Shown: positions 1 to 64,000 of the stretch, in pieces | How the letters are laid out: the number at the start of each line of letters is the position of its first letter | How positions within the stretch are numbered: the first letter of the stretch is position 1 | From: Candidatus Poribacteria bacterium | GTDB taxonomy: Bacteria; Poribacteria; WGA-4E; WGA-3G | Assembly: GCA_022821965.1 (NCBI GenBank) | Contig: JAJECN010000022.1 | Span: 186,001 to 250,000, forward strand | Reading direction: 5' to 3' | Length of the DNA: 64,000 nt | Notes under the pieces: generated by a model | What the model was told of the DNA's origin: nothing | What the model saw: the letters and a program-made list of their open reading frames with translations, nothing else | Databases searched by the model: none | Made by a program: the position numbers and the translations under genes

Positions 1-15
1 AGCGACTCGACCAGC

Positions 16-822
16 CTATCCACTTCTCTTTAGTCTACCAACGCGTTTGGCATACTTTTCACCCAAATGGAAAACCCAAAATCCGAGTGGAATGAGTAGA
101 ACACCAATGACGAGTAATAGAAACAGATTGCCCAATTGGCTTTCAATCGAAGCATTCTCCAGTATCGCCGCACGAATGGACCTGATCGTATAGGTGGCAG
201 GCGAAATTCTGGAAATCGGTTGGAGCCATTCCGGTAATACCTCAATTTCATAATAGATACCGGAAACTAAGAGTAACATCGATTGAATGATACCTGTTGC
301 AGCTTGTCCCTTTTCCGGTGAAAGTAAGGGAAAGATCGCCGCCATCAAACCAATCCCAATGAAAGAGAGACTTGAGATGCCAACAGTGACCACCATTGTT
401 AGCCAATTCGCATTTCCTAAGTCAATGTGTTCACCGAAAAAGAAAGGCATTATCGCCAAAACTAAACCGGTTCGTAAGAGTCCATATAGGATCGCAAAGA
501 AGCAAGACCCAACAAGATGGGTAATACGATAGATGGGTGCCATAAAGGTATATTCGATCGTGCCTTCCCATCTCTCCCACGTAATAGCGTCGCTGACCTC
601 GCGCATCATAATGGAGAGAAATCCCCAGATTAATGCACCAATGACGAGGTAGAGTACATCTTTACTGGTGCCGCGTCCGACCATAATCAAGCCGATCGTC
701 AGGGCATTAACAATGGAGTAACTGAAAAAGAGAATTTCCCAACTTAGATACCGCTTTAGTAGATTAAAGTTGCGTTCAATAAAGGCATAAGAAACAACGG
801 TTTCACGTATAAGATTCAGCAT
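16..822 (-). CDS. ABC-2 type transporter permease
   Basis: A 268-residue integral membrane protein with about six hydrophobic segments and a charged C-terminal tail (KYAKRVGRLKR). The sequence fits the ABC-2 permease family: TM segments near 25-50 and 55-75, a cytoplasmic stretch with EGTIEYTFMAP (the coupling-helix type motif of this family), then four further segments. It lies 23 bases downstream of an ABC ATPase gene on the same strand, so the two very probably form one exporter. The substrate (drug, lipid or polysaccharide) cannot be read from the sequence. The family assignment is firm. Confidence 0.85.
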   Translation of the reverse strand: MLNLIRETVVSYAFIERNFNLLKRYLSWEILFFSYSIVNALTIGLIMVGRGTSKDVLYLVIGALIWGFLSIMMREVSDAITWERWEGTIEYTFMAPIYRITHLVGSCFFAILYGLLRTGLVLAIMPFFFGEHIDLGNANWLTMVVTVGISSLSFIGIGLMAAIFPLLSPEKGQAATGIIQSMLLLVSGIYYEIEVLPEWLQPISRISPATYTIRSIRAAILENASIESQLGNLFLLLVIGVLLIPLGFWVFHLGEKYAKRVGRLKRSG

Positions 823-845
823 TTTTGGGTGTAGTTTGTGAGAAA

Positions 846-1736
846 CTACTCTTCCTCCTCGATCGGCTTACCAGTGAGGGCAATAAAAACGTCCTCCAAT
901 GTTCCGAGGTCACCATTCTCTGATGGTGTGTTAGCAATGAGTTCTTCGACGGTCCCTTCAGCGATAAATCGTCCTTTGTCAATAATCGCGATCTTATCAC
1001 ACAATCTTTCAGCCTCCGCCATATCGTGTGTCGTTAGGACGATGACAGCGTTGCGTTCTTGGCGGATCTCCTCAATAAAGGCTTGCACATCGCGCTTGGA
1101 TTTGGGGTCGAGTCCTGTTGTCGGTTCATCAAGCAGAAGGAGCATAGGAGTGGTGAGTAGGGCGCGTGCGATTGCGACTTTCTGTTGCATCCCGCGCGAT
1201 AAGTGCTCCATCTCTTCGTTCATCCGATCTGGGTCAAAACCGAGTCTTTCTAAAATCTGCTTTGATTTTCGCTCGGCTTCGTCAGCGGGAATACCGTAAA
1301 GGCGTGCAGCATAAATCAGATTTTCTGCTGAAGAGAGGCGTTTAAAGAACGAGGCTTCGACAGACACACGATTCATTATCTGTCTGACCTTTAGGCTCTC
1401 CGTTACAACATCGTCTCCGAAGACGTGAATACTCCCCGCATCAGGGGTAAGTAGCGTTGAAATAAGGCGAATCAAGGTTGACTTCCCTGAGCCATTTGCA
1501 CCGAGAATACCATAGATTTCCCCGATGTTAACTTCTAAGGAGATGTCGTCAACTGCACGGATGACCTCTTTCTCTCGCTTGAACACGTTCTGAATTTTCT
1601 GATGAAAACGTAATTTATCATTTGTCCGCTTGGTTCGATGAAAATGTTTCGTTACCTTGTGGACAGCTAATCCATAGATAGGTTGCTCCACCTTTTTCCC
1701 TCTCACTAAACTGGTAGTTTCCAAAACTCTTGACAT
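846..1736 (-). CDS. ABC transporter ATP-binding protein
   Basis: ATPase subunit for the adjacent ABC-2 permease. It has a complete nucleotide-binding domain: Walker A GANGSGKST (about residues 77-85), signature LSRGMQQKVAIARAL, Walker B LLLLDEPTTGLDP and switch TTHDMAEAERL. An N-terminal extension of about 45 basic residues (KHFHRTKRTNDKLRF) precedes the ABC core. The frame is open to a TTG at 1766, but a TATAAT box overlaps codons 2-4 of that version, so I start at ATG 1736 (296 aa). The DrrA/daunorubicin-type subfamily is likely from the TTGLDP and C-terminal layout; the substrate is unknown. Confidence 0.85.
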   Translation of the reverse strand: MSRVLETTSLVRGKKVEQPIYGLAVHKVTKHFHRTKRTNDKLRFHQKIQNVFKREKEVIRAVDDISLEVNIGEIYGILGANGSGKSTLIRLISTLLTPDAGSIHVFGDDVVTESLKVRQIMNRVSVEASFFKRLSSAENLIYAARLYGIPADEAERKSKQILERLGFDPDRMNEEMEHLSRGMQQKVAIARALLTTPMLLLLDEPTTGLDPKSKRDVQAFIEEIRQERNAVIVLTTHDMAEAERLCDKIAIIDKGRFIAEGTVEELIANTPSENGDLGTLEDVFIALTGKPIEEEE

Positions 1737-1755
1737 TTCACAGGCACTCTTATAT

Positions 1756-1786
1756 ATTATACCCAAAGTTCGTGAACATTTGGTAA
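1756..1786 (-). promoter_or_regulatory. putative promoter of the ABC exporter operon
   Basis: TATAAT lies at 1761-1756 on the minus strand, with a weak TTACCA at 1786-1781 separated by 19 bases. The -10 box is perfect but the -35 and spacing are poor, so this is tentative. It supports the downstream ATG at 1736 rather than the TTG at 1766. Confidence 0.35.
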
Positions 1787-1821
1787 TTTATTTTTCGCCG
1801 ATTTGAAACAGAGTGGAGCAT

Positions 1822-1850
1822 TTAGCAATAACACTCACACCTCTTATATT
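1822..1850 (+). promoter_or_regulatory. putative sigma70 promoter of the sugar operon
   Basis: TTAGCA (1822-1827), 17-base spacer, TATATT (1845-1850), 35 bases before the isomerase start codon. The spacing is ideal; each box has one or two mismatches. Confidence 0.4.
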
Positions 1851-1885
1851 GTTGGAACTTATACAAAGAAAAGAGCGGAGGAACA

Positions 1886-2935
1886 ATGCCGAAGATCAAA
1901 GGTCCAGCTATCTTCCTCGCCCAATTTATGCGGGACGAGGCTCCATACGATACTATGGAAAATATTGGGAAATGGGTTGCAAGCTTGGGGTACAAAGGTG
2001 TCCAAATCCCCGGTTGGGACGACCGTGTCATTGACATCGGGAAAGCCGCCGAGTCGAAAACCTATTGCGATGAATTCAAAGGAACACTCAACGAGATAGG
2101 GCTTGAGGCGACGGAGGTTGCGGGTTACCTCGCTGGTCAGGTGCTGGCTGTGCATCCCGCGTACGAAGTCATGTTTGAGGCGTTCCATCCGCCCGGCTTG
2201 CGCGGTGCCGAAAGGACAGCATGGGCAGCAGGCGAATTGACGAAATGCGTCCACGCTTCGGTCAATATGGGGCTGGATGTCATTCCCGTGCTTTCAGGTG
2301 GTTTTGCGTGGCATACCGTCTACCCGTGGCCCCAACGTCCCGATGGAATCATTGAAGAGGCGTTCAAAGAACTCGCTGCACGATGGTTGCCCCTTCTGGA
2401 TCTGGCACACGAAAACGGCCAGGTCTTCGCCTACGAACTTCATCCGGGTTCAGATATCTACGATGGGGCAACTTATGAGATGTTCTTGGACTACACTGAT
2501 GACCATCCCGCTGCCTGTCTCAACTACGATCCGAGCCATTTTCTCCTTCAACAACTCGATTACATCGATTTCATTCGACTTTACAAGGAACGTATCAAGG
2601 GATTTCATGTTAAGGACGCCGAGTTCCGTCCAACAGGTCGAGTCGGAGTCTATGGTGGCTATCAGTCATGGGCTGGACGTGCCGGAAGGTTCCGTTCGCT
2701 CGGCGACGGGCAGGTGGATTTCACACAGGTATTCACACTGCTTACCGAAGCAGGCTACGACAGTTGGGCAGTGCTGGAATGGGAATGCTGTGTTAAAAGT
2801 CCAGAGCAAGGCGCGGCAGAGGGTGCCCCGTTTATCGCTAAACATATCATCGAAACAACCGACGTTGCCTTCGATGACTTTGCAGGCGGTGAAACAGACG
2901 TGGAACGGAATCGGGACATTCTTGGGTTGAATTGA
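1886..2935 (+). CDS. sugar phosphate isomerase/epimerase (xylose isomerase-like TIM barrel)
   Basis: A 349-residue AP-endonuclease-2/xylose-isomerase-like TIM barrel protein, probably acting on a keto- or aldo-sugar in the cytoplasm. The expected metal-ligand strands are visible: YELHPG, NYDPSHF, GFHVKDAE and LEWECC, which supply the Glu/Asp/His/Glu set of this fold. The start is preceded by GCGGAGGAACA, a good ribosome site. Two Gfo/Idh/MocA oxidoreductases follow on the same strand, a pairing typical of inositol and unusual-sugar catabolism. The exact substrate cannot be told from sequence. Confidence 0.85.
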   Translation: MPKIKGPAIFLAQFMRDEAPYDTMENIGKWVASLGYKGVQIPGWDDRVIDIGKAAESKTYCDEFKGTLNEIGLEATEVAGYLAGQVLAVHPAYEVMFEAFHPPGLRGAERTAWAAGELTKCVHASVNMGLDVIPVLSGGFAWHTVYPWPQRPDGIIEEAFKELAARWLPLLDLAHENGQVFAYELHPGSDIYDGATYEMFLDYTDDHPAACLNYDPSHFLLQQLDYIDFIRLYKERIKGFHVKDAEFRPTGRVGVYGGYQSWAGRAGRFRSLGDGQVDFTQVFTLLTEAGYDSWAVLEWECCVKSPEQGAAEGAPFIAKHIIETTDVAFDDFAGGETDVERNRDILGLN

Positions 2936-2940
2936 AGATA

Positions 2941-3030
2941 GTTGTCGGTTCTCGGTTTTCGGGTAATCAGGGAGCTTACACCCATCAGAAGACTCTTTAA
3001 CTGAACACTGACAACTGAGAACCGATAACC
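2941..3030. repeat. heptamer inverted-repeat element, copy A
   Basis: The left arm (2941-2970) is built of seven-base units GTTGTCG, GTTCTCG, GTTTTCG. The right arm (3001-3030) is the inverse, TGACAAC, TGAGAAC, CGATAAC. The centre holds CATCAGAAGACTCTT, nearly shared with copy B. It fills the gap between two co-directional genes and could fold into a long imperfect hairpin in the transcript. Confidence 0.75.
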
Positions 3031-3048
3031 AAATTGGAGTGAATCACT

Positions 3049-4209
3049 ATGGAATCTTGGAAACGGAAATTACGAATGGGTATGGTAGGCGGTGGACAAG
3101 GTGCTTTTATTGGTGGTGTTCACCGTATCGCTGCCACACTCGATCAGCAGATTGAAGTCGTCGCGGGGTGTTTCTCGCGCGACCCTGAAAACACACGCGT
3201 CACCGGTGAGGAATTGTATCTCGACACAAACCGTTGTTACGACAGTTACACAGAGATGGCAACCGCCGAGGCTGCGCTCCCCGAAGATGAACGTATTGAC
3301 TTTGTGAGCATTGTCACGCCGAACATCTCCCACTTTGACATCGCGAAGACCTTTTTGGATGCGGGTTTCCACGTTGTCTGCGATAAGCCGATGACTTACA
3401 GTCTTGATGAGGCAGAAGCTCTTGTCCAACTTGTTGAAGATTCAGGGCTTGTTTTTGCGTTGACACACAACTATACGGGGCATCCGCTCGTGCGGCACGC
3501 GCGTGATCTGTTTGCTGAGGGTTCAATGGGACAAATCCGTAAGGTTATCGTTGAATACCTTCAGGACTTCCTGATGGTGCCGCACGAAAAGCTTGGGCAG
3601 AAACAAGCGGCGTGGCGTGTGGATCCATCGCAGTCAGGTATCGGTGGCACGATGGGCGATGTTGGTACGCACTGCGTTAACCTACTCGAATACGTCACTG
3701 GTGATCCGATTACTGAACTCTGTGCTGACAAAAGCACTTTCCTTCCGGACAGGGTACTGGATGAGGATGTCAACGCCTTGCTCCGTTTCAAGGGTGGTGG
3801 AAAGGGTGTTTTAAGCATCAGTCAGGTCGCCACTGGAGAGGAAAACGGGCTTACACTCCGTGTCTACGCTGAACAGGGTGCGGTGAAATGGGCACAGGAG
3901 AATCCGAACTATCTTGAACTTTATCGCTACGGTGAACCGAGGCAGACGCTTACGCGCGGTCAGGGTTACCTCTCCGATGCAGCGGCGGCAGGCGCGCGTA
4001 TTCCAACCGGACATCCCGAAGGATATTTAGAGGCATTCGCGACGATTTATGTGGGTGTTGTTGAAGCGATTCGGCAGCACATTGACGGCAACCCAATGGA
4101 AACCGAGGCATACGATTTTCCGACAGTCTATGATGGATTGAGGGGTATGCAGTTCATTTACAAAGCCGTTGCGTCTTGTGAGAACGGTTCGACTTGGGTT
4201 TCAATGTGA
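3049..4209 (+). CDS. Gfo/Idh/MocA family oxidoreductase
   Basis: A 386-residue NAD(P)-dependent sugar oxidoreductase. The N-terminal Rossmann fold has GMVGGGQGAFIGGVHR (about residues 11-26), and the family motif CDKPMTYSLDEAE carries the conserved EKP-type lysine as DKP. The C-terminal domain has GGTMGDVGTHCVNLLEYVTG, which supplies the catalytic Asp/His region. It likely oxidises or epimerises a cyclic polyol or sugar together with the upstream isomerase and the next gene. The ribosome site is TTGGAGTG. The substrate is unknown. Confidence 0.88.
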   Translation: MESWKRKLRMGMVGGGQGAFIGGVHRIAATLDQQIEVVAGCFSRDPENTRVTGEELYLDTNRCYDSYTEMATAEAALPEDERIDFVSIVTPNISHFDIAKTFLDAGFHVVCDKPMTYSLDEAEALVQLVEDSGLVFALTHNYTGHPLVRHARDLFAEGSMGQIRKVIVEYLQDFLMVPHEKLGQKQAAWRVDPSQSGIGGTMGDVGTHCVNLLEYVTGDPITELCADKSTFLPDRVLDEDVNALLRFKGGGKGVLSISQVATGEENGLTLRVYAEQGAVKWAQENPNYLELYRYGEPRQTLTRGQGYLSDAAAAGARIPTGHPEGYLEAFATIYVGVVEAIRQHIDGNPMETEAYDFPTVYDGLRGMQFIYKAVASCENGSTWVSM

Positions 4210-4214
4210 TAAAA

Positions 4215-4311
4215 GTTATCAGTTATCAGTCGTCAGTTATCAGGGCAAGAGGATTTTGGCGTACATCAGACTCTTCTTTCATCTGACAACCGAGGACTGA
4301 AAACTGACGAC
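4215..4311. repeat. heptamer inverted-repeat element, copy B
   Basis: The left arm (4215-4243) reads GTTATCA, GTTATCA, GTCGTCA, GTTATCA. The right arm (4281-4311) is the inverse with TGACAAC, CGAGGAC, TGAAAAC, TGACGAC. The centre holds CATCAGACTCTT, shared with copy A. It sits between two co-directional Gfo/Idh genes, starting six bases after the upstream stop codon. Confidence 0.8.
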
Positions 4312-4330
4312 TATTCAAAAGGAGATAGCC

Positions 4331-5365
4331 ATGCAAGCATCTAATACTGAACCTTTTCGCGTCGGATTTTTGAACGTTGCATCGTATTCACACATGCCAC
4401 TGTGGGCACCGCACATCAATCCGCGTGCTGGACAGACAGATACCCCATTCACAGGAATGCGGATCACGCACTGCTGGGATATTGAGTACGAGGAGGCGCA
4501 AGCGATTGCCACGACTTACGGTTGCACAGCCGTTAAGAACTTCGATGATATGTTGGGGAAGGTGGACGGCATAATCTCCGGTGGCTACTACAACCACCCA
4601 TGGAACCACATCCTTCATGAACCGTATCTGGAGGCTGGGCTGCCAAACCTGATCAACCGACCGTTTGCGAACTCCCTTGCCAAAGCACAGCAAATGATTG
4701 AACTCGCGGAAAAGCACGGGGCGACCATCCTTGCGCCATCAAGCCATGAACACAACGATGCCATCTCACGAGCGAAGGCATGGGCGAGCGATAAACAGAT
4801 TGTCTGCTATACAGCGACCAACTCATTTGATGATTACCCGACCCACGGGATTCACGGTGTCTACATGGTCTGCAAAGCGATCGCAGAAGCGGGGAATTCG
4901 GTTGTGTCCGTGGCGTATCGAGGGGACAGCTGGCATAGTCCGCCTGGAGTCATCACTTTGGAGCATGTTGACAGCGAGGGACGACAATTCTACGGGACAC
5001 TTCATCAGGTAAGCGGTTCTTGGGGCACGGTGCAAATTCATACGCAGGAAGCTTATGGAGGTGAGAATTTTAGAATCCACACCGGTACCGGTTATCCTTA
5101 TGACAAGACAGAGATCTGGCTACCGACGATTTGGGCGTTCCAGAACATGGCACTCCATAACGAGATGCCACAGACGTTTGCGCAGCTCCTGCACAAGACG
5201 AACGTCTTTCTCGCGGGTTGGAGATCTGTGTTGGAAAATGATGGCAAACCTGTGAAATTAACGGATGTCGCCGAAGAGTGGACTGCCCCCGCAGAACTTC
5301 CGAATCATCCTGATCACAATACGGTATCGCTGTTTCAGAAGAAGTTCGGGGACGGTTCAATATAA
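4331..5365 (+). CDS. Gfo/Idh/MocA family oxidoreductase (divergent)
   Basis: A 344-residue protein with a Gfo/Idh-like Rossmann N-terminus (FRVGFLNVASYSH), AxxYG (IATTYGCTAVKNFDDML) and a substrate-loop region NLINRPFANSLAKAQ at the position of the usual CEKP motif. Here the lysine is replaced by RPF, so catalysis may differ or be lost. The C-terminal half is an alpha/beta dimerisation domain. AAAGGAGATAGCC precedes ATG. Third gene of the operon after repeat copy B. Distant members of this family act as scaffold or accessory subunits, so a non-catalytic role is possible. Confidence 0.75.
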   Translation: MQASNTEPFRVGFLNVASYSHMPLWAPHINPRAGQTDTPFTGMRITHCWDIEYEEAQAIATTYGCTAVKNFDDMLGKVDGIISGGYYNHPWNHILHEPYLEAGLPNLINRPFANSLAKAQQMIELAEKHGATILAPSSHEHNDAISRAKAWASDKQIVCYTATNSFDDYPTHGIHGVYMVCKAIAEAGNSVVSVAYRGDSWHSPPGVITLEHVDSEGRQFYGTLHQVSGSWGTVQIHTQEAYGGENFRIHTGTGYPYDKTEIWLPTIWAFQNMALHNEMPQTFAQLLHKTNVFLAGWRSVLENDGKPVKLTDVAEEWTAPAELPNHPDHNTVSLFQKKFGDGSI

Positions 5366-5420
5366 TAGAATGTTGGATAGTATGTGTGGTTGCACGTGTC
5401 TGTCAAACAAGTACCTACAT

Positions 5421-5485
5421 CGGAGGGAGTTTGTAGGGGCTGGGTAATCCAATGTGTAAGGGCTGGGTTACCCAGTCCCTATTAT
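5421..5485. repeat. GGGCTGGGT tandem and hairpin repeat
   Basis: Two near copies, GTAGGGGCTGGGTAA and GTAAGGGCTGGGTTA, the second followed by CCCAGTCCC so that it folds back on itself. It lies between the convergent ends of the genes at 5365 and 5530 and could act as a two-way terminator. It has no clear T tract. Confidence 0.55.
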
Positions 5486-5529
5486 AATGCGTGTTGAAAT
5501 ACGACAGATGGATTAACGAAAATCGGATT

Positions 5530-6297
5530 CTAACGCCGCGATTTAACACTTGCCCAAGTGGTTGCGAGTTTATCCGCGGGATCTACAGGCAAAGCAGTTA
5601 GGTCTTCCATGCTCCGCGCAATATCGTCTTCCGACAAAGCGCGATCCCATACCGTTACCTCATCGATGATCCCGTTGAACTTTTGACCGGTCGCGCCCCA
5701 TGAGCCGATCATCGTATCGCCCGCCTTTCCAAGGTATTCAATTCCAGCCTTGCCTGCGTCTTCAACCACTGACTTACCGTCAATGTAAATCTGTCGGGAT
5801 TTGCCTTTTACATCCAACCAGAAACAGATGTGTGCCCATTTGTCTGCTTTGACTGCAGCAGGTGCGTCAAGGTCATTGGCATAAAAACCCATACGGACAG
5901 TGCCGCTGTTGTAGATACGATAGTGCAGACTTGTATTCTGAGCGTTGACCTGTGTCTGTGTGAAGACACACTGCTGATCTGCTCCGCTTAGTGCCGGTTT
6001 GACCCACATTGTCACCGTAAAACTCTTTTCGTTCAGTTCAATATAGGGTGCTTTCACTTCGCCTGCTTGACCGAACTCTAAGGCTTTTCCAAACTTACCA
6101 TCAACCCAATCCGCATCCCCGACGAGTTCAGCGTCGTTTCCGTGTGGGGAAAGATCTTCCATCGCTTTTCCTTTGCCTTCGTTGAACGGAAGGTATAGCA
6201 GCAGCTCCTTATCCTTTAGATCCAACGCTGTAGCACTGAAAGGCATCAGCACTAATCCAGCAAGAATCAAAAAGGAAAGTACTATTCGATACATCAT
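5530..6297 (-). CDS. secreted LamG/concanavalin-like domain protein
   Basis: 255 residues with a signal peptide (SFLILAGLVLMPFSATA, cleavage near residue 24) followed by a LamG-like jelly-roll domain: LLYLPFNEGKGKAMEDLSPHGN, FGKALEFG, SFTVTMWVKP, WAHICFWLD, GIIDEVTVWDRALSEDDI. Such domains bind glycans or other ligands outside the cell. The last residues, DKLATTWASVK, resemble the tail of the secreted protein at 9822-10550. The start is supported by AGAGGAGG upstream of two ATGs. A single-gene unit with its own good promoter. Confidence 0.85.
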   Translation of the reverse strand: MMYRIVLSFLILAGLVLMPFSATALDLKDKELLLYLPFNEGKGKAMEDLSPHGNDAELVGDADWVDGKFGKALEFGQAGEVKAPYIELNEKSFTVTMWVKPALSGADQQCVFTQTQVNAQNTSLHYRIYNSGTVRMGFYANDLDAPAAVKADKWAHICFWLDVKGKSRQIYIDGKSVVEDAGKAGIEYLGKAGDTMIGSWGATGQKFNGIIDEVTVWDRALSEDDIARSMEDLTALPVDPADKLATTWASVKSRR

Positions 6298-6360
6298 GAT
6301 AAACTACCTCCTCTAAGGTAGACGTAAGTGATGTTCTTTTAGCTAATTTCATACCTATTT

Positions 6361-6389
6361 AGAATAACACAAAAATTCGGGAATGTCAA
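6361..6389 (-). promoter_or_regulatory. sigma70-type promoter of the LamG gene
   Basis: On the minus strand, TTGACA (6389-6384), a 17-base spacer and TATTCT (6366-6361). The box and spacing match a primary-sigma promoter closely, about 65 bases before the start codon. Confidence 0.7.
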
Positions 6390-6461
6390 GGTTTTTGCGA
6401 TTATATCTGATTTCGTAGGGTGTGCATATTAAGTTCGTTCATGAGTTGTCGGGCAACAGCA

Positions 6462-7397
6462 TCACTGGCTTTCATACTGGAGTCTGCCATTTCTGTTGGG
6501 GGTTTCAAAGGAATTTCTATTGGTATGAGATTCAACAGATCTCACTTCTTGTTTTTCAACCTTCGGTAGCAAGTGATATTTCCGTCGTGGTTCTTCATAT
6601 AGTCGTTGACACGTTAGCTCAATATATTTGGATTCTATCTCGTATCCGACACATTTACGTTTGAACCTCAAGGCTCCGCGAGCAGTTTGCCCACTTCCCA
6701 AAAATGGATCGAGTATTTCATCGCCCTCTTCAGAATAGAGTAGCACCAAGCGTCGGACGAGTTCATCGGGGAATGGACACGGATGGTCGATCGTTTTCGG
6801 CGGCACGGGGGCGATATGCCAAATCGAGTTGGCGATATCACGTTTGAATACGTCGTCTATTGGGAGCGTAGGTTGTGAACCGTATCTGGGTTTATCGCCT
6901 TTACGGAATATGAGTATGTATTCGGTCATTATGTTCGGGTAATAGTACCCGGACTTCTGGTGTTGAATAAACGATCCAGCGCGTCTCACACCACCGGTGA
7001 CTTTATTCCATATTATATCTTGGTGGAAGTGCCAGTCTGTACCGTTCAACTGGCTTGTTAAATCAAATGGTGCTGGATAGTGTTTGCCTTTGTGGAGAAT
7101 TGTGCCGATAACGATAGCACAGAATCCGCCATCAATTGTGACCCGATAGACTTCAGAGAATACTTTTTTCAGTGTTGCGAGCCAATCCTCATAAGCTTTG
7201 CCAAGACCGTCATAGTTCCGCTCCCTATACCACGCTTCATTATCATTGGTGTGGGTATCGTAGTCAATAGCGTTCCAGTAAGGCGGTGAGGTGATTGTCA
7301 GGGCGATAGAATTATCCTTGCATTCCGGCATATTAAGACAGGAGGCGTGATAAAAACGATAATTTTCGTCCATGATTGGGGGGCGATTTTCAGGCAT
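6462..7397 (-). CDS. site-specific DNA methyltransferase (beta class, orphan)
   Basis: A 311-residue amino-methyltransferase of DNA. Motif IV is TSPPYW (residues 36-41), the form common in N4-cytosine enzymes. Motif I, DPFLGSGQTARGA, comes late (about residues 226-238), which gives the beta-class order. GYEIESKYIELTCQRL follows motif I, as in this family. No restriction endonuclease or specificity gene lies nearby, so it looks solitary and may serve in regulation or anti-restriction. The recognition site cannot be predicted. N6-adenine activity is an alternative. Confidence 0.87.
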   Translation of the reverse strand: MPENRPPIMDENYRFYHASCLNMPECKDNSIALTITSPPYWNAIDYDTHTNDNEAWYRERNYDGLGKAYEDWLATLKKVFSEVYRVTIDGGFCAIVIGTILHKGKHYPAPFDLTSQLNGTDWHFHQDIIWNKVTGGVRRAGSFIQHQKSGYYYPNIMTEYILIFRKGDKPRYGSQPTLPIDDVFKRDIANSIWHIAPVPPKTIDHPCPFPDELVRRLVLLYSEEGDEILDPFLGSGQTARGALRFKRKCVGYEIESKYIELTCQRLYEEPRRKYHLLPKVEKQEVRSVESHTNRNSFETPNRNGRLQYESQ

Positions 7398-7559
7398 ACG
7401 GATTCCTCATCTTAGAAAAGTATGAAATTTATCAAGGTTGAAGGTTCTATTTCTGTGTCCTGACTTACTTTTTGTTCTATTGATTTCTCGAAAAAAATAG
7501 AATCTGTTGGTCATCAGATTATCCCGTTTTCAGTTTCTTATTCCGCTGCGACGGTGAGA

Positions 7560-7601
7560 GGGTGGCAGATCTACCGTGTGATATACTCCGCAGTGCCACC
7601 C
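7560..7601 (-). terminator. possible stem-loop after the PhyH gene
   Basis: GGGTGGCA (7560-7567) pairs exactly with TGCCACCC (7594-7601), about 65 bases past the PhyH stop on the minus strand. There is no T tract, so it may be an mRNA-stabilising hairpin rather than a terminator. The rest of 7398-7665 shows nothing I recognise. Confidence 0.35.
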
Positions 7602-7665
7602 ATACGAGTTTGAATAGTGTATCAGATAGGTGTGAAAAATGCAAGACGATTTAGGGACATCAGCT

Positions 7666-8553
7666 CTACGCAAACAGACGATTCCAGTCGTGATGAGACT
7701 TCGCAACGCTCTCAGGGTTTACCCGACTCCGAGCGACAAAACCCGGAACAGATGCACGACCTGTGGGCAAACCGATTTGACTATAACGCGTATCAACACT
7801 CCAACGGACGGTATTGGAGCGGTTCGGCAGACCACGATGGACAACCCGCTCACTCGTTAGTAAGACATCCCCGCCATCCAGTTCAGCAGTGACGATGTCG
7901 CCGGGCGGTAATTCCACATCGCTAATTCCTCTGCCTCCAGTATGACCGGGGGTTGGATCTTGATAGTTGTGGTCAATCAGATTGAAACGGTGCGACCCTC
8001 GGATGACTTGCATGCACCCATTCTCTTCAGTTGCCTGAATGAGCGGAAGCCAGACATTCACAACCAGTGTTTCACCGGCTTCTTCCGGGATGAGATACGC
8101 CAAATCTTGGTGCCACGGGATGACCGTAATGTCTTGATATGGTAATTTGGCGCGGTAATTAAACTGTGGGTGTGCCAAAATCTCCTCACCTATAAGAGAT
8201 GCGATAACATCAAGTAACGCAGGTGCCGTTCTGAGCGTAAACATCCCGGCAGTCCGAATCTTCTGGTCGCGAAAATAGTTGCTCCAAATCCAGTTCGGAT
8301 CGGAACAGGCACTTGATACCATTCCTAACCTCGTGTCAAAAGGTTCGTCCTCATAAGTATCCGACGGGTCCAGGATTCCGTGTTTGACAGCTGCCCGAGT
8401 GCCATCATCAACCTTTTGCGCCAATTCATCAATCAAAGGTTGAAGTGCCTCGTCTGGCAGCACGTTTCGGACGAACAGAAAACCATCGTCGAGAAATTGC
8501 TGTTTCTGCTGCGCTGTGAGTCCGCCTTGATTGTGTTGTATAGACATTGCCAT
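7666..8553 (-). CDS. phytanoyl-CoA dioxygenase (PhyH) family protein
   Basis: A 295-residue Fe(II)/2-oxoglutarate-dependent oxygenase. The HxD metal motif is WHQD (His148, Asp150), the distal His is in RVVHRGLPNRS (His239), and the 2-oxoglutarate arginine is in NTVRWSVDTRY (Arg250). The protein is full length for the family. It lies 14 bases after a Gfo/Idh gene in a two-gene operon, so it probably hydroxylates a small organic acid or sugar-derived compound. The substrate is unknown; this family is often greatly expanded in Poribacteria-like genomes. Confidence 0.9.
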   Translation of the reverse strand: MAMSIQHNQGGLTAQQKQQFLDDGFLFVRNVLPDEALQPLIDELAQKVDDGTRAAVKHGILDPSDTYEDEPFDTRLGMVSSACSDPNWIWSNYFRDQKIRTAGMFTLRTAPALLDVIASLIGEEILAHPQFNYRAKLPYQDITVIPWHQDLAYLIPEEAGETLVVNVWLPLIQATEENGCMQVIRGSHRFNLIDHNYQDPTPGHTGGRGISDVELPPGDIVTAELDGGDVLLTSERVVHRGLPNRSNTVRWSVDTRYSQIGLPTGRASVPGFVARSRVNPESVAKSHHDWNRLFA

Positions 8554-8567
8554 TCTCCGTTTTGAAG

Positions 8568-9629
8568 TTATGAAACTGGTTGAATCGCGACGGCACTGCC
8601 GGTCTCGCTGGATTTCATCGCTGCATCAAGCATCTGCATCAGCATCACCGCCTCTGAACCGGGATTGAGAGGTTCATCTTTCTCTCGAATCGCTCGGATG
8701 AATTCTCGTGCCTGAAGCGTTATGTCATCTGCCTTTTGTGGTGCTGGTTTCATGGGTTTGACTTTAACACCATCCGGTGTTCCAACGAGTATTTTTCCGT
8801 TTTCCAGCCCTGCTTTCGTGCCGTAAAGGTGGAACTCCTGCACCTCGCTTTTGACCAAATCGGTCCCTTTTGCCGGAGCCTGTCGGTTTGTAGTATTCAG
8901 CGAAAATGCGACAGCAAAATGCAGCGTGCACCCATTCTCAAACCGCACAAATCCGCACGCGGCATCGTCTGCAGTATAGGTCTGCTCAGGGGGTGCGAGA
9001 TGGGCGAAGTTGCAATATAACCCAGCCATCGCCTCTGTAGGACGGGGACACCCCATCATAAACCAGACGTTGTCAATGGCATGGATGCCGAGATCAAGCA
9101 GCACACCTCCGCCCTTTTCCTTATCGTGTCGCCATCCGCGTGCGGAACACCAGCGTGTACGTACCCACCGCGTTTCAGCGTAGTATACGTCACCGAGCTC
9201 TCCGGCTTGCACCAGTCTACGTCCTTCCGTCAACTGTGCTGTGAACCGAGACTGCCGGACAAACATATAAACCAAACCCTTGCTTGCGGCGAGTTGTGTG
9301 ACGGGTATTAACTCCGCTGCATCGTTTGAGGGCGGTTTTTCGCAGAGCACATGCATCCCAAGTTCTATCGCTTCCTGTGAAACGGGGGCGTGCATCCACG
9401 TTGGAAGCCCAATGCAGACAGCGTCTAAATCACACGCGTCGAACATCTGCTTGTAATCGTCGAAAACGCGAACACCTTTAATGTCGCCCAAGACTCTTTT
9501 CCGACGGTCAGCATCCGGATCAGCCAAAGCGACGAGTTGGACATTCGGTTCCCCATTGAGAATCACAGTTGTGCTGCTGATCGTTCCACCGACACCAATG
9601 ATTCCAACTTTAACTGCATCTTTCTTCAT
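8568..9629 (-). CDS. Gfo/Idh/MocA family oxidoreductase
   Basis: A 353-residue NAD(P)-dependent oxidoreductase. It has a Rossmann motif VGIIGVGGTISS (about residues 7-18), LVALADPDADRR, the classic CEKPPSNDAAE motif and GGVLLDLGIHAIDNVWFMMG with the catalytic Asp/His. It is the first gene of an operon with the PhyH oxygenase downstream. The pairing suggests a short catabolic route in which one enzyme hydroxylates and the other oxidises. The start ATG is preceded by GGAGGGTGTAG. Confidence 0.9.
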   Translation of the reverse strand: MKKDAVKVGIIGVGGTISSTTVILNGEPNVQLVALADPDADRRKRVLGDIKGVRVFDDYKQMFDACDLDAVCIGLPTWMHAPVSQEAIELGMHVLCEKPPSNDAAELIPVTQLAASKGLVYMFVRQSRFTAQLTEGRRLVQAGELGDVYYAETRWVRTRWCSARGWRHDKEKGGGVLLDLGIHAIDNVWFMMGCPRPTEAMAGLYCNFAHLAPPEQTYTADDAACGFVRFENGCTLHFAVAFSLNTTNRQAPAKGTDLVKSEVQEFHLYGTKAGLENGKILVGTPDGVKVKPMKPAPQKADDITLQAREFIRAIREKDEPLNPGSEAVMLMQMLDAAMKSSETGSAVAIQPVS

Positions 9630-9669
9630 CTACACCCTCCATTTCTTGAACACACCAAATCAAAAGTGC

Positions 9670-9698
9670 TTGACTTGTCTTGTGTCTTCCTATAGAGT
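9670..9698 (+). promoter_or_regulatory. putative promoter of the ThuA-like gene
   Basis: TTGACT (9670-9675), 17 bases, TAGAGT (9693-9698). The -35 is good and the -10 is fair. It lies 124 bases upstream of the start codon. Confidence 0.35.
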
Positions 9699-9821
9699 AT
9701 ATCTAAGCCTGATTTGAAATCGAATCACATTCTTGGGGAGGATCTGCCACACACTTAGGATGTTGTCTGCAGGTGCCCCACACTTCCTAAACCCTAATCC
9801 AAAAGGAGGATAATTCTTCTC

Positions 9822-10550
9822 ATGTACCGCCACTTTTTCTTAACGATTTTCGTACTACTTTTCGCTATAGGTTCCGTTATCGCTAAGGGTGAAAAACTGG
9901 TCCTCGTTGGCTCCGGCGAACCCGATCCGAAGGATGCTCCCCTGATAGAGCACCTCGAAGAGTGGGGTTACGTCGTTGAACCCCATCAGCATTTGGCGAA
10001 ACATCCTGTCAATCTCGCAGATATTGATCTCGTCTTTATTTCAGAATCAACCTCAAGTGGCAACATTTTGGACGCTTACAAAAACTCAACCGTCCCGGTT
10101 GTCAATGCCGAGACGTGGACTTATGATGATATGGGGTTTGCTGCAGACGGTACATTCAACTCAGATGCAGGCGATGACCTCACCATCGTTGATACTGAAC
10201 ACCCGATAACCGAAGGCTTCAAGGGCGACATCACAGTCAGCAAACCCGCGATATCACTCATGACGTGCAGCGGTTTTGAAGGTGATATTGATATATTAGC
10301 CGTGCGTGCTGACAACGACGATCTCGTCGCTATTTCTGTCTACGAAAAAGGTGCGAAAACGATTAAAGGCTCTACGAAAGCGAGACATGTTAACATCTGG
10401 CCCCACTCCACAGGTTGGCAGCAGGTAACCGACGATGGTTGGGAATTGATCCACCGTTCAATTCTCTATGCCTTAGGTCAGATTCCGTTCGACGTTGCGC
10501 CCCGAGATAAACTCGCTGTCACTTGGGGGCAGATTAAAGCCGTTCGTTAG
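9822..10550 (+). CDS. secreted ThuA-like / class I amidotransferase-fold protein
   Basis: 242 residues with a signal peptide (FFLTIFVLLFAIGSVIA). The mature part has EKLVLVGSGEPDPKDAPL, a DIDLVFISEST strand, VPVVNAETWTYDDMG, VDTEHPITEGF and HVNIWPHSTGWQQVTDDGWELIHRSILYAL. This layout (HPI-type turn, then a final helix with the buried W) resembles ThuA-like proteins of unknown function. There is no catalytic Cys of amidotransferases. The tail DKLAVTWGQIK matches the tail of the LamG protein at 5530-6297. AAAGGAGG supports the start. Confidence 0.65.
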   Translation: MYRHFFLTIFVLLFAIGSVIAKGEKLVLVGSGEPDPKDAPLIEHLEEWGYVVEPHQHLAKHPVNLADIDLVFISESTSSGNILDAYKNSTVPVVNAETWTYDDMGFAADGTFNSDAGDDLTIVDTEHPITEGFKGDITVSKPAISLMTCSGFEGDIDILAVRADNDDLVAISVYEKGAKTIKGSTKARHVNIWPHSTGWQQVTDDGWELIHRSILYALGQIPFDVAPRDKLAVTWGQIKAVR

Positions 10551-10579
10551 GTCCCATCGGTAAGATTGCCAACGCCACC

Positions 10580-11311
10580 TTACAACAGAGATGCCGATCC
10601 AGTGTCCAGAAACACTGTACAATCCGAGTGTGTCTGCAAGATAGAGGCTGGGTGCATCGGCGTTATTTCGCCGTGTAAGCAATTCCGCACTGCCTCTGCT
10701 TTCCGCGCATCCGGCACGGTGCAAACAATCGTCTGTGCTTTCATAATCTGGCGGATGGACATCGAAATAGCCTGTGTGGGCACCGCATCAAGCCCGGTGA
10801 ACCAACCTTCACCTACCTGCTGTAGACGGCACGCCTCATCTAATTCAACGAGGATGTAAGGATCTTCTGTCTCAAAATCTGCCGGTGGATCGTTGAAGGC
10901 GAGGTGTCCATTCTCGCCGATGCCTACAAACGCTACATCAATCTGATGTTGTGAGATAATTTGATTGAGTCGATCACACTCGGCCTGCGGTTCATCCGTT
11001 TCACTGTTCAGGAAATGTACCGTTCCGGGATGCACAATGTCCACGAGGCGTTCCCGCAGATATTTGCGAAAACTTGCGGGATGCGTCTCAGGGATGCCGA
11101 TGTATTCATCGAGATGGAACATCGTCGTGTTGCCCCAGTTAATCGTTTCATCTGCGGTGAGTGCGGCGAGGAAGTCAAATTGCGATGCGCCCGTAGCGAC
11201 AATGAAACTTGCATGTCCTTTTGCATTAAGCGCCTCGCGCAGCTTTGTGCTGGCGACGTGTGCTGCTGCTTCGCTGGTTTCTCGTTTGGTGGTTGCTTTA
11301 AAAATATTCAT
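10580..11311 (-). CDS. nagB: glucosamine-6-phosphate deaminase
   Basis: Converts glucosamine 6-phosphate to fructose 6-phosphate and ammonia. 243 residues with MFHLDEYIG (Asp68 of the active site), [15 protein letters not shown] (catalytic His; Asp replaces the more usual Glu of NEP), SIRQIM and the C-terminal HPASIL motif. The frame runs 11 codons further upstream, but ATG 11311 overlaps the stop of the MOSC gene as ATGA, a typical coupled start, so I use it. A 6-phosphogluconolactonase-like relative is less likely given the FHLDEY and GHLAFND motifs. Confidence 0.88.
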
Positions 11312-11949
11312 TTGTTTAAAATCTTCGTGAAATCCCGTTTCCAACTCGGTGAGAGGGCAGGTATTTTTCGCGCTTGTGCGATCTTTTCGTGGTTATCCGT
11401 ATCAAAATAACGGAGGTTGACGATCTCCGTGACACTCATGGGTTCCGATGCGTCCTCAATGCGTGCAATCGCATCACCAGCGGTAATTTCGCCTTCTTCA
11501 AGCACTCGGAAATAGAAGCCTACGCGTCTACTTTCTAAAAACTGCTTGGGAAACTCCGGTAGCCCCATCTTGTATGCAAGCTTAAAACACGGGACACGCG
11601 GTTGCGTAATCTGTAATTTTACCGTTGAACCTATTTGAAAAACATCACCGATATGAACAGATGCTTCCAGTAAACCCTCAACGGTGAGATTTTCCCCGAA
11701 CTGTCCGTACGTCAAGTCGTCTCTTTGCAATTCCTGCTGCCAGTGGGCGTAATGCTCAATCGGATACCCGTAGATGGCTTTATAGGTGCCACCATGTACC
11801 CGCAGATCCCCTTGTCCATCACCGTCAATGTTTTTCTCTCTGAGCATGACGGTGCCTGACACCGGTTCCTTGAAAATACCGGTCTGGATAGTCTTACCGC
11901 CGTATTGAATAGGCTTCGGTTTTGAAACATTTATAGATAAGAGTTTCAT
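11308..11949 (-). CDS. MOSC domain-containing protein (YiiM-like)
   Basis: 213 residues. The MOSC core reads [47 protein letters not shown] and PRVPCFKLA with the conserved cysteine. A C-terminal 3-alpha domain follows ([26 protein letters not shown]). YiiM-type proteins take part in molybdenum-cofactor-dependent reduction of N-hydroxylated compounds. It is translationally coupled to nagB by a four-base overlap, an odd functional pairing. It has its own strong promoter upstream. Confidence 0.87.
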
Positions 11950-11959
11950 GATACGCTTT

Positions 11960-11988
11960 AGTATACTGCTTCTTCCGAGTTATGTCAA
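11960..11988 (-). promoter_or_regulatory. sigma70-type promoter of MOSC-nagB
   Basis: On the minus strand, TTGACA (11988-11983), a 17-base spacer and TATACT (11965-11960), 11 bases before the start codon. A near-consensus promoter; the very short leader implies a transcript starting almost at the ATG. Confidence 0.7.
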
Positions 11989-12042
11989 GCGAAACATTTT
12001 TAGAGGGGGGTCAGTGTTCAGTAAATCACTTTTTTGCCACTA

Positions 12043-12070
12043 TGCAACCTTTTGCTCTTTAAATCGCGTC
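12043..12070 (+). promoter_or_regulatory. putative ECF-type promoter of sigma fusion gene 1
   Basis: TGCAAC (12043-12048) and CGTC (12067-12070), with 18 bases between. The boxes resemble the AAC / CGTC pattern of ECF promoters. The same boxes, spacing and flanks recur before the two paralogous sigma genes at 15466 and 28664. Confidence 0.6.
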
Positions 12071-12141
12071 ATTAATAGTACCAGCAGTACGATGGTCACG
12101 CGTTAAAACCGTGCAGCTGTATCCTACGTAGGAGAAATTCG

Positions 12142-15072
12142 ATGAAAAACGAAGATGCACAACTCGTACACCGCTCCTTGTCAGGTGACGAAAGTGCTTT
12201 TACGACGCTGGTGAAAAAACACCAGAAGAGCATCCACGCGCTCGTATGGCGGAAGGTTGGTGACTTCCACATCGCAGAGGAATTGACGCAGGATGCCTTC
12301 CTCAAGGCATACCAGAAACTTGGAACGTTGAAAAACCCGAACCAGTTCGCGGGATGGCTCTATGTGATCGCCGATCGACTTTGCATCGCCTGGCACCGAA
12401 AGCAGAAGCCACAGATGGAATCCTTGGAAAACACGAGTGGAGAGGAGATAGAGGAATCATCTTATCGGCATTATGAAGATGAACAACGCAATGAGGCATC
12501 TGCTGAATACCGTCGCGGATACATCAGAAATCTCTTGGAAAAACTACCAGAAAGCGAACGCACAGTCGTGACACTCCACTACCTTGGAGAAATGACATGC
12601 AAAGCAATTAGCGAATTTTTAGGTGTATCTCCCAACACGGTTAAAAGCCGTCTCCAACGCGCACGGAATCGCCTAAAGGAGCAAGAAAACATGATTCAAG
12701 AAACGCTTGGCAGCGTACATCTACCCACTACATTCACCGAAAATATTATGAGGCAAATCGCGAACATAAAACCTGTATCCCCTACGAACAGTAAACCACT
12801 CATGCCGTGGGCACTCTCTGCTACAACAGCCATTTTTATCTTTCTCATAATGGGTGTGGGTTCACAACACTTCGCCCATTTTCAGAAACCCTACAATCTG
12901 AACGCACAATCGGAAACCACCGTTGAAATTGTTGATGCCCCCATCGTTCTTGATACACAGGCAAAGCCTGATCTACGGAACCAAGCCGGACGTTTCGATA
13001 CCACTGGTAAAAGCAGCGGTGCCGGTCCACAGGTTTCCGAACCCGTGCTGCTTGCCGCAGCTCAGATAGAAAAGGAGACACGTCCGTCAACAAAACAGCA
13101 GTGGATACAAGCAAGCGGTCCAGAAAGGGCGGGTTCCATATCGGGATTATTAGTAAGTTCGTGGGAAGATGTCTACGCGACTTCTAAAATCGGTATCTAC
13201 AGATTAGCACCGGATGCTCCTGCATGGACGCTTGTGAGCCCACTCCCTCCAGAGGCTTCCACAGACAACCACGGGATACCGATAGCAGAACGAAACAGTA
13301 CACTCTATCTCGTTTTTCCGAATGGCGTGTTTGCTTCAAAAGATAGAGGCAAGACATGGACAAAACTTGGCGATCGTCCAAAAGGGTCCGCTATTGGACT
13401 GGTGATAACGGATGATGCCTTGTACCTTGCGCTTCGAGAGGAAGGTATTTTCCGGTCTACAGATGCGGGTAAGCAGTGGACATCACTTAACAATGAAATA
13501 GGAAATAGCAGCGTCCTCTCAGTTGCTGCTGCTGAAAACACAGTATTTGTCGGGACAAACGAGGGACTCTACCGTTTACATTCAGGGACGTGGGAGAAAT
13601 TGCCAATAGATACCACGAAAGCTATCCATTCTTTGTCAGTCTCTGGAAATAACCTTTATGACCTCTATGTCAGTACAGGTGCTGACCCTTCTCAGTTGGA
13701 AACCGCTGAAGGTAGGGAAGCGTACCTGGCGCAAATCATGGAGAGAGTTAAGGAAAATACCACCGCAAATTTATGGGAGGTTTTCCACTCAGCCGATTTA
13801 GGCGATTCGTGGAGCGAGATAACACCAACAAGCAAATCGCACTTGATGAAAATTTCATCAAGTGCTAAAGTTTTGACAGCCGGAAATGCCGTTCTGGTGT
13901 TAGGAATGGTGAGTTTCCACTCAACAGATAGTGGAGAAACATGGACAGAATTTGGCTTCAATCCCGACATAATTATACCAAATCTATCCCCTACCGTAGC
14001 CGTGAACGAAAATACTATCTTCAGGGTCGGCACCTCGGCACTGATGCGCTCAACTGATGGGGGCGCATCGTGGGACTCATTTATGGATGGGATAGTCGGC
14101 ACTGCAATATTCAATTTAGTGGGGTTCAAGAATGAACTTTACACGAGTACCGGCGAGGGTGTTTCCAAGTCCAGCGATAGCGGTGGGTCGTGGGAAAATA
14201 TTCCCATGGATTTTGGTGAACTCACACTAAAACCGATAGAGCAAAACAATTTCACCACCCCACTGATTTTTCCAAAATTAGCGATTGCTGACGATGTACT
14301 TTATGGAATCGCATCCGCTTCAGCTGTTACAAGGAATAAATTTCATATCTGCCGTCTCTCTACAAATGGCAATGTATTGGTTCCTATCCAAGGGGTCCCT
14401 GCTGTTGGCGAAGATCCTCCCATAACGGACACAAAGGCGTGGGCAGATGTAATAGGTCAACTTGAAAAATCCCCCGGCGCGTTTGCGATCAGTGGCGAAA
14501 CCTTCTATGTAGAACGAAGTCGGCAGCTGCTCCGATGGAAACGCGGTGAGTCGGAATGGTTTAGCACGGGACTCGTAGATACAGGCGAAACCTCCAAGGA
14601 GCGTGCTTCTGTCATGAGGGGTTTCGATCTTGCTGTTTCTGACGAAACCGTCTACGTTGGGAAACGCGATGGACATCTCTTCCAATCGCTCAACGGCGGC
14701 AACACATGGAAAGATTTGACCACAAATTTGCCCCTGCGTTTTGAGCGTTTCAACCAGATAACCTTTGCGGGTTCAACGGTCTATGTTGCCACCGACGCGG
14801 GTGTTTTGACCTCAGAAGATGGTGAACATTGGCTCGCAATCACCGATACGGCAGGAACGTACACGCTCATCGATCAAATCGCTGTGGATACCACAACAGT
14901 TTACGGTGCTGGGGACGAAGGTGTCTATCAATTGAATAATCGCGAGGAATGGGAAAAGATCTCGCCAGAAGTGCCAGATAGCGTCAGGTCGTTCGTTATT
15001 AAGGACGATAGGCTTTATATCGCGACCGAACATCGTGGGCTATTTTATGTTCCGCTTAAGAAAGAATGGTAG
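12142..15072 (+). CDS. membrane-tethered ECF sigma factor fused to Asp-box (BNR) propeller, paralogue 1
   Basis: 976 residues. Residues 1-185 are an ECF sigma factor: region 2 has EELTQDAFLKAYQKL and NQFAGWLYVIADRLC; region 4 has LPESERTVVTLHYLGEM and SPNTVKSRLQRARNRL. A linker (LPTTFTENIMRQI) leads to one membrane helix at about 223-243 (ALSATTAIFIFLIMGVG). After it come a conserved stretch (ETTVEIVDAPIVLDTQAKPD) and some 650 residues with about eight Asp boxes, for example STDSGETWTEF, STDGGASWDSF and SLNGGNTWKDL. The topology puts sigma inside and the propeller outside. No separate anti-sigma gene is present. Good ribosome site GTAGGAG. Confidence 0.85.
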   Translation: MKNEDAQLVHRSLSGDESAFTTLVKKHQKSIHALVWRKVGDFHIAEELTQDAFLKAYQKLGTLKNPNQFAGWLYVIADRLCIAWHRKQKPQMESLENTSGEEIEESSYRHYEDEQRNEASAEYRRGYIRNLLEKLPESERTVVTLHYLGEMTCKAISEFLGVSPNTVKSRLQRARNRLKEQENMIQETLGSVHLPTTFTENIMRQIANIKPVSPTNSKPLMPWALSATTAIFIFLIMGVGSQHFAHFQKPYNLNAQSETTVEIVDAPIVLDTQAKPDLRNQAGRFDTTGKSSGAGPQVSEPVLLAAAQIEKETRPSTKQQWIQASGPERAGSISGLLVSSWEDVYATSKIGIYRLAPDAPAWTLVSPLPPEASTDNHGIPIAERNSTLYLVFPNGVFASKDRGKTWTKLGDRPKGSAIGLVITDDALYLALREEGIFRSTDAGKQWTSLNNEIGNSSVLSVAAAENTVFVGTNEGLYRLHSGTWEKLPIDTTKAIHSLSVSGNNLYDLYVSTGADPSQLETAEGREAYLAQIMERVKENTTANLWEVFHSADLGDSWSEITPTSKSHLMKISSSAKVLTAGNAVLVLGMVSFHSTDSGETWTEFGFNPDIIIPNLSPTVAVNENTIFRVGTSALMRSTDGGASWDSFMDGIVGTAIFNLVGFKNELYTSTGEGVSKSSDSGGSWENIPMDFGELTLKPIEQNNFTTPLIFPKLAIADDVLYGIASASAVTRNKFHICRLSTNGNVLVPIQGVPAVGEDPPITDTKAWADVIGQLEKSPGAFAISGETFYVERSRQLLRWKRGESEWFSTGLVDTGETSKERASVMRGFDLAVSDETVYVGKRDGHLFQSLNGGNTWKDLTTNLPLRFERFNQITFAGSTVYVATDAGVLTSEDGEHWLAITDTAGTYTLIDQIAVDTTTVYGAGDEGVYQLNNREEWEKISPEVPDSVRSFVIKDDRLYIATEHRGLFYVPLKKEW

Positions 15073-15177
15073 ACAACGGTATCGCGATGATGTTAATGCC
15101 TACATTCCGAGACGATAAACTATGCCTGAAAAGTAAATCAAAACGATAAATGAAGGATTAAGTTCCTTTTTAAAATT

Positions 15178-15225
15178 ACAGCCAAACCATTGTGGGAATT
15201 GGAGGTTCCTCATAGGTTTGGCTGT
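15178..15225 (+). terminator. ACAGCCAAACC stem-loop after sigma fusion 1
   Basis: ACAGCCAAACC (15178-15188) pairs with GGTTTGGCTGT (15215-15225), with an inner GGAA/TTCC pair. It is about 105 bases past the stop. The following run is only TTT, so termination strength is uncertain. A near copy follows the operon ending at 20508. The 15073-15465 gap otherwise holds only an AT-rich stretch and the next promoter. Confidence 0.6.
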
Positions 15226-15365
15226 TTCGCGTTCTGCTGAAAAATCCGATGTAAAAAAAATACAGCAGTATTCACCACAAACAGTCGGTAAATTCTACTT
15301 TTCACTATATCAAAAAAACATTTCAGTGAATTTGTGATATAATTTTTTCAACTTTTTTTCCATTA

Positions 15366-15393
15366 TGCAACTTTCCGCATTTTAAATTACGTC
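15366..15393 (+). promoter_or_regulatory. putative ECF-type promoter of sigma fusion gene 2
   Basis: TGCAAC (15366-15371) and CGTC (15390-15393), with 18 bases between, set in the same context (TTTAAAT before CGTCATTAAT) as the promoter at 12043. The start codon is 72 bases further on, as in gene 1. Confidence 0.6.
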
Positions 15394-15465
15394 ATTAATT
15401 AGTGAAAGCCGTACAATGGTCGCGTTTTAAAACCATATATCTGTATCTCATGTGGGAGTAAACTG

Positions 15466-18400
15466 ATGAAAAACGAAGATGCACAACTGGTTACTCAATT
15501 CTTGACAGGCAACGAAAATGCTTTTACGACGCTGGTAAAAAAATACCAGAAGAGTGTCCACGCGCTCACATGGCGGAAGGTTGGCGATTTCCATATTGCC
15601 GAAGAACTTACGCAGGACACTTTCCTCAAGGCATACCAGAAACTTGGAACGTTAAAGAATCCGAACCAGTTCGCTGGATGGCTCTATGTGATTGCCGATC
15701 GGATTTGTATTGATTGGCATCGAAAGCAGAAACCACCAATAGAATCCTTGGAAACCACGAGTGGGGAGGAGATAGAGGGATCATCTTATCGTCACTACGA
15801 AGACGAACAGCGTAAAGAAGCATCTGTCGAACATCGCCGCAGACGCATTAGAAGCCTTTTAGAAAAACTGCCGGAGAGCGAGCGCACGGTCGTGACACTC
15901 CATTATCTCGGCGAAATGACATCTAAAGCGATCGGTGAGTTTTTGGGTGTATCGCCAAACACGGTCAAGAGTCGCCTCCAACGCGCCCGGAATCGTCTAA
16001 AAGAACAAGAAAACATGATTCAAGAAACGCTTGGCAGCGTGCATCTCCCTACAAATTTCACCGAAAACATTATGAGGCAAGTCGCCGATATAAAACCGAT
16101 AAGTCCTACGGGCAGCAGACCGTTCTTACCTTGGGCTGTTAGTACCGCAACCGCCATTTTTATCTTTCTCATAATGGGTGTGGGGTCCCAATACCTTGCG
16201 CGCTTTCAGAAACCCTACAATCTGAACGCGCAGTCGGAAACCACCGTTGAAATTATTGACGCACCTATCGTTCTTGATTCGCAGGCAAAACCGGACCTAC
16301 GGAACCAAGCCGGACGTTTCGAGAATACCGGTAAGCGCGGCAGTACGGGTCCGCAACTTTCGGAACCTGTTGTACTCGGTGCAGGGCGGATAGAAAAGGA
16401 GACGCGCCCGTCAACACAGCAGCAGTGGATACAAGCAAGTGGTCCGGAAGGTGCTTCCGTGTTAGGTTTACAATTAAGTGCCAGAGGCGATATATACGCT
16501 GCTTCATCTATTGGTATCTATAGATTGGCACCAAACGCGTCTACATGGACACTCATCAATGCCTCTGTACCAATTAAGGGTAACACGCCGATGGCAGTGC
16601 GAGGGGGGACGCTCTATCTCGTCTCCACCAACGAAGTGATTGCTTCAACAGACAGAGGTGAGAACTGGAAGTCGCTTGGCGAGCGTCCAAAAGGACATGC
16701 TATCGGACTGGTTATAACGGATGATGGACGCTACCTTGCCCTTGACGATCAGGTTTTTCGATCTACGGATGCTGATAAACAGTGGATTCCGTTAGACGAT
16801 AAGGTAGAAGGCAGAATCATACTCGCAATTGCCGCTGTTGAAAACACGGTATTTATCGGTACAACCCAAGGTCTTTACCGCTTACACGCAGGCACGTGGG
16901 AAAAATTGCCTGTGGATACCACCAACGCTATCCACTCCTTGGCAGTCTCTGGAAACAACCTCTACGTTGGAACAGGTCCCGATTTATATCAACTTAGTAC
17001 CGCTGAAGGTAGAGCTGCATACATGAAGCAACTTATGCCTGGCAACAATTCACAAGCATGGGAACTCTTCCATTCAACAGATTTGGGAAACTCATGGACT
17101 GAGATAACCCCGACGGGCACTTTGCTTATAATGAAAATGTCGCCAGGTATTAAAGTTTTAGCGGTTGGAGAAACCGTCTTAGCGTTGGCATCGATCGGGA
17201 CATTCCGCTCAACGGATGGTGGAAACACATGGACTGAGCTCGGTCCTGATACGATTGACCTAAATTCAATGATGAATTCCATGATGGCGAGTGTATTTCC
17301 TGCTGTGGTGTCGGACGAAAATACACTTTTCAAAAGTGGGTACTTCGGTCCCGCGCGTTCAACCGATGGTGGCGAATCGTGGCATCCATTTATGAAGGGG
17401 ATGGTAGGTACCAGAATATATAACTTGATTGCGTTCAAGAATGCCCTCTACACCAATACTGACACGTCTATTACCAGGTCCACTGATGGCGGGGAGTCTT
17501 GGAAAGCACTTCGTCTTGATTCTGGAGAACCTACACTAAAATCAGAAAAAGAAGTCGTTTCTAACGATTTTTTTGCTTACTCTAAGTCAGCTATTTCTGA
17601 CAATACATTCTACGGTATTGCAGCGAAAGAAGAAAATGAACTGCTCATTTTCCATCTTTCTGCGAACGGCAGTATCTTCGTCCCTATCCAAGGGATTCCG
17701 CCTTTCCGAGGCGATCTCTCCATAGAGAAATTAAAGGGAGTATCGCAGAAAGCCTCGAAAGAAAATATAGCAGATAACACTTCTGGTGATGATGAAAAAA
17801 CAGATGACTTCACTGATATAACTCAGCAGACGGACCCGATGCAACAGTTGGCGAAATATCCGAGTGGATTCGCAGTCAGCGGCGAGACGTTCTACGTGGA
17901 ATATAAGCGAAGACTTTTTCGATGGAAACGCGGTGAATCTGCATGGTTCAATACTGGACTGATAGATATGGCAGGACTCCCAAAGGATATTGAAAATCTG
18001 GAAGACAATATGGAAAACTTAAAACTTGCTGTTTCCGATGAAACCGTCTATGTCGGAAAACGTGATGATCATCTATTTCGATCATTTGATAGTGGCAATA
18101 CGTGGAAAGACCTAACTTCAAATCTACCGCTTCGCTTTGCACATATCAATGAGATAGTCTTTGCAGGTTCAACGGTGTACGTCGCAACAAACGCCGGGGT
18201 TCTGACATCAGAAGACGGTGAACATTGGCGCGTGATAACTGACAAAACAGGTGTAACTACTGTCATAGACCGAATAACTGCGGCTGGCACAAGGGTTTAT
18301 GGTGTCGGCAGTGGCGGTGCACACCGATTGGATAAGCGTGGCGAATGGGAAAAAATTTCACCAGAGGTACCAGACAGCATCATCTCTGCCACTATTAATG

Positions 18401-18471
18401 GTGATAGGCTGTATGTTGCCACGAAACAACGCGGGATGTTTCATATCTCGCTTGAAAACGAAAACAATTGA
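15466..18471 (+). CDS. membrane-tethered ECF sigma factor fused to Asp-box (BNR) propeller, paralogue 2
   Basis: 1001 residues, a tandem paralogue of the preceding sigma fusion. The sigma part is nearly identical to gene 1 (EELTQDTFLKAYQKL; LPESERTVVTLHYLGEM; SPNTVKSRLQRARNRL). The membrane helix is at about 223-243, followed by the conserved juxtamembrane stretch. The exterior again has about eight Asp boxes (STDGGNTWTEL, STDGGESWHPF, STDGGESWKAL, SFDSGNTWKDL) but has diverged more than the sigma part, and an extra acidic insert lies near residues 755-790 (NTSGDDEKTDDFTD). It is followed closely by two small secreted-protein genes, so it heads a three-gene operon. Confidence 0.85.
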   Translation: MKNEDAQLVTQFLTGNENAFTTLVKKYQKSVHALTWRKVGDFHIAEELTQDTFLKAYQKLGTLKNPNQFAGWLYVIADRICIDWHRKQKPPIESLETTSGEEIEGSSYRHYEDEQRKEASVEHRRRRIRSLLEKLPESERTVVTLHYLGEMTSKAIGEFLGVSPNTVKSRLQRARNRLKEQENMIQETLGSVHLPTNFTENIMRQVADIKPISPTGSRPFLPWAVSTATAIFIFLIMGVGSQYLARFQKPYNLNAQSETTVEIIDAPIVLDSQAKPDLRNQAGRFENTGKRGSTGPQLSEPVVLGAGRIEKETRPSTQQQWIQASGPEGASVLGLQLSARGDIYAASSIGIYRLAPNASTWTLINASVPIKGNTPMAVRGGTLYLVSTNEVIASTDRGENWKSLGERPKGHAIGLVITDDGRYLALDDQVFRSTDADKQWIPLDDKVEGRIILAIAAVENTVFIGTTQGLYRLHAGTWEKLPVDTTNAIHSLAVSGNNLYVGTGPDLYQLSTAEGRAAYMKQLMPGNNSQAWELFHSTDLGNSWTEITPTGTLLIMKMSPGIKVLAVGETVLALASIGTFRSTDGGNTWTELGPDTIDLNSMMNSMMASVFPAVVSDENTLFKSGYFGPARSTDGGESWHPFMKGMVGTRIYNLIAFKNALYTNTDTSITRSTDGGESWKALRLDSGEPTLKSEKEVVSNDFFAYSKSAISDNTFYGIAAKEENELLIFHLSANGSIFVPIQGIPPFRGDLSIEKLKGVSQKASKENIADNTSGDDEKTDDFTDITQQTDPMQQLAKYPSGFAVSGETFYVEYKRRLFRWKRGESAWFNTGLIDMAGLPKDIENLEDNMENLKLAVSDETVYVGKRDDHLFRSFDSGNTWKDLTSNLPLRFAHINEIVFAGSTVYVATNAGVLTSEDGEHWRVITDKTGVTTVIDRITAAGTRVYGVGSGGAHRLDKRGEWEKISPEVPDSIISATINGDRLYVATKQRGMFHISLENENN

Positions 18472-18490
18472 TAAAGACAGGAGGTCTCTC

Positions 18491-19660
18491 ATGAAAAATC
18501 GTCTGTTTCCGATTATTATAGCGTTGTGCTTTGTCTCTCTTGTTGGCGTTGCGTTTTTACGCACCCCAAGTCCCAAAGTCGGAGCACCCGTCGAAACGGA
18601 GCCGGTTCAGGAAAGTATCAAGCCAACCGATATGCCCGAAAACAATGGGGCGAACTCCCTTACCGAAACTGATGTGTTCTCACAAGCATTTGGGTCAGAC
18701 GCAGATGCGGCCAAACTCAAAGAGACACTCTCTCAAACATTTGGGTCAGATGTAGATATAGACAAACTCAAAGAGGCGCTACGTTCAAAAGACTACGAAC
18801 GTATTAAGGAGGCTATGGGTCCAGAGTTCGCAGCCCGAATGGATGCAGCTATGAAGTACATGGAGGAAAAAATGGAAGGTTTAGAGGAGGGTGAATTTCC
18901 TGACTTCAATATCCAAGAATACATGAACATTTTTATGGGTGAAAACAGTCCCAAAATTGATTTCGCGGAAATTTCACAAAAGGCTTTCCGAAGGCATTTT
19001 CCTGAAGGTGAACCTGAGGATTATGAAGTGGAAATGGCAAAGCGAATCCACGAAATAGTTGCAGCAACCCCTGGCAACTTTCAAGAGGTAATGTCGGCTG
19101 TTACGATGAATCTCGCTCGGGAGCAAGATTTCCAATTTTGGGCACTTGCCAACTTTAAAGGTGAGATAGGTCAACAGATGGACTGGATGACGCAACAAAT
19201 CCTTGTAGGAGGCGAATTAGAAAACATCCAGTATGATGTCCCGGAAGACCTGTCTACATTCACACAGATGCTTACAGAAGTCAATCCCCAAGATTCAGCA
19301 GCAGGGTCAACATCAACGCCACAAACCGCGACGGACACGACAGAACCGATTGAATCCCGACCTGTCGATCCAAGCGGAAGTGCGCCAGACGTAGCAGCGG
19401 GTTCTGACATAGATCCACCTACGCCAATGTCCACGGCGAGAATAAATTCTATCAAGGAAATCCTATCTCAGCACGGAACAGATGAAGGCTTGTTGCAGCT
19501 GCTTGAAACAGACACAGAGGGGGCAAACTGGCTTTTGGAACGTTTCGATTCACCCGATCAAATAGAAACATGGCTCTCTGAACAATCGACAGAAGCACCA
19601 CCGAAGCCAAATTTACGTCAACTGACACCACAATCTTTACCACTGGAGGTTCAACCGTGA
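18491..19660 (+). CDS. membrane-anchored or secreted acidic protein, sigma-operon family (hypothetical)
   Basis: 389 residues starting at ATG 18491 after AGGAGGTCTCTC; the longer frame upstream overlaps the sigma gene and is not used. An N-terminal hydrophobic segment (RLFPIIIALCFVSLVGVAFL) is a signal or anchor. Two imperfect 17-residue repeats follow (QAFGSDADAAKLKETL and QTFGSDVDIDKLKEAL), then a helical acidic region and a Thr/Pro/Ser-rich linker. The C-terminal block HGTDEGLLQLLETDTEG and WLLERFDSPDQIETWL resembles the C-terminal block of the next protein and of the one at 23641. I do not recognise a family. Second gene of the sigma-2 operon. Confidence 0.7.
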   Translation: MKNRLFPIIIALCFVSLVGVAFLRTPSPKVGAPVETEPVQESIKPTDMPENNGANSLTETDVFSQAFGSDADAAKLKETLSQTFGSDVDIDKLKEALRSKDYERIKEAMGPEFAARMDAAMKYMEEKMEGLEEGEFPDFNIQEYMNIFMGENSPKIDFAEISQKAFRRHFPEGEPEDYEVEMAKRIHEIVAATPGNFQEVMSAVTMNLAREQDFQFWALANFKGEIGQQMDWMTQQILVGGELENIQYDVPEDLSTFTQMLTEVNPQDSAAGSTSTPQTATDTTEPIESRPVDPSGSAPDVAAGSDIDPPTPMSTARINSIKEILSQHGTDEGLLQLLETDTEGANWLLERFDSPDQIETWLSEQSTEAPPKPNLRQLTPQSLPLEVQP

Positions 19661-20508
19661 AACAAAACGCTGTAAAATTCAGGATTCTTTTCTTAGTGTT
19701 TCTACTTCTCTCCCTCTACATTCACAACACCACTGAGGGTGCCGAAGAAATCGAACCCGAAACGGAGGCAGGAAATGAATTGGTAGGTGAAATGATGCAG
19801 GGAGTGGAAGACGTAATGGCGGATCACGAGAAACGTAAAAAGGCACTGGAGGAATTAATCAAGAAACCTTTGACTGAAGCGCAGCAAAAACTGCTCCGTC
19901 AACTGCTTAAGCAGACCGGTGCGTTGGATAACATCTTATCCAGTGAACCCTACTTAGTTTACCTGAAATCAGAAACTGGGAAAGCGTATAAAGATTTCTC
20001 AGACTACGTTGCGGCGATGCCAACACCGAAACAGAAAACCAAAGTGCTATTTTCTTTCAAAGAAGCGTTACCACCAAATACGAAGGCGAAAGCACTATCA
20101 ATCTGCACAGATTACCACTTCAAATTCCGCTCGTTGCTCGTAAAGGAACCCAACATACTTGAGGACATGAACGCTCTTGTCCCATTCCAAACTAAGCATT
20201 TGATGGAACCTTTGAGGGCGACTTATCCAGCGGGGGAAATGCTCTCACACATGTCAGAATTGATGCAGATGTCCATGGTCTCCACTCTTATAGCACAGAT
20301 GAACACTGAAGTTTTTCATGACGCGTGGCGCGATCACTTGGAAAAACACGGTTCATCAGAGGGACTTTTGCGGTGTGCAATCGCGACACCGGCTGAATTC
20401 GCGCTTGTTCGTTCGTTTTTTGAGAACGCAGCGGCACTTGAAAAATGGATCCAGACACCTTTGAAAACAGAAGGGGCACCTAAAGAAAAAGAGGGAAAGG
20501 TGGATTAA
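19657..20508 (+). CDS. secreted helical protein of the same family (hypothetical)
   Basis: 283 residues, GTG start overlapping the upstream TGA by four bases (GTGA), with GGAGG before it, so translation is coupled. The signal peptide is FRILFLVFLLLSLYI. The middle holds KPLTEAQQKLLRQLL and ILSSEPYLVYLKSE; the C-terminal block holds EGLLRCAIATPAEFALVRSF and a WI end. It is a clear paralogue of the protein at 23641-24450. No known family is recognised. Third gene of the sigma-2 operon, so it may be a partner or target of the tethered sigma factor. Confidence 0.72.
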   Translation: MKQNAVKFRILFLVFLLLSLYIHNTTEGAEEIEPETEAGNELVGEMMQGVEDVMADHEKRKKALEELIKKPLTEAQQKLLRQLLKQTGALDNILSSEPYLVYLKSETGKAYKDFSDYVAAMPTPKQKTKVLFSFKEALPPNTKAKALSICTDYHFKFRSLLVKEPNILEDMNALVPFQTKHLMEPLRATYPAGEMLSHMSELMQMSMVSTLIAQMNTEVFHDAWRDHLEKHGSSEGLLRCAIATPAEFALVRSFFENAAALEKWIQTPLKTEGAPKEKEGKVD

Positions 20509-20542
20509 ATCATTTCAATGTCTAATTAGGTTCTGTTTCACT

Positions 20543-20589
20543 ACAGCCAAACTATTGTGGGAACTGAAGATTCTCATAGGTTTGGCTGT
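20543..20589 (+). terminator. ACAGCCAAAC stem-loop after the sigma-2 operon
   Basis: ACAGCCAAAC (20543-20552) pairs with GTTTGGCTGT (20580-20589), followed by TTTT. Its sequence, loop and downstream GCGTTCTG match the hairpin after sigma fusion 1, so it is a duplicated terminator or small dispersed repeat. Confidence 0.6.
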
Positions 20590-20688
20590 TTTGCGTTCTG
20601 TTGAAAAATTCGATTTTTTGTCAACGAGAATTTCTAATTCAGCGTTAAAGTCCACAATTCAGATCCAAAATGGAGATCAAACCTCTTT

Positions 20689-23376
20689 ATGAAACTTTGC
20701 TTATATCCTGTTCTGTTCGTAGCACTTATGATGCCACTCTCTGTTTCCGCTGAAACGAACAATAGTCCAAAAACCGAAACCAGCTTCTGGCAGCGATTTT
20801 TTCCCCGCACAGGCGATATAGAAGGCACAGTTTTTCAGCACGATATTGACACACCCTTGTTTGAAGCAGAGGTGCGCATTGTTGAGACCGATCAACATCA
20901 AAAAACGGATAAAGACGGAACATTTCTCTTTACCGAAGTTCCTGTCGGCACATACACACTCTCCATCTCACACCCGACTTATAGTATCCCAACAAAAATC
21001 CCAATTGAAATTCGCGCCGGTGAGGTGCTTCGTGGGAGATTTTATCCGGGTGCAGCAGTCCCTTTTATCAACACTACCGATAGCGGAGATGTTGATGGGC
21101 ACGTCTATAGCCCAACGACAGGGAAACCGCTTGCTGAGGCAGATGTGCGTATCGTTGAAATTGACGTGTCCGCGAAAACAGATGCGTCTGGAAATTTCCA
21201 GTTTATAGGCATCACGCCAGGGACGTATACCCTGTCAATCACATACGCGACACACAAAACACCAACAACCGCAAAAATAGCGGTGACAGCAGGCGACACC
21301 ACAGAGATAAAAATATATCTCGGCGCAGCGGTCCGACTTGAAACAGTCGTTGTGGAAGGGCGACATCTACCCCCGACGATTAGTCGCAAGGACATCCGAG
21401 GCAGCGAACTCCTACGGATTCCTGGGACTGGACGTGACACGCTCAAGGGACTCACAACGCTGCCGAGCATCGGTATCCCCAACGACCTCTTCGGTATTCT
21501 TTATATCCGCGGGAGTGCGCCTGGGGAGACGCTTCTCTACTTTGATAGAACCCCGCTCGGTTATCCGTTCCACTATGGTGGGTTGTTTTCAACGATTAAT
21601 CCAGATAGTATTGAGGACATCCGTATCTATGCCGGTGGGTATGGTGCTGAATTTGGGTTAGACTCACAATCGGTGATTGATATCCGTTCGCGTGAACGCT
21701 TGAAAAAACAGTGGGCAGGCGTAATAGATCTGAACATTGCTTCCCCTTCTGGTTTCGTTGAAGCCAAAATTGGAGATAAAGGCTATGCCGCCTTTGCTGG
21801 ACGATTCAACGCCCTTAATCTTATTTTAGGTCCCTTCTTTGATTTCACATTTCCAACTTGGTCGGATTATCAACTCAAATTTGCATATCAGCTTACGCCA
21901 AAGCACCACCTGACCCTCAACGGTTTAGGTGCGACGGACCATTTTGATTTCTCTAACTTTGGGTCAGAAGAGACAGAAGAAGTTAGTGATTTCTCCGCTT
22001 ATTTCAAAAATGGATTTGAAGCGGAAGGCATCCACCTCCGCTCTGATTTCACTGATAAACTCACATCTCATCTCTCTTTTACGCGTTCCCACAATTTTCT
22101 CAATATCAATCTCGGTGGCGGATCAAGCGAAGATGATCGATCTGCCAACGAGAGATTTATCTACAATGTGAAGGTTAACGCTCCAACGTATACCCTTCGT
22201 GAAGATATATCTTACAAATTAACACCGAGTTTTCAATTTGAGCCTGGATTCCTTCTCGCCTATAGTCCAGCCAAAAGCCACGCACACACCTCTTCTCCAG
22301 AAAACATAGATTTTGAAAGCGATGAGGAACCTTTATGGACGCAGGAACTTGACGATTTTAATTACACGTTTCAGCGTGCTGAGGGGTATTTGCAGGCGCG
22401 TTATGACCCCCTATCGTTTCTGTCTGTAGCATTCGGTGTTCGGTTCGATTATCTCAATTTGACGGAGGAACTCTCGATCCAACCCCGTGGGAGTCTGAGT
22501 CTCACGCTGCCAACCAATTCCACTCTCCGATTCGCTTACGGTAGATATGAACAGAGTCCATTCGCATATCAGGTGCTAAAAGAAGACGGCAATAGAGACC
22601 TAAAACCGAGCCTGACTGAGCATTACATCGTGGAGTTGGAACACGAGTTATCACCACAAACGGAACTCAAATTAGCGGTTTATCACAAAGACATGCAAAA
22701 ATTAGTTACGAGATCCGTTGATCTCGAAGCATTTTTTGATAACCCAAACGCAGCATTTACAACGGCATACCTCAATCAAGGAAGAGGATTTGTGAATGGG
22801 GCAGAGGCGTTCCTACGCCACCGTGTCAGTGAAAAGTTTTTCGGATGGGTATCTTACGCCTATACCCATGGTGAAAGACGTGAGACACCGGACGACATTT
22901 ACAAACCGTTCCTCTTCGATAATACACACATTGTCAGTATTGTTGCCAACTATAGTCCGACAACGAAATCGGAGGTCGGTGCAAGGTGGCAATATTCCAG
23001 CGGCACTTCTGCAGTCCCCCTGCACACACTTCTGTCGATTCAAGATCCTGTGACGTTAGGCATGCATCCAGTGCTTTCTGATGTCGCAGGTGCGATTGTG
23101 CCAACCGAGTTTCAGGCGTATCACCGATTAGATCTCCGTTTTAGTCAAAAAACGACCTTATGGGGACTTCCCGTTACAACGTTTACCGAAATCTGGAATG
23201 TCTACAGTAGCCCGAATAGGACAAGGTTTAACTTCGCCGACAGACTCGTTGAGGGAATCAACGCGGAGGAGTTTGAGAATGAAGAAGAATTTCCCTTGGA
23301 CCTGGAATCAGCAGAATATAAGAGTCCAATTCGGTTTCCCTTTAATCTGAGTTTTGGATTGATATACGAATTTTAA
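20689..23376 (+). CDS. TonB-dependent receptor with two N-terminal CarboxypepD_reg-like domains
   Basis: 895 residues. After a signal peptide (YPVLFVALMMPLSVSA) come two tandem carboxypeptidase-regulatory-like beta domains (GDIEGTVFQHDIDTPLFEAEV and GDVDGHVYSPTTGKPLAEADV, each ending in VGTYTLSI or PGTYTLSI). A plug domain follows with LYIRGSAPGETLLYFDRTPL and DIRIYAGGYGAEFGLDSQSV. The rest is a beta barrel ending in FGLIYEF with a C-terminal Phe. It imports or senses a bulky ligand across the outer membrane, powered by TonB. It lies just after the sigma-2 operon. A SusC-type partner gene (SusD) is absent. Confidence 0.85.
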   Translation: MKLCLYPVLFVALMMPLSVSAETNNSPKTETSFWQRFFPRTGDIEGTVFQHDIDTPLFEAEVRIVETDQHQKTDKDGTFLFTEVPVGTYTLSISHPTYSIPTKIPIEIRAGEVLRGRFYPGAAVPFINTTDSGDVDGHVYSPTTGKPLAEADVRIVEIDVSAKTDASGNFQFIGITPGTYTLSITYATHKTPTTAKIAVTAGDTTEIKIYLGAAVRLETVVVEGRHLPPTISRKDIRGSELLRIPGTGRDTLKGLTTLPSIGIPNDLFGILYIRGSAPGETLLYFDRTPLGYPFHYGGLFSTINPDSIEDIRIYAGGYGAEFGLDSQSVIDIRSRERLKKQWAGVIDLNIASPSGFVEAKIGDKGYAAFAGRFNALNLILGPFFDFTFPTWSDYQLKFAYQLTPKHHLTLNGLGATDHFDFSNFGSEETEEVSDFSAYFKNGFEAEGIHLRSDFTDKLTSHLSFTRSHNFLNINLGGGSSEDDRSANERFIYNVKVNAPTYTLREDISYKLTPSFQFEPGFLLAYSPAKSHAHTSSPENIDFESDEEPLWTQELDDFNYTFQRAEGYLQARYDPLSFLSVAFGVRFDYLNLTEELSIQPRGSLSLTLPTNSTLRFAYGRYEQSPFAYQVLKEDGNRDLKPSLTEHYIVELEHELSPQTELKLAVYHKDMQKLVTRSVDLEAFFDNPNAAFTTAYLNQGRGFVNGAEAFLRHRVSEKFFGWVSYAYTHGERRETPDDIYKPFLFDNTHIVSIVANYSPTTKSEVGARWQYSSGTSAVPLHTLLSIQDPVTLGMHPVLSDVAGAIVPTEFQAYHRLDLRFSQKTTLWGLPVTTFTEIWNVYSSPNRTRFNFADRLVEGINAEEFENEEEFPLDLESAEYKSPIRFPFNLSFGLIYEF

Positions 23377-23467
23377 AGCAGGCAATGCCATCTGCGGGGA
23401 GACGAGGTTAGAATGCAGGTCGCAAATGTAAAGCAAAGACAAATTTTACCGCGTGTGGGTAAAATTT

Positions 23468-23527
23468 GGGCGTGTACGCCGCAAAACCTCGCCAGCGGCG
23501 GTGGGTGTTTTGCTTGAGTGTTTCCTT
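23468..23527. repeat. GCGAGG-family dispersed repeat, copy 1
   Basis: On the minus strand it reads GAAACACTCAAGCAAAACACCC followed shortly by GCTGGCGAGG, similar to the copies at 42152 and 46079. It lies between the receptor gene and the next hypothetical gene. A short imperfect palindrome (ACCGCGTGTGGGTAAA) precedes it. Confidence 0.5.
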
Positions 23528-23575
23528 TGTGCGCTGAATAACTGTCCACATATCTTCGGACTTTACTATAATAGA

Positions 23576-23604
23576 TTGCAATCCATCTCAAAAGATGCTA
23601 TGAT
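23576..23604 (+). promoter_or_regulatory. sigma70-type promoter of the 23641 gene
   Basis: TTGCAA (23576-23581), 17 bases, TATGAT (23599-23604), 37 bases before the start codon. Confidence 0.6.
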
Positions 23605-23640
23605 GCGGTTACAATAATTTAGCAAAAAAGGAGGCACCAG

Positions 23641-24450
23641 ATGAAAAAACCGATTTTTCTGATTCTTATCGGTATAGGTGTTCTGCTTCTCGTTGGTGGT
23701 GCTGTGTTTGTTGTTCCATGGTTTGGAAAAATGTTTAACGAGATGGAGGAGATGGCTGAAAAGCATGCCCAACATAGGCGCGCATTAAGAGAGACTGCCC
23801 ATGAACCGTTGACCGAGAAACAGGAGGAACTTTTGTTCCAACTGCTTGAAGTCGCAGGGGATCCCTCCGTAGCACAAACAGGAAGCGATTTAGAAAGTAT
23901 TCTGTCAAGTGATCCTTATCTCGCGTATCTGAAAGCACAAGAGGGAGCGGACTACACAGATTTTCTGGCGTACGTCAACGCTATGCCAACAGAAAATATG
24001 AAAGCTGCCGCACTTTCCAGAATTACAGCCACTCACGGCGTAGATATGACAGAAGAAGAACTAAAAACTTGGGAGAATTACTACTTTGTTGTTCGGGAAT
24101 GGGGCACCACAGTTGAAGACCCGCGGGAGAATATAAAAGAACTTAATGAACTCCAGCAGACATATTTGATAGAACCCTTAATGGAGAGTGATACAGAGAT
24201 GTCCGGTTGGCACACCAAAATCGTACAAATCGGTATGTCTTCTATATTTATGACAGAGGACGGCAAGGTATTTCAAAAAGCCTGGCGCGATCGCTTAGAG
24301 ACCTACGGAGAACAGGAAGGGCTTCTGCGGTGCGCGATTGCCTCCCCTGGTGAGTTTGCACTTATGCGATCATTTTTTGCGGATATGGCAGCCTTCCAAG
24401 AGTGGATCGTTACACGTCCAGAACCTGAAGTGCAGAACCCAGAACAGTGA
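23641..24450 (+). CDS. membrane-anchored helical protein, paralogue of the 19657 product (hypothetical)
   Basis: 269 residues with an N-terminal membrane segment (IFLILIGIGVLLLVGGAVFVV) and no clear cleavage site. It then matches the 19657 protein along its length: EPLTEKQEELLFQLLE, ILSSDPYLAYLKAQEG, VFQKAWRDRLETYG, EGLLRCAIASPGEFALMRSF. Unlike that paralogue it is a single-gene unit with its own promoter and a strong AAAAAAGGAGG ribosome site. The function is unknown; the shared C-terminal block suggests a small, so far undescribed family tied to this locus. Confidence 0.75.
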   Translation: MKKPIFLILIGIGVLLLVGGAVFVVPWFGKMFNEMEEMAEKHAQHRRALRETAHEPLTEKQEELLFQLLEVAGDPSVAQTGSDLESILSSDPYLAYLKAQEGADYTDFLAYVNAMPTENMKAAALSRITATHGVDMTEEELKTWENYYFVVREWGTTVEDPRENIKELNELQQTYLIEPLMESDTEMSGWHTKIVQIGMSSIFMTEDGKVFQKAWRDRLETYGEQEGLLRCAIASPGEFALMRSFFADMAAFQEWIVTRPEPEVQNPEQ

Positions 24451-24454
24451 TAGC

Positions 24455-24576
24455 ATCCACACGAAAAAATGTTGGGTTTCACTACGTTCTACTTTGATGT
24501 TGTGTCTATGGAGAGATTCGATGTTTCTATGGCTCTTCAAGGTTTTGGTGGCATCCGTTCTACCCAACCTACAAGA
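24455..24576. repeat. GTTGGGT inverted-repeat element, copy 1
   Basis: Holds CCACACGAAAAA then GTTGGGTTTC...ACGTTC on the left and CGTTCTACCCAACCTAC on the right, forming a large imperfect inverted repeat. The same elements occur in the opposite orientation at 30251-30345. The gap 24451-24679 has no other feature. Confidence 0.5.
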
Positions 24577-24679
24577 CTTAGATATCCACACAGTTTATTC
24601 TACTTTTCCCAATTTTAAGTGATTTTTTTTAAAGTCTTCGGATTAAACCCCGTAGACTCTTTTTATTCGAGCGAAGAAA

Positions 24680-26521
24680 ATGGATACCAACAATACACAT
24701 TCCCCCAACACAGACTCAGAACCTCGTCCTTCTGCGATAAAGACGCTGCGCCGTTTTTTCTTTGTTGCGTGGCACGCCAGCCGATTCGGAGCAATTGCGC
24801 AAGCACTTCTAACACTCACACATGGGTGTATTCCTATAGGGATTCTTTGGGCAAGCCGGGAGCTGGTGAACCTCATTGCTGCTTTTCTCGATCAGGAAGC
24901 AGATTTGAGTTTAGAAACCGCAGCACCGTGGGTGGCAGCACTCGTGCTTTTGGCTATGCTCAGAAATATAGCAGGTTCTTGTGATGGATATCTGCAATGG
25001 AAGATGAAAAACCTTATCGGACTCCACCAGCAGGGAGCTTTACTTGAGGCGACAACGCATATCGACTTTGCCGTTTTTGATCAGCCACAGACGTATGATT
25101 TGATACAACGGGCGCGACAAGCACTGGGGCATCGGCTCACGAACGTGCTGCGATTTATAACAGAGATTGGGCAACTCTGCGTGACATTAGTGGGGTATGG
25201 GGTCCTCCTATGGATAGCGGATCCACTGTTGGTACTCGTAGTTGTGTTACCCGCGCTACCTTCCGCTTGGATTAAAGTTAAGACAGCCGAAAGCAGATAC
25301 AGCCACGATTACGCGGTAACACCTGTCCGGCGTATGATGGATTATATGCTGAGTTTATTGCTGGGCACTTCCTCTGGACAGGAGGTGCGACTCTATGGTC
25401 TTTTCAATCTGCTTTTCGGACGCTGGCGAACGAATCACCAAAAATGGAAGGAAGAATCGCTGGCGAAGATCTGGACGGAAGCGAAAGCCTCCATCGGGAC
25501 AACTACCGCTGAAATGATTGCTTATGCAGTAGCAATTGGCATCCTTGCTGCGCGTATTGTGGACGGCAACCTCACGCTTGGGGATTATGTGATTCTTACC
25601 GGCACTGCTGCATTCTTTCAAGGAGACCTGGAGGGATTGCTTAGGGAAATACAACACATACTTGAAGACGTCCCCTTGCTTCGTGATTTGCATCTCCTCT
25701 TAGAGCGCGGAAAAACGGCGCGTACACAGTCAGGCACCGAGACATTCCCGCAGCCGTTACAGCAAGGCGTAGAAGTCCGCAATCTACGTTTCCGCTATTC
25801 CGGAGCGACCAACGATGTGTTACAAGACATAAACTTTCACGCGCGTCCCGGTGAAGTAATTAGCATTGTAGGGGTTAACGGCGCGGGCAAATCAACACTT
25901 ATCAAACTATTGCTCGGATTATACCAGCCCGATGATGGAACAATTCGATATGATGACAAAAATATAGCCACAATTGCCCCGGAACAGATGGCACTTAACT
26001 GTGCCGCTGTTTTCCAAGACTTCGCGAGATTTCGTAGATCTGTGCGTGAAGAATTGGTGCCAGGTCCCCCGAACCTCCATATTGATGACGACGCACTCTG
26101 GCGCGTCATCAATGCGGTTGGCATCGAGGAACGCTTTCTGACGCTGCCGCGCGGCTTGGATACCTTCCTTGACCCTTCACTCGGCGAAGAAGGTGAAGGC
26201 GCAGAACTCTCTGGTGGTGAATGGCAAAAAGTTGCGCTTGCGCGGGCTTTAGTTAGAAATCCACAAATCCTCGTCCTTGATGAGCCGACTGCCGCGTTGG
26301 ATCCACAAGCCGAAGTCGAACTTTACCAACGTTTTGTGGAACTTGCGGCGGGGCGGATGACATTCCTGATTTCACACCGAATCGGATCGGCGCGTCTCGC
26401 AGATCGGATCTTGGTATTAGATTCAGGACGTATTGTTGAAGACGGCACACATGAGGCGTTGCTTGACAGAGATGGACTCTACGCCAGATTTTTTCAAGCA
26501 CAAGCACACTGGTACCAATAG
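24680..26521 (+). CDS. ABC transporter ATP-binding/permease protein, half 1
   Basis: 613 residues: an N-terminal membrane domain of about six helices (residues 35-340) fused to a nucleotide-binding domain. Walker A is GVNGAGKST, the signature LSGGEWQKVALARALV, Walker B ILVLDEPTAALDP and the switch ISHRIGSARLADRI. It is a type-IV exporter half-transporter. A second half-transporter follows at 26642, so they probably form a heterodimer. The cargo is unknown; lipid, peptide or drug export are all possible. The ribosome site is weak (GCGAAG). Confidence 0.87.
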   Translation: MDTNNTHSPNTDSEPRPSAIKTLRRFFFVAWHASRFGAIAQALLTLTHGCIPIGILWASRELVNLIAAFLDQEADLSLETAAPWVAALVLLAMLRNIAGSCDGYLQWKMKNLIGLHQQGALLEATTHIDFAVFDQPQTYDLIQRARQALGHRLTNVLRFITEIGQLCVTLVGYGVLLWIADPLLVLVVVLPALPSAWIKVKTAESRYSHDYAVTPVRRMMDYMLSLLLGTSSGQEVRLYGLFNLLFGRWRTNHQKWKEESLAKIWTEAKASIGTTTAEMIAYAVAIGILAARIVDGNLTLGDYVILTGTAAFFQGDLEGLLREIQHILEDVPLLRDLHLLLERGKTARTQSGTETFPQPLQQGVEVRNLRFRYSGATNDVLQDINFHARPGEVISIVGVNGAGKSTLIKLLLGLYQPDDGTIRYDDKNIATIAPEQMALNCAAVFQDFARFRRSVREELVPGPPNLHIDDDALWRVINAVGIEERFLTLPRGLDTFLDPSLGEEGEGAELSGGEWQKVALARALVRNPQILVLDEPTAALDPQAEVELYQRFVELAAGRMTFLISHRIGSARLADRILVLDSGRIVEDGTHEALLDRDGLYARFFQAQAHWYQ

Positions 26522-26546
26522 GAAACAGGACTTAAGCAGTTTTCCT

Positions 26547-26575
26547 CGCTGGCGAGGTTTCAAACCTCGCCAGCG
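26547..26575. repeat. perfect 14-bp palindrome between the ABC genes
   Basis: CGCTGGCGAGGTTT and its exact inverse AAACCTCGCCAGCG, separated by one base. It belongs to the GCGAGG family of this window. In RNA it would be a very stable hairpin and could reduce read-through between the two ABC genes. Confidence 0.75.
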
Positions 26576-26641
26576 GCTTGTGGTAGTCGTTAATCATAAG
26601 AAAATCGCATAAACCCTAAGAAAAGTAAAGAGGGCTCTGGA

Positions 26642-28477
26642 ATGCAAAACGCTAATGGAAAATGGAAAACATGGGGATCGGCTGCGAAAGAAAGTATCAT
26701 CGCATACTTCCGTACTTTTGCGATTGTCTGGCGGAGTGGTGCGCTCGCGCTTTCCGGTGTGATGTTTCTCACACTATCCCTCGGCGTTCTGCCTGTTGGC
26801 GAGTATTTCGTGACGGAACGTTTAGTCAATGCCATCACCGCCGCTATAGGTGATGCCGATTGGTGGCAGCGGGTTGTTCCGTGGTTACTTGGTCTGCTCG
26901 GTCTACAAATCTATAGTACGCTTGCAGACCAGTTACGAGAACCGCTACGCCTCAATGTCAGAGAAAATATCGAAATTTGGATTAGTGAGGGTATTGCACG
27001 GAAATCTAATACAATAGAGTTGGTCGAGTTCCAGACCCCAGAATTCCAAAATGCGCTGGCGCGAGCGCGCACCATGTCCGGTGATGAACTTGAAGAGATT
27101 GTGTGGTGGATCGTTGACAGCATTCAACAATTAATCAGTGTCACCGCGCTTGGTATCGTGCTGTGGAACCTCCATCCGTTGTTAGCACTGTTACCGACGG
27201 TGACCGGTATAGCGTCTTGGTGGAGCGGTTCACACTTTGCTACTGATGTTTACAGCCTTGATGTCCAACAGACACCACAACGACGGGAACGAGATGCGTT
27301 GGAAGGTATTCTGACGGATCGCGGCGCAGGTAAGGAAGTACGGTTATACCAAGCACAAGATTTATGGATAGGACGCTGGCGAAAGTTATGGAGAGAAATC
27401 ATACAAGAGCAACAGACAATTGAAAGACGTAAATTTTGGGCGCATCTTGCAATTGGTATCTCGCGTGCCTTGTTGTACGCTTGTTCGCTTATTCTTTTAT
27501 TGCTGGAGGTCTCTCGCGGTAGTTTGACAGTCGGCACCTATATCGCCGCTGCTGTCGCTATCGTTAACTTAGATGGCATCTGGAACGGAGTCGCTGGTTA
27601 TTTTCTATTGATTGCGGACGAGATGCGTCGTTTGTCAGGAGATTTGTACTCGTTTTTGGATCGTGACACTAAAACAGTGGATAAAGAACCTTCAATACCT
27701 CAGAAAGCACCCAATCTGACAGCCTTACAAGAACCTTCACATCTACAGATAGAAAATGTTTCGTTTTTCTATCCAAATGCGCAAGAACCGGTGCTTCGTC
27801 AGATAAACCTAACATTGAATAAAGGGGAGCGGGTTGCACTCGTTGGACCCAACGGTGCTGGAAAATCCACATTGGCACGTCTACTTCTTGGGCTATACAA
27901 ACCGCAAACAGGCGCAATTCGTGTGGGCGATATACCTTTAAACGAAGGAAATCGTCAGCAGTGGTTGGCGCATTGTAGTGCGGTGTTTCAGGAGTTCACG
28001 TGCTACCATCTTACAGCACGCGAGAATATTATCTTTGGGGACTTAGAACATCCTGAACGTATGGAAGAGGCATCAATTGCCGGTGGGGCAGCTTCGGTTG
28101 TTGATAGACTTCGCGCAGGCTACGAAACTGTGTTAGGTCCGACTTTTGGGGGGCGCGATCTATCTGGCGGCGAATGGCAACGCATCGCAACAGCAAGGGG
28201 TTTCATGCGGGAAACGCCTTGGCTGGTTGTCCTTGATGAACCGACTGCAGCGTTAGACCCGTTAGCCGAACAGGCGATCTATGAACGATTTATTCAACGA
28301 AGTGCCGGGCGTACCTCGGTGTTAATCTCACACCGTCTCTCTTCTGTACGCACCTGTGATCGGATCGTTGTAATTGACAACGGAACGATTGTCGAAGATG
28401 GGGATCATGAGACGCTATTGGCAAAAGATGGGCTTTATGCCCAGTTCTTCAGAGCACAAGCGCAGTGGTACGTTTGA
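26642..28477 (+). CDS. ABC transporter ATP-binding/permease protein, half 2
   Basis: 611 residues with the same layout as the preceding gene: about six membrane helices, then a nucleotide-binding domain. Walker A is GPNGAGKST, the signature LSGGEWQRIATARGFM, Walker B WLVVLDEPTAALDP, the switch ISHRLSSVRTCDRI. The C-terminal end (YAQFFRAQAQWY) is almost that of half 1, so the two arose by duplication. Both catalytic sites look intact, so neither half is an obvious degenerate partner. It is followed by the third sigma fusion. Confidence 0.87.
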   Translation: MQNANGKWKTWGSAAKESIIAYFRTFAIVWRSGALALSGVMFLTLSLGVLPVGEYFVTERLVNAITAAIGDADWWQRVVPWLLGLLGLQIYSTLADQLREPLRLNVRENIEIWISEGIARKSNTIELVEFQTPEFQNALARARTMSGDELEEIVWWIVDSIQQLISVTALGIVLWNLHPLLALLPTVTGIASWWSGSHFATDVYSLDVQQTPQRRERDALEGILTDRGAGKEVRLYQAQDLWIGRWRKLWREIIQEQQTIERRKFWAHLAIGISRALLYACSLILLLLEVSRGSLTVGTYIAAAVAIVNLDGIWNGVAGYFLLIADEMRRLSGDLYSFLDRDTKTVDKEPSIPQKAPNLTALQEPSHLQIENVSFFYPNAQEPVLRQINLTLNKGERVALVGPNGAGKSTLARLLLGLYKPQTGAIRVGDIPLNEGNRQQWLAHCSAVFQEFTCYHLTARENIIFGDLEHPERMEEASIAGGAASVVDRLRAGYETVLGPTFGGRDLSGGEWQRIATARGFMRETPWLVVLDEPTAALDPLAEQAIYERFIQRSAGRTSVLISHRLSSVRTCDRIVVIDNGTIVEDGDHETLLAKDGLYAQFFRAQAQWYV

Positions 28478-28595
28478 GGATATTTTCTTCATCAAACTAT
28501 CACGGTTTTCTGAACCCATAAAAACCTTCTGACCGATATTTTCCATCCTTTTGACCGATATTTTTCCACAGAAATACCATTTTTTCGCGGAATTA

Positions 28596-28622
28596 TGTAA
28601 GTTTTTATTCTCAAGTCGCGTC
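28596..28622 (+). promoter_or_regulatory. putative ECF-type promoter of sigma fusion gene 3
   Basis: TGTAAG (28596-28601) and CGTC (28619-28622), with 17 bases between. It is a divergent version of the promoters at 12043 and 15366; the AAGTCGCGTCACTAT surroundings match best around the -10. The gap 28478-28663 otherwise shows a repeated GACCGATATTTT pair. Confidence 0.5.
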
Positions 28623-28663
28623 ACTATATACCAAATAAGGCACTTTCTTTTTTGAGGCGTTTG

Positions 28664-30232
28664 ATGAGAAACGACAATGCTGAACTGATTCGACGTATCC
28701 TTGAAGGCGATGATGCTGCTTTTGCGGACTTGGTTAGGAAGTACCAGAAGCGGGTTCACGCGCTTGCATGGCGGAAAATTGGGGATTTCCATATCGCTGA
28801 AGATATTACGCAGGAGGCGTTTCTACAAGTCTATCGGAAATTAGCGACGTTGAAAGATCCGAGTCAGTTTCCGGGGTGGCTTTATGTCATCGCCAACCGC
28901 CGCTGCCTTGCGTGGCTCCGAAAGAAACGGATCCAGACACAACAATTGGAAGAAACGGACATAACAATGGTAGAAAGCAGTTCATATTCGAGACACGTTG
29001 CTGCAGAACAGGCAGAAAACGCAATGGAAACTAAACGCGAACTGGTTAAAAACTTATTGGCGAAGTTGAAGGAAAGCGATCGCACCGTTCTGACGCTCTA
29101 CTACTTCGGTGAAATGACATACGCGGAGATAAGTGAGTTCTTAGGCGTATCCGTCAATACCGTCGCGACGCGTGTTCACCGGGCACGGGAACGCTTAAAG
29201 CAGTATGAACCCATAATTCGGGAAGCACTCGGCAGTTTTCAATTGTCTCCCAATTTAACCGAGAATATCATGCGTGAAATTCCGCGTATCAAGCCTCTAC
29301 CGCCTACCGGTGGAAAAACACCAGTTGTCCCGTGGGCAATCGCCACCTCAATGGCTATTCTTACTGTGATAGGGCTTGGCATTAGCAACCAATACTCAGC
29401 GCGTTTTCAGCAGCCTTACAGTTTTGATGCTACATCCGAGATGACAGTCGAAATTATTGACGCACCTATTGCTCTTGATATTTCAGCAAAGCCGGATGCG
29501 CGAAATCAGGTTGGGCAGGCTGCTACCTCTGGTGAAGGTAGTGCTAACGGTTCGCAGACTTTTAAAAAGCTTTTGGGGACCACTGTAGAACAAAATCCCG
29601 TTTTTTTTGCAAGGCAAGCGGATCAAGTAACAATTGGGAAGGCAATGACATGGGTGCATGTCGGCGATAAATGGAATCCCTCACAGATGGCAGTAGTTCG
29701 GACCGAATTCAATGGTGGCATCTCATACAGATCGAAAGAATACGCGGGTCCTCAAAGAATACCGGAGCTGATGAATGTATTCGATGAAATTTACAACCTC
29801 AAGCACGCAGACACCATAGTGACTGTATTTTCGAGGGAAAGTATCACTGAAATCAATCCGGACGAAGTGTCAGGGTTACATGCATGGCAGGAATTGCTTT
29901 CAGACGAAGTGTCAGGGTTACATGCATGGCAGGAATTGCTTTCAAAGGAAGGTATCTCCAGTCAATTCACGCTTACAGAGATAGATGCCCGATATCCCCG
30001 AAATACATGGCTTCAACGCCTTTTGGAAAGAAACATCATTATAGAAAACGTCGCGGATTATTTTTTTCTTATGGCACACCGGTATCGGTTGGCATTTTTG
30101 GAGGATAATCCGTATCTCTGGGAAACCGAAATTCAGGGTGTCTCATCAACAGAGGTGTGGGAAGCCTATAAAACCGCCTATATTGATGAGTTGATAAGAT
30201 ACTATACCCAGTATCGGAAATCCAGAGATTAG
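28664..30232 (+). CDS. membrane-tethered ECF sigma factor with a different exterior domain, paralogue 3
   Basis: 522 residues starting at ATG 28664; the frame opens at TTG 28652, but MRNDNAE lines up with MKNEDAQ of the other two. The sigma part is intact (EDITQEAFLQVYRKL; KESDRTVLTLYYFGEM; SVNTVATRVHRARERL). The linker LTENIMREI, a helix at about 224-245 and the juxtamembrane motif (TVEIIDAPIALD) match paralogues 1 and 2. The remaining 260 residues lack Asp boxes and match nothing I know. A perfect 42-bp tandem repeat at 29861-29944 doubles DEVSGLHAWQELLS. Confidence 0.83.
   Translation: MRNDNAELIRRILEGDDAAFADLVRKYQKRVHALAWRKIGDFHIAEDITQEAFLQVYRKLATLKDPSQFPGWLYVIANRRCLAWLRKKRIQTQQLEETDITMVESSSYSRHVAAEQAENAMETKRELVKNLLAKLKESDRTVLTLYYFGEMTYAEISEFLGVSVNTVATRVHRARERLKQYEPIIREALGSFQLSPNLTENIMREIPRIKPLPPTGGKTPVVPWAIATSMAILTVIGLGISNQYSARFQQPYSFDATSEMTVEIIDAPIALDISAKPDARNQVGQAATSGEGSANGSQTFKKLLGTTVEQNPVFFARQADQVTIGKAMTWVHVGDKWNPSQMAVVRTEFNGGISYRSKEYAGPQRIPELMNVFDEIYNLKHADTIVTVFSRESITEINPDEVSGLHAWQELLSDEVSGLHAWQELLSKEGISSQFTLTEIDARYPRNTWLQRLLERNIIIENVADYFFLMAHRYRLAFLEDNPYLWETEIQGVSSTEVWEAYKTAYIDELIRYYTQYRKSRD
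29861..29944 (+). repeat. 42-bp in-frame perfect tandem duplication
   Basis: Two identical 42-base units, 29861-29902 and 29903-29944, inside the exterior domain of sigma fusion 3. They encode two copies of a 14-residue segment. Perfect identity points to a very recent duplication, or to an assembly artefact. Confidence 0.85.
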
Positions 30233-30250
30233 TATTCTGTTCAGTTTAAA

Positions 30251-30345
30251 GTTGTAGGTGCGTCGAGTTGATCTACCTTCATTCTCACGAACTTGTCGGG
30301 TTCTCTTCGTTCAACCCAACCTACAAACCGTAATTTTCGTGTGGA
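30251..30345. repeat. GTTGGGT inverted-repeat element, copy 2
   Basis: TTGTAGGT (30251-30258) pairs with ACCTACAA (30318-30325), with an inner hairpin GGGTT/AACCC at 30297-30317. Its reverse complement begins TCCACACGAAAA, as the copy at 24455 does, so the two copies flank the ABC-sigma3 block in opposite orientation. Confidence 0.5.
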
Positions 30346-30434
30346 CAGTCCACCAGTTTTCAACTTATACGAGGGAAAATAACGGAAATATTATTGTTTG
30401 ACAAATGCTCTGGAAACAGAGGAAGGATACACAA

Positions 30435-31751
30435 ATGAAAGTAATTTTGACAGTAGCAATAGTGCTGAATATCCTATTAGTTTCTGCTTATGCAGATACA
30501 CCCACAGAAAGGTCGAATGAAGACTTTCCTACGAAACAAAACGAGAAAAACATAGAACGTTGCACGCAAAATTTAGTTGCAATTGGCAAAGCACTTCAAA
30601 CCTACCGAAAAGAACATGGGAAACTTCCGTTATGGCTTTCGGATCTGCATGGCAAATACTTGGCGGATGAAAACAATCTTCTCTGTCCCGCAGATGAAAA
30701 CGGGGGCAAGCCAAGTTATGCCCGTAGGACTGACCCAGAATTACCCGTGAGTTATGACTACACACAGTTCGATTCTGGCTATCAGGAGTTGACAGCCGAG
30801 AAGCACTATATTTATGGTGATGTCATACCGATAGTCCGTTGCGGGCATCATGCGAATGAAGATTTTACGTGTTTAAACTTAAGTCTCTCTGCTAATATTT
30901 ATCGGTCAACCGCTGCTTGGGCAATATACGAGCCAGAGGCGATGTATGGAGGTATCGAAAAAGCAATTGCCACGCTTGAAATCAAACTGCAGGACGCTCC
31001 GGATGATAAACGGATCTTCGAGTTGTATCCTGCACTCGTTCGACTCTACGTCGAAACCGAACAAGAACAAAAAGTAGATGTTCTTGTCAACAATTTCAAG
31101 TCAGTCATGGACTCGGAACACATTAAAGACAACTTCACCCTCGGTGATATGCTTGAGATGGTGGGTCGGCATCGGGAGGCACTTCAGGTCTATGAGGGAT
31201 TGGAAAAGCAGGACTTGAATAACCGATATATCTTTCAGAGGCTTGCCAAAGTTCATGAGAAACTCGACAATATAGAGATAGCAAAGGGGTATCACATCAA
31301 GTTTGATCCAGTGTTAGCGTTGATAGGGAAATCTGTTCCTGATTTTTCTGCGACTGACTTTGATGGTAAACCGATCTCACTTCGCGATTACCGCGGAAAA
31401 GTCGTCTTGCTCGATTTTTGGGCGGTATGGTGTTCACCGTGTATTGACGAAATTCCAAATATCAAAAAAGTTTACGATACCTATAAGAATGCAGGATTTG
31501 ATGTCATTGGGATCAGTCTTGATCATCATAAATACGAAGCTCGGGATTATATTAAAGCGAATAACATTCCTTGGCGGCAGATTGTTAGTGGAAAAGGTTG
31601 GGACAGTCCAGTTTCACGTCAGTACAATATTCGTTCAATCCCGGCACCGTTGCTCATCGACCAAGAGGGCAGACTCATTTCGCATAATGCAAGAGGGGCA
31701 GATCTGGAGAGGCTCGTGGCGGAAGCGGTGCGGGATAAATCCACGGACTAA
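30435..31751 (+). CDS. TlpA-like thioredoxin with TPR-like middle and pseudopilin-like N-terminal region
   Basis: 438 residues starting at ATG 30435 after GGAAGGATACACAA; the upstream extension is not used. Signal peptide ILTVAIVLNILLVSAYA. The N-terminal third (NLVAIGKALQTYRKEHGKLP, WLSDLHGKYL, LLCPAD) resembles the DUF1559/type II secretion-like modules common in Planctomycetes relatives. A helical repeat region follows. The last 140 residues are a TlpA/AhpC-type thioredoxin: GKVVLLDFWAVWCSPCIDEIP with a CSPC active site, and IRSIPAPLLIDQEG with the cis-proline. It likely acts as an extracytoplasmic disulfide reductase. Confidence 0.83.
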   Translation: MKVILTVAIVLNILLVSAYADTPTERSNEDFPTKQNEKNIERCTQNLVAIGKALQTYRKEHGKLPLWLSDLHGKYLADENNLLCPADENGGKPSYARRTDPELPVSYDYTQFDSGYQELTAEKHYIYGDVIPIVRCGHHANEDFTCLNLSLSANIYRSTAAWAIYEPEAMYGGIEKAIATLEIKLQDAPDDKRIFELYPALVRLYVETEQEQKVDVLVNNFKSVMDSEHIKDNFTLGDMLEMVGRHREALQVYEGLEKQDLNNRYIFQRLAKVHEKLDNIEIAKGYHIKFDPVLALIGKSVPDFSATDFDGKPISLRDYRGKVVLLDFWAVWCSPCIDEIPNIKKVYDTYKNAGFDVIGISLDHHKYEARDYIKANNIPWRQIVSGKGWDSPVSRQYNIRSIPAPLLIDQEGRLISHNARGADLERLVAEAVRDKSTD

Positions 31752-31802
31752 ACCCGAAAGGCACTGCTCATAGACGTTATCCTACAAGATAGATACCATC
31801 CT

Positions 31803-32684
31803 CTACTCCGATTTAAGGTTTTCCGCCAAGATTTCAATCAGTTCGGCTAAAGTCGGGAATTCGTCACGAGCCTCTGGTGGAAGATCGGCAAGGTGTGTGT
31901 CCCCGACGAAGCGATACATGTCCGCTGCGCCTGTTAAGATATTTGGGGTCAATCCGACGTGTTCAAACGTTGCTGAAATCTCTTCCATCTCACCGATCCA
32001 GCGTCTGGCTTTCGGGGGCATACTCGGTAATCCTCTTTCCATCCGCTCAAAAAGTGCCGATTGACTCAACTGAAATTCAGCAGTCAGTGCATCCGAAACA
32101 CCTAAAACGGATGCCGCGGTGAGCAATTCGGTACAGAGTGCTGTTAGCCCTTTCGTTAAGGAGGCGTAGCACATCTTAATCGCAGAGGCAAGCCCTATCT
32201 CCTCACCGAGCGTGCGGACATCTAAGCCGTAATTGTTGAGGTCCGAGAACGTGTCGAGGTGTGGTCCCGATGCGTAGAAGCGTGTTGCTCCCGGTGTGCG
32301 CGGTGGCGGTCCGATGATGGACGCATCTACAAAAGTTCCACCTGCTGCGGTGATAATGTCTCCCAATTTACGAACCGTCTGGGGTGCGATGGCGTTGCAG
32401 TCGGTGTATGTCAACGTTGCATCGGTCTGTTGCAGTGCCTCCGCGACTACGGACGCAGCGGACATCGCCTGTGCAGGCACCATAATTGAGAGGATAAGGT
32501 CGGCTTCGGTAACCAGTCGCGAATACGTCGGCACATCCACAATGCCTGCTTTCTCTGCGAGTTCATGGGTGCGCTGGCTCCGATCTTTTAAACACGTGAT
32601 AACGCGCAAACCGTTCTGACCGAGAACACCTCCGACAGTGTGCCCCATATCACCAGGGCTTAAGATTCCGACAGTGTTAGGCAT
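31803..32684 (-). CDS. NAD(P)-dependent dehydrogenase, 6PGDH-like with DUF1932
   Basis: 293 residues. The N-terminal Rossmann domain has VGILSPGDMGHTVGGVL and a beta-strand ending DRSQRT, followed by the 6-phosphogluconate-dehydrogenase-like FVDASIIGPPPRTPGATRFY. The C-terminal DUF1932 helical domain has IKMCYASLTKGLTALCTELL with the catalytic-type lysine. It likely oxidises a beta-hydroxy acid. It is the last gene of a four-gene minus-strand operon, 16 bases after the Ni/Co exporter. The start is supported by AAGGAGGGAGG. Confidence 0.85.
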   Translation of the reverse strand: MPNTVGILSPGDMGHTVGGVLGQNGLRVITCLKDRSQRTHELAEKAGIVDVPTYSRLVTEADLILSIMVPAQAMSAASVVAEALQQTDATLTYTDCNAIAPQTVRKLGDIITAAGGTFVDASIIGPPPRTPGATRFYASGPHLDTFSDLNNYGLDVRTLGEEIGLASAIKMCYASLTKGLTALCTELLTAASVLGVSDALTAEFQLSQSALFERMERGLPSMPPKARRWIGEMEEISATFEHVGLTPNILTGAADMYRFVGDTHLADLPPEARDEFPTLAELIEILAENLKSE

Positions 32685-32700
32685 AGGTTACCTCCCTCCT

Positions 32701-33786
32701 TCAAATATGAATGCCGACAGTGTTGAATGCTTTGAAGACTAATATTGCACCGAGTAGGATGACAACAGCGGCACTGATAATCGGTAGGCGTTGTAACCAG
32801 ACCCCTTCGCCTGTGAAACGCTCAATTACCGGTTTTGCCATCACCATCAGGATACCGATAGCGACCAACACGGCGGCAAGCCCTAATGAGAAAGCACATA
32901 GGATAATTAGACCCCATACAAGTTTGCCAAGACTAATCGCGAAGAGTAGCCCAATGAGTGCATCGACACACGGCACGATCCCACCGGAGATACCGAGTGA
33001 TAACAATCCGAGAAAACCTGTCCGCTCTGGCGGCGCATGGCTATGTGTCCGCCCACCATGAGTGTGTGTAAGGGCGTGATCATGTGAATGGTCATGGTCA
33101 TCATCATGCGAATGGTCATGTGAATGGTCGTGTCCGTGATCGTGGTCATCTGCATGCGGATGGTCGTGATCGTGGTCGTCGTCATGCCCATGTTCATCGT
33201 CGTGTCCGTGATCGTGGTCGTCTGTGTGCGGGTGATCATGGTCATGTTCGTGCGAATGATTGTGAGGATGCGGGTGCTGATGTCCATGCGCATGGCTATG
33301 TGCACCCCCACTGTAGTACTGCTTCATGTTTCTGGTAAGCAGCCACGCGCCAATACCAACAATCAAGACCCCAGAGAACAGACTCAACCACGGAACGATA
33401 TCCTCCGGGGCAAATCCTTGTGCTACCAGCATGACGATTCCGAGTGCTATGACGCTGAAGGTGTGTGTAAAAGTGACGACGAGCCCAAGAAAAACTGCGT
33501 CAATTACCCTGCCTTTAGAACCGACAAGGTACGCAGCGACGATGGCTTTCCCGTGTCCCGGTGTTAGGGCGTGCAAACCGCCAAGCACGAATGAAACCAC
33601 AAGGGCAACAATCGTCAATTGAAGCGTAAGCGGTTGGTTTATAAGTTCCTTTATCCGATCGCCTGAATGTTCATGCCCTTCGTCAGCAAAGACCAACGCG
33701 CACCCAACAATGCCGATAAAAATAATACTGGCTTGCAATATGCGCTTGCAAGCTGCGCCGCTAAAATAATCACAACGTTTCTTCAA
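32701..33786 (-). CDS. nickel/cobalt exporter, RcnA-like, with His/Asp-rich loop
   Basis: 361 residues. Signal-like N-terminus, then LGGLHALTPGHGKAIVAAYLVG, the signature of the RcnA/NicO family, with further helices. A stretch of about 75 residues rich in His and Asp (HDHDHPH, DDHDHGH repeated) lies between helices 3 and 4 and should bind metal. A second copy of the helix motif, GISGGIVPCVDALIGLLFA, follows. RcnA-type proteins expel Ni(II) and Co(II). The start is six bases after the NHL gene stop, so the genes are co-transcribed. Confidence 0.85.
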   Translation of the reverse strand: MKKRCDYFSGAACKRILQASIIFIGIVGCALVFADEGHEHSGDRIKELINQPLTLQLTIVALVVSFVLGGLHALTPGHGKAIVAAYLVGSKGRVIDAVFLGLVVTFTHTFSVIALGIVMLVAQGFAPEDIVPWLSLFSGVLIVGIGAWLLTRNMKQYYSGGAHSHAHGHQHPHPHNHSHEHDHDHPHTDDHDHGHDDEHGHDDDHDHDHPHADDHDHGHDHSHDHSHDDDHDHSHDHALTHTHGGRTHSHAPPERTGFLGLLSLGISGGIVPCVDALIGLLFAISLGKLVWGLIILCAFSLGLAAVLVAIGILMVMAKPVIERFTGEGVWLQRLPIISAAVVILLGAILVFKAFNTVGIHI

Positions 33787-33792
33787 AACTTA

Positions 33793-34641
33793 TTAAACCC
33801 TCGCGAATTTCTGGAAACGTCTATCCGCAACGACTTCACTCACATAGATGTTCCCGTTTGAATCGATCCAGATACCGTGTGGAGAATCGCTGAATTGTCC
33901 AGGAGCATCTCCCTTTTCGCCCCAGCGTCCGATGACCTCTCCGTCAAGCGTCATGATACTGATGCGTTGTCCTCCCTCGGCGATGTGGATAACATTATCA
34001 CTGTCAATAAAGAGGTCGTTTGGAGAACGGAGGTCTGTCCATTCGGTCAAGTATTCACCGTCGTTATTAAAAATCTGACAACGAAGGTTACCACGGTCGA
34101 GAATATAAACCCGATCATTGTGGTCCACGGTGACATCGTGTGGAAGGTTGAATTCGCCAGGTCCTGTCCCTGGCGCGCCCCACGAAACGATGACTTCACC
34201 ATCGGCAGTCATTCGGTGTACGCGCGATTGCCCGTAGCCATCAGAAACGTACATCTCCCCAGACGTTGAGAGGACAGCACGCGTCGGTTCATTAAAGGGT
34301 CCCCCCGGCGCGCCCGGTTGATTGACAGTCCCAAATGTCTCCAACAGTTCCCCGTCAAGCGAAAATCTTCTCACGGTATGATCGACGGTATCCGTGGTAT
34401 AGATTTCATCGTCGGGACTTATCCAGATGCCGTGTGGTTTTTGGAAGATATCCTTTCCCCATTCCGTAACGAATGTGCCATCCGCCTCGAAAACGAGCAT
34501 AGCAGGTTGTGGACTCCGGTTGAAGACGTAGACTCGATCATTCGAGTCGCACGCTACACCGGAAACGAGTCCGAGTTGCGGAATCATACCCCATCCTTCT
34601 ACGACTTCATATTGATAATCACCCGTTCCAAAAGTTGCCAT
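33793..34641 (-). CDS. NHL-repeat beta-propeller protein
   Basis: 282 residues starting at ATG 34641, directly after AACAGGAGGCATCAAC; a longer frame to 34713 has no such site. Five to six NHL units are visible, for example GIWISPDDEIYTTDTVDHTVRRF, ATSGEMYVSDGYGQSRVHRM-type blocks, PHDVTVDHNDRVYILDRGN and PHGIWIDSNGNIYVSEV. There is no signal peptide, so it may act in the cytoplasm, perhaps as a lactonase- or lyase-like enzyme. It is in an operon with a PD-(D/E)XK-like protein, an RcnA-like exporter and a dehydrogenase. Confidence 0.85.
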   Translation of the reverse strand: MATFGTGDYQYEVVEGWGMIPQLGLVSGVACDSNDRVYVFNRSPQPAMLVFEADGTFVTEWGKDIFQKPHGIWISPDDEIYTTDTVDHTVRRFSLDGELLETFGTVNQPGAPGGPFNEPTRAVLSTSGEMYVSDGYGQSRVHRMTADGEVIVSWGAPGTGPGEFNLPHDVTVDHNDRVYILDRGNLRCQIFNNDGEYLTEWTDLRSPNDLFIDSDNVIHIAEGGQRISIMTLDGEVIGRWGEKGDAPGQFSDSPHGIWIDSNGNIYVSEVVADRRFQKFARV

Positions 34642-34655
34642 GTTGATGCCTCCTG

Positions 34656-35318
34656 TTAAGTGCTGACGTTTACGTACTTGGCGACAATAGACTTCAGTAT
34701 TTGGACGATGCATTCTGCTTCAAGCACACCGTTGTATCTCGGGGAGAATTCAATGTGGAGCGTGGGCTTCTCGCTCTCAATCCCACCAACGACACCATGT
34801 ACAAAGGTCCAATCATCGGTGATGGTATAACAGCCAAAAATCGTTTGTTCTGTATGGGCATCTTTTTTCCAATTGAGCCATGCGGCGGCGAGCATTTCGC
34901 CATAGAGTTGGAATTGTGGATTGGGTGCATTAACACCGCGTTTTGCTTCATGCACAACGAGATAAGGCGGTTCAATTCTGCCACCAACGGATGGGGCGAG
35001 TGCCCCATCTGCTTCGCCCTCCAGTTCAAAAGTAGGATATGTTGCCTTGAGAGGGACCCCCGCCCATGCTACGATTCGGTTCTGTTCTGCAAGCCTTAAA
35101 AGTGGATAAATCGCGCGTCCCCAGATTGTGGCTTCGTTCATAATAGTTCGGTGGTGACGGTGCGCGTCTGACGTTATGTAGTCTAAGTGGATGCTTTCCT
35201 CGGAAGTTAAGGCTATCTGCATTTCTTCCCACACTTCTAAGTCACCGTCCGCTTCGTGTAGTGTTACGAGTGTATTAAGCGTTTCTTCGGTAAGTTGTGA
35301 TAATGGATACGTTTGCAT
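34656..35318 (-). CDS. PD-(D/E)XK-fold-like protein (hypothetical), paralogue 1
   Basis: 220 residues. A helical N-terminus leads into ELEGEADGALAP, PYLVVHEAKRG and FQLYGEMLAA, which together look like the Asp...Glu-x-Lys...Gln core of a PD-(D/E)XK nuclease-like fold (GEADG, HEAKRG). This is inference from motif spacing only. It is closely related to the protein at 56252-56920 (YPTFxLEGEADG and QLYGEMLAA are shared). It heads the four-gene minus-strand operon and has a good promoter and GAAGGAGG ribosome site. A nuclease role and the DNA target are unknown. Confidence 0.65.
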   Translation of the reverse strand: MQTYPLSQLTEETLNTLVTLHEADGDLEVWEEMQIALTSEESIHLDYITSDAHRHHRTIMNEATIWGRAIYPLLRLAEQNRIVAWAGVPLKATYPTFELEGEADGALAPSVGGRIEPPYLVVHEAKRGVNAPNPQFQLYGEMLAAAWLNWKKDAHTEQTIFGCYTITDDWTFVHGVVGGIESEKPTLHIEFSPRYNGVLEAECIVQILKSIVAKYVNVST

Positions 35319-35383
35319 TTTGAAACCTCCTTCGAGTCTGCTCAGCTACTTTTGAAGCCCGCTCCAAAAGGATTTCAAATTCG

Positions 35384-35412
35384 ATAATATCTAATTTTGG
35401 AATATATTGCAA
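35384..35412 (-). promoter_or_regulatory. sigma70-type promoter of the 35318-31803 operon
   Basis: On the minus strand, TTGCAA (35412-35407), a 17-base spacer and TATTAT (35389-35384), 66 bases before the start codon. Confidence 0.6.
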
Positions 35413-35417
35413 CCGTT

Positions 35418-37232
35418 TTAAAATATTCCATTTATGAACAAGACAGCGCGCGTCAAACGTCCTTCCTGAAAACCGGTAGCGTAAAGGACATTCGTTTCGT
35501 CAATATAGGTATACCGATTCTTGCCGAAGAAATGTGTAATTTCAAAATTTAAGCGGAACGTTCGACTTAAATCGTAATGTAGACCTGCCCCCCAGTCGGA
35601 GAGATCCGCGTTGAAGTCAAAAAATCGGAGATTGAACGGGTCAAGGGCATCGTTTATGAAATCAAGGCGGATGAGGCTGAAATAGGCAAACGCCCGCGCC
35701 TCGCGATAATTATAGAGGCGATGATCACGTATCCATGTGAAGTCAATCTGTACCCGATCGTCCCAAGAGTTTTCAGTTGCTTTATCATCTTGATTGAAGC
35801 TGCCACGAAAATCCTCAAAATCCCGTGCGCGGTAATAACTCGTATCGGTCATCCGGACGTAAGTGAGTCGATTAGATAACGCGACGCGATACGCCTCGTT
35901 GAAATCGTAAGAGAAGATTAAATTTACATGCGCGGCATCTCGAATAATCTGTTCATCAAAATCGGATTTGGTGTAAAGATCGGCATCTAAATCATCCTGA
36001 TTGTCAATTTCAACGTCGTGTAGATCGCGTGTGTAGCGAAGTTTAAGTTCCGTCTGGAACATCGAAGATATCAAGGATGTCGTGGGCGCGTATTTTCTGA
36101 ATCGTAATTTTGCTGGATTAAGATAGTAAAGGTTTCCACTTCCGTCAATCCCCTTGAGTTGGAGTGCGACCTCTGTCGCAACTTCTCGCCGAAACGGGAT
36201 AAGCAGCTTTTGCGTATACACACCCTCTGTCGTAAATCGTTGGATACGTCGTAGTCGGTAGCGAAACAACTTTGCATCATCACCAAAGCGTCGTATCGGA
36301 TCGTCAAGTCGCCTCGGAAGCGTAGAGACGAAATCCTTCAGGTACTTCGCCGTGTCAGCGACAAGGAGTGTTCCATCTGTCAACGCCGTTATCCGAAAAG
36401 GTGCTATAAATTCGCCTGCTGCGTCTCCATACTTACCGAAAGCGTTTAAGAACTTTCCATTGGCACTATATTTTAGCACCCGATGTCCCTTCTCATCAAC
36501 AATATAAAGATTTCCGACTTTATCCACCGTCATATCCGCCGGATGCATGACATGTCCCGCTCCGGGTTGCGCAAGAGGGTATTGGGCAATCCGTTTGCCG
36601 TTCGCATCCAATTTGACGATGATTTTATTCGGAACCTCGCTGTCGCAGACATAAAGATTGTCGTGGGCATCTATTGCTAACAAAAATTTCCGTTTTGTGT
36701 CGCCTTGTGGAATAATGAGCGCATAATTACCATCGGCATCCAAGCCCGGTGCAGCGGTTTCAAGTGCTTTTATTCGTTGGCTCAAATCTTGAATTGGGTA
36801 ACTTGCGACGAATACGCCGTGTGCGTCAAATTTATGGATACACGGACCGTAGTTAAAGATTTTGGGTCCCGATGTTGTTTGGAGGTCAAGGTTCAAAATC
36901 GGCACGAACATCCAATCCATGACATAGATACTGCTATCCATGCCGACAGCAATAACCGTAGGATTAATGAAGCGAAACTCACTTCCTTTCTCCATCTGGA
37001 TGTCAAATACAAATCTTCCGATTTCATTGAACTTTTGAATTCGGAAGTTATCCGTATCCGTCACGTAGACGGCACCGTCGGGCCCAAACGCCATGGATAA
37101 GGTTTTCGCGAACTGTGCCTCACCTTCCCCTTTTTCACCAAACTCGCCAACAAATTTGTATTCTTGTGCAGCAGTTACGTACACTGGAACAAGGAACAGA
37201 AGACAAAACGTTAGGTTTTTTAGGTTAAACAT
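35418..37232 (-). CDS. secreted NHL-propeller protein with C-terminal outer-membrane barrel-like domain
   Basis: 604 residues with a signal peptide (LTFCLLFLVPVYVTAA). Residues about 25-310 hold NHL units (GPDGAVYVTDTDNFRIQKF, AHDNLYVCDSEVPNKIIVKL, KVGNLYIVDEKGHRVLKY, TDGTLLVADTAKYL). From about residue 400 the sequence alternates in barrel style with many Tyr/Phe/Arg (VNLIFSYDFNEAYRVAL, FRLNFEITHFFGKNRYTY) and ends in INGIF with a terminal Phe, the outer-membrane insertion signature. So a periplasmic propeller seems fused to a barrel. It is co-transcribed after nusB. Confidence 0.75.
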   Translation of the reverse strand: MFNLKNLTFCLLFLVPVYVTAAQEYKFVGEFGEKGEGEAQFAKTLSMAFGPDGAVYVTDTDNFRIQKFNEIGRFVFDIQMEKGSEFRFINPTVIAVGMDSSIYVMDWMFVPILNLDLQTTSGPKIFNYGPCIHKFDAHGVFVASYPIQDLSQRIKALETAAPGLDADGNYALIIPQGDTKRKFLLAIDAHDNLYVCDSEVPNKIIVKLDANGKRIAQYPLAQPGAGHVMHPADMTVDKVGNLYIVDEKGHRVLKYSANGKFLNAFGKYGDAAGEFIAPFRITALTDGTLLVADTAKYLKDFVSTLPRRLDDPIRRFGDDAKLFRYRLRRIQRFTTEGVYTQKLLIPFRREVATEVALQLKGIDGSGNLYYLNPAKLRFRKYAPTTSLISSMFQTELKLRYTRDLHDVEIDNQDDLDADLYTKSDFDEQIIRDAAHVNLIFSYDFNEAYRVALSNRLTYVRMTDTSYYRARDFEDFRGSFNQDDKATENSWDDRVQIDFTWIRDHRLYNYREARAFAYFSLIRLDFINDALDPFNLRFFDFNADLSDWGAGLHYDLSRTFRLNFEITHFFGKNRYTYIDETNVLYATGFQEGRLTRAVLFINGIF

Positions 37233-37303
37233 TTGCTGGTTTCTACGCGCCTTTGGCCTTTCTTATTTTTTAGGACATGCAGTCTGTTCTGTAATCAGGT
37301 ATT

Positions 37304-37723
37304 TTAGTCCTCAGGAACATCCGGTTGCTTTTTCCGTATACCGTCCAAGACACCGTTGATAAATTTTGGCGAATCCGGAGTGCTGTAGGATTTGGCAATC
37401 TCAATAGCTTCGTTAATTGAGGTCGCCGCATCAATGTCCCTGACATAGAGGATTTCATAGGTTGCACATCGTAGAATAGAGAGATCTACAACAGGCATTC
37501 GGTGGAGCTTCCAATTTTTGGATGTATTTTGAAGTACTGTATCAATTGTTTCCAGATGGGCAGTGGTACCCTCAACAAGTTGCACCACAAATGGACGGAG
37601 GTCAATTGACGTGTCCTGGCTCTGCCAAAACCGCTCCATGACGATTGGCACTGGCGCGTCAATAAGTTGAATTTGATACAGCATTTGCATCGCAACGATG
37701 CGAGATTGTCTACGAGAAGACAT
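37304..37723 (-). CDS. nusB: transcription antitermination factor NusB
   Basis: 139 residues, the normal length. SRIVAMQMLYQIQL, VEGTTAHLETIDTVL, WKLHRMPVVDLSILRCATYEIL and SINEAIEIAKSYSTPDSPKFINGVLDGI are diagnostic NusB segments. It binds boxA RNA with S10 (NusE) in antitermination complexes on rRNA operons. AGGACTCGTA before ATG supports the start, and the promoter is near consensus. Confidence 0.93.
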   Translation of the reverse strand: MSSRRQSRIVAMQMLYQIQLIDAPVPIVMERFWQSQDTSIDLRPFVVQLVEGTTAHLETIDTVLQNTSKNWKLHRMPVVDLSILRCATYEILYVRDIDAATSINEAIEIAKSYSTPDSPKFINGVLDGIRKKQPDVPED

Positions 37724-37791
37724 TACGAGTCCTGACTTTCCGAATCTAAATTGTTAACGTGTGAAGGATTTCCACTATAGATGCTCCCTGT

Positions 37792-37820
37792 ATTATACAA
37801 GGTTTTAGAGCGGATGTCAA
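37792..37820 (-). promoter_or_regulatory. consensus sigma70 promoter of nusB
   Basis: On the minus strand, TTGACA (37820-37815), a 17-base spacer and TATAAT (37797-37792), 69 bases before the start codon. Both boxes are perfect. A degenerate heptamer stretch (GCAGTCAGCAATCAGCC) sits at about 37839-37860 in the same gap. Confidence 0.8.
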
Positions 37821-38057
37821 ACAAAAATACTGGAAAAGGCAGTCAGCAATCAGCCATCGGTGAGTCCTCCCTGAAGCAAAGCGTCTATCAGTGGTAAATC
37901 GGAGTCAAGGAAAACTGAATGGTTCGTCAAAAATGTCGGCGCGGATAAAACTTCATGTATAATCACCGGTGAGATTTAAAAATCTACAAAAAAAGACGTT
38001 TTAATTGCAAATTTTACTGTAAGTAGAGAAAAAAAGTAGATGCAATGTCTGAAATAC

Positions 38058-38086
38058 TTGACAATTCTGTCAAAAACTTTTAAAAT
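38058..38086 (+). promoter_or_regulatory. sigma70 promoter of the 38122-42077 operon
   Basis: TTGACA (38058-38063), 17 bases, TAAAAT (38081-38086), 36 bases before the GTG start. Inside the spacer an imperfect palindrome, TTGACAATTCTGTCAA, overlaps the -35 box and could be an operator. The rest of the 37724-38121 gap shows no gene. Confidence 0.7.
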
Positions 38087-38121
38087 GCCACGTATTAGCC
38101 TTCAACGAAAGGAAAGGACTT

Positions 38122-39723
38122 GTGAATTCATACAAAAGAGACTATGGTACCGTTGCTGGACCACATCCTCGCACCGCGCAGGCAGGGTTTGAAATGCTCC
38201 TTGCCGGTGGGAACGCCGTTGATGCCGCCGTCGCCGCTGCCTTTACGGAGGGTGTTGTGGAACCTTCGCATAATGGTATAGCGGGATACGGTGGTTGCGC
38301 ACTTATCTATCGCAGGAAAACGGAAGATGTCATCGCTATAGATTACAACACAGCAGCACCCGCTGCTGCCTTTGAAGATATGTTCACGATTGAAGATGCT
38401 CCGGATGTACCCGCAGGTTACCGGGTGCCGGGACGCGTAAACGTTCACGGTCCATTATCTATCGGGGTGCCGGGAGTTGTTGCTGGCTTGTGTCTTGCAT
38501 TGGAGGAGTTTGGGAGTCTACCGCTCGCGGAGGTACTCCGCCCTGCAATCAATTCTGCCCGCCACGGCTACGCACCGAACAGTGCGAACCGCGGTGGGAT
38601 AGCTGGGAATGCGGAACGGTGGAAAGAGGACTTCCCAGAAACGGCGCGAGTTTTTCTCAAAAATGGAAAACCACCCCAGAAAGGGGAAAGACTCACCAAT
38701 CCTGAACTCGCCCGAACTTTGGAGGCGGTCGCTGAAGGTGGAGCTGCTGCGTTCTATGAGGGCGCAATTGCCGAAACAATCGCAAACCACATTCAGGAAC
38801 TCGGCGGATGTTTAACCTCGGATGATCTGAAGAATTACCGTCCCTTTACCACGCAACCTTACAAAATCGAGTATCGCGGCTATTCGGTCTATACAGCACC
38901 GCTCGGTGCAGGCGGACTGACGACCCTACAGATGCTCCGATTAATAGAGGAATTTGATCTGACAGCGATGTCCATCTCTGAAAGGTTTCACCTCTTTGCT
39001 GAAGCGATGAAAGTTTGCTGGCCCGAAAGACTCCGTCGATTCGGTGACCCACGTGTCGTTGATATAGACGTTGAAACAGAACTTTCGGATAGTCTCACGG
39101 CTACACTCAGCGAAAAACTGAAGGCGGGACTTAAATCCCCGCAACCCGGAGAAGTCGTCTATCATGAACCGATGAATTGCACAAGTCATATCTCTACGGC
39201 GGATGCCCAAGGGAATATGGTATCGCTAACGCAAACGCACGGCGGTGGATTCGGTTCAATGGTGACGGTACCGGGAACAGGTTTGCTCTTCGGACACGGT
39301 GTTGGTCGTTTTGACCCAAGATCTGGACTTGCGAACTCTGTTGGACCCGGAAAGCGTCCACTCCACAATATGGCTCCGTTTCTCGCCACGCGGGAGGGTA
39401 TGCCTTTTGCTACCTACGGTATACCCGGTGGCAGGACTATTCCAAACAACCAGCTTAACATCAGCGTCAGTCTTTTTGACCTACAAGTGTCAATCCAAGA
39501 GGCATTAGACGCACCGAGACTTCATACCGATGGTGCTGAACCGATCCAGGTCGAACCGCGTGCGGGTGAAGAAACGCTGAAAGCATTGCGGGAATTCGGG
39601 CACGAAATCACAGCAAGCGCGGGTATTGGGGGACCGGGACACGGTATTCGTCTCTGGGAAAATGGGACTTACCAAGATGGTGGCACGGATCCACGAGGCG
39701 AAGGAAAAATGATAACGAAATAA
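38122..39723 (+). CDS. gamma-glutamyltransferase-like hydrolase
   Basis: 533 residues, GTG start after AAAGGAAAGG. It has the family layout: AGGNAVDAAVAAAFTEGVVEPSHNGIAGYGGCA near the N-terminus, then the autoprocessing nucleophile Thr in NCTSHISTADAQGN (about residue 354), GGGFGSMV and GPGKRPLHNMAPFL with the PLxxMxP motif. It cleaves itself into two subunits and hydrolyses or transfers gamma-glutamyl or related acyl groups. No signal peptide is seen, so it acts in the cytoplasm. It leads a catabolic operon, so an acylase or amidase role is possible. Confidence 0.88.
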   Translation: MNSYKRDYGTVAGPHPRTAQAGFEMLLAGGNAVDAAVAAAFTEGVVEPSHNGIAGYGGCALIYRRKTEDVIAIDYNTAAPAAAFEDMFTIEDAPDVPAGYRVPGRVNVHGPLSIGVPGVVAGLCLALEEFGSLPLAEVLRPAINSARHGYAPNSANRGGIAGNAERWKEDFPETARVFLKNGKPPQKGERLTNPELARTLEAVAEGGAAAFYEGAIAETIANHIQELGGCLTSDDLKNYRPFTTQPYKIEYRGYSVYTAPLGAGGLTTLQMLRLIEEFDLTAMSISERFHLFAEAMKVCWPERLRRFGDPRVVDIDVETELSDSLTATLSEKLKAGLKSPQPGEVVYHEPMNCTSHISTADAQGNMVSLTQTHGGGFGSMVTVPGTGLLFGHGVGRFDPRSGLANSVGPGKRPLHNMAPFLATREGMPFATYGIPGGRTIPNNQLNISVSLFDLQVSIQEALDAPRLHTDGAEPIQVEPRAGEETLKALREFGHEITASAGIGGPGHGIRLWENGTYQDGGTDPRGEGKMITK

Positions 39724-39737
39724 TAGGAGATCTAACA

Positions 39738-40526
39738 ATGGTTTTTCGCGAGGATGCCCTCGCAGGATTACATATCGTAATTTCGGGTGGGTGTGGTGCG
39801 ATTGGTCTTGGAATCGTCAAAAAATTGATGGCACACGGTGCGGATGTAACGGTAAACGACATTCTGTCAGATCAAGAGGCAACAGACCGACTCGGTCAAA
39901 ACGGCCTTGAGATAAAAAAAATAAACTACGTCAAGGCAGATCTAACGGACACCGATGAAACCGACCTGTTGGTAAGTAGCGCACGCGAAAGGTTCGGACC
40001 TATCCATGTCGCGTTGTGTCACATTGGTATGGTAATTCCGAAACCCTTGCTGGAATACAGAGCAGAAGAGTGGGACGAGACAATGGCAGTCAATGCCCGA
40101 ACGGCGTTTTTATTCGGCAGTGCTGCATCCCGTTCAATGCTTGAAGATGGTGTTAAAGGACAACTTATTTTTACGACATCTTGGGTCGCTGATGTGCCGT
40201 GGCCAGAGATTGGACCCTACAACGCAAGCAAGGCTGCGATGAAACAGTTAATGCGCTCCTTTGCCCGCGAATTAGCCGACAAAGGCATTCGCGCAAATGC
40301 GGTCGCGCCCGGAATCGTCAGCGTTGGACTTGCAAAACAACAGTGGGATACGGACCCAATCTACCGCGCCCGGGCACAGAAAGCGATTCCACTCGGCGTT
40401 ATGCAACCGCTTGATTCGGTGGCAAACGCCTTTCTATTTTTGTGTAGTCCCGCCGCAGATTATATGACCGGGACAACGCTGCTCGTAGATGGCGGCTGTA
40501 GCTTGTACCCAATGGATGACGCATAG
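39738..40526 (+). CDS. short-chain dehydrogenase/reductase
   Basis: 262 residues. The cofactor motif SGGCGAIGLGI (residues about 16-26) is a variant of TGxxxGxG. The active site reads FTTSWVADVP and YNASKAAM (Tyr about 161, Lys about 165). GIRANAVAPGIV and DYMTGTTLLVDGG are classical SDR features. It probably oxidises an alcohol in the same pathway as its neighbours. The spacing of 14 bases with AGGAGATC before ATG suggests tight co-translation with the upstream hydrolase gene. Confidence 0.9.
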   Translation: MVFREDALAGLHIVISGGCGAIGLGIVKKLMAHGADVTVNDILSDQEATDRLGQNGLEIKKINYVKADLTDTDETDLLVSSARERFGPIHVALCHIGMVIPKPLLEYRAEEWDETMAVNARTAFLFGSAASRSMLEDGVKGQLIFTTSWVADVPWPEIGPYNASKAAMKQLMRSFARELADKGIRANAVAPGIVSVGLAKQQWDTDPIYRARAQKAIPLGVMQPLDSVANAFLFLCSPAADYMTGTTLLVDGGCSLYPMDDA

Positions 40527-40730
40527 GCCTCATACAAGATAAATGAAACATATTTTTCGTGTGATTTAGCAAGTGGACTTCGGTGCAAGATGGTTCTGGT
40601 TTATTCCGAAATCAAAGCCTAGGGCCGAACTCTTTCAGAAGTGATGGCACCAATCGGAAAATTTCAGGAGCGTTTTCTGATACGATTTCAATTTTGTGTT
40701 TTGTAAAAGACACGAAAAAATGGAGACATT

Positions 40731-41057
40731 ATGTCACAATTTGTAAAAGCCGCGACAACCGACCAGATTCAGCCCGGTAAATGTCTCGGTGTGAAAGTTG
40801 AAGGCGTTTTCATCGGCATCTACAATGTAAAGGGTGAATATTATGCCATGAACAATATCTGTCCTCACCTCGGTGGGGTTTTGAGTTACGGCTTTTTAGA
40901 TGATAAATGCGTTACCTGTCCACTCCACATGTGGGAGTTCGATGTGACAACAGGTGAGTGCGTCTGGCCAGGTGAGGAGAAATTACCCACCTATGCTGTT
41001 AAAGTAGAGGGCGAAGATATTCTCGTAGATGTCGAAATGCCTCTCGAAGCGAGTTAG
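40731..41057 (+). CDS. Rieske [2Fe-2S] ferredoxin-like protein
   Basis: 108 residues. The cluster ligands are visible: Cys44-x-His46 in NNICPHLGG and Cys63-x2-His66 in VTCPLHMWEFD, with the expected 16-residue gap. It is the stand-alone small form that feeds electrons to oxygenases (NirD/ferredoxin-type). It is third in an operon with a hydrolase, an SDR and an epimerase; no oxygenase sits beside it. The 200-base gap before it holds no other gene. Confidence 0.9.
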   Translation: MSQFVKAATTDQIQPGKCLGVKVEGVFIGIYNVKGEYYAMNNICPHLGGVLSYGFLDDKCVTCPLHMWEFDVTTGECVWPGEEKLPTYAVKVEGEDILVDVEMPLEAS

Positions 41058-41120
41058 CATTTATTTCGATAGAAGGGCGCGGTCGTGTGATCGCGTCCAC
41101 TGAAGAAAAGGAGAAAAATT

Positions 41121-42077
41121 ATGGCGTATCTGCTCACCGGTGGCATGGGATGCATCGGTACTTATGTCATCCGCGACCTATTGGCAGCCGGTGAAAAGGT
41201 AGTCGTTTACGATTTTGCTTACGACCTAACCATTCCAAAAATGGTCCTCACGGACGAACAGATTGAAGGGTTCAGCTTTGTGCAGGGTGACATTACCGAC
41301 CTACCGCACATCTTACGGACTATCCAAGAACACGAAATTAATCAGGTTATTCACCTCGCTTCGTGGCAGGTACCGGCGTGCAATGCGAACCCACCGGAAG
41401 CGTTAAAGGTAGTTTGCGAAGGTACGATCAACATATTGGAAGCGGCGCGTATTTTCAAACTCAAACGAGTCGTTTGGGCAAGTAGCGTCGCTGTCTTCGG
41501 TGCGCCAGAGGATTACAATCACCAACAAATCCTTAACGATGCCCCACACTATCCTAAGTTCATCTACGGCGCGTGCAAATCCCTGAATGAAAAATATGCG
41601 ACGCACTATTTCGATGCTTATGGCGTTGATTCAATCGGACTTCGGTTTACTGCTGTCTATGGTGTCGGTAGAACGCGCGGAATGAGTTCGTTCACGACAC
41701 AAATGATCGAAGCGGTGGCATTAGGTGAAGCACACGTCTGTCCATTCGGTGATGACGCAGTGGATTGGCAGTACGTAGAGGACGTTTCTCGCTCGATCGT
41801 CATGGCATGCACTTGCCCGACAACGCAGACACGTGTTTTCAACGTAAAGGGGGGTATCCGCCCGGTCAAAGAGGGTGTGGCATATCTCAAAACGTTGGTC
41901 CCAGATGCTGAGATTACGTTAGAACCCGGTGTGTTCGGTATCTCGTGGGATTATGACGCAACACCTATTGCCGAAGAAATGGGATTTGTTCCTGCTTACA
42001 CGATGGAACAAGGGATTCTGAAAACGTTCAACCGTTTCAGAGAGCGTGCGGGGTTAGCGCAGATTGATGCGCTGTAG
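41121..42077 (+). CDS. NAD-dependent epimerase/dehydratase
   Basis: 318 residues of the extended SDR class. The Rossmann motif is LTGGMGCIGTYV (residues 5-16), with VVYDF, LASWQVPAC and an active-site YGACK (Tyr about 149, Lys about 153). It also has LRFTAVYGVGR. It could be a nucleotide-sugar or hydroxysteroid-type epimerase; the substrate is unknown. AGGAG before ATG. Last gene of the operon. Confidence 0.88.
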   Translation: MAYLLTGGMGCIGTYVIRDLLAAGEKVVVYDFAYDLTIPKMVLTDEQIEGFSFVQGDITDLPHILRTIQEHEINQVIHLASWQVPACNANPPEALKVVCEGTINILEAARIFKLKRVVWASSVAVFGAPEDYNHQQILNDAPHYPKFIYGACKSLNEKYATHYFDAYGVDSIGLRFTAVYGVGRTRGMSSFTTQMIEAVALGEAHVCPFGDDAVDWQYVEDVSRSIVMACTCPTTQTRVFNVKGGIRPVKEGVAYLKTLVPDAEITLEPGVFGISWDYDATPIAEEMGFVPAYTMEQGILKTFNRFRERAGLAQIDAL

Positions 42078-42151
42078 CCGATAAAATACTAACGAAACCG
42101 TGTACCTATTGCTGGTGGGGTTTATAGCATAATCTACAGTTCCTTGGACAT

Positions 42152-42290
42152 TGTAGGGGCGAGGTTGCTAGAGGAAATCCGCAGAAACACCCAAGCAAAT
42201 ACCCCCAGCAAAAACACCTCACCAGCGGTGAAGAGATATTTGGAGCGAGGTTGCGAACTTCGCCAGCAGTGTACGGGTTGTAGGGACTCA
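42152..42290. repeat. GCGAGG-family dispersed repeat, copy 2
   Basis: GGGGCGAGGTT, then GAAATCCGCAGAAACACCC, AAGCAAATA, CACCTCACCAGCG, then a second GCGAGGTTGCGAACTTCGCC inverted pair. The stretch of about 70 bases around the GAAATCCGCAGAAACACCC core is almost the same as at 46079-46171. It lies between the convergent epimerase and membrane-protein genes. Confidence 0.7.
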
Positions 42291-42332
42291 TCAGCAAATT
42301 GCGTGAGTCCTAACCTTCTATAAATTTCAGCA

Positions 42333-43025
42333 TTACCAAAAGATGTCCCACAGAATCCCAAAAATTCCTCCTAAAATCGAAACAACTCCAACAAATAGGG
42401 TACACTTTCCAATGAATTCTTCAATTGAGGTAGAAGCCAACTTCCTAATGACAAGACGCGCCCAAGCTGCTAACGCACAACCATTCAAAAAAACTTCCAC
42501 CGCTTGTTCCCAATCTGCTATTTCGCGAGTCACACCGAAAATGAGGGCATCCCTTATTGCAAGGACATCAGAAGTGAGCGCGTATCCAGCCGCAGCAGCG
42601 ACAAGAATTGCGCTAATAGACAAAGAACGGGTTACAGGAGATATGTTCAGGACAATGTAAACCCATATTAAAATTGCCAGATTCTCGAAAGCCGAAGGTA
42701 CCCATTGGACCCACTCCCATTGACTCGCAGTTGGAAAATTAGGGAACTGACGCTCTAATAGGTTAGCCAGCCCGACCCCTCCAATGCCACATCCTAAAAC
42801 AAACATAACATAGCAACCCAAAAATACAGAACGAGGCACACGCGGAATACCGAGTACCATTAAACCTGAAAAAGCCACGGTAACACCAGTGCAAATCAAT
42901 AAGAGGATACTGTCGCCCTCCGATGGAATTGCCATAGTCCCGAAAATCAATGGATTCAGGAGTATTGTTTTCCATGTTACCTTGGATACTGTTACTTTGG
43001 ATGCTTTTGTGGTCTTAACAAACAT
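42333..43025 (-). CDS. multi-pass membrane protein (hypothetical)
   Basis: 230 residues with six or seven hydrophobic segments (ILLLICTGVTVAFSGLMVLGI, VFLGCYVMFVLGCGIGGVGL, NLAILIWVYIVLN, ISAILVAAAAGYAL, ALAAWARLVI, FVGVVSILGGIFGILW). The N-terminus has a small imperfect repeat (TKASKVTVSKVTWK). I do not recognise a family. It is a single-gene unit with no clear promoter, opposite to the epimerase operon. Confidence 0.6.
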   Translation of the reverse strand: MFVKTTKASKVTVSKVTWKTILLNPLIFGTMAIPSEGDSILLLICTGVTVAFSGLMVLGIPRVPRSVFLGCYVMFVLGCGIGGVGLANLLERQFPNFPTASQWEWVQWVPSAFENLAILIWVYIVLNISPVTRSLSISAILVAAAAGYALTSDVLAIRDALIFGVTREIADWEQAVEVFLNGCALAAWARLVIRKLASTSIEEFIGKCTLFVGVVSILGGIFGILWDIFW

Positions 43026-43118
43026 TGCGCCTCTCTCACCGAAAAGTTACTGCATCAGTTCGCCGTGATTATTGACATTTTTTTGAAATCTACAGAATGC
43101 GGAAACATGTTTGAATGT

Positions 43119-43700
43119 CTAAAACAGACCTGTACTCTGTCTCGCGAAAATTAACCCGACGACGCAGACGATCGCCGTTAAGGTTCGTTTTTCACTTTTT
43201 ATGGCGCGTGCGAAACAAAAATCGTGAGGAGACGCATCTGGATAGGAATGAAACTGAGGTATAAAGCGAGGCACACGCTCCCGATACGTTTGATAGATGG
43301 GTCCACAAGACTCCAGCAAATATGCTTCTTCGATAGCAATAATCGGAAGGTATTGAAAGAAATAACCAAAAATCAACACAGCGACGAGCCAATAGACATT
43401 CGCAACAAGGCAGACACCGAAACTCAGTAGAAAATTACCGAGATAAAGGGGATTACGGACGTATCCATAAGGACCAGTCGTGACGAGGTCGCGGGCAGCA
43501 CCGAGGGTTCTGGCACGGGTGGATGCACCTGCATATCCGACTGCCCATATCCGAAGAAATTCACCTGCTGCAATAAAAAGCACGCCAGTTGCGACCGTGT
43601 ACCACACCGGAGATGCGAAATAGAGAAGTGCGAAAATAAACGGAATCGGCGTAAAACTGCGGATTTTGAAGAAAAAGTTGCCGAGTTTTGAGGAGATCAT
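43119..43700 (-). CDS. isoprenylcysteine carboxyl methyltransferase-like protein
   Basis: 193 residues, four membrane segments. The family core GPYGYVRNPLYLGNFLL is clear, and the motif around YRERVPRFIP follows. Bacterial members are SAM-dependent methyltransferases of lipids or small hydrophobic molecules; the true substrate is unknown. It begins 22 bases after the LptG stop, and that spacer is made of heptamer-repeat sequence (GTTTTCA, GTCGTCA), so it probably belongs to the lptFG operon. Confidence 0.82.
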   Translation of the reverse strand: MISSKLGNFFFKIRSFTPIPFIFALLYFASPVWYTVATGVLFIAAGEFLRIWAVGYAGASTRARTLGAARDLVTTGPYGYVRNPLYLGNFLLSFGVCLVANVYWLVAVLIFGYFFQYLPIIAIEEAYLLESCGPIYQTYRERVPRFIPQFHSYPDASPHDFCFARAIKSEKRTLTAIVCVVGLIFARQSTGLF

Positions 43701-43722
43701 TTTCTGTACTGACGACTGAAAA
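43701..43722 (-). repeat. partial heptamer repeat between lptG-like and methyltransferase genes
   Basis: On the minus strand GTAGTTTTCAGTCGTCAGTAC fills the whole spacer between the stop of one gene and the start of the next. It is one arm of the heptamer repeat found at 2941, 4215, 47873 and 63398. Confidence 0.5.
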
Positions 43723-44784
43723 CTACTTAGGGGTGCGCCAGATCATGATGCCTCCGACGACAGCGTATAGGATGTTTGGTCCCCAACTGGCAAGAAAAGG
43801 GTGGATTTTGCCTCCCTCACTCAATCCTTGAAGCGTTGCGAAGGAAAGTGCCCAATAGATAAAAGAGAGGAAAAAAGCAATCACTAAGCCTGCGAAAAAT
43901 CCCGATCTACCAAGGCGAATGGCGATAGGTGCGCCAAGCATAACAACGACAACAGCGGCGAAGGGATATGCTGTGTTGTGATACAGCCTTACTTGTTCCT
44001 TGCGTGAAATCTGTCCGGCTTCTTGTTTGTAGGAGATCTGCTCACGAAGTTCCTTGATAGTCATCGCCCTGGGATCTTTTTCACTTCCGATAAAACGGGC
44101 AGGATCCTCGTAGCGTTCAATAGCATGCGTTTCAAAATCCTCATAACCGACCTCGATGCCTTTCTCAAAATGCCGGATGTAGCCATTGGCGAGCTTCCAC
44201 TGCGTAGGTGTCCATGTTGCCGATTTTGCGAATGTTACGCGAGCGAGTTGCTCTTCTGCGTTATACTCATAGATAGTGAGCTGCTGGATTTCACGATCAT
44301 CTAAGGTAATCCGCTGCGAATAAAAGAGGCGGTTGTTTTTACCTTTGAAAACAATGTTCCTACCGTAACGCGGTTTTACTTTATTTTGCAAGAGCTGCGC
44401 TTCATGAAAAGCGGGTGCTGCAACGCGGTTGTAAAAAACAGCAAAGAGTCCACAGATAAGAAGCGTCACAATTAAGACCGGTGCGAGGAGCCGGTAAACG
44501 CTCATACCGCCCGCCTTCATCGCATCGAATTCGTTGCTTTGGATCATCCTACCGAGCACAAAAAACACAGCCACAAACGCTGCAACGGGCACGACTTCCA
44601 TAATTCGGCGAGGTGCTTGGAAGACAACAATTTTAACAGCGGTTATGTAAGCGACATCATCATCAAACTTCTTGATGTCCTTATCCAATAAACGCACGAC
44701 AATAAGTAAGGCAATAAAGAACAGAAGTCCAACAAGAAAAGCTTTGAGGTATTCACGAAGCAGGTACCGATCTAAAATATTCAA
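43723..44784 (-). CDS. lptG: LPS export permease LptG-like
   Basis: 353 residues starting at TTG 44784 (LNILDRYLLREYLKAF), which has CATAGGACGCACGCC before it. The frame extends to 44889 but that overlaps the upstream gene without purpose. N- and C-terminal triple-helix domains flank a jelly-roll middle (FKGKNNRLFYSQRITLDD). It is the LptF/LptG permease family that takes LPS from the inner membrane with LptB and LptC. Together with the next gene it is the pair; LptB, LptC and LptA are not in the window. Confidence 0.83.
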   Translation of the reverse strand: MNILDRYLLREYLKAFLVGLLFFIALLIVVRLLDKDIKKFDDDVAYITAVKIVVFQAPRRIMEVVPVAAFVAVFFVLGRMIQSNEFDAMKAGGMSVYRLLAPVLIVTLLICGLFAVFYNRVAAPAFHEAQLLQNKVKPRYGRNIVFKGKNNRLFYSQRITLDDREIQQLTIYEYNAEEQLARVTFAKSATWTPTQWKLANGYIRHFEKGIEVGYEDFETHAIERYEDPARFIGSEKDPRAMTIKELREQISYKQEAGQISRKEQVRLYHNTAYPFAAVVVVMLGAPIAIRLGRSGFFAGLVIAFFLSFIYWALSFATLQGLSEGGKIHPFLASWGPNILYAVVGGIMIWRTPK

Positions 44785-44860
44785 GGCGTGCGTCCTATGA
44801 TAAAATATCTTCGATTTTACAGGGTTGAAAATTGCGTTTGTACAGGGTGGGTGGTCTCGT

Positions 44861-46063
44861 TTACGATTCGGCTTTCCTGTTAACAACAAGGGGTAACTTT
44901 CTATCGCGATCGCGCCAAGTGCGCAGTTTCCCTTCGCCCATCACACGGATGCTTAGCGCAATACCGAACGCACCGATAACGATATTCGGAAGCCACATAG
45001 CAAGAGCAGGAGACAGCATACCATTCAAACCTGTGCTTTGACCGACCTGAAGCAGCAAATAGTAAACCAAAATCACAACTAAACCGATTCCAAATCCAAT
45101 CATTTTTCCACTCTGTTTCACCATCAATCCGAGAGGGATCCCCATTAATCCAAATGCCAGACATGCGAAGGGAATAGAGAATTTTTTATGATACTCAACC
45201 TGTGCAAAACGGAGTTTCTTACGGGTAAACTCGGGATTTTTGCTCGTTTGTAGCGCACCTTCTAACGTATCAACGAATGCCCCAAGTTGAGCAATACGCA
45301 TTGAGCGTGGTGTTTGGTTATGAAATGTGCCGCGTTCGAGATCTTCAGTCAACTGAAGCGCGAGGTTCTGCTGCTGAAATTTTGTTACGCGATATCCGTC
45401 TGAATTATCGGTTGCGGGTTCGTAAGTGCGTCCATCATAAAGCGTAAGCATTGCTCTACCATTTTCAAAACCGAGAGTGGCTTCTTGTGCATGGCTGAAG
45501 CGAGGACGTCCGTTCCAGATACCATCCCATATTTTGACATTCTGCATGCGTCCACTTTTTCGATCTGTGGATTCGTACATCCAAAGCTTGCCTTCTGTTT
45601 CCAACTCTTTCATGACAGTGGCTTCTTCTAAAACGAAGGCTGGATTGTGCCTTTGGATATCGCGTTTAAGTGCAGCGTAAGCAAGGTTCGCCCGTGGTAG
45701 AGCATAGTCCATCAATCCCAGATCAACGATACTCAATACCGCTACAACGACTAAAAAGGGTATCATGAGATGATGGAAAGCGACACCGTGCGCTTTCATG
45801 GCGATGATTTCATTATTGGTAGACAATCTTCCAAGTGCGAGCAAAATAGCGACCAAAGCTGCCATTGGAAGAGAGAGTACAACCGTCGCTGGCATCACAT
45901 AGATGAGCAATTCAACGAGGTAAAGTGGGCTTATCCCCTTCTTCACAAAAAGATTCGTCAATCGGAAAAGGTCATCAAAGATGAGGATAAAGGTAAAACA
46001 GATCAGTGCTATTATGAAAGGTGGAAAAAATTCTTTAAGTATATACCTTGCTAATATTCTCAT
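44861..46063 (-). CDS. lptF: LPS export permease LptF-like
   Basis: 400 residues starting at ATG 46063 (MRILARYILKEFFPPF); the longer frame begins in the repeat at 46079. Membrane helices occupy residues 12-120 and the last 120. The middle is a beta jelly roll (RKSGRMQNVKIWDG, GFENGRAMLTLYDG). The F/G pair is the inner-membrane channel of the LPS transport machine. Which is F and which G is by order only. The start lacks a clear ribosome site (CCAGAAAT). Confidence 0.83.
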   Translation of the reverse strand: MRILARYILKEFFPPFIIALICFTFILIFDDLFRLTNLFVKKGISPLYLVELLIYVMPATVVLSLPMAALVAILLALGRLSTNNEIIAMKAHGVAFHHLMIPFLVVVAVLSIVDLGLMDYALPRANLAYAALKRDIQRHNPAFVLEEATVMKELETEGKLWMYESTDRKSGRMQNVKIWDGIWNGRPRFSHAQEATLGFENGRAMLTLYDGRTYEPATDNSDGYRVTKFQQQNLALQLTEDLERGTFHNQTPRSMRIAQLGAFVDTLEGALQTSKNPEFTRKKLRFAQVEYHKKFSIPFACLAFGLMGIPLGLMVKQSGKMIGFGIGLVVILVYYLLLQVGQSTGLNGMLSPALAMWLPNIVIGAFGIALSIRVMGEGKLRTWRDRDRKLPLVVNRKAES

Positions 46064-46078
46064 ATTTCTGGTGCAGCC

Positions 46079-46171
46079 GTAAGGGCGAGGATACTCGGGG
46101 AAATCCGCAGAAACACCCAAGCAAATATCCCCCGCAAAAACTCCCTCGCCAGCGATGTTGAGGTGTTTTCG
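46079..46171. repeat. GCGAGG-family dispersed repeat, copy 3
   Basis: AAGGGCGAGGAT, then GAAATCCGCAGAAACACCC, AAGCAAATA, CCCTCGCCAGCGATG. About 70 bases match the copy at 42152. It lies directly upstream of lptF, so it may carry part of that gene's leader. Confidence 0.7.
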
Positions 46172-46246
46172 GGTTTACTATAGTATAAGCCGATATTGCT
46201 CTCTTATTCTATGAGTTGACTTTTATCGGAAAAATCTTCATTTAAT

Positions 46247-46275
46247 TTGAAATTTCGTTACAGAGATGTTATTAT
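46247..46275 (+). promoter_or_regulatory. sigma70-type promoter of the leaderless 46282 gene
   Basis: TTGAAA (46247-46252), 17 bases, TATTAT (46270-46275). The expected start of transcription, seven bases downstream, falls on the ATG at 46282. Confidence 0.6.
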
Positions 46276-46281
46276 ATCTAT

Positions 46282-46752
46282 ATGGAACTTACGCTGGAAT
46301 CCATTCAACTCACAACCGATGATCTGACTGATGTAGCAGCACGCCATGCTTCTGCCCAAGAACTTTATTCTCCAACGGCACCAAAGCCACCTATAGCACA
46401 ATTGGGTTGGCGCGACAGATGGTGGTTGAATAACACAGCAGCGCAGCAGGTTGCCATTAACTACTGGTTCTTCGAGTCACACGATGAGGCATGCACGGCG
46501 GCTGATGAAGGCAGATTTCGGCTTTCAGCACAGACCGTGATGAAATTAGGTGGACGCGATTCTATCTATCAACCCCCGCCGAACAACAAACACGGACTGG
46601 GTAAAGTTGTGTGGCAGGCTGGAGCGAATTTCCTGTTCGTCCACCAGACTGTCGTTGTGCTGGTCGCGGAAATCGGAGGGCGGGTTCCCGAGGAAACAAC
46701 CCTCCGTATTGCGAAAAAAATCTTCAATAAGATTCAAAATGCCGCGCCATGA
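46282..46752 (+). CDS. hypothetical protein, probably leaderless mRNA
   Basis: 156 residues, no signal peptide or membrane segment. It contains WRDRWWLNNTAAQQVAINYWFF, LGKVVWQAGANFLFVHQTVVVLVAEIGG and a C-terminal RIAKKIFNKIQ helix; I recognise no family. There is no ribosome site before ATG, and the promoter places the transcript start at the ATG, so translation is probably leaderless. It lies alone between the divergent lptF and the convergent aldolase gene. Coding is supported by the long open frame and its even codon use. Confidence 0.65.
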   Translation: MELTLESIQLTTDDLTDVAARHASAQELYSPTAPKPPIAQLGWRDRWWLNNTAAQQVAINYWFFESHDEACTAADEGRFRLSAQTVMKLGGRDSIYQPPPNNKHGLGKVVWQAGANFLFVHQTVVVLVAEIGGRVPEETTLRIAKKIFNKIQNAAP

Positions 46753-46785
46753 AAACGACGGTAACCCAGCGAATGTTCATACCAC

Positions 46786-47850
46786 CTAATAATCTTGGTA
46801 CCACGTTGCGGACTGCTTGGCAACCTGAACGTTTTCGGCACCACCGAACTGGCGATGTTCAAACCACGGCAACGCGTTCTCCGCTGCAGCGTTTGCGTTT
46901 TTGAAATTTGTCGTCGCCTCATTTTCAAGGAACTGCGTGACCGCACCCGTATCCGGATAGTATTGAACAGCATCTTTCCAGATCGCTCTTCCGCAGAGGA
47001 AACCGCTTGCCCCAGCCCCAGCTGCGAGGTTAACGTTTTCGATGAACTCCTCAATATCCACGCCAGCACTCAAAATGACCCACGGTAGCGTTGAGGTTTC
47101 GTCCAACTTCTGACAGACTTCCTTTACTTCGGCGAGTTCGTACGCCGCATCTCCCGCATAAAAACCAGCATCTCGATAATCTGCTGTGTATTTCAGATCG
47201 GCAGGAAATTCTAATTTCAGGATGTCAACCTTGTAACTTGGATCTGTGAATTCAACGACGCTCCTAATCACAAGGTCAGGTTTCTGTTTTGCGAAGGCGA
47301 CACTTTTCGTAGTGCCTTCAAGGGCGTAACTGACTAATTCCAACAGAAAGGGCAAATCCTGTTTTTCACACTCATCTCCGACGTGACGCACAAAGGCTTG
47401 TTGGTGCTTGAGGGTTTCCGAAGAGGCATCAGGATGGTAATAAGCAAGGAGTTTAATCGCATCTGCCCCGGCACGCTGTGCTTTAGAGATACTCCAGTTT
47501 GCGATCGGATTGGAGAGGCGTTCGTTTTCGGCAACCCCTTCACTGACATAACCCGATTCTTCATAAGCCAGCAGCAATGCGACATCCCGCGGTATATCGG
47601 TAATAGAGTAGGGGTGTCCGTAAATCGGATCTGTGAGAACAGCGGTGGCGTTCGGGGAAAGAACGCGGGTTATCAAAGTTTTGAGTGCTGCGACATCGTC
47701 GTAGTGGACATCACCTTTGTCCTTATCAAGTGCATCTGCAAGGGCTTGTACCATAGAACCGCGCTGGTCAATCGCCATCATTTTAAACCGACCATTCGTA
47801 TCGGCGAGTTTCATGATACCCCGCAATTTTCCAGAGGAAATATCGTTCAT
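46786..47850 (-). CDS. lacD: tagatose 1,6-diphosphate aldolase
   Basis: 354 residues of the class I LacD family. It carries FKMMAIDQRGSM near the start, VLTDPIYGHP, GADAIKLLAYYHPD with the Schiff-base lysine region, FLLELVSYALEG, DILKLEFPADLKYT and PWVILSAGVDIEEF. It splits tagatose 1,6-bisphosphate into glyceraldehyde 3-phosphate and dihydroxyacetone phosphate. AAAAGGAGAAG gives a good start. No other tagatose genes are nearby, so it may act on another sugar bisphosphate. Confidence 0.87.
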   Translation of the reverse strand: MNDISSGKLRGIMKLADTNGRFKMMAIDQRGSMVQALADALDKDKGDVHYDDVAALKTLITRVLSPNATAVLTDPIYGHPYSITDIPRDVALLLAYEESGYVSEGVAENERLSNPIANWSISKAQRAGADAIKLLAYYHPDASSETLKHQQAFVRHVGDECEKQDLPFLLELVSYALEGTTKSVAFAKQKPDLVIRSVVEFTDPSYKVDILKLEFPADLKYTADYRDAGFYAGDAAYELAEVKEVCQKLDETSTLPWVILSAGVDIEEFIENVNLAAGAGASGFLCGRAIWKDAVQYYPDTGAVTQFLENEATTNFKNANAAAENALPWFEHRQFGGAENVQVAKQSATWYQDY

Positions 47851-47872
47851 TAATTAACTTCTCCTTTTCAAT

Positions 47873-48010
47873 GGTTATCAGTTATCAGTTGTCAGTCGTC
47901 AGTTAAGAGGTTGATTTGTTATAATTTACTGCCCCTTGAAGTACACCAAGGTGATTGATTTGTTATAGGCAAACCTCTTAACCGATAACCGATGACCAAT
48001 AACTGACAAC
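47873..48010. repeat. heptamer inverted-repeat element, copy C
   Basis: The left arm reads GTTATCA, GTTATCA, GTTGTCA, GTCGTCA then GTTAAGAGG; the right arm (47974-48010) is the inverse, beginning CCTCTTAAC and ending TGACAAC. Inside is a direct repeat TTGATTTGTTATA at 47911-47923 and 47955-47967. It sits between the two co-directional genes ending at 48014 and starting at 47850 on the minus strand. Confidence 0.8.
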
Positions 48011-48013
48011 TAT

Positions 48014-49078
48014 TTAGTATTCACGTTCAACGAAAAAACGAATTAAAGAGAAAAATAGCTGCTTCGCCCGTCCATCAGGGAGATGGGCAAAATTGTTCTT
48101 AAAACGTCCAGCGGCTTCCTGTAAGAGTGCTTGAGACCGCTGTTGCGCGTAGGTAATTGATTTATATTTCTGCATGAGGTGGAGGACACTCTCGACTTCT
48201 GCCTCGGTTTTCTCATCACGCGGCCGCGCCATGATGTCAATTATATGTTGAGCCTCAGCAGCACTACAGGCATTGATAAGATGAATGAGAACAAGGGTCC
48301 GTTTGCCTTCACTAATGTCACCAGCAATCTCTTTTCCGTATCTACCGACATCGCCGATAAGGTTAAGGACATCGTCCTGAATTTGGAAAGCGACTCCGAT
48401 CTCTTTGCCGAGTTCTACGAGTCCATCTATTTCCGTCTCATTTGCCCCGCCGATGATTGCCCCAACCCTGCACGGCGTGATACAGGTATACCACGCAGTT
48501 TTCTGGATACACATCGTCAAGTAGTCATCTTCATCAAGATTCCAGCGGTTATCGTTCACCCAACTCAACTCAATATGTTGTCCCTCAACAACCTGGTTAC
48601 TGAGTTGTATGAATTCAGATAAAATGCGAAAGGCGAGTTGATGTCCGAGAATGTCAGTGTTCCGATGGAGCATCTCCCACATCTTACAGTGAAGGGCATC
48701 ACCAACATTGATCGCCATTGGGATACCGTGCTTTTGATGGAGACACGGTTCACCTCTGCGAAGTTCGGAACCATCTTCAATATCATCGTGGATTAGGAGC
48801 CAATTCTGGAGGAGTTCAAGTGAAGCGGCAGTGTTAACGGCGCGCTGGGTATCGCCACCGAACGCCTCACACATGAGCATGCAGAGGGCAGGACGCAACC
48901 CTTTCGCGGCGCGGCGAGGATAATCTAACATCATCTGGTACAACTGATGTACATCCGGGTGCTCGTGGTCGGTCGGTAAGAACTCGAAAATACAGGCATC
49001 AACTTTATTTTTTACGTCGCTGAGATATTCTGTGACAAGGTGCTTCGTGGGTGAGGGTTCTTGTTCAGTCTTCTGCAT
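48014..49078 (-). CDS. polyprenyl (trans-isoprenyl) diphosphate synthase
   Basis: 354 residues. First Asp-rich motif DDIED (98-102) in LIHDDIEDGSELRRGEP; second motif QDDVLN (234-239) followed by GRYGKEIAGDISEGKRT. These bind Mg-diphosphate in head-to-tail prenyl transfer. It makes a precursor for quinones or carrier lipids; the chain length cannot be told. N-terminal GLRPALCMLMCEAFGG is typical. Single gene with a good promoter. Confidence 0.93.
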   Translation of the reverse strand: MQKTEQEPSPTKHLVTEYLSDVKNKVDACIFEFLPTDHEHPDVHQLYQMMLDYPRRAAKGLRPALCMLMCEAFGGDTQRAVNTAASLELLQNWLLIHDDIEDGSELRRGEPCLHQKHGIPMAINVGDALHCKMWEMLHRNTDILGHQLAFRILSEFIQLSNQVVEGQHIELSWVNDNRWNLDEDDYLTMCIQKTAWYTCITPCRVGAIIGGANETEIDGLVELGKEIGVAFQIQDDVLNLIGDVGRYGKEIAGDISEGKRTLVLIHLINACSAAEAQHIIDIMARPRDEKTEAEVESVLHLMQKYKSITYAQQRSQALLQEAAGRFKNNFAHLPDGRAKQLFFSLIRFFVEREY

Positions 49079-49197
49079 CGCTTTCCTTACGTTTTACGCC
49101 GTTTTTTTGCTTCACTCAGCCCTGTCATAGTTTCATCGGATTCCTAAGCACGGACATCAGGCTTTATCAAGCGTTGACTTCCAAATTTCGCTTTAAA

Positions 49198-49226
49198 ATT
49201 ATACCATATAACGGGGTGAAAATCAA
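49198..49226 (-). promoter_or_regulatory. sigma70-type promoter of the prenyl synthase gene
   Basis: On the minus strand, TTGATT (49226-49221), 17 bases, TATAAT (49203-49198), about 120 bases before the start codon. Confidence 0.65.
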
Positions 49227-49296
49227 ATTTTTGTTGAATAGGATTCGATCCAATTACGCCTCGCAAGAAGTAAACGATTGAAAACCACAGTAGAAA

Positions 49297-49539
49297 TTAC
49301 GGACACGATTCATCCAAATCGAGTGCAACGAAACGGAATCCAAGGGGTTTTATCCGCTCCACTAAGGTTTCCCGCAATTGAAGGGCACGTTCAAATTGGG
49401 CATCCGAGACCTGTATGCGTAAAACTGGCGCGTGGTCAAAGAGTGAAACGTCTTCCAACTCGAATTCGTGTAGGATCTGCTCAACTTCCACCAATGCTGC
49501 AGGACTTTCAACTTGCCCCGTATTGGGATCTTTTTCCAT
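49297..49539 (-). CDS. stand-alone LarE C-terminal-like domain protein
   Basis: 80 residues starting at ATG 49539, one base after the upstream SDR stop codon, so coupled to it (GGAGG lies 17 bases upstream). It reads like the last domain of LarE sulfur transferases: EVEQILHEFELEDVSLFDHAP, LRIQVSDAQFERALQL and ERIKPLGFRFVALDLD match the LGF-YVTLDL type ending. The PP-loop ATPase part is missing. This is motif-based inference. It may be a remnant or a small regulatory or adaptor version. A longer frame to 49623 overlaps the SDR gene. Confidence 0.5.
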   Translation of the reverse strand: MEKDPNTGQVESPAALVEVEQILHEFELEDVSLFDHAPVLRIQVSDAQFERALQLRETLVERIKPLGFRFVALDLDESCP

Positions 49540-49540
49540 T

Positions 49541-50347
49541 TTAGGAACGTCGCCTCCAGTCGCTACCTGCCATGAACCCACCATCAACAAAGACCATTTG
49601 TCCGGTAACAAAGTCGGAAGCATTAGAGGCGAAAAAAATTGTCAAGCCTGCCAAGTCTTCAGGTTCACCCCATCGGTAGGCAGGGGTGCGATTGAGAATC
49701 CATTCGTTTCGGTTGTCCTCGCGGGCAGGGGCAGTCATCTCGGTTCGGATGAAGCCGGGGGCGATGCCGTTGACCTGAATGTTGTGTTCCGCCCATTCTA
49801 CAGCGAGCAGTTTTGTCAATTGGAGGAGTCCACCCTTCGCTGCTGTATAGGCGACACTCGTCGGTAGTCCGATCGCTGAGGTAAGCGACAACGTGTTGAT
49901 AACCTTACCGGATTTTTGCTGCTGCATTACATTCCCGCAGGCTTTCGCTAGAAAGAACGCACCTTTCAGATTAACATCCGTAACGAAGTCCCAGTCCGCT
50001 TCAGTAAATTCGAGGGCAGGATTGCGTATATTGACCCCAGCGTTGTTGACGAGTACATCAAGTCTACCGAAAGTTTCGACGGTCTGGGCAACGAGTGCGT
50101 CAATTTCGTCAAGGTTGCTGACGTCTGCCTGAATTGGGAGGACGTTTTTGCCAGTCTCACCGGCAATCTGTTCAGCGATGGGGGTTAGTGTCTCTATTTT
50201 CCTACCCACGACGACGAGTTCGGAACCTGCACCTGCAAGCCCTTCCGCCATCGCAAGCCCAATGCCACGACTCGCCCCGGTGACGAGGCTCACCTTGCCA
50301 TCCAACTGAAATTGCTGGACAGTGGCTGTAGCGGATTTTTGATTCAT
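49541..50347 (-). CDS. short-chain dehydrogenase/reductase
   Basis: 268 residues. SLVTGASRGIGLAMAEGL (TGxxxGIG, residues about 18-35), NNAGVNIRNPALE, the catalytic YTAAKGGLLQLTK and VFVDGGFMAG are canonical. It is closest in style to gluconate 5-dehydrogenase or 3-oxoacyl reductase-type SDRs. GGAGTGAAAT before ATG. It is in a minus-strand run with the VWA protein upstream and the LarE-like fragment downstream. Confidence 0.92.
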   Translation of the reverse strand: MNQKSATATVQQFQLDGKVSLVTGASRGIGLAMAEGLAGAGSELVVVGRKIETLTPIAEQIAGETGKNVLPIQADVSNLDEIDALVAQTVETFGRLDVLVNNAGVNIRNPALEFTEADWDFVTDVNLKGAFFLAKACGNVMQQQKSGKVINTLSLTSAIGLPTSVAYTAAKGGLLQLTKLLAVEWAEHNIQVNGIAPGFIRTEMTAPAREDNRNEWILNRTPAYRWGEPEDLAGLTIFFASNASDFVTGQMVFVDGGFMAGSDWRRRS

Positions 50348-50372
50348 ATTTCACTCCAATTTCGGACTGTCA

Positions 50373-51572
50373 TTAATCGGTGGGTCCGTCCTCTTCGGCA
50401 TATTGATATAATAAATCTGTATCAATCACCTTTATTTTCCCATTGTGCTCTTCCGCCAAAGAAACGAGCAACTTTGCAGCAGGAGAACGTTTCGGGTCAA
50501 CCTCAAGCGCAACAACATAGATAATAGCGTTGTTGACGTTCTTTTCTCGCACCGCATCAAGAATTACGTCCTTATTCACTTCAATAGGGTAGTTAGGACT
50601 TGCTGTAGGAAGTCCATCAGTTATCAAAACAATAATAGATGGATCCAATGCTAGCGAGACATCAAGCGCAGAGAGGATATTCGTGTTGTTATTTCCGTGA
50701 ATGCTTTCCGGTGTGAATCTGTCAAGATATTTCAAGGTACGTTCTATATTTGCGGCATTCGCTGGTAGCATTTTCTTACTCATTGCTCTTGCCTGCGCAG
50801 AAAATGTTACTACGTTTAGCCTATCGTGGCTACCAAGCATCAAAGTAGAATCTTTGAGAGAGTTGACTGCAAGAAACAGTTTTCTCAGTCCAGCAGCCTG
50901 CATACTTGCCGAAATATCCAGACAATAAACGACATCTTTGGGGCCCCCGAATTCATCAAGGAAATCAATGATGCCGAGGCGATCCGAGATCCCGCTACTT
51001 CCACCGCCACCGAGGAGTCCATCTCCACCGCCCTGTCCATCCCCACGGAACCTGCCCATTCCATCTCCGCGCGCCCGGACTCTACCGGTAACGAGGCCGC
51101 GTCCATCGGTGCGTCCCGGTTGCGCGATTAATCTACTGAGGTTCGAGGCTTCGGCTTCGCGTAATTTTGCATCCGTCATAACATCCGGAACGATCTCGCT
51201 CAAGGGTGCTTTGTTAACTTCCACATCTTCAAGGACGACCCTCGGACTGAATTTAACAACTTCATCGACTTTGTTCCGAGCGGTTTCAATCTTCTTATCC
51301 ATCGCATCTCTGGCGAGCTGCTGATTGGGATCATACATTTTTTTGGTGAGGGGTGGTTTCGGCTTCGGTTTCCGCTTTCTGGGAGCCTCTGCGTCGTTAA
51401 TCAAGTCAACAGCAAGTGCGTCTGCCTGTTCTTGACTGAGCTGATTTATCGGGAGAAAAAGGTAAGTAATAACAAAAATCATGTGTAAGATAAGGGATAA
51501 TAAGATAACTGAACGCGTGCGGTTTCTACGTCGTTTTGCATCAACACTCCAATTCAGCAGATGATTTAACAT
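50373..51572 (-). CDS. von Willebrand factor A domain protein with N-terminal membrane anchor
   Basis: 399 residues. A positively charged start leads into one membrane helix (VILLSLILHMIFVITYLFL). A Pro/Lys-rich segment of TonB type (RKRKPKPKPPLTKK) and a Gly-rich linker (GDGQGGGDGLLGGGG) follow. The VWA domain carries the MIDAS motif VVYCLDISASM and IIVLITDGLP. It should sit in the periplasm and bind a partner via metal. The TonB-like stalk suggests a role in cell-envelope linkage. GGAGGGCTTTATC before ATG. Confidence 0.83.
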   Translation of the reverse strand: MLNHLLNWSVDAKRRRNRTRSVILLSLILHMIFVITYLFLPINQLSQEQADALAVDLINDAEAPRKRKPKPKPPLTKKMYDPNQQLARDAMDKKIETARNKVDEVVKFSPRVVLEDVEVNKAPLSEIVPDVMTDAKLREAEASNLSRLIAQPGRTDGRGLVTGRVRARGDGMGRFRGDGQGGGDGLLGGGGSSGISDRLGIIDFLDEFGGPKDVVYCLDISASMQAAGLRKLFLAVNSLKDSTLMLGSHDRLNVVTFSAQARAMSKKMLPANAANIERTLKYLDRFTPESIHGNNNTNILSALDVSLALDPSIIVLITDGLPTASPNYPIEVNKDVILDAVREKNVNNAIIYVVALEVDPKRSPAAKLLVSLAEEHNGKIKVIDTDLLYQYAEEDGPTD

Positions 51573-51661
51573 GATAAAGCCCTCCGAGTTTCGTGTCTCT
51601 TTTTAGCCGTATGTTTTGAAATTATAGATTTACAAGTAATAAGTTTTCAGATTTCGGGTGC

Positions 51662-52180
51662 CTACGTTTCTGATGCAGCTTGTTGATTTTCAAACGCCTG
51701 AATCCACGTTTTGCCTTCAGGTGTCAGTTCATAATAGGTATGGTTACGATGTTTGATCCATTTGCCTTTGACGATATTCTTACGATAGTGGATAATCCGC
51801 CCTTCAACCCGCTTCAAACCACCGAGGTTCCTCAATTTACGATGTCGTTGGTGCATCTCTTCCAACGGAATTCTTAAAGTTTCAGCAACAACAATAGAGT
51901 AGTCCATTCCCAACTCTTGATGGTGTTTCAGTATAAAGTAATCGGTTTCATCAAGCTCAGCAAATTCGGGTGGAAGTGCGTCTGAATCCGCTGGTGTCTC
52001 GGTTTTTTGAATCTCATCCCACGTTACATTCAGTAATCGTTCTGTTCGGAAACCCTGTACTGCGTTACATGTAGCATCATGGACAGTAATGGTGCCATCC
52101 TCTTTGAAATAACCTGTGATTGCATCGTCCTCTTGTGGCGCGCAACACTTTGCAATTTTATACGTTAACGCATCTACCAT
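51662..52180 (-). CDS. RelA/SpoT RIS-type zinc-finger plus winged-helix protein
   Basis: 172 residues. The N-terminal AKCCAPQEDDAITGYFKEDG followed by TITVHDATCNAV closely resembles the RIS (zinc-finger) domain of RelA/SpoT proteins (CC, then His, then Cys). The rest looks like a winged helix: DYFILKHHQELGMDYSIVVAE, a basic HRKLRNLGGLKRVEGR region and a beta wing (YYELTPEGKTW). There is no synthetase or hydrolase domain. So a stringent-response sensing module seems joined to a DNA-binding domain. It is co-directional with purD. A better match to another wHTH family cannot be excluded. Confidence 0.7.
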   Translation of the reverse strand: MVDALTYKIAKCCAPQEDDAITGYFKEDGTITVHDATCNAVQGFRTERLLNVTWDEIQKTETPADSDALPPEFAELDETDYFILKHHQELGMDYSIVVAETLRIPLEEMHQRHRKLRNLGGLKRVEGRIIHYRKNIVKGKWIKHRNHTYYELTPEGKTWIQAFENQQAASET

Positions 52181-52276
52181 CTCTTTGCACCATTACAACA
52201 CCATATATGAACCTAAGTTTCATTTTTTTATTCACAGAGCTCCACTATGCGGTACAACAGGAGTTATATCAGCGTC

Positions 52277-53554
52277 TCAATCCCGTTCCAATGCGCGGTA
52301 TCCGATGTCATTCCGAAAATGTGCATCGGCAAATTGAATGGCAGAAACACCTTGATACGCCCGTTGAATAGCATCGTGCAATCCGCCTGCGACAGCAGTC
52401 ACACCTAATACTCTACCACCATCTGTGACGATGTTTTCACTATCTTGTCCGGTTCCGGCATGAAAAACGTTCACCCCCTCAATCGCATCGGCATCTTCAA
52501 GCCCTGTAATAACGACTCCTGTTTGGTAGGGATCAGGATACCCACCGGAAGCCATAACGACACACGCTGCAGCTTCGTCATGCCATTGCACATCAGCGGC
52601 GTGCTGTTCAAGTGTTTCATCAATACATGCGATTAGTAAAGGGACTAAGTCACTCTTGAGGCGAGGAAAGAGAACTTGTGCCTCCGGGTCTCCAAAGCGA
52701 CAGTTGAATTCCACTACTTTCGGTCCGGCATCAGTAATCATCAAGCCAACATACAACACCCCTTTGAAGGGTCTTCCAATATCTGCCATGCCTTTGACAG
52801 TCGGATAAACGATGCGCTGCATCACATCGTCGTGCAGTTTAGGTGTGATAACAGGTGCTGGTGAGTATGCGCCCATGCCACCGGTGTTCTTACCGGTATC
52901 ACCATCGTGGGACATCTTGTGGTCTTGTGAACTGACAAACGGGAGACAGTAGGTTCCATCGGTAAGCACTGTGAAGGAGGCTTCCTCACCGATGAGTTCT
53001 TCCTCAATCACGACACTATCCCCTGCGTCCCCAAATGCTTTGTCCACCAGAATCATTTTGACGGCTTGCAACGCCTCTTTGAAGGTACGTCCGGGGATGA
53101 CCCCTTTTCCTGCAGCGAGTCCATCTGCTTTGACGAAAACCGGTGCGTTGTAATCTTCAATATAGGCCATCGCTTTTTCTATATCCGTAAATGTGCGATG
53201 TGCTGCTGTAGGTATTCCATTTTTCACCATCAGCTGCTTGGCGAAATCCTTGCTTGCTTCGAGGCGTGCTGCACGCTTATCCGGTCCAAACGCTTTAAGC
53301 CCACGTTCGCGGAACGTATCAACGATTCCTTCCGCCAATGGAGCCTCCGGTCCAACAACAGTCAGTGCAATATCTTCGGATACCGCCCATTCTGCCAATT
53401 CGATAAACCGAGCTGGCATTGGAATAGATTCCGCGATTTGAGCAATGCCCGGATTACCGGGGGCGCAATATATTTTTTCGACGAGTGGGCTTTGTGCAAG
53501 TTTCCAGACGAGGGCGTGTTCACGCCCGCCCTGCCCGATAACCAGAATTTTCAT
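52277..53554 (-). CDS. purD: phosphoribosylamine-glycine ligase
   Basis: 425 residues starting at ATG 53554; a TTG three bases earlier is not used. The purine enzyme GAR synthetase, with N-terminal MKILVIGQGGREHALVWKLAQS, the ATP-grasp segments VFVKADGLAAGKGVIPG, VVIEEELIGEEASFTVLTDG and VEFNCRFGDPEAQVLFPRL. Full length. It starts only about 30 bases after the isrB gene, with no good ribosome site (AAGATCTTG), so the insertion may have replaced its leader. No other pur genes are near. Confidence 0.93.
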   Translation of the reverse strand: MKILVIGQGGREHALVWKLAQSPLVEKIYCAPGNPGIAQIAESIPMPARFIELAEWAVSEDIALTVVGPEAPLAEGIVDTFRERGLKAFGPDKRAARLEASKDFAKQLMVKNGIPTAAHRTFTDIEKAMAYIEDYNAPVFVKADGLAAGKGVIPGRTFKEALQAVKMILVDKAFGDAGDSVVIEEELIGEEASFTVLTDGTYCLPFVSSQDHKMSHDGDTGKNTGGMGAYSPAPVITPKLHDDVMQRIVYPTVKGMADIGRPFKGVLYVGLMITDAGPKVVEFNCRFGDPEAQVLFPRLKSDLVPLLIACIDETLEQHAADVQWHDEAAACVVMASGGYPDPYQTGVVITGLEDADAIEGVNVFHAGTGQDSENIVTDGGRVLGVTAVAGGLHDAIQRAYQGVSAIQFADAHFRNDIGYRALERD

Positions 53555-53583
53555 CAAGATCTTAGGGATGGAAACCTTGCGCT

Positions 53584-54606
53584 TCAGCGCGAGGAGGAAA
53601 TCCCGCTCCTATAGTTGAAATTCAGACGTGTTAGCACCTTAAAATCTGAGAGTTTCGCATTTTGGCAAAGCCGCTTACCTTCCAACGAATACAACGAAAT
53701 ACCTGCCTTGCCAAATCCACTGATACGCGTCAAACCATATTTGACATGTCTAACGAGTGTGTTTTTCACCAAATTCTCGCAAGTCGTCCCACCATAGCGG
53801 GGTCTTTTTCCACCTTTCTGTGAGTTCTGACGATGCAGTTCACGTCTGACAATCGGAATCGGCGAGAGGCAGAGCAAATCTGTGTTCGCTACTGTCGGTT
53901 CACCGCCGACAGTGTGATATGCCAGACACCAACTGTCTACACAGTGGGCATCGAAGGTTTCAGAAAGTTTCTTTGAAGACTTTTTCAAACCGAGTCTCTC
54001 ACGAATCTCTTTCGTCTGCCATCCTTGGAGGGTCAATACCTCCCATCGCTTCTGAAGCTGCGTGTAGAACCATTGCTTACCAACTTCCAAAGGACTAAAG
54101 GATTGATTCCACTTTTTCGCACGTTCTATTGTTCGTGCCTTAATATCCTCAACACAAATATGTGTGATCGGAAACATTTTTGACAACCAGTCAAGAATCC
54201 GAAGTTTCCAATCCCATCTCGCACGTGTCCCGGCAGGAACTCTGTCTCTGTTCGCGAGGCGGTTGGTGCGGTTTTTGCGATTCGGGCATTTCCGAGAACG
54301 TCTGCTCCTCCGCAACTCACGCCGGTTGGCTACCTTCTTACCAACTTTACTGTGAGCATCTGCTTGAACATTGAGATAGGTGTGTGCTTCACTTTTGACA
54401 GTAAAGCCTTCTTTCTTACTGCCGGGGTCTACTCCGACGACGACCTCTTGTTTGTAGTCGTCAGATGGCTGAACATTCAGACGCACACAAAACACACCAT
54501 TTTTCCAAAAAGGTGTCGCTTTGCCTGATTTTATCCACTTCCCGGCACGCTGCGGCGTTGTCGGCATCAGTGGATTTTGGTTTTTATCAACAACTATCAC
54601 AAACAT
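53584..54606 (-). CDS. isrB: IsrB-type RNA-guided nuclease (HNH-less IscB relative)
   Basis: 340 residues starting at ATG 54606; a longer frame to 54795 only translates the candidate omega-RNA. The PLMP domain is at residues 1-43 (NPLMPTTPQRAGKW). RuvC-I is VVVGVDPGSKKEG (Asp60). The arginine-rich bridge helix is RRELRRSRRSRKCPNRKNR, RuvC-II THICVEDIKA, RuvC-III FDAHCVDSWCLAYH. No HNH cassette with its CxxC lies between RuvC-II and III, which is what separates IsrB from IscB. Known IsrB proteins nick the non-target strand with an omega-RNA. No transposase gene is seen. Confidence 0.8.
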   Translation of the reverse strand: MFVIVVDKNQNPLMPTTPQRAGKWIKSGKATPFWKNGVFCVRLNVQPSDDYKQEVVVGVDPGSKKEGFTVKSEAHTYLNVQADAHSKVGKKVANRRELRRSRRSRKCPNRKNRTNRLANRDRVPAGTRARWDWKLRILDWLSKMFPITHICVEDIKARTIERAKKWNQSFSPLEVGKQWFYTQLQKRWEVLTLQGWQTKEIRERLGLKKSSKKLSETFDAHCVDSWCLAYHTVGGEPTVANTDLLCLSPIPIVRRELHRQNSQKGGKRPRYGGTTCENLVKNTLVRHVKYGLTRISGFGKAGISLYSLEGKRLCQNAKLSDFKVLTRLNFNYRSGISSSR

Positions 54607-54832
54607 AGTTTGTAAGTTCCCTTTCGGGTTGTATATTTCCCCATCCAGATCACAGTATCCGAGAGGAATCAGACTTGGGGAGCATCCGAAACATCGTGCT
54701 AACTGCCACGCCAAGATACCGCGATATTTTACTGTAGAAAACTGTTTCGTCCTATGCAGGGAACGTTTGGCTACGCTTTGCACAGGTTTCCTCACCCTTT
54801 AGGGTGAGGTAGTTGACTTACATATCCTTTTT
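54607..54832 (-). ncRNA. candidate omega-RNA of isrB
   Basis: IscB and IsrB omega-RNAs lie just upstream of the protein gene with the guide at their 5' end. Here a perfect hairpin CCTCACCC-TTTA-GGGTGAGG (54790-54809) and several other short stems (for instance CCCGAAAGGG before the ATG) lie between a promoter at 54867-54839 and the start codon. With initiation near 54832, the guide would be about 54831-54811. The extent and guide boundaries are inference. Confidence 0.55.
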
Positions 54833-54838
54833 GATTGT

Positions 54839-54867
54839 ATTGTATCAGAATATGTTCGGAAAATCAA
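54839..54867 (-). promoter_or_regulatory. putative promoter of the omega-RNA and isrB
   Basis: On the minus strand, TTGATT (54867-54862), 17 bases, TACAAT (54844-54839). It would start transcription near 54832, at the 5' edge of the conserved RNA hairpins. Confidence 0.5.
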
Positions 54868-54877
54868 GGATTTTTAT

Positions 54878-54906
54878 TTGACAAAGCGTGGGGAATAGGT
54901 TATGCT
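54878..54906 (+). promoter_or_regulatory. sigma70-type promoter of the toxin-antitoxin remnant
   Basis: TTGACA (54878-54883), 17 bases, TATGCT (54901-54906), 27 bases before the toxin start codon. It overlaps the divergent omega-RNA promoter region head to head. Confidence 0.7.
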
Positions 54907-54932
54907 AAACATAGAGATGGGAGAAATCGTTA

Positions 54933-55078
54933 ATGCCTAACACACATCCACGAGAAATAGAAATCATCCACGAGAAATAGAAATCTTCCACACTCAAGAT
55001 AGACAAGAACCTTTCACTGAATGGTTGAGATCACTTCTCGATCAAAAGACGCGAGGTAGAATACGAAAACGACTTGAA
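54933..55078 (+). pseudogene. broken HigB/RelE-type toxin
   Basis: ATG 54933 reads MPNTHPREIEI, then a stop. In another frame the toxin start continues as FHTQDRQEPFTEWL and SLLDQKTRGRIRKRLE, the typical N-terminus of the phage Gp49-like RelE/HigB toxin family. A 20-bp perfect tandem duplication at 54946-54985 (ATCCACGAGAAATAGAAATC twice) causes the shift; removing one copy restores MPNTHPREIEIFHTQ. The remaining two thirds of the toxin (the ELR...GPGYRVYF end) are absent, and the frame runs straight into the antitoxin. Confidence 0.75.
54946..54985 (+). repeat. 20-bp perfect tandem duplication in the toxin remnant
   Basis: Units 54946-54965 and 54966-54985 are identical. Twenty is not a multiple of three, so the second copy breaks the toxin frame. 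Confidence 0.9.
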
Positions 55079-55486
55079 ATGAGAAAATATCGAACATGGC
55101 ACGAGGTCTTAATGGAAGATCTGGCAGACCCGGCAGAAGCAATTAGTTATCTTGACGTGTCCCTGGAGGAATATCAGATGGATGGAGATACACCTTTCTT
55201 TCTGAAAGGGATTCGGAATGTTGTTGAAGCACAGGGCGGAGTTGCCGCGATCGCCAAACGAGCTGCGATGTCGCCAGAAACGCTGTCGAAAATCCTCTCA
55301 AGTGAAAAAGTTCCGTATCTTGATACTTTTGCAACTATTCTCAATGCGCTGGGGTGCCGGCTTTCAATCGAACCGCTAAAAGATGACGAGGATGCTACCT
55401 CTGATACCGAACCTGTTGCCGAGGTTGAAAGCACGAAATTTGGAGATTCACAAACACAATTGACTAAATCAGACGCTCCTCAATAG
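55079..55486 (+). CDS. HigA-like antitoxin (addiction-module antidote)
   Basis: 135 residues from ATG 55079; the frame is also open upstream to 55025 through the toxin remnant, so a fused 153-residue product is possible. It has EDLADPAEAISYLDVSLEEY, then a helix-turn-helix GVAAIAKRAAMSPETLSKIL and FATILNALGCRLSI, the layout of the COG3636-type antidotes that pair with Gp49-like toxins. The C-terminal tail of about 35 residues is acidic and disordered. Since the toxin is broken, the antitoxin may persist as a repressor or protect against related toxins. Confidence 0.78.
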   Translation: MRKYRTWHEVLMEDLADPAEAISYLDVSLEEYQMDGDTPFFLKGIRNVVEAQGGVAAIAKRAAMSPETLSKILSSEKVPYLDTFATILNALGCRLSIEPLKDDEDATSDTEPVAEVESTKFGDSQTQLTKSDAPQ

Positions 55487-55521
55487 CAAGCAAAACTTGT
55501 AATGGCAGGAGGAAGCAGCCT

Positions 55522-56190
55522 ATGCGCTATTTGCAAGGTATCATTACATGGATTGATTCATTGGAATCCGGCAGACAATTTCGGAACTGGGCTGCAATTC
55601 TCGTCAAAATCCTTGCTGTGGCTATTTTAGTGAGTCTCAGTATAGCAGGTATTGTCGTTTGCGTTGATACGATAGATGCGAACAAAGATGTAGAAATGAT
55701 TCCATCAATCCTTGTCATCATTGGATCAATTTTGGAAGTTTGCATCGTTATCACCATCGCCATAGCTCTCACCATACTGTTTTGGAACAGAGCAAATAAA
55801 ATCAGAACACTCGATAAGGACCCGAATTTCATTTTGACAGCTATTGCCGTTATCTGCATCCAACTGCTTGGCGAAGCAAGTTTTCTTAGCCTTATTGGAA
55901 TGGGTATTCAAACGTTGGTGGCTTCAATTTTCGGATCGGGGATTCCGAAGTTCCTGGAGACTCTCCTACACGAGCGGGCACTCACGGAGATCTTTCCGCT
56001 TGATCCGAGAGGAAACACCACTTTTATCTCAAGTGCGATTCTGTCTATGATTTCTTTTCTTTCTGGACCAGTTGTATTGATTGTTGCTTACTTCACAGCA
56101 GAAGGGATCAATGTCTTCGCAAATATGGCGGAGAGTCTCAATAATATAGAGACGAAGTTACTGGCTGAGGAACCGACTTCAGATTCATAA
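55522..56190 (+). CDS. four-helix membrane protein (hypothetical)
   Basis: 222 residues with four predicted helices (ILVKILAVAILVSLSIAGIVV; ILVIIGSILEVCIVITIAIAL; FILTAIAVICIQLLGEASFL; ISSAILSMISFLSGPVVLIVAY) and a soluble C-terminal tail. It follows the antitoxin by 36 bases with a strong GGCAGGAGG ribosome site. I recognise no family. It may be in the same transcript as the antitoxin. Confidence 0.65.
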   Translation: MRYLQGIITWIDSLESGRQFRNWAAILVKILAVAILVSLSIAGIVVCVDTIDANKDVEMIPSILVIIGSILEVCIVITIAIALTILFWNRANKIRTLDKDPNFILTAIAVICIQLLGEASFLSLIGMGIQTLVASIFGSGIPKFLETLLHERALTEIFPLDPRGNTTFISSAILSMISFLSGPVVLIVAYFTAEGINVFANMAESLNNIETKLLAEEPTSDS

Positions 56191-56251
56191 TCAATAGACA
56201 CGTAGCGGTTCAAAGTTTCACTTAGCCCACATTGCAAGGAGGTTTTGAACT

Positions 56252-56920
56252 ATGTGCACGTATGTATTTTCACAACTTTCGGAAGAAACGCTCAAAACAC
56301 TCGTAACATTGAACGAAAAGTACATTGCTCCGGAAGAATGGGAGAAAATGCAGGTAGCCCTCACCGCAGAAGAGGATAGACGACTTGACGATATTAAATC
56401 AACACTGTACCGCCGGCACTTGGCCACTATGAACGAGACGACGCTTTGGGCGCGGGCGATTTATCCGATGTTGGTACTTGCGGAACAAGGTTATATTCAA
56501 GCGTGGAGTGGCGTACCGCTGAAAGCAGCCTACCCCACATTTGCATTGGAAGGTGAGGCAGATGGTGTTCTCGCGCCTGTAATCGGTGGTCACATCCGGC
56601 CGCCCTATCTTATTGTAAACGAAGCAAAACGTGGTATTCATGCGCCCGATCCGCGATTTCAACTCTACGGTGAAATGCTCGCTGCAGGACGACTCAATTG
56701 GGAAAGAGAGGCTAATCCCGAACAAGAAATTTTCGGGTGTTATACCGTCAATGACAGCTGGGCATTCGTTCACGGCACCGTAAGAGACATTGAGACCGAA
56801 AAACCAACGTTCACGCTTGAATTTTCGCCCGTATACAACGGAATATGGGATGCGGAACAGATCGTCCAACTTCTGAAATTTATCGTTGCCAAACATTTGA
56901 AGGAGATAAATAATGGCTGA
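56252..56920 (+). CDS. PD-(D/E)XK-fold-like protein (hypothetical), paralogue 2
   Basis: 222 residues, closely related to the 34656 product: YPTFALEGEADGVLAP, PPYLIVNEAKRGIHAP and FQLYGEMLAA are in the same order, with the Asp and Glu-x-Lys residues kept. The N-terminal helical region (LSEETLKTLVTLNE, WEKMQVALTAEED) is also shared. It overlaps the next gene by eight bases, so the two are translationally coupled. AAGGAGG before ATG. A nuclease-like fold is inference from motif spacing; the family might instead bind without cutting. Confidence 0.65.
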   Translation: MCTYVFSQLSEETLKTLVTLNEKYIAPEEWEKMQVALTAEEDRRLDDIKSTLYRRHLATMNETTLWARAIYPMLVLAEQGYIQAWSGVPLKAAYPTFALEGEADGVLAPVIGGHIRPPYLIVNEAKRGIHAPDPRFQLYGEMLAAGRLNWEREANPEQEIFGCYTVNDSWAFVHGTVRDIETEKPTFTLEFSPVYNGIWDAEQIVQLLKFIVAKHLKEINNG

Positions 56921-58922
56921 ACAACACCACGAACTCGCCCACGTTTTTATGGATGCCTCACAAGGTGTTAGCGACGCACGCGGTGGCACGCCACGTGACC
57001 TTAACACTCCCTATACCTTTCCGGGTTATACCAAAGCGGAATGGACTGAAAAAGCGGCAGCATTACGTCAACAGATTCGTGTTGCCAACGGTTTAGTTCC
57101 GACCCACGAATCAGCACCACTGAATGCCGAGATCTTCGGAAGAATTGAGCGGGAAGATTACAGCATTGAAAAGGTCTACTTTGAGCCGTTGCCCGGTTTT
57201 TTCACAACTGGAAACCTATACCGTCCGTTAGGGAAACAAGGTCCGTTCCCCGGTATCGTGAGTCCGCATGGACACTGGGGACGCGGGAGACTTGAAAACA
57301 TCGAGCGGGGTTCAATCCCCGGTCGCTGCATCAACTTCGCTAAGCAAGGTTACGTTATCTTTGCCTACGATATGCTCGGTTACAACGACAGCGGTAAACA
57401 GATAGAGCACGGCTATGGCGGTGCCCACGAAGGGTTGTGGGGACTCAGTGCGATGGGTCTTCAACTCCAGAACAGTATTAGTTCCATCGACTTTTTAGAG
57501 AGCCTATCGGACGTGGATAACGAACGCATCGGATGTACGGGAGCGTCGGGCGGCGGAACACAAACCTTTATATTGACTGCTGTTGATGAACGCATTAAGG
57601 TCTCAGCACCTGTCAATATGATTTCAGCGACGATGCAAGGCGGCTGTATCTGTGAAAATGCCCCGAACCTCCGTTTAGACGTAAGTAATATCGAAATTGG
57701 CGCGCTGATGGCACCACGTCCACTCCTACTCGTTTCTGCGACAGGCGATTGGACGGTGAAGACACCAACGGTTGAATATCCTGCTATCCGAAGCATCTAC
57801 GCCCACTTCGATGCAGAAGATAGGGTGCATCAGGTGCAGGTGGACGCAGAGCACAACTACAACAAGGAGAGCCGCGAGGCGGTCTATGCCTGGTTCGCAA
57901 AATGGTTTTTGGGGGCAGAGGATACCTCGGCGTTTAAAGAGGTTGAATTTGAGGTTGAGCCGGACGAAGACCTATTAGTCTTCTCGAAACGCGAGATACC
58001 AGCGCATGCGATGAAACAGGAAGCGTTTTTACCCGCTTGGATCAACCTTTCTCAACAAGAGATCGAAAAACGGAAACCGACGAACGAAGCGGAACTTCAG
58101 ACATTCAACCAAGAGATGGGCAGTGGGTTGCAACACGCCCTCGGATTACACATTCCGAAAAGGACAGACGTAACGCTTGTTGAACCGGAAGGCGCATTTC
58201 CGACGACCTACCACACGAATTTGTCTGCGAAACATCTCGTCATCGGTAGGAAAGGCGTTGGTGACGCTATCCCTGCTGTTCTATTCAGTCCAGAACCACA
58301 AGTAGGACACGATCCGGTCACACTCATCGTTCATCCAGGAGGCAAGGAAAATTTAATCAACTCGGAAACAGGCGAACCCTCCTCACTCATCACCACCTTA
58401 CTTGCTGCTGATCAGAAAGTTCTCGTCATTGATGTGTTTGGAACGGGTGAGCACGGCAACTACGAGAGATCAGAAGATACCAACTACTTCACCACTTACA
58501 ACCGCACAACCGCAGCGTTACGCGTGCAAGACATCGTAACGACGCTGCGCGGTTTTACAGGTAGAGGCGATGTTTCAGAGGTAAACTTGATTGGAATCGG
58601 TGAAGCAGGCTTATGGAGCCTACTGGCGGCGGGATTTACAGAAGTCAAAAATGTTGTTGTGGATGCCGCAGAATTTGATAACACCAGCGATACCGCATTC
58701 TTAGAGACCTTACCAATACCGAGTATCCGTCACGTAGGAGATTTTCGGACAGCTGGGACCCGCGTCGCGCCTCGACTGTTGATTATCCATAACACCGGTG
58801 ATGCGTTTGGGACGGAATGGATTGCTGAGGTTTATGGAAATATCGGTGCAAGCCAGCATCTACTTGTCCAAAAAGAAGAGCTGTCTGATGAAGAGATAGC
58901 GGCACAGGTAACGACAGCATAA
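56913..58922 (+). CDS. alpha/beta hydrolase, acetylxylan-esterase/dienelactone-hydrolase-like
   Basis: 669 residues, cytoplasmic (no signal peptide). The nucleophile elbow is GCTGASGGGTQTF (Ser in GASGGG), preceded by GIVSPHGHWGRG (oxyanion region) and followed by RPLLLVSATGDWT (Asp) and VDAEHNYN (His). Residues 440-669 form a second, poorly known alpha/beta-like half (LIVHPGGKENLINS, LNLIGIGEAG-type strand). It overlaps the PD-(D/E)XK-like gene by eight bases. It probably hydrolyses an ester of a sugar or xenobiotic. Confidence 0.83.
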   Translation: MAEQHHELAHVFMDASQGVSDARGGTPRDLNTPYTFPGYTKAEWTEKAAALRQQIRVANGLVPTHESAPLNAEIFGRIEREDYSIEKVYFEPLPGFFTTGNLYRPLGKQGPFPGIVSPHGHWGRGRLENIERGSIPGRCINFAKQGYVIFAYDMLGYNDSGKQIEHGYGGAHEGLWGLSAMGLQLQNSISSIDFLESLSDVDNERIGCTGASGGGTQTFILTAVDERIKVSAPVNMISATMQGGCICENAPNLRLDVSNIEIGALMAPRPLLLVSATGDWTVKTPTVEYPAIRSIYAHFDAEDRVHQVQVDAEHNYNKESREAVYAWFAKWFLGAEDTSAFKEVEFEVEPDEDLLVFSKREIPAHAMKQEAFLPAWINLSQQEIEKRKPTNEAELQTFNQEMGSGLQHALGLHIPKRTDVTLVEPEGAFPTTYHTNLSAKHLVIGRKGVGDAIPAVLFSPEPQVGHDPVTLIVHPGGKENLINSETGEPSSLITTLLAADQKVLVIDVFGTGEHGNYERSEDTNYFTTYNRTTAALRVQDIVTTLRGFTGRGDVSEVNLIGIGEAGLWSLLAAGFTEVKNVVVDAAEFDNTSDTAFLETLPIPSIRHVGDFRTAGTRVAPRLLIIHNTGDAFGTEWIAEVYGNIGASQHLLVQKEELSDEEIAAQVTTA

Positions 58923-59038
58923 TAATTCTACACAGATACTGAAGAAATACCGAAGCAAATAAACCTTACGGAATTCAAGAGGTTTCTGTGTAAAATTCGG
59001 TGCGGTTGGAAACCGGATCTACAGCGGTGAAAAAAATT

Positions 59039-59065
59039 GGGCGGACACTACGGTCCGCCCTTTTT
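59039..59065. terminator. rho-independent terminator (bidirectional)
   Basis: GGGCGGAC (59039-59046), loop, GTCCGCCC (59053-59060), then TTTTT; AAAAAA precedes it for the opposite strand. It lies between the convergent ends of the hydrolase operon (58922) and the ammonium transporter (59112). Confidence 0.85.
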
Positions 59066-59111
59066 ACATTTGTAGACGCGATTTACAACCGTGGAAGGAT
59101 TACAAAACCCT

Positions 59112-60482
59112 CTATGAGAGGTTGTATCCACGTTCGTTGTGCTGTGATAGATCGAGCCCTTGGCGTTCCTCGTCCTCTTCAACGCGTAAGCCAATTGTGG
59201 CATCCACAATTTTGAGGATAATAAACGAAAGTACACCACTCCAAACAATGGTAACAACGATACTCAGGAACTGCGCCCAGACCTGCATTCCGATGTTAGC
59301 CTTTGCCAATCCAGCACCACCTAAACTCTCTGCGGCAAAAATGCCAGTCAATAAGGCACCGACAATTCCACCAATGCCGTGAACACCGAACGCATCAAGA
59401 GAATCGTCATAACCGAGCTGAGCTTTCAGAGTGGTAGCACCCCAGAAACAGACAACACCGGAAACAAACCCGATGACGAGGGCACCGATTGGACCAGCCG
59501 TGCCAGAAGCAGGTGTAATAGCAACTAAGCCAGCAACAGCCCCCGTTACAATACCTAAGACACTCGGTTTCCCGTGTTTCGCCCACTCAACAAACATCCA
59601 CGCAATAGCGGCAGTGGCAGTTGAAATCTGAGTGACAAGCATCGCCATGCCCGCAGTACCATCCGCTGCAAGTTCACTGCCAGCATTGAAACCGAACCAG
59701 CCGACCCAAAGCATTGACGCACCAATGACAGTTATTGTCAAACTATGCGGTGGCATTGCTGTTGTCTGGTAACCGAGCCGTTTACCGACCAAGATAGCAG
59801 CGACCAACGCAGCGATTCCTGCGTTAATATGTACAACGGTTCCTCCCGCAAAATCGAGAGCACCGATAATATCACCAAAAAGTGAACCTTCGCCAGACCA
59901 CGCCATGTGGCAGAGAGGCGCGTACACGATTATCGACCACAGGACAGAGAAAACTAACATCGCCGAGAATTTCATCCGTTCAGCGAATGCCCCAGCGATC
60001 AGCGCGGGTGTGATAATTGCAAATGTTAACTGGAAGGTAAGAAAAACTGTTTCGGGAATAGTCCCAGAGACAGTATCCACACCAATACCCCGTAGGAACA
60101 TTTTGCTAAGTCCACCGACGAAAGACGTGAGGGTGATTTTCCCCGCCTCCATGCCGACAGTGTCAAAAGCGAGGCTGTAGCCACAGACAACCCATATAAT
60201 AGTAATCAACCCTGTCAATGCGAAACATTGCATAAGGACAGAGAGTACATTTTGGACGCGCACGAGTCCCCCATAAAAGAGAGCAAGCCCAGGGATTGTC
60301 ATAAACAGCACAAGGGCAGTTGCGGTAAGCATCCAAGCGGTATCGCCGGAATCAGCCGTTGCTGTTTCTTGTGCAATTGCCAAACCTGGCACACCACACA
60401 TTAATAGAATAACAATTAGCGTTCCAATTCGTGTATAACCAGATCGCTTTTTTGTAAACTGTGATGCACATCGTTGTTGCAT
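59112..60482 (-). CDS. amt: ammonium transporter (Amt family)
   Basis: 456 residues: a cleavable N-terminal segment (IGTLIVILLMCGVPGLAIA), then eleven helices. Signature motifs: WMLTATALVLFMTIPGLALFYGG, twin-histidine sites VVHINAG and FGVHGIGG. It imports ammonium. GGAGG before ATG. A second Amt gene lies just upstream on the same strand, but no glnK/PII gene is in the window. The C-terminal tail EDEERQGLDLSQHNERGY is the usual regulatory one. Confidence 0.92.
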   Translation of the reverse strand: MQQRCASQFTKKRSGYTRIGTLIVILLMCGVPGLAIAQETATADSGDTAWMLTATALVLFMTIPGLALFYGGLVRVQNVLSVLMQCFALTGLITIIWVVCGYSLAFDTVGMEAGKITLTSFVGGLSKMFLRGIGVDTVSGTIPETVFLTFQLTFAIITPALIAGAFAERMKFSAMLVFSVLWSIIVYAPLCHMAWSGEGSLFGDIIGALDFAGGTVVHINAGIAALVAAILVGKRLGYQTTAMPPHSLTITVIGASMLWVGWFGFNAGSELAADGTAGMAMLVTQISTATAAIAWMFVEWAKHGKPSVLGIVTGAVAGLVAITPASGTAGPIGALVIGFVSGVVCFWGATTLKAQLGYDDSLDAFGVHGIGGIVGALLTGIFAAESLGGAGLAKANIGMQVWAQFLSIVVTIVWSGVLSFIILKIVDATIGLRVEEDEERQGLDLSQHNERGYNLS

Positions 60483-60649
60483 CGGAATCCTCCATAATAT
60501 TTACAAGCAGATACTGCTTGTTCTGTTGTTTCCGTGAAGGCAGACAACTTTGTCTACCTCTCCAATTCCAATTTTGTATGGACAACTACTTTCGTACTAC
60601 CGATTGTTTCCTGAAAAGAGAGCCCAATTCTGAGAAGCATTGATTCAGA

Positions 60650-60678
60650 ATTTTAGCAGAATACTATAACAGTATCAA
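60650..60678 (-). promoter_or_regulatory. sigma70-type promoter of the 60482 amt gene
   Basis: On the minus strand, TTGATA (60678-60673), 17 bases, TAAAAT (60655-60650), about 168 bases before the start codon. The long leader could hold a regulatory element, but I see no known one. Confidence 0.55.
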
Positions 60679-60705
60679 GTTTAAAAAGGTAGTAAGATAC
60701 AGATA

Positions 60706-60778
60706 GCGAAAAAAGGGAACGCCCACAGCCGTGAAGTAAACTCAGGGATATAAGTGAAACTTCGTGCGGGCGGTCCCT
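60706..60778 (-). terminator. terminator after the upstream amt gene
   Basis: On the minus strand AGGGACCGCCCGCA (60778-60765) and TGTGGGCGTTCCCT (60727-60714) pair over 14 bases with one mismatch and one G-U, and a T run follows. The intervening 37 bases hold an inner GAAGT/ACTTC hairpin. It separates the two amt genes into different units. Confidence 0.75.
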
Positions 60779-60830
60779 ATTCGGTTTTTAGTCTCGATTC
60801 TATTTGGATCAAAGACTACATATAACAACA

Positions 60831-62219
60831 CTAACGCATCGAAGAGACATTAAAGTCAGGATAGGCACTTGCGCCGTGTTCTTCGTAATCAAGTCCTGCT
60901 TGTTCTTCCTCTTCTGTAACCCGCAGACCTGTAGCGGCTTTGATTCCGTAGAAGAGAATAAAACCAGTAACAAGGCACCATACGAAAACAGCGACGACTC
61001 CGACGATCTGTGCCCATAGGAATCCGAATCCGCCCCCGAAGAAAACGCCGAGAGCCGTATCACCAATTTCATGGAAAAATCCGAGTAAGATTGTGCCTAA
61101 CGCGCCACACGTTCCGTGAACGGAAATAGCACCAACAGGGTCATCAATACGGAGTTTTTCAAATAGCAGAACACTCAGGACAACAACAATACCACCCAAG
61201 GCACCGATAATCGCAGCAGATACCGGACTCACAAATGCACAACCGGCAGTAATTGCTACTAAGCCAGCAAGGGCACCATTGAGTGCCATGCCTGCATCAG
61301 GTTTGCCAAGGATAAGCCAGGCGGTAATCATTGCGAGAATTGCACCAGTGGCGGCTGCGAGGTTCGTCGTTATGGCAATGTGAGAAATTGGGCCGGCATC
61401 CGCGCCCATTTGGCTACCGGGGTTAAATCCGAACCAACCGAGCCACAAGATAAAGACACCGAGTGCAGCAAGCGGCAGATTGTGTCCGGCAATCGGTCTG
61501 GGGTTTCCATCGCCGTCGTATTTACCGATACGAGGTCCTAAAACGATAGCACCTGTTAATGCGAGCCAACCGCCTGTGGAATGAACGACTGTTGAACCGG
61601 CAAAATCCGACACACCTACATCTGCCAACCAACCACCGCCCCAAATCCAGTGTCCAACAACCGGATAGATAATGCCTGTGATGAAGATACTGTAAATCAG
61701 ATAACTTTTGAATTGTGTACGCTCCGCCATTGCACCGGAAACGATTGTCGCGGCAGTCGCAGCAAACACAAGTTGGAAGAGCCATGCCGCATAAGTTGGG
61801 ACTGAACTCCACTCTAATGCGCTAAACACGCTCGTATCAGTCGCTGCGCCTTCTGCGAGGGATTCAGAAGGAACAAACCAACCACTTGTTCCCATGAATG
61901 CATTACCGGCACCAAACATAATAGCAAAGCCGATTGCCCAATAAGCGACTGAACCCATTGAGAAGTCCATTAGGTTCTTCATGAGAATGTTGACAGCGTT
62001 CTTGGCACGCGTGAACCCGGACTCTACCATAGCGAACCCTGCCTGCATAAAGAAAACAAGAAATGCAGCAACAAGTACCCACAATGTGTCTCCCATATAT
62101 TTGGAAGTTTCAACCTTTTCGAGCTTGCCATCGGTATCTACCAATCCATTTAGCGCGAAAGCATTCAAACTCAGCAAGCAGGTGATCACAAAAACTGTTA
62201 TGATAACCTTTCTTTTCAT
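60831..62219 (-). CDS. amt: ammonium transporter (Amt family), second copy
   Basis: 462 residues starting at ATG 62219, because AAGGAG lies nine bases ahead of it; the ATG at 62228 has no spacing. A signal segment (VIITVFVITCLLSLNAFA) precedes eleven helices. Features: ADVGVSDFAGSTVVHSTGG and ISVHGTCGALGTILLGF with the two pore histidines, and QAGFAMVESGFTRAKNAVNIL. It differs clearly from the neighbouring Amt, so it is not a recent duplicate. It might be a sensor-type Amt. Its tail is EEEEQAGLDYEEHG. Confidence 0.92.
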   Translation of the reverse strand: MKRKVIITVFVITCLLSLNAFALNGLVDTDGKLEKVETSKYMGDTLWVLVAAFLVFFMQAGFAMVESGFTRAKNAVNILMKNLMDFSMGSVAYWAIGFAIMFGAGNAFMGTSGWFVPSESLAEGAATDTSVFSALEWSSVPTYAAWLFQLVFAATAATIVSGAMAERTQFKSYLIYSIFITGIIYPVVGHWIWGGGWLADVGVSDFAGSTVVHSTGGWLALTGAIVLGPRIGKYDGDGNPRPIAGHNLPLAALGVFILWLGWFGFNPGSQMGADAGPISHIAITTNLAAATGAILAMITAWLILGKPDAGMALNGALAGLVAITAGCAFVSPVSAAIIGALGGIVVVLSVLLFEKLRIDDPVGAISVHGTCGALGTILLGFFHEIGDTALGVFFGGGFGFLWAQIVGVVAVFVWCLVTGFILFYGIKAATGLRVTEEEEQAGLDYEEHGASAYPDFNVSSMR

Positions 62220-62394
62220 TTGGAACATCTCCTTTGTGTCAATTCACCACTAAAAACTGTCGTGTCGCGAACGGCGAAGGCGGACGATTCTGCGTGGGAT
62301 CTGCCTACAATACGCCGTTGGGGGGAGGGTGTTTATCGCGAACCATAAGCTCCTTGCGATAATTCCAGTTCGCGAAAACACAGATACACTTCCG

Positions 62395-63114
62395 TTACCA
62401 TGTGCGGACGAAAGTCATTCTTCCAGTAATTCCTGTATGATCGTCATCCTTTTGGGTTTCAAATCCGACAAAGACACCGAGCGTATTATTTTCCCCATAG
62501 CCGACATTAGCACGGAGACCGGGAGCTAAACTGCTGAGACCACCTTCATCTCCTAAACCGAGGGTTACTTCCACTTGTGGACCAACAGAGAGCGTATCAT
62601 TGAGAGACAGGAGCACAAAATTTCGGGTGTAGATGGAGTCGTCCCCGTAATCAAAAGGCGAATTGAAAAATCCTTGTATCCAGGACTCAAAATAGATAGA
62701 ACCAGCAGTGAGATAGGTAAAAAGCTGCGGCGCAATCAAGGAAGAAGGACCATTTGGGTCGGCGTAATCAAATCCAATACCTACCATGGGGAGAAAACTG
62801 AGAGAGAGTGAATCGCTATCAACAACCGGAATGCCGAGTCCGATATCCAACTCACCGAACGTCCCAACGACGTAAATGTCGGTATCTAATGAGAGACCAC
62901 CGAGGAAACTCGGAGAATGGCTGGCACCGACCCAGATCTGCGTTCCTAAACTATCCGTATCGGTCCGGAACCAACCGGAAGCACCTGATGACTCTTCCTC
63001 TGCCATCTCTTCACCTGCTTCATGAGCGTCCGCGTAGACCATGGGGACACTACCAACTGCAAAAATACAAACCAACACTAACAATCGAACCAACCAAAAC
63101 TTATGCGTTTTCAT
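62395..63114 (-). CDS. outer-membrane barrel protein (hypothetical)
   Basis: 239 residues starting at ATG 63114 after CAAGAGGTAAAATA; an upstream extension to 63303 is unsupported. Signal peptide LLVLVCIFAVGSVPMVYA, then an acidic EEMAEEESSG stretch. The rest alternates as in a barrel (DIYVVGTFGELDIGLGIPVV, SLSFLPMVGIGFDY, LGVFVGFETQKDD) and ends in MTFVRTW with a final aromatic, as outer-membrane proteins do. The family is unknown. It lies upstream of the Amt genes on the same strand, which hints at a role in nitrogen uptake (inference). Confidence 0.72.
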   Translation of the reverse strand: MKTHKFWLVRLLVLVCIFAVGSVPMVYADAHEAGEEMAEEESSGASGWFRTDTDSLGTQIWVGASHSPSFLGGLSLDTDIYVVGTFGELDIGLGIPVVDSDSLSLSFLPMVGIGFDYADPNGPSSLIAPQLFTYLTAGSIYFESWIQGFFNSPFDYGDDSIYTRNFVLLSLNDTLSVGPQVEVTLGLGDEGGLSSLAPGLRANVGYGENNTLGVFVGFETQKDDDHTGITGRMTFVRTW

Positions 63115-63188
63115 TATTTTACCTCTTGGAGTTTTACTCCGATTTTTCTGTTTTAAAATCAGATGTGGGGTCATTCCCCTGCTAATAT

Positions 63189-63205
63189 GCGCGTCCAAAA
63201 CGCGC
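63189..63205 (-). repeat. GCGCGT hairpin in the leader of the barrel gene
   Basis: GCGCGT, a five-base loop and ACGCGC, 75 bases ahead of the start codon on the minus strand. It may stabilise the mRNA or be a small dispersed repeat. Confidence 0.4.
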
Positions 63206-63288
63206 CTACATAGCCATAATACATTTAAGCAATCTACAATCACGGTGCGATCGTGCCAATCTGTGGCTTTTACGGAGAAAGAGAGCAC

Positions 63289-63317
63289 TTGACTTTGGCA
63301 CAAACCTGTGATATAGT
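63289..63317 (+). promoter_or_regulatory. sigma70-type promoter of the 63547 gene
   Basis: TTGACT (63289-63294), 17 bases, TATAGT (63312-63317). About 230 bases of repeat sequence lie between it and the start codon. The 63115-63546 gap has no other gene. Confidence 0.65.
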
Positions 63318-63397
63318 GATGCCTACAAACGGCAGACTTTCACCAGTGCCTACTACGCACCTATTTTCATTTAAAGCAAAACGCGTGCCAATTAATA

Positions 63398-63546
63398 GTT
63401 ATCAGTTGTCAGTGCGCCCTCTTCGCTCACTTTTTAGTTGTTAGTAATGTAAACACCACAAGCATTTAACCGATAATGGATAACTCTTGCTGTGAGGCAA
63501 ACTCTTAAAACTGATAACTCTTACTGCGAGGCAAACTCTTAAAGAA
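63398..63546. repeat. heptamer repeat element copy D with a 34-bp tandem repeat
   Basis: The left part is GTTATCA, GTTGTCA, GTG (63398-63414). The right part holds TTTAACCGATAATGGATAAC, then a 34-base unit twice (63479-63512 and 63513-63546) that differ at three or four positions. Each unit carries GATAACTCTT and GAGGCAAACTCTTAAA, like the GGCAAACCTCTTAACCGATAAC of copy C. The second unit ends exactly where the ATG begins. Confidence 0.65.
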
Positions 63547-64000
63547 ATGCTGAAATTTTCAACAAAACATTGCTCAAAAAAGATGCAAATCGCGCTTTTG
63601 AGTGTTGTCGTGCTGTTCGGGGCAGCACTCCGATTTTGGAACTTAGGGCAGTGGAGTTTTTGGATTGATGAGGTCTTCACGGTTCGGGATGCACAAAGCC
63701 TCTCATTCGAGAGTTGGCGGAACATCCCGAACCCGATCCCGTATCTTGCAGTGAAGTTGTCAATCTTGCTTGCTGGCAGTAGTGAATGGGGAAGTCGGTT
63801 GATCCCCTGTCTCATCGGTATTATTTCAATCCCAGCAGTCTTTGGATTAGGTAGAACACTTTTCAATTGGCAGATTGGACTTCTCGGTGGAACATTTGCG
63901 GCATGCTCAAGTTGGCATCTGTTTTGGGCACAGAACGCTCGTTATCCTGTCTTTACCTTTCTCTTTGCTATCCTGACAGCGTGGTTTTTCTACACATCTC
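63547..64000 (+). CDS. GT39-like dolichyl-phosphate-mannose mannosyltransferase family protein, 5' part
   Basis: 151 codons are seen before the window ends. The N-terminus reads MQIALLSVVVLFGAALRFW, then WSFWIDEVFTVRDAQS, whose Asp-Glu pair is the catalytic motif of the PMT/ArnT family (first periplasmic loop). Further helices: LIPCLIGIISIPAVFGLGRTL, LLGGTFAACSSWHLFWAQNARY. It is an integral membrane glycosyltransferase using a polyprenyl-phosphate sugar. No good ribosome site is seen, and the leader is repeat sequence. Confidence 0.8.
   Translation, partial: MLKFSTKHCSKKMQIALLSVVVLFGAALRFWNLGQWSFWIDEVFTVRDAQSLSFESWRNIPNPIPYLAVKLSILLAGSSEWGSRLIPCLIGIISIPAVFGLGRTLFNWQIGLLGGTFAACSSWHLFWAQNARYPVFTFLFAILTAWFFYTS

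Follow-up and report, generated by a model that had tools for sequence, protein, structure and literature searches.

We identified, in a genome of Candidatus Poribacteria, a protein in which the RIS domain of RelA/SpoT (RSH) proteins, also referred to as the zinc-finger domain (ZFD) or CC domain, is followed by a winged helix, while the enzymatic part of RSH proteins is absent. The gene is located on the minus strand of the window, i.e., the entire stretch of 64,000 nucleotides that was analyzed, at positions 51662–52180 (ATG at 52180, stop codon included and ending at 51662), and encodes 172 amino acids. We propose that this fusion is a one-component, DNA-binding local regulator with a RIS module derived from RelA/SpoT, an interpretation that we consider somewhat probable. 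The C-terminal winged helix would bind DNA. The N-terminal RIS domain, which judging from its homology probably derives from a RelA/SpoT protein, appears to keep the zinc-finger fold together with four residues likely to bind zinc, lacks the basic TRGRG stretch near the histidine, with whose help RelA holds on to ribosomal RNA, and would now most likely act as a zinc-stabilized sensing or pairing module.

RIS is known as the ribosome anchor of RelA and Rel, according to the available parts of PMC4974054 and PMC5829649. A lone RIS domain on a winged helix, with its zinc ligands kept and TRGRG absent, offers a natural test of RIS in the absence of the enzyme. The fusion also supplies a domain context for DUF2250, the family matched by the winged helix, which is a mere table entry in the available part of PMC9674854. 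A literature search, which mostly did not extend to subscription journals, returned no protein that combines RIS with a winged helix. In its accessible part, PMC3153485 uses the name CC domain and gives rare cases of RSH domain loss, among which the fusion does not appear.

Domain composition and predicted structure

The original prediction had assigned the N-terminal half of the protein to the RIS domain from the peptides AKCCAPQEDDAITGYF and TITVHDATC, both of which are present in the 172-amino-acid reading frame, and had suggested an HMM search with RIS. RelA/SpoT models of NCBIfam were indeed matched. TIGR00691 aligned with residues 4–59 (52004–52171, minus strand) at model positions 552–608 (E = 5.6e-8); when residues 1–62 were searched alone, the E-value was 8.6e-9 and all three models reported up to E = 10 were RelA/SpoT, while Pfam gave no family for this segment up to E = 10. 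Searching the sequences of the PDB returned RelA (8fr8, E = 3e-4), Rel (6htq, 8.6e-4) and E. coli RelA (5iqr, 3.8e-3). With a profile of 32 rows, five RelA/Rel sequences were found at E-values of 2e-7 to 8e-7, and 7qpr at 0.13. Profile-profile alignment (hhalign) of 12 fusion ZFDs with nine RSH ZFDs of the phylum reached a probability of 98.7 and an E-value of 2.6e-16, at 33% identity over 52 columns. The RIS assignment thus stands on family, PDB and profile-profile matches that agree with each other. Another zinc ribbon as the better match for the N-terminal half was also considered, and Pfam, NCBIfam, the PDB sequences and Foldseek offered none.

Behind a linker that is acidic and variable (residues 60–76, 51953–52003), residues 77–161 (51698–51952, minus strand) match DUF2250 (PF10007) with 53 bits, about twice the cut-off of 24.4. 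Neither HD, SYNTH, TGS, helical nor ACT/RRM domains were detected in the 172 amino acids by Pfam and NCBIfam at E = 1, in agreement with the earlier claim that a synthetase or hydrolase part is missing. The protein is accordingly no RSH enzyme: hydrolase and synthetase are lacking, and of TIGR00691 only positions 552–608 are covered. It shares with the RSH proteins the fold of this domain and the CC...H...C pattern, and differs from the long RSH proteins in lacking HD, SYNTH, TGS, helical and ACT domains as well as TRGRG, and in its separate side of the ZFD tree.

An AlphaFold2 model of the whole protein (32 rows) had a mean pLDDT of 67, with a winged helix in its C-terminal part and low confidence in the RIS half, which was therefore modeled alone. 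The model of residues 1–67 (35 rows, including three RSH fragments from IMG/VR loci) reached a mean pLDDT of 81 and is predicted to form the small beta sheet and short helix of solved RSH ZFDs. Foldseek placed only RelA, Rel or SpoT structures in rows 1–9 (probability 1.00, E = 5e-3 to 6e-2, 28–34% identity), with nothing at E = 0.001 or better, and row 10 had a probability of only 0.08; RSH proteins were thereby the only confident structural neighbors. In VIA-align, six RSH entries had Z-scores of 5.6–7.2 over 52–59 residues and the other two entries at most 2.1, keeping in mind that a Z-score under 8 may reflect a common arrangement.

The earlier expectation of a winged-helix-like domain behind RIS is borne out by the DUF2250 match and by the modeled, MarR-like fold. 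Over residues 68–172 we obtained 50 rows of fold matches (Z 11.0–12.7), which by their titles are mostly of the MarR type, such as MepR, MexR and MarR. The same list also holds Rio2 kinase, RosR, AspA and CadC, and the winged-helix fold by itself is no proof of MarR membership. Unlike MarR-type proteins, the fusion carries a zinc-finger domain in front of the winged helix and has no match to the Pfam MarR model at E = 1.

Conservation and distribution of the fusion

We aligned 58 distinct proteins in 59 rows (the window protein occurring twice). They share 63 invariant residues, 44 of which are located from residue 77 onward. Cys12 and Cys13 (52142–52147), His34 (52079–52081) and Cys38 (52067–52069; the last two spanning 52067–52081, all on the minus strand) are among them, as are residues K143–Y150. 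The CCHC set was found in all 61 distinct RIS windows of fusions collected by BLAST without a motif filter, after dropping the eight of 130 hits in which the RIS part was not spanned. Based on this conservation, Cys12, Cys13, His34 and Cys38 are likely zinc ligands. The motif KHRNHTYY (residues 143–150, 51731–51754, minus strand), located at the predicted wing, is unchanged in all 13 rows of an alignment, including two bacterial relatives that consist of DUF2250 only (L118 and L119), and HTYY is common to the fusion and to the archaeal and bacterial DUF2250 members read. At pH 7, the calculated charge over the 59 rows averages −3.7 for residues 1–62 (−6.4 to 0.7) and +3.7 from residue 76 on (−0.7 to 7.5).

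When 84 Poribacteria genomes were searched with the protein, 66 had a match, with 65 matches spanning both domains and the remaining one, in G012, ending at a contig edge; PF10007 was detected in 65 of 84. Among high-quality Poribacteria genomes, 47 of 55 had a match and 8 did not. The 18 genomes without a match comprise two of the window's family (G063 and G032), five of its order (G013, G014, G024, G025 and G026) and eleven deeper ones. Hence, the gene is not universal in Poribacteria. The wider sample consisted of 386 genomes (84 Poribacteria and 302 others, with archaeal genomes outside the sample), and the three 386-genome samples that were used overlap, so that their counts are not additive. 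Only one of the 302 other genomes, G219 from a second phylum, carries a full-length copy (175 amino acids), and the other three genomes searched from that phylum have no copy. Five genomes (G316, G093, G388, G389 and G396) match the DUF2250 half, in frames of 102–115 amino acids that are too short for RIS; of these, G316 and G093 were read. A weak and partial match was also seen in G144. Unlike the fusion, four further DUF2250 proteins that we read (L109 and L110, which are haloarchaeal, as well as L118 and L119) carry no RIS domain. RIS–DUF2250 fusions may occur in archaea as well.

A single RSH domain being left, and 18 of 84 genomes being without a match, could suggest a decaying RSH gene fragment fused by chance to a winged helix and devoid of function. 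Such decay is contradicted by purifying selection: comparison with the L033 copy gave a dN of 0.04 and a dS of 0.33 (dN/dS = 0.12), this being the one usable pair of seven (dS was over 1.3 for L034, L035, L041 and L058, L064, which contains an indel, was compared without alignment, and L067 gave no dS). The 63 residues shared by all 58 distinct proteins, as well as the retention of the fusion in different families and a second phylum, argue in the same direction, and we regard a functionless fragment as extremely unlikely. In a tree of 31 ZFD rows (14 fusions, the 14 Poribacterial RSH rows left of 30 after thinning, and three others; 58 columns, with little else resolved), the 14 fusion rows formed one group (100/98) apart from the RSH rows.

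A viral or plasmid origin was considered and rejected: tblastn returned five plasmid and nine phage records, none of which covers 80% of the query, and wherever a record has an annotation at the matched place, it is a RelA/SpoT gene, the remaining records being unannotated there. Scans of IMG/VR with the fusion as query gave no relative. With RSH ZFDs as queries, three RSH loci were found, whose frames of 703–730 amino acids match RelA/SpoT.

The TRGRG stretch and the resident RSH proteins

An RSH match is present in 81 of the 84 Poribacteria genomes (80 over the cut-off), and the three genomes without one are also without the fusion. We took RSH ZFDs from 31 of these 81 genomes, which resulted in 30 distinct sequences, and found TRGRG ahead of the histidine region in 30 out of 30. 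TRGRG occurs in none of the 61 distinct fusion windows, where KEDGT (36 windows), KEDST (10) and others, thirteen patterns in all, take its place; in the window protein, KEDGT occupies residues 26–30 (52091–52105, minus strand). Gly29 of the window protein aligns with R629 of E. coli RelA in the PDB sequence alignment. According to the available part of PMC7058999, R629 is located near the A-site finger, the replacements R629E and C612A C613A were used to disturb ribosome binding, and Rel with its CC pair replaced is defective in 70S binding. In RelA, the RIS domain is flanked by the A-site finger and S19 (PMC4974054, in the part available), and its contact with the ribosome is tied to recruitment (PMC5829649, likewise).

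That the fusions mostly carry KEDGT in place of TRGRG argues against a RelA-like docking on the ribosome, as far as sequence comparison can indicate. TRGRG is a local yardstick, taken from the RSH proteins of the phylum and not universal among RSH proteins. Rel of M. smegmatis has a glycine at the place of R629 and an arginine two positions earlier, and the three RSH ZFDs from IMG/VR are all without TRGRG (TKTRG, SPGKG and KSGQG). Because this position varies among RSH proteins too, the absence of TRGRG is no proof of independence from the ribosome. Within these limits, we infer that the RIS half may have lost ribosome docking.

These data also bear on the idea of a ribosome-associated factor, whose RIS domain would dock on the ribosome while the winged helix contacts rRNA, so that the protein senses or tunes translation. 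Rio2 kinase works on ribosomes, and three of its entries appear in the list of fold matches of the winged helix (Z 11.9–12.1). In one genome, a DUF2250-only relative is located beside genes that are rplU/rpmA/obg-like. The variation of RSH ZFDs at the TRGRG place and the retained CC pair, needed for 70S binding of Rel (PMC7058999, as far as available), as well as the two binding partners of RIS in RelA, the A-site finger and S19 (PMC4974054, same limitation), would also fit such a factor. On the other hand, TRGRG is missing in 61 of 61 distinct RIS windows, the RIS half is mostly acidic, and the protein has none of the TGS, helical and ACT parts that in RelA contribute to the contacts as well. 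Taken together, we consider a ribosome-associated factor unlikely.

The DUF2250-only gene just mentioned (L118:4002–4280, 92 amino acids) is flanked by a gene for an HD-domain protein and by those genes, which we presume to be rplU, rpmA and obg.

All 66 fusion-bearing genomes have an RSH match, which would suit a modulator that alters the activity of the resident RSH enzyme by binding it through the RIS copy. The ZFD residues C612, D637 and C638 were proposed to take part in RelA dimerization, as given in the available parts of PMC3153485 and PMC6719525. According to the accessible part of the latter, however, full complementation is achieved by RelA carrying C612G, D637R or C638F, and the authors favor intramolecular control. 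Moreover, the place of D637 is taken by T, S, E, A or M in the fusions, the RSH gene of the window's genome is located on another contig, and the winged helix would be left unexplained by such a role, which we find quite improbable. Roles at the ribosome or with the resident RSH enzyme are less likely than that of a regulator.

In one other genome, a partial RSH match was observed (G036:C19:6678–8000, positions 240–686), in a frame reported as 24449 amino acids, perhaps a run of masked bases.

The original prediction had further suggested that the protein links stringent-type sensing to transcription. A role in transcription remains plausible in view of the basic, MarR-like winged helix and the compact gene rows, while the link to stringent-type sensing is at most tentative. 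A transcription factor that reads a stringent-type signal directly, in which RIS would bind an amino acid or parts of the ribosome or of tRNA and pass this state to DNA without (p)ppGpp being made, is a very doubtful variant in our opinion.

Gene neighborhood and the putative purD promoter

We return to the reading of the fusion as a local, DNA-binding regulator. Directly upstream and on the same strand lies purD (52277–53557, minus strand), which is a neighbor in all 46 named loci, all of them from Poribacteria MAGs. A gene for a protein with a VWA domain (50373–51572, minus strand) is located downstream, in 45 of 46 named loci and in the three of three order-level loci read; the one named locus without it (L063) ends 1.2 kb after the gene. 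The gap between purD and the fusion gene measures 96 bases in the window and is shorter than 50 bases in 20 of the 43 loci measured (out of 47 including the window, with gaps over 400 bases or not measurable excluded). In all three order-level loci, the fusion gene and the VWA gene are separated by a gene for a MATE transporter (L168:4041–5411, L169:3360–4727 and L170:5592–6959). There is no MATE gene at this place in the 46 named loci or in the window, and MATE relatives elsewhere in the window's genome are only 26–32% identical. MepR and MepA form a MarR-MATE pair, which the three order-level relatives resemble in having a MATE transporter as the next gene. Among these three, purD adjoins the fusion gene in L168 only and is absent within about 5 kb in the other two. 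The G012 contig (4.9 kb) has no match to any neighbor from the window, and in G219 the reading frame overlaps the end of an upstream gene for a penicillin-binding protein. The gene row hints at local regulation and does not single out one target. Probable targets would be the fusion gene and the VWA gene, together with the MATE gene in the three order-level relatives and purD in close relatives.

A promoter-like site (TTGATT-17-TACAAT with TG) was found at 54839–54867 on the minus strand, and by motif count 20 of 42 relatives have a similar site immediately in front of purD. As the scan of 5 kb yielded 8 sites, close to the 6.7 expected by chance, this assignment rests on recurrence in the relatives. 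When up to three mismatches were allowed, the genome contained a single occurrence of the pattern, which does not indicate a regulon. In the aligned gaps around the gene and in the purD upstream region, only ribosome-binding and promoter-like blocks were evident, and no shared palindrome that could serve as an operator was seen by eye.

A gene of the RRXRR family (at about 53555–54818, reading frame 53584–54795, minus strand), which we take to be IscB/IsrB-like, is located between the purD-type promoter and the start of purD. Since a like promoter is positioned directly before purD in the 20 of 42 relatives, the purD row in the window may be displaced from its own promoter.

Several further genes around the row were recorded. 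At the N-terminus, the VWA protein has a hydrophobic segment, and its VWA domain is preceded by a stretch rich in proline and lysine; by eye, this gives it a TonB-like look. A reading frame of 108 amino acids (49297–49623, minus strand) that follows an SDR gene has no match in Pfam at E = 0.1; in 44 of the 46 named loci it is retained close to the row. The window further contains, upstream of the purD row, a gene resembling the HI1420-type addiction-module antidote (55025–55486, plus strand), and in several relatives antidote-like copies are likewise located upstream of purD, on the strand opposite to it.

What the first reader, a model, noticed from the sequence alone, without database searches (positions are those of the whole stretch)
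53584..54867. IsrB locus with candidate omega-RNA and predicted guide
PLMP domain, bridge helix and RuvC I-III without HNH mark an IsrB. A promoter with exact 17-base spacing (TTGATT/TACAAT) points to a transcript starting near 54832, followed by a perfect CCTCACCC hairpin and other stems. This would place the guide at about 54831-54811, read from flanking DNA. IsrB is rarer than IscB or TnpB, and a single short protein with intact catalytic residues is useful for comparison.
Basis: partly seen in the sequence, partly recalled or inferred. Interest (0 to 1): 0.75.

Follow-up and report, generated by a model that had tools for sequence, protein, structure and literature searches.

The report
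IsrB transposon at purD start codon
A small RNA-guided nickase transposon has inserted exactly between a purine gene's ribosome-binding site and its start codon, and dozens of its relatives have done the same at other genes, so the host's promoter and leader probably supply the guide RNA.

Summary
The IsrB is real: 340 aa, 53584-54606(-), PLMP/RRXRR/RuvC I-III, no HNH; its best solved relative is DtIsrB. It lies in a 1263-bp non-autonomous IS200/IS605-type element, 53555-54817(-), whose ends I fixed from other copies and empty sites. The omega-RNA is real: 53 homologues show strong covariation, including both pseudoknots known from IsrB. The guide therefore ends at 54818, not 54811; with a start near 54832 only about 15 nt of it would be transcribed. 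The element is followed by ATGA, the purD start codon plus A, which fits the published NTGA motif of IsrB. This is not a one-off: of 85 Poribacterial insertions, 48 abut a start codon, 33 of these with a Shine-Dalgarno in the left flank (11 of 166 neighbouring NTGA sites); 35 of the other 37 are in sense with host genes. Cyanobacterial copies share the start-codon bias, not the sense bias; half carry their own Shine-Dalgarno. I infer that these elements live in host transcription units because the guide, outside the left end, needs a host promoter. Mobility, transcription and nicking are not shown.

The parts
53555..54817 (-). IsrB element (1263 bp), from GTCAACTACC to ...GATCTTG
   Evidence: Homology between copies starts and stops here; empty sites at purD and, for the sister copy L002, at a second gene show insertion without duplication or loss
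54607..54817 (-). omega-RNA scaffold region, left end to isrB start codon
   Evidence: RNAalifold and pair counts on 53 homologues: 93.4% of cells paired, covariation 0.311 vs 0.132 shuffled, 0/500
54790..54809 (-). Left-end subterminal hairpin CCTCACCC-TAAA-GGGTGAGG (first stem-loop of the RNA; also the DNA hairpin of the transposon end)
   Evidence: 6 of 8 pairs with compensatory changes
53584..54606 (-). isrB CDS, 340 aa; D60, E153, H221 and D224 kept in relatives
   Evidence: PF14239, 8dmb, invariant columns
53575..53594 (-). Right-end subterminal hairpin CCTCGCGC-TGAA-GCGCAAGG (isrB stop in its loop), inside the stem GGGAT 53604-53600 / ATCCC 53569-53565
   Evidence: Read; same layout in the aligned copies; weak matches to Rfam HgcC and sot0042, both below their gathering scores
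53551..53554 (-). ATGA: target tetranucleotide kept from the host, predicted TAM (NTGA), and start codon of purD plus A
   Evidence: Present in every empty purD site printed; NTGA TAM of DtIsrB from PMC9581776
54818..54837 (-). Predicted 20-nt guide CAATCAAAAAGGATATGTAA (about 54832-54818 if transcription starts at the purD promoter)
   Evidence: Flank directly 5' of the left end; 1-2 mismatches to empty purD sites followed by ATGA in several relatives; inference
54839..54867 (-). Host purD promoter (TTGATT, 17 nt, TACAAT)
   Evidence: Conserved at uninterrupted purD loci
54825..54829 (-). Native Shine-Dalgarno of purD (AAGGA), now about 1.26 kb from the start codon
   Evidence: Conserved in empty sites
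52277..53554 (-). purD (phosphoribosylamine-glycine ligase), start codon directly after the element
   Evidence: Three GARS Pfam domains, GARS_N from the first residue tested

Best explanation
A non-autonomous IS200/IS605-type element carrying isrB and its omega-RNA. A Y1 transposase acting in trans joins it next to the tetranucleotide TCAT on one strand, which reads ATGA on the isrB strand (inferred). At purD this put the element between the 5' leader and the start codon. The host purD promoter then reads leader, omega-RNA, isrB and purD as one unit (inferred). The last 15-20 nt of leader become the guide, and the empty site presents exactly that sequence followed by an NTGA motif. IsrB would nick uninterrupted copies of the site, after excision or on another chromosome, and favour repair from the occupied copy, while the occupied locus is spared because the guide there is followed by GTCA instead of NTGA (inferred from work on OMEGA systems). 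Because the guide lies outside the left end, the element depends on host transcription, which would explain why Poribacterial copies sit in sense in host transcription units, most often exactly at start codons.
For: Protein: PF14239 E 6.4e-32, DtIsrB 8dmb E 1.1e-31, catalytic D60, E153, H221, D224 invariant in 26 aligned copies. Ends and target. RNA: compensatory changes in 29 pairs, adaptor-type pseudoknot (column 48 with 117: GC 27, AU 23, GU 3) and nexus-type pseudoknot (column 147 with 182: AU 26, UA 19). Start codons: 48 of 85 insertions vs 10% of control RTGA sites; start plus Shine-Dalgarno 33 of 85 vs 11 of 166 nearest NTGA sites, p 8e-10. Sense orientation of the rest: 35 of 37 vs 55-62% in controls, p 3e-7 to 8e-6. 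Self-protection: guide plus NTGA occurs nowhere else in this assembly with up to 3 mismatches; the one match is the locus itself with GTCA. Transposase: Y1 transposases in 19 of 20 genus genomes, and left ends of some tnpA elements resemble the isrB right end read on the other strand.
Against: No transcript, RNP, nicking or transposition was observed. With the promoter's expected start near 54832 the guide would be about 15 nt, shorter than the 20 nt used for DtIsrB. The tnpA elements compared are flanked by TTAY rather than TCAT, so the actual partner transposase was not found. In Cyanobacteria the non-start insertions show no sense bias (10 same, 8 opposite). The start-codon excess could reflect retention by selection rather than target choice.
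Confidence: 0.8

Rival explanations
1. The start-codon pattern is only the frequency of ATGA: the transposase takes any NTGA, and what survives is what does not break a gene, so start codons and gene ends dominate.
For: The target is ATGA in 73 of 85, and a start codon followed by A is ATGA; insertions inside genes are few; some junctions use the TGA stop of the upstream gene.
Against: Matched neighbouring NTGA sites on the same strand are start codons with a Shine-Dalgarno in 11 of 166, against 33 of 85 insertions; among loosely defined non-coding sites starts are 65% of insertions vs 40% of controls; splitting a gene from its Shine-Dalgarno is not an obviously harmless place to land.
Confidence: 0.35
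2. The promoter TTGATT/TACAAT belongs to the element and evolved to express the omega-RNA.
For: It lies at the right distance upstream of the left end.
Against: It is outside the element and present at uninterrupted purD loci of 31 other genomes; other copies have unrelated flanks there.
Confidence: 0.02
3. A decayed, immobile copy: the protein and RNA are remnants.
For: The assembly's best Y1 transposase hit is partial (82 of 121 positions, L172); one internally deleted copy exists in the same genome (L004).
Against: Open frame, conserved catalytic residues, intact omega-RNA pairs and both ends; close relatives (97% and 94% protein identity) sit at other sites in two other genomes, so the lineage moved fairly recently.
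Confidence: 0.15
4. The element was domesticated as a regulator of purD, using its guide to act on purD leaders.
For: The guide equals the purD leader and the element sits in the purD transcription unit.
Against: Unique to this genome among the purD loci compared; copies at many unrelated genes; catalytic residues intact.
Confidence: 0.04

Closest known systems
DtIsrB of Desulfovirgula thermocuniculi (PDB 8dmb; PMC9581776)
   Same: PLMP, RRXRR bridge-helix region, split RuvC without HNH; RNA upstream of the gene with adaptor-type and nexus-type pseudoknots; NTGA next to the target
   Different: RNA region 211 nt instead of a 262-nt scaffold; lies at a start codon (not examined for DtIsrB); activity not tested
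Other IsrB orthologues with NTG or NTGG motifs (CwIsrB, DsIsrB, CsIsrB, K2IsrB, BbIsrB; PMC9581776)
   Same: The measured motif contains NTG, i.e. a possible start codon, as do the junctions seen here
   Different: The passages I read do not discuss insertion at start codons
IS200/IS605 elements with TnpA/TnpB
   Same: Subterminal hairpins, insertion next to a tetranucleotide without target duplication; ends resemble tnpA elements of the same genus on the other strand
   Different: No tnpA here; guide at the 5' end and outside the left end, so dependent on host transcription, whereas TnpB guides lie 3' (general knowledge)
IscB / HEARO (RF02033)
   Same: Related nuclease and 5' guide RNA
   Different: No HNH here; no HEARO match listed up to E 5

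Membership tests
IsrB (OMEGA nickase) | PLMP domain and RRXRR region | tested here: met
   PF14239 E 6.4e-32; L13 M14 P15 invariant
IsrB (OMEGA nickase) | RuvC I-III catalytic residues | tested here: met
   D60, E153, H221, D224 invariant in 26 sequences; aligned to 8dmb
IsrB (OMEGA nickase) | No HNH domain | tested here: met
   No HNH family in Pfam or NCBIfam results; alignment to IsrB is continuous through RuvC II-III
IsrB (OMEGA nickase) | TAM-interacting C-terminal domain | tested here: inconclusive
   Alignment to 8dmb ends at residue 276; AlphaFold model too poor (mean pLDDT 49)
IsrB (OMEGA nickase) | Upstream omega-RNA with two pseudoknots | tested here: met
   Covariation
IsrB (OMEGA nickase) | NTG(A/G) target-adjacent motif | tested here: met
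   ATGA at both sets of empty sites examined; NTGA in 85 insertions, though NTGA helped to anchor the ends. In vitro specificity not testable here
IsrB (OMEGA nickase) | RNA-guided nicking | not testable with these tools
   Needs biochemistry
IS200/IS605 element | Subterminal hairpins, tetranucleotide target, no target duplication | tested here: met
IS200/IS605 element | Encodes a Y1 transposase | tested here: not met
   The element holds only isrB; so it is called a non-autonomous element of IS200/IS605 type, not a complete IS
HEARO RNA RF02033 | Match to the family model | tested here: not met
   No match at gathering score or up to E 5

The most novel reading that the evidence does not exclude
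IsrB elements are start-codon-targeting transposons: the NTG(A/G) motif read by nuclease and transposase is the start codon, the element lands between Shine-Dalgarno and ATG, takes the host promoter and leader as the source of its guide RNA, and in some cyanobacterial lineages hands the gene a new Shine-Dalgarno from its own right end (AAGGAG 6-7 nt before the ATG).
Probability: 0.55. Interest if true: 0.78.

Novelty: new variant of a known kind. Interest (0 to 1): 0.62.

Why it matters
A 5'-guided OMEGA element has its guide outside its own DNA, so how it gets a guide transcribed wherever it lands is an open point. The data give a concrete, testable answer: it persists in sense inside host transcription units, usually at start codons, and its recognition motif is the start codon. 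That would also explain the NTG-type motifs measured for several IsrBs, tie target choice of the transposase to guide supply, and give a natural set of dozens of guide-target pairs for choosing active enzymes.

Tried and rejected
Rfam at gathering score and E up to 5: no omega-RNA family; HgcC (E 0.0014) and sot0042 (0.14) are weak, sub-threshold matches to the right-end hairpin region. The 403-aa GTG start: rejected, the conserved start is ATG 54606. Promoter as part of the element: rejected by empty sites. AlphaFold from 26 close relatives: too poor to use, so no fold search. tnpA next to isrB at L159/L116: not a tnpA-isrB element but an isrB copy inserted at the start codon of a tnpA of another element. 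Element-borne Shine-Dalgarno in Poribacteria: not supported (mean duplex energy -1.3 vs -2.2 kcal/mol in controls); it holds for about half of the cyanobacterial junctions (25 of 49). Annotated cyanobacterial plasmids: in L268 a regulator is annotated to start at the junction, in L267 the annotated start is a few nt off in another frame. Sense bias in Cyanobacteria: not seen. No paper that I found in the held library reports start-codon insertion for IsrB/IscB; founding papers of the field are not held.

Full report
What is there. The minus strand of 53584-54606 encodes a 340-aa IsrB. It matches PF14239 RRXRR and, of all solved chains, DtIsrB best (8dmb, E 1.1e-31); NCBIfam's IscB model matches only its first half, below cut-off. 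RuvC residues D60, E153, H221 and D224 are invariant among 26 aligned copies, and there is no HNH. By its relatives the genome is a Candidatus Poribacteria MAG (record titles).

Family. The assembly holds three full-length copies and fragments. In 146 relatives searched 47 have matches, with up to 14 in one genome. The nearest copies (97% and 94%) lie at other sites in other genomes.

Ends. DNA homology between copies begins at or near GTCAACTACC (54817) and ends at the junction NTGA. Thirty-one distinct uninterrupted purD loci show what the site looked like before: promoter TTGATT-17-TA(C/T)AAT, a Shine-Dalgarno AAAGGA, a few bases, then ATGAAAATT, the start of purD (32 rows, one locus twice). 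In the window the element stands directly before that ATG. A second case in the same genome, L002, gives the same result: CGCAGGAGCGTTAT|ATGAAAATTG in L203, with 1269 bp inserted at the bar, no duplication and no loss. So the host keeps ATGA, the element is 53555-54817, and on the other strand the insertion is next to TCAT.

RNA. I aligned 53 non-redundant regions from left end to isrB start. The consensus structure, with a 5' stem and two pseudoknots added by hand, has 93.4% of cells paired, 29 pairs with double changes and a covariation score of 0.311 against 0.132 in shuffles (0 of 500); slid by one column only 39-43% of cells pair. The two pseudoknots correspond to the adaptor and nexus pseudoknots described for DtIsrB: GCCA/ACCA with UGGC/UGGU, and CCCCA/CCCCU with UGGGG/AGGGG. 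Because I placed them by eye, the count for them tests the same data that suggested them; the double changes are nevertheless direct.

Guide and promoter. If it is used, transcription starts near 54832 and the RNA carries about 15 nt of purD leader before the fixed end at 54817. The guide matches empty purD sites of several relatives with one or two mismatches, followed by ATGA. In its own genome the guide occurs once, at the element, followed by GTCA.

Where the family sits. Of 91 distinct copies, 85 gave two ends with NTGA at the junction (73 ATGA, 7 GTGA, 5 TTGA; NTGA was part of the end model). 48 of 85 stand directly before an open frame of at least 60 codons with an in-frame stop less than 40 codons upstream, against 10.3% of 5532 control RTGA sites; a Shine-Dalgarno-like tetramer lies in the left flank of 38 of 85 against 10.7%. 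A matched control, the nearest NTGA on the same strand on either side, gives 11 of 166 for both criteria together against 33 of 85 (p 8e-10). A looser non-coding control lowers the contrast to 65% against 40%. Of the 37 that are not at start codons, 35 are in sense with the gene they sit in or precede, against 55-62% of control sites; some use the TGA stop codon of the upstream gene. These gene calls come from open frames, not annotation, apart from the purD and L002 cases tested with orthologues. Copies in related genomes are not fully independent; I removed identical flanks only.

A second phylum. In a group that I take for Cyanobacteria (the annotated plasmid hits of the same IsrB are cyanobacterial), 27 of 49 junctions open a frame of at least 100 codons against 22% of controls (p 2e-6); by my reading of the translations two are MetH-like and DapB-like starts. 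Families there end in CAAGGAGTTTTTG|ATGA or AAAGGAGATTTTG|ATGA, so the element brings a Shine-Dalgarno of its own (25 of 49 with duplex energy of -5 or lower). Poribacterial right ends do not. The sense bias is absent there. In these calls junctions were found with a motif list that includes the NTGA, and without left ends, so they are weaker evidence than the Poribacterial set.

Mobilisation. The isrB elements lack tnpA. Y1 transposases occur in 19 of 20 genus genomes. The left end of several tnpA elements, TTAT|CAAATCTTCCGC...CCCAATCCTTTAGGTTTGGG, resembles the isrB right end read on the opposite strand, TCAT|CTAATCTTCGGG...CCCAATCCTTTAGGTTTGGG, which suggests trans-mobilisation with isrB facing against the transposase's strand. 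The flank TTAY differs from TCAT, so the exact partner is unknown.

How it works, shown and inferred. Shown: protein family, RNA conservation, exact ends, empty sites, target motif, placement statistics. Inferred: transcription through the left end from a host promoter, guide length, nicking of empty sites, repair from the occupied copy, mobilisation in trans. How purD is translated now is open: its Shine-Dalgarno is 1.26 kb away and the nearest stop codon, that of isrB, is 29 nt upstream, so translational coupling is possible.

Novelty. By membership the element is an ordinary IsrB. What I could not find described is that IsrB insertions favour start codons and, in Poribacteria, the sense orientation. 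Published motifs NTGA, NTG and NTGG all contain a possible start codon, which fits. The key founding papers are not in the held library, so priority cannot be judged.

Noticed in passing
L159/L116 (G017:C2, around 220754-222209): An isrB copy has inserted exactly at the start codon of tnpA in a tnpA-tnpB element: one RNA-guided transposon inside another.
   Followed up: partly
L004 (G000:C9:48401-51487): Internally deleted derivative: two isrB element stretches (93-96% identity) joined, still with the right end and ATGA.
   Followed up: no
L248-L251, L257 (G146): IscB-like copies with HNH-like motifs whose right ends read CATTTTAG|ATGG: again NTG at the junction, with ATGG in place of ATGA; some open long frames.
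   Followed up: partly
window 55025-55486: Small addiction-module antidote-like gene (PF21716, E 5.6e-9) beside purD, with about nine matches in this genome and many in each genus genome.
   Followed up: partly
window 54945-54995: Short tandem duplication (gatttctatttctcgtggatg) in the spacer upstream of the purD promoter.
   Followed up: no
L005, L006 (G000:C29 and C60, first bases): Two contigs begin inside an isrB right end, so the assembly breaks at these repeats and the copy number is a lower bound.
   Followed up: no
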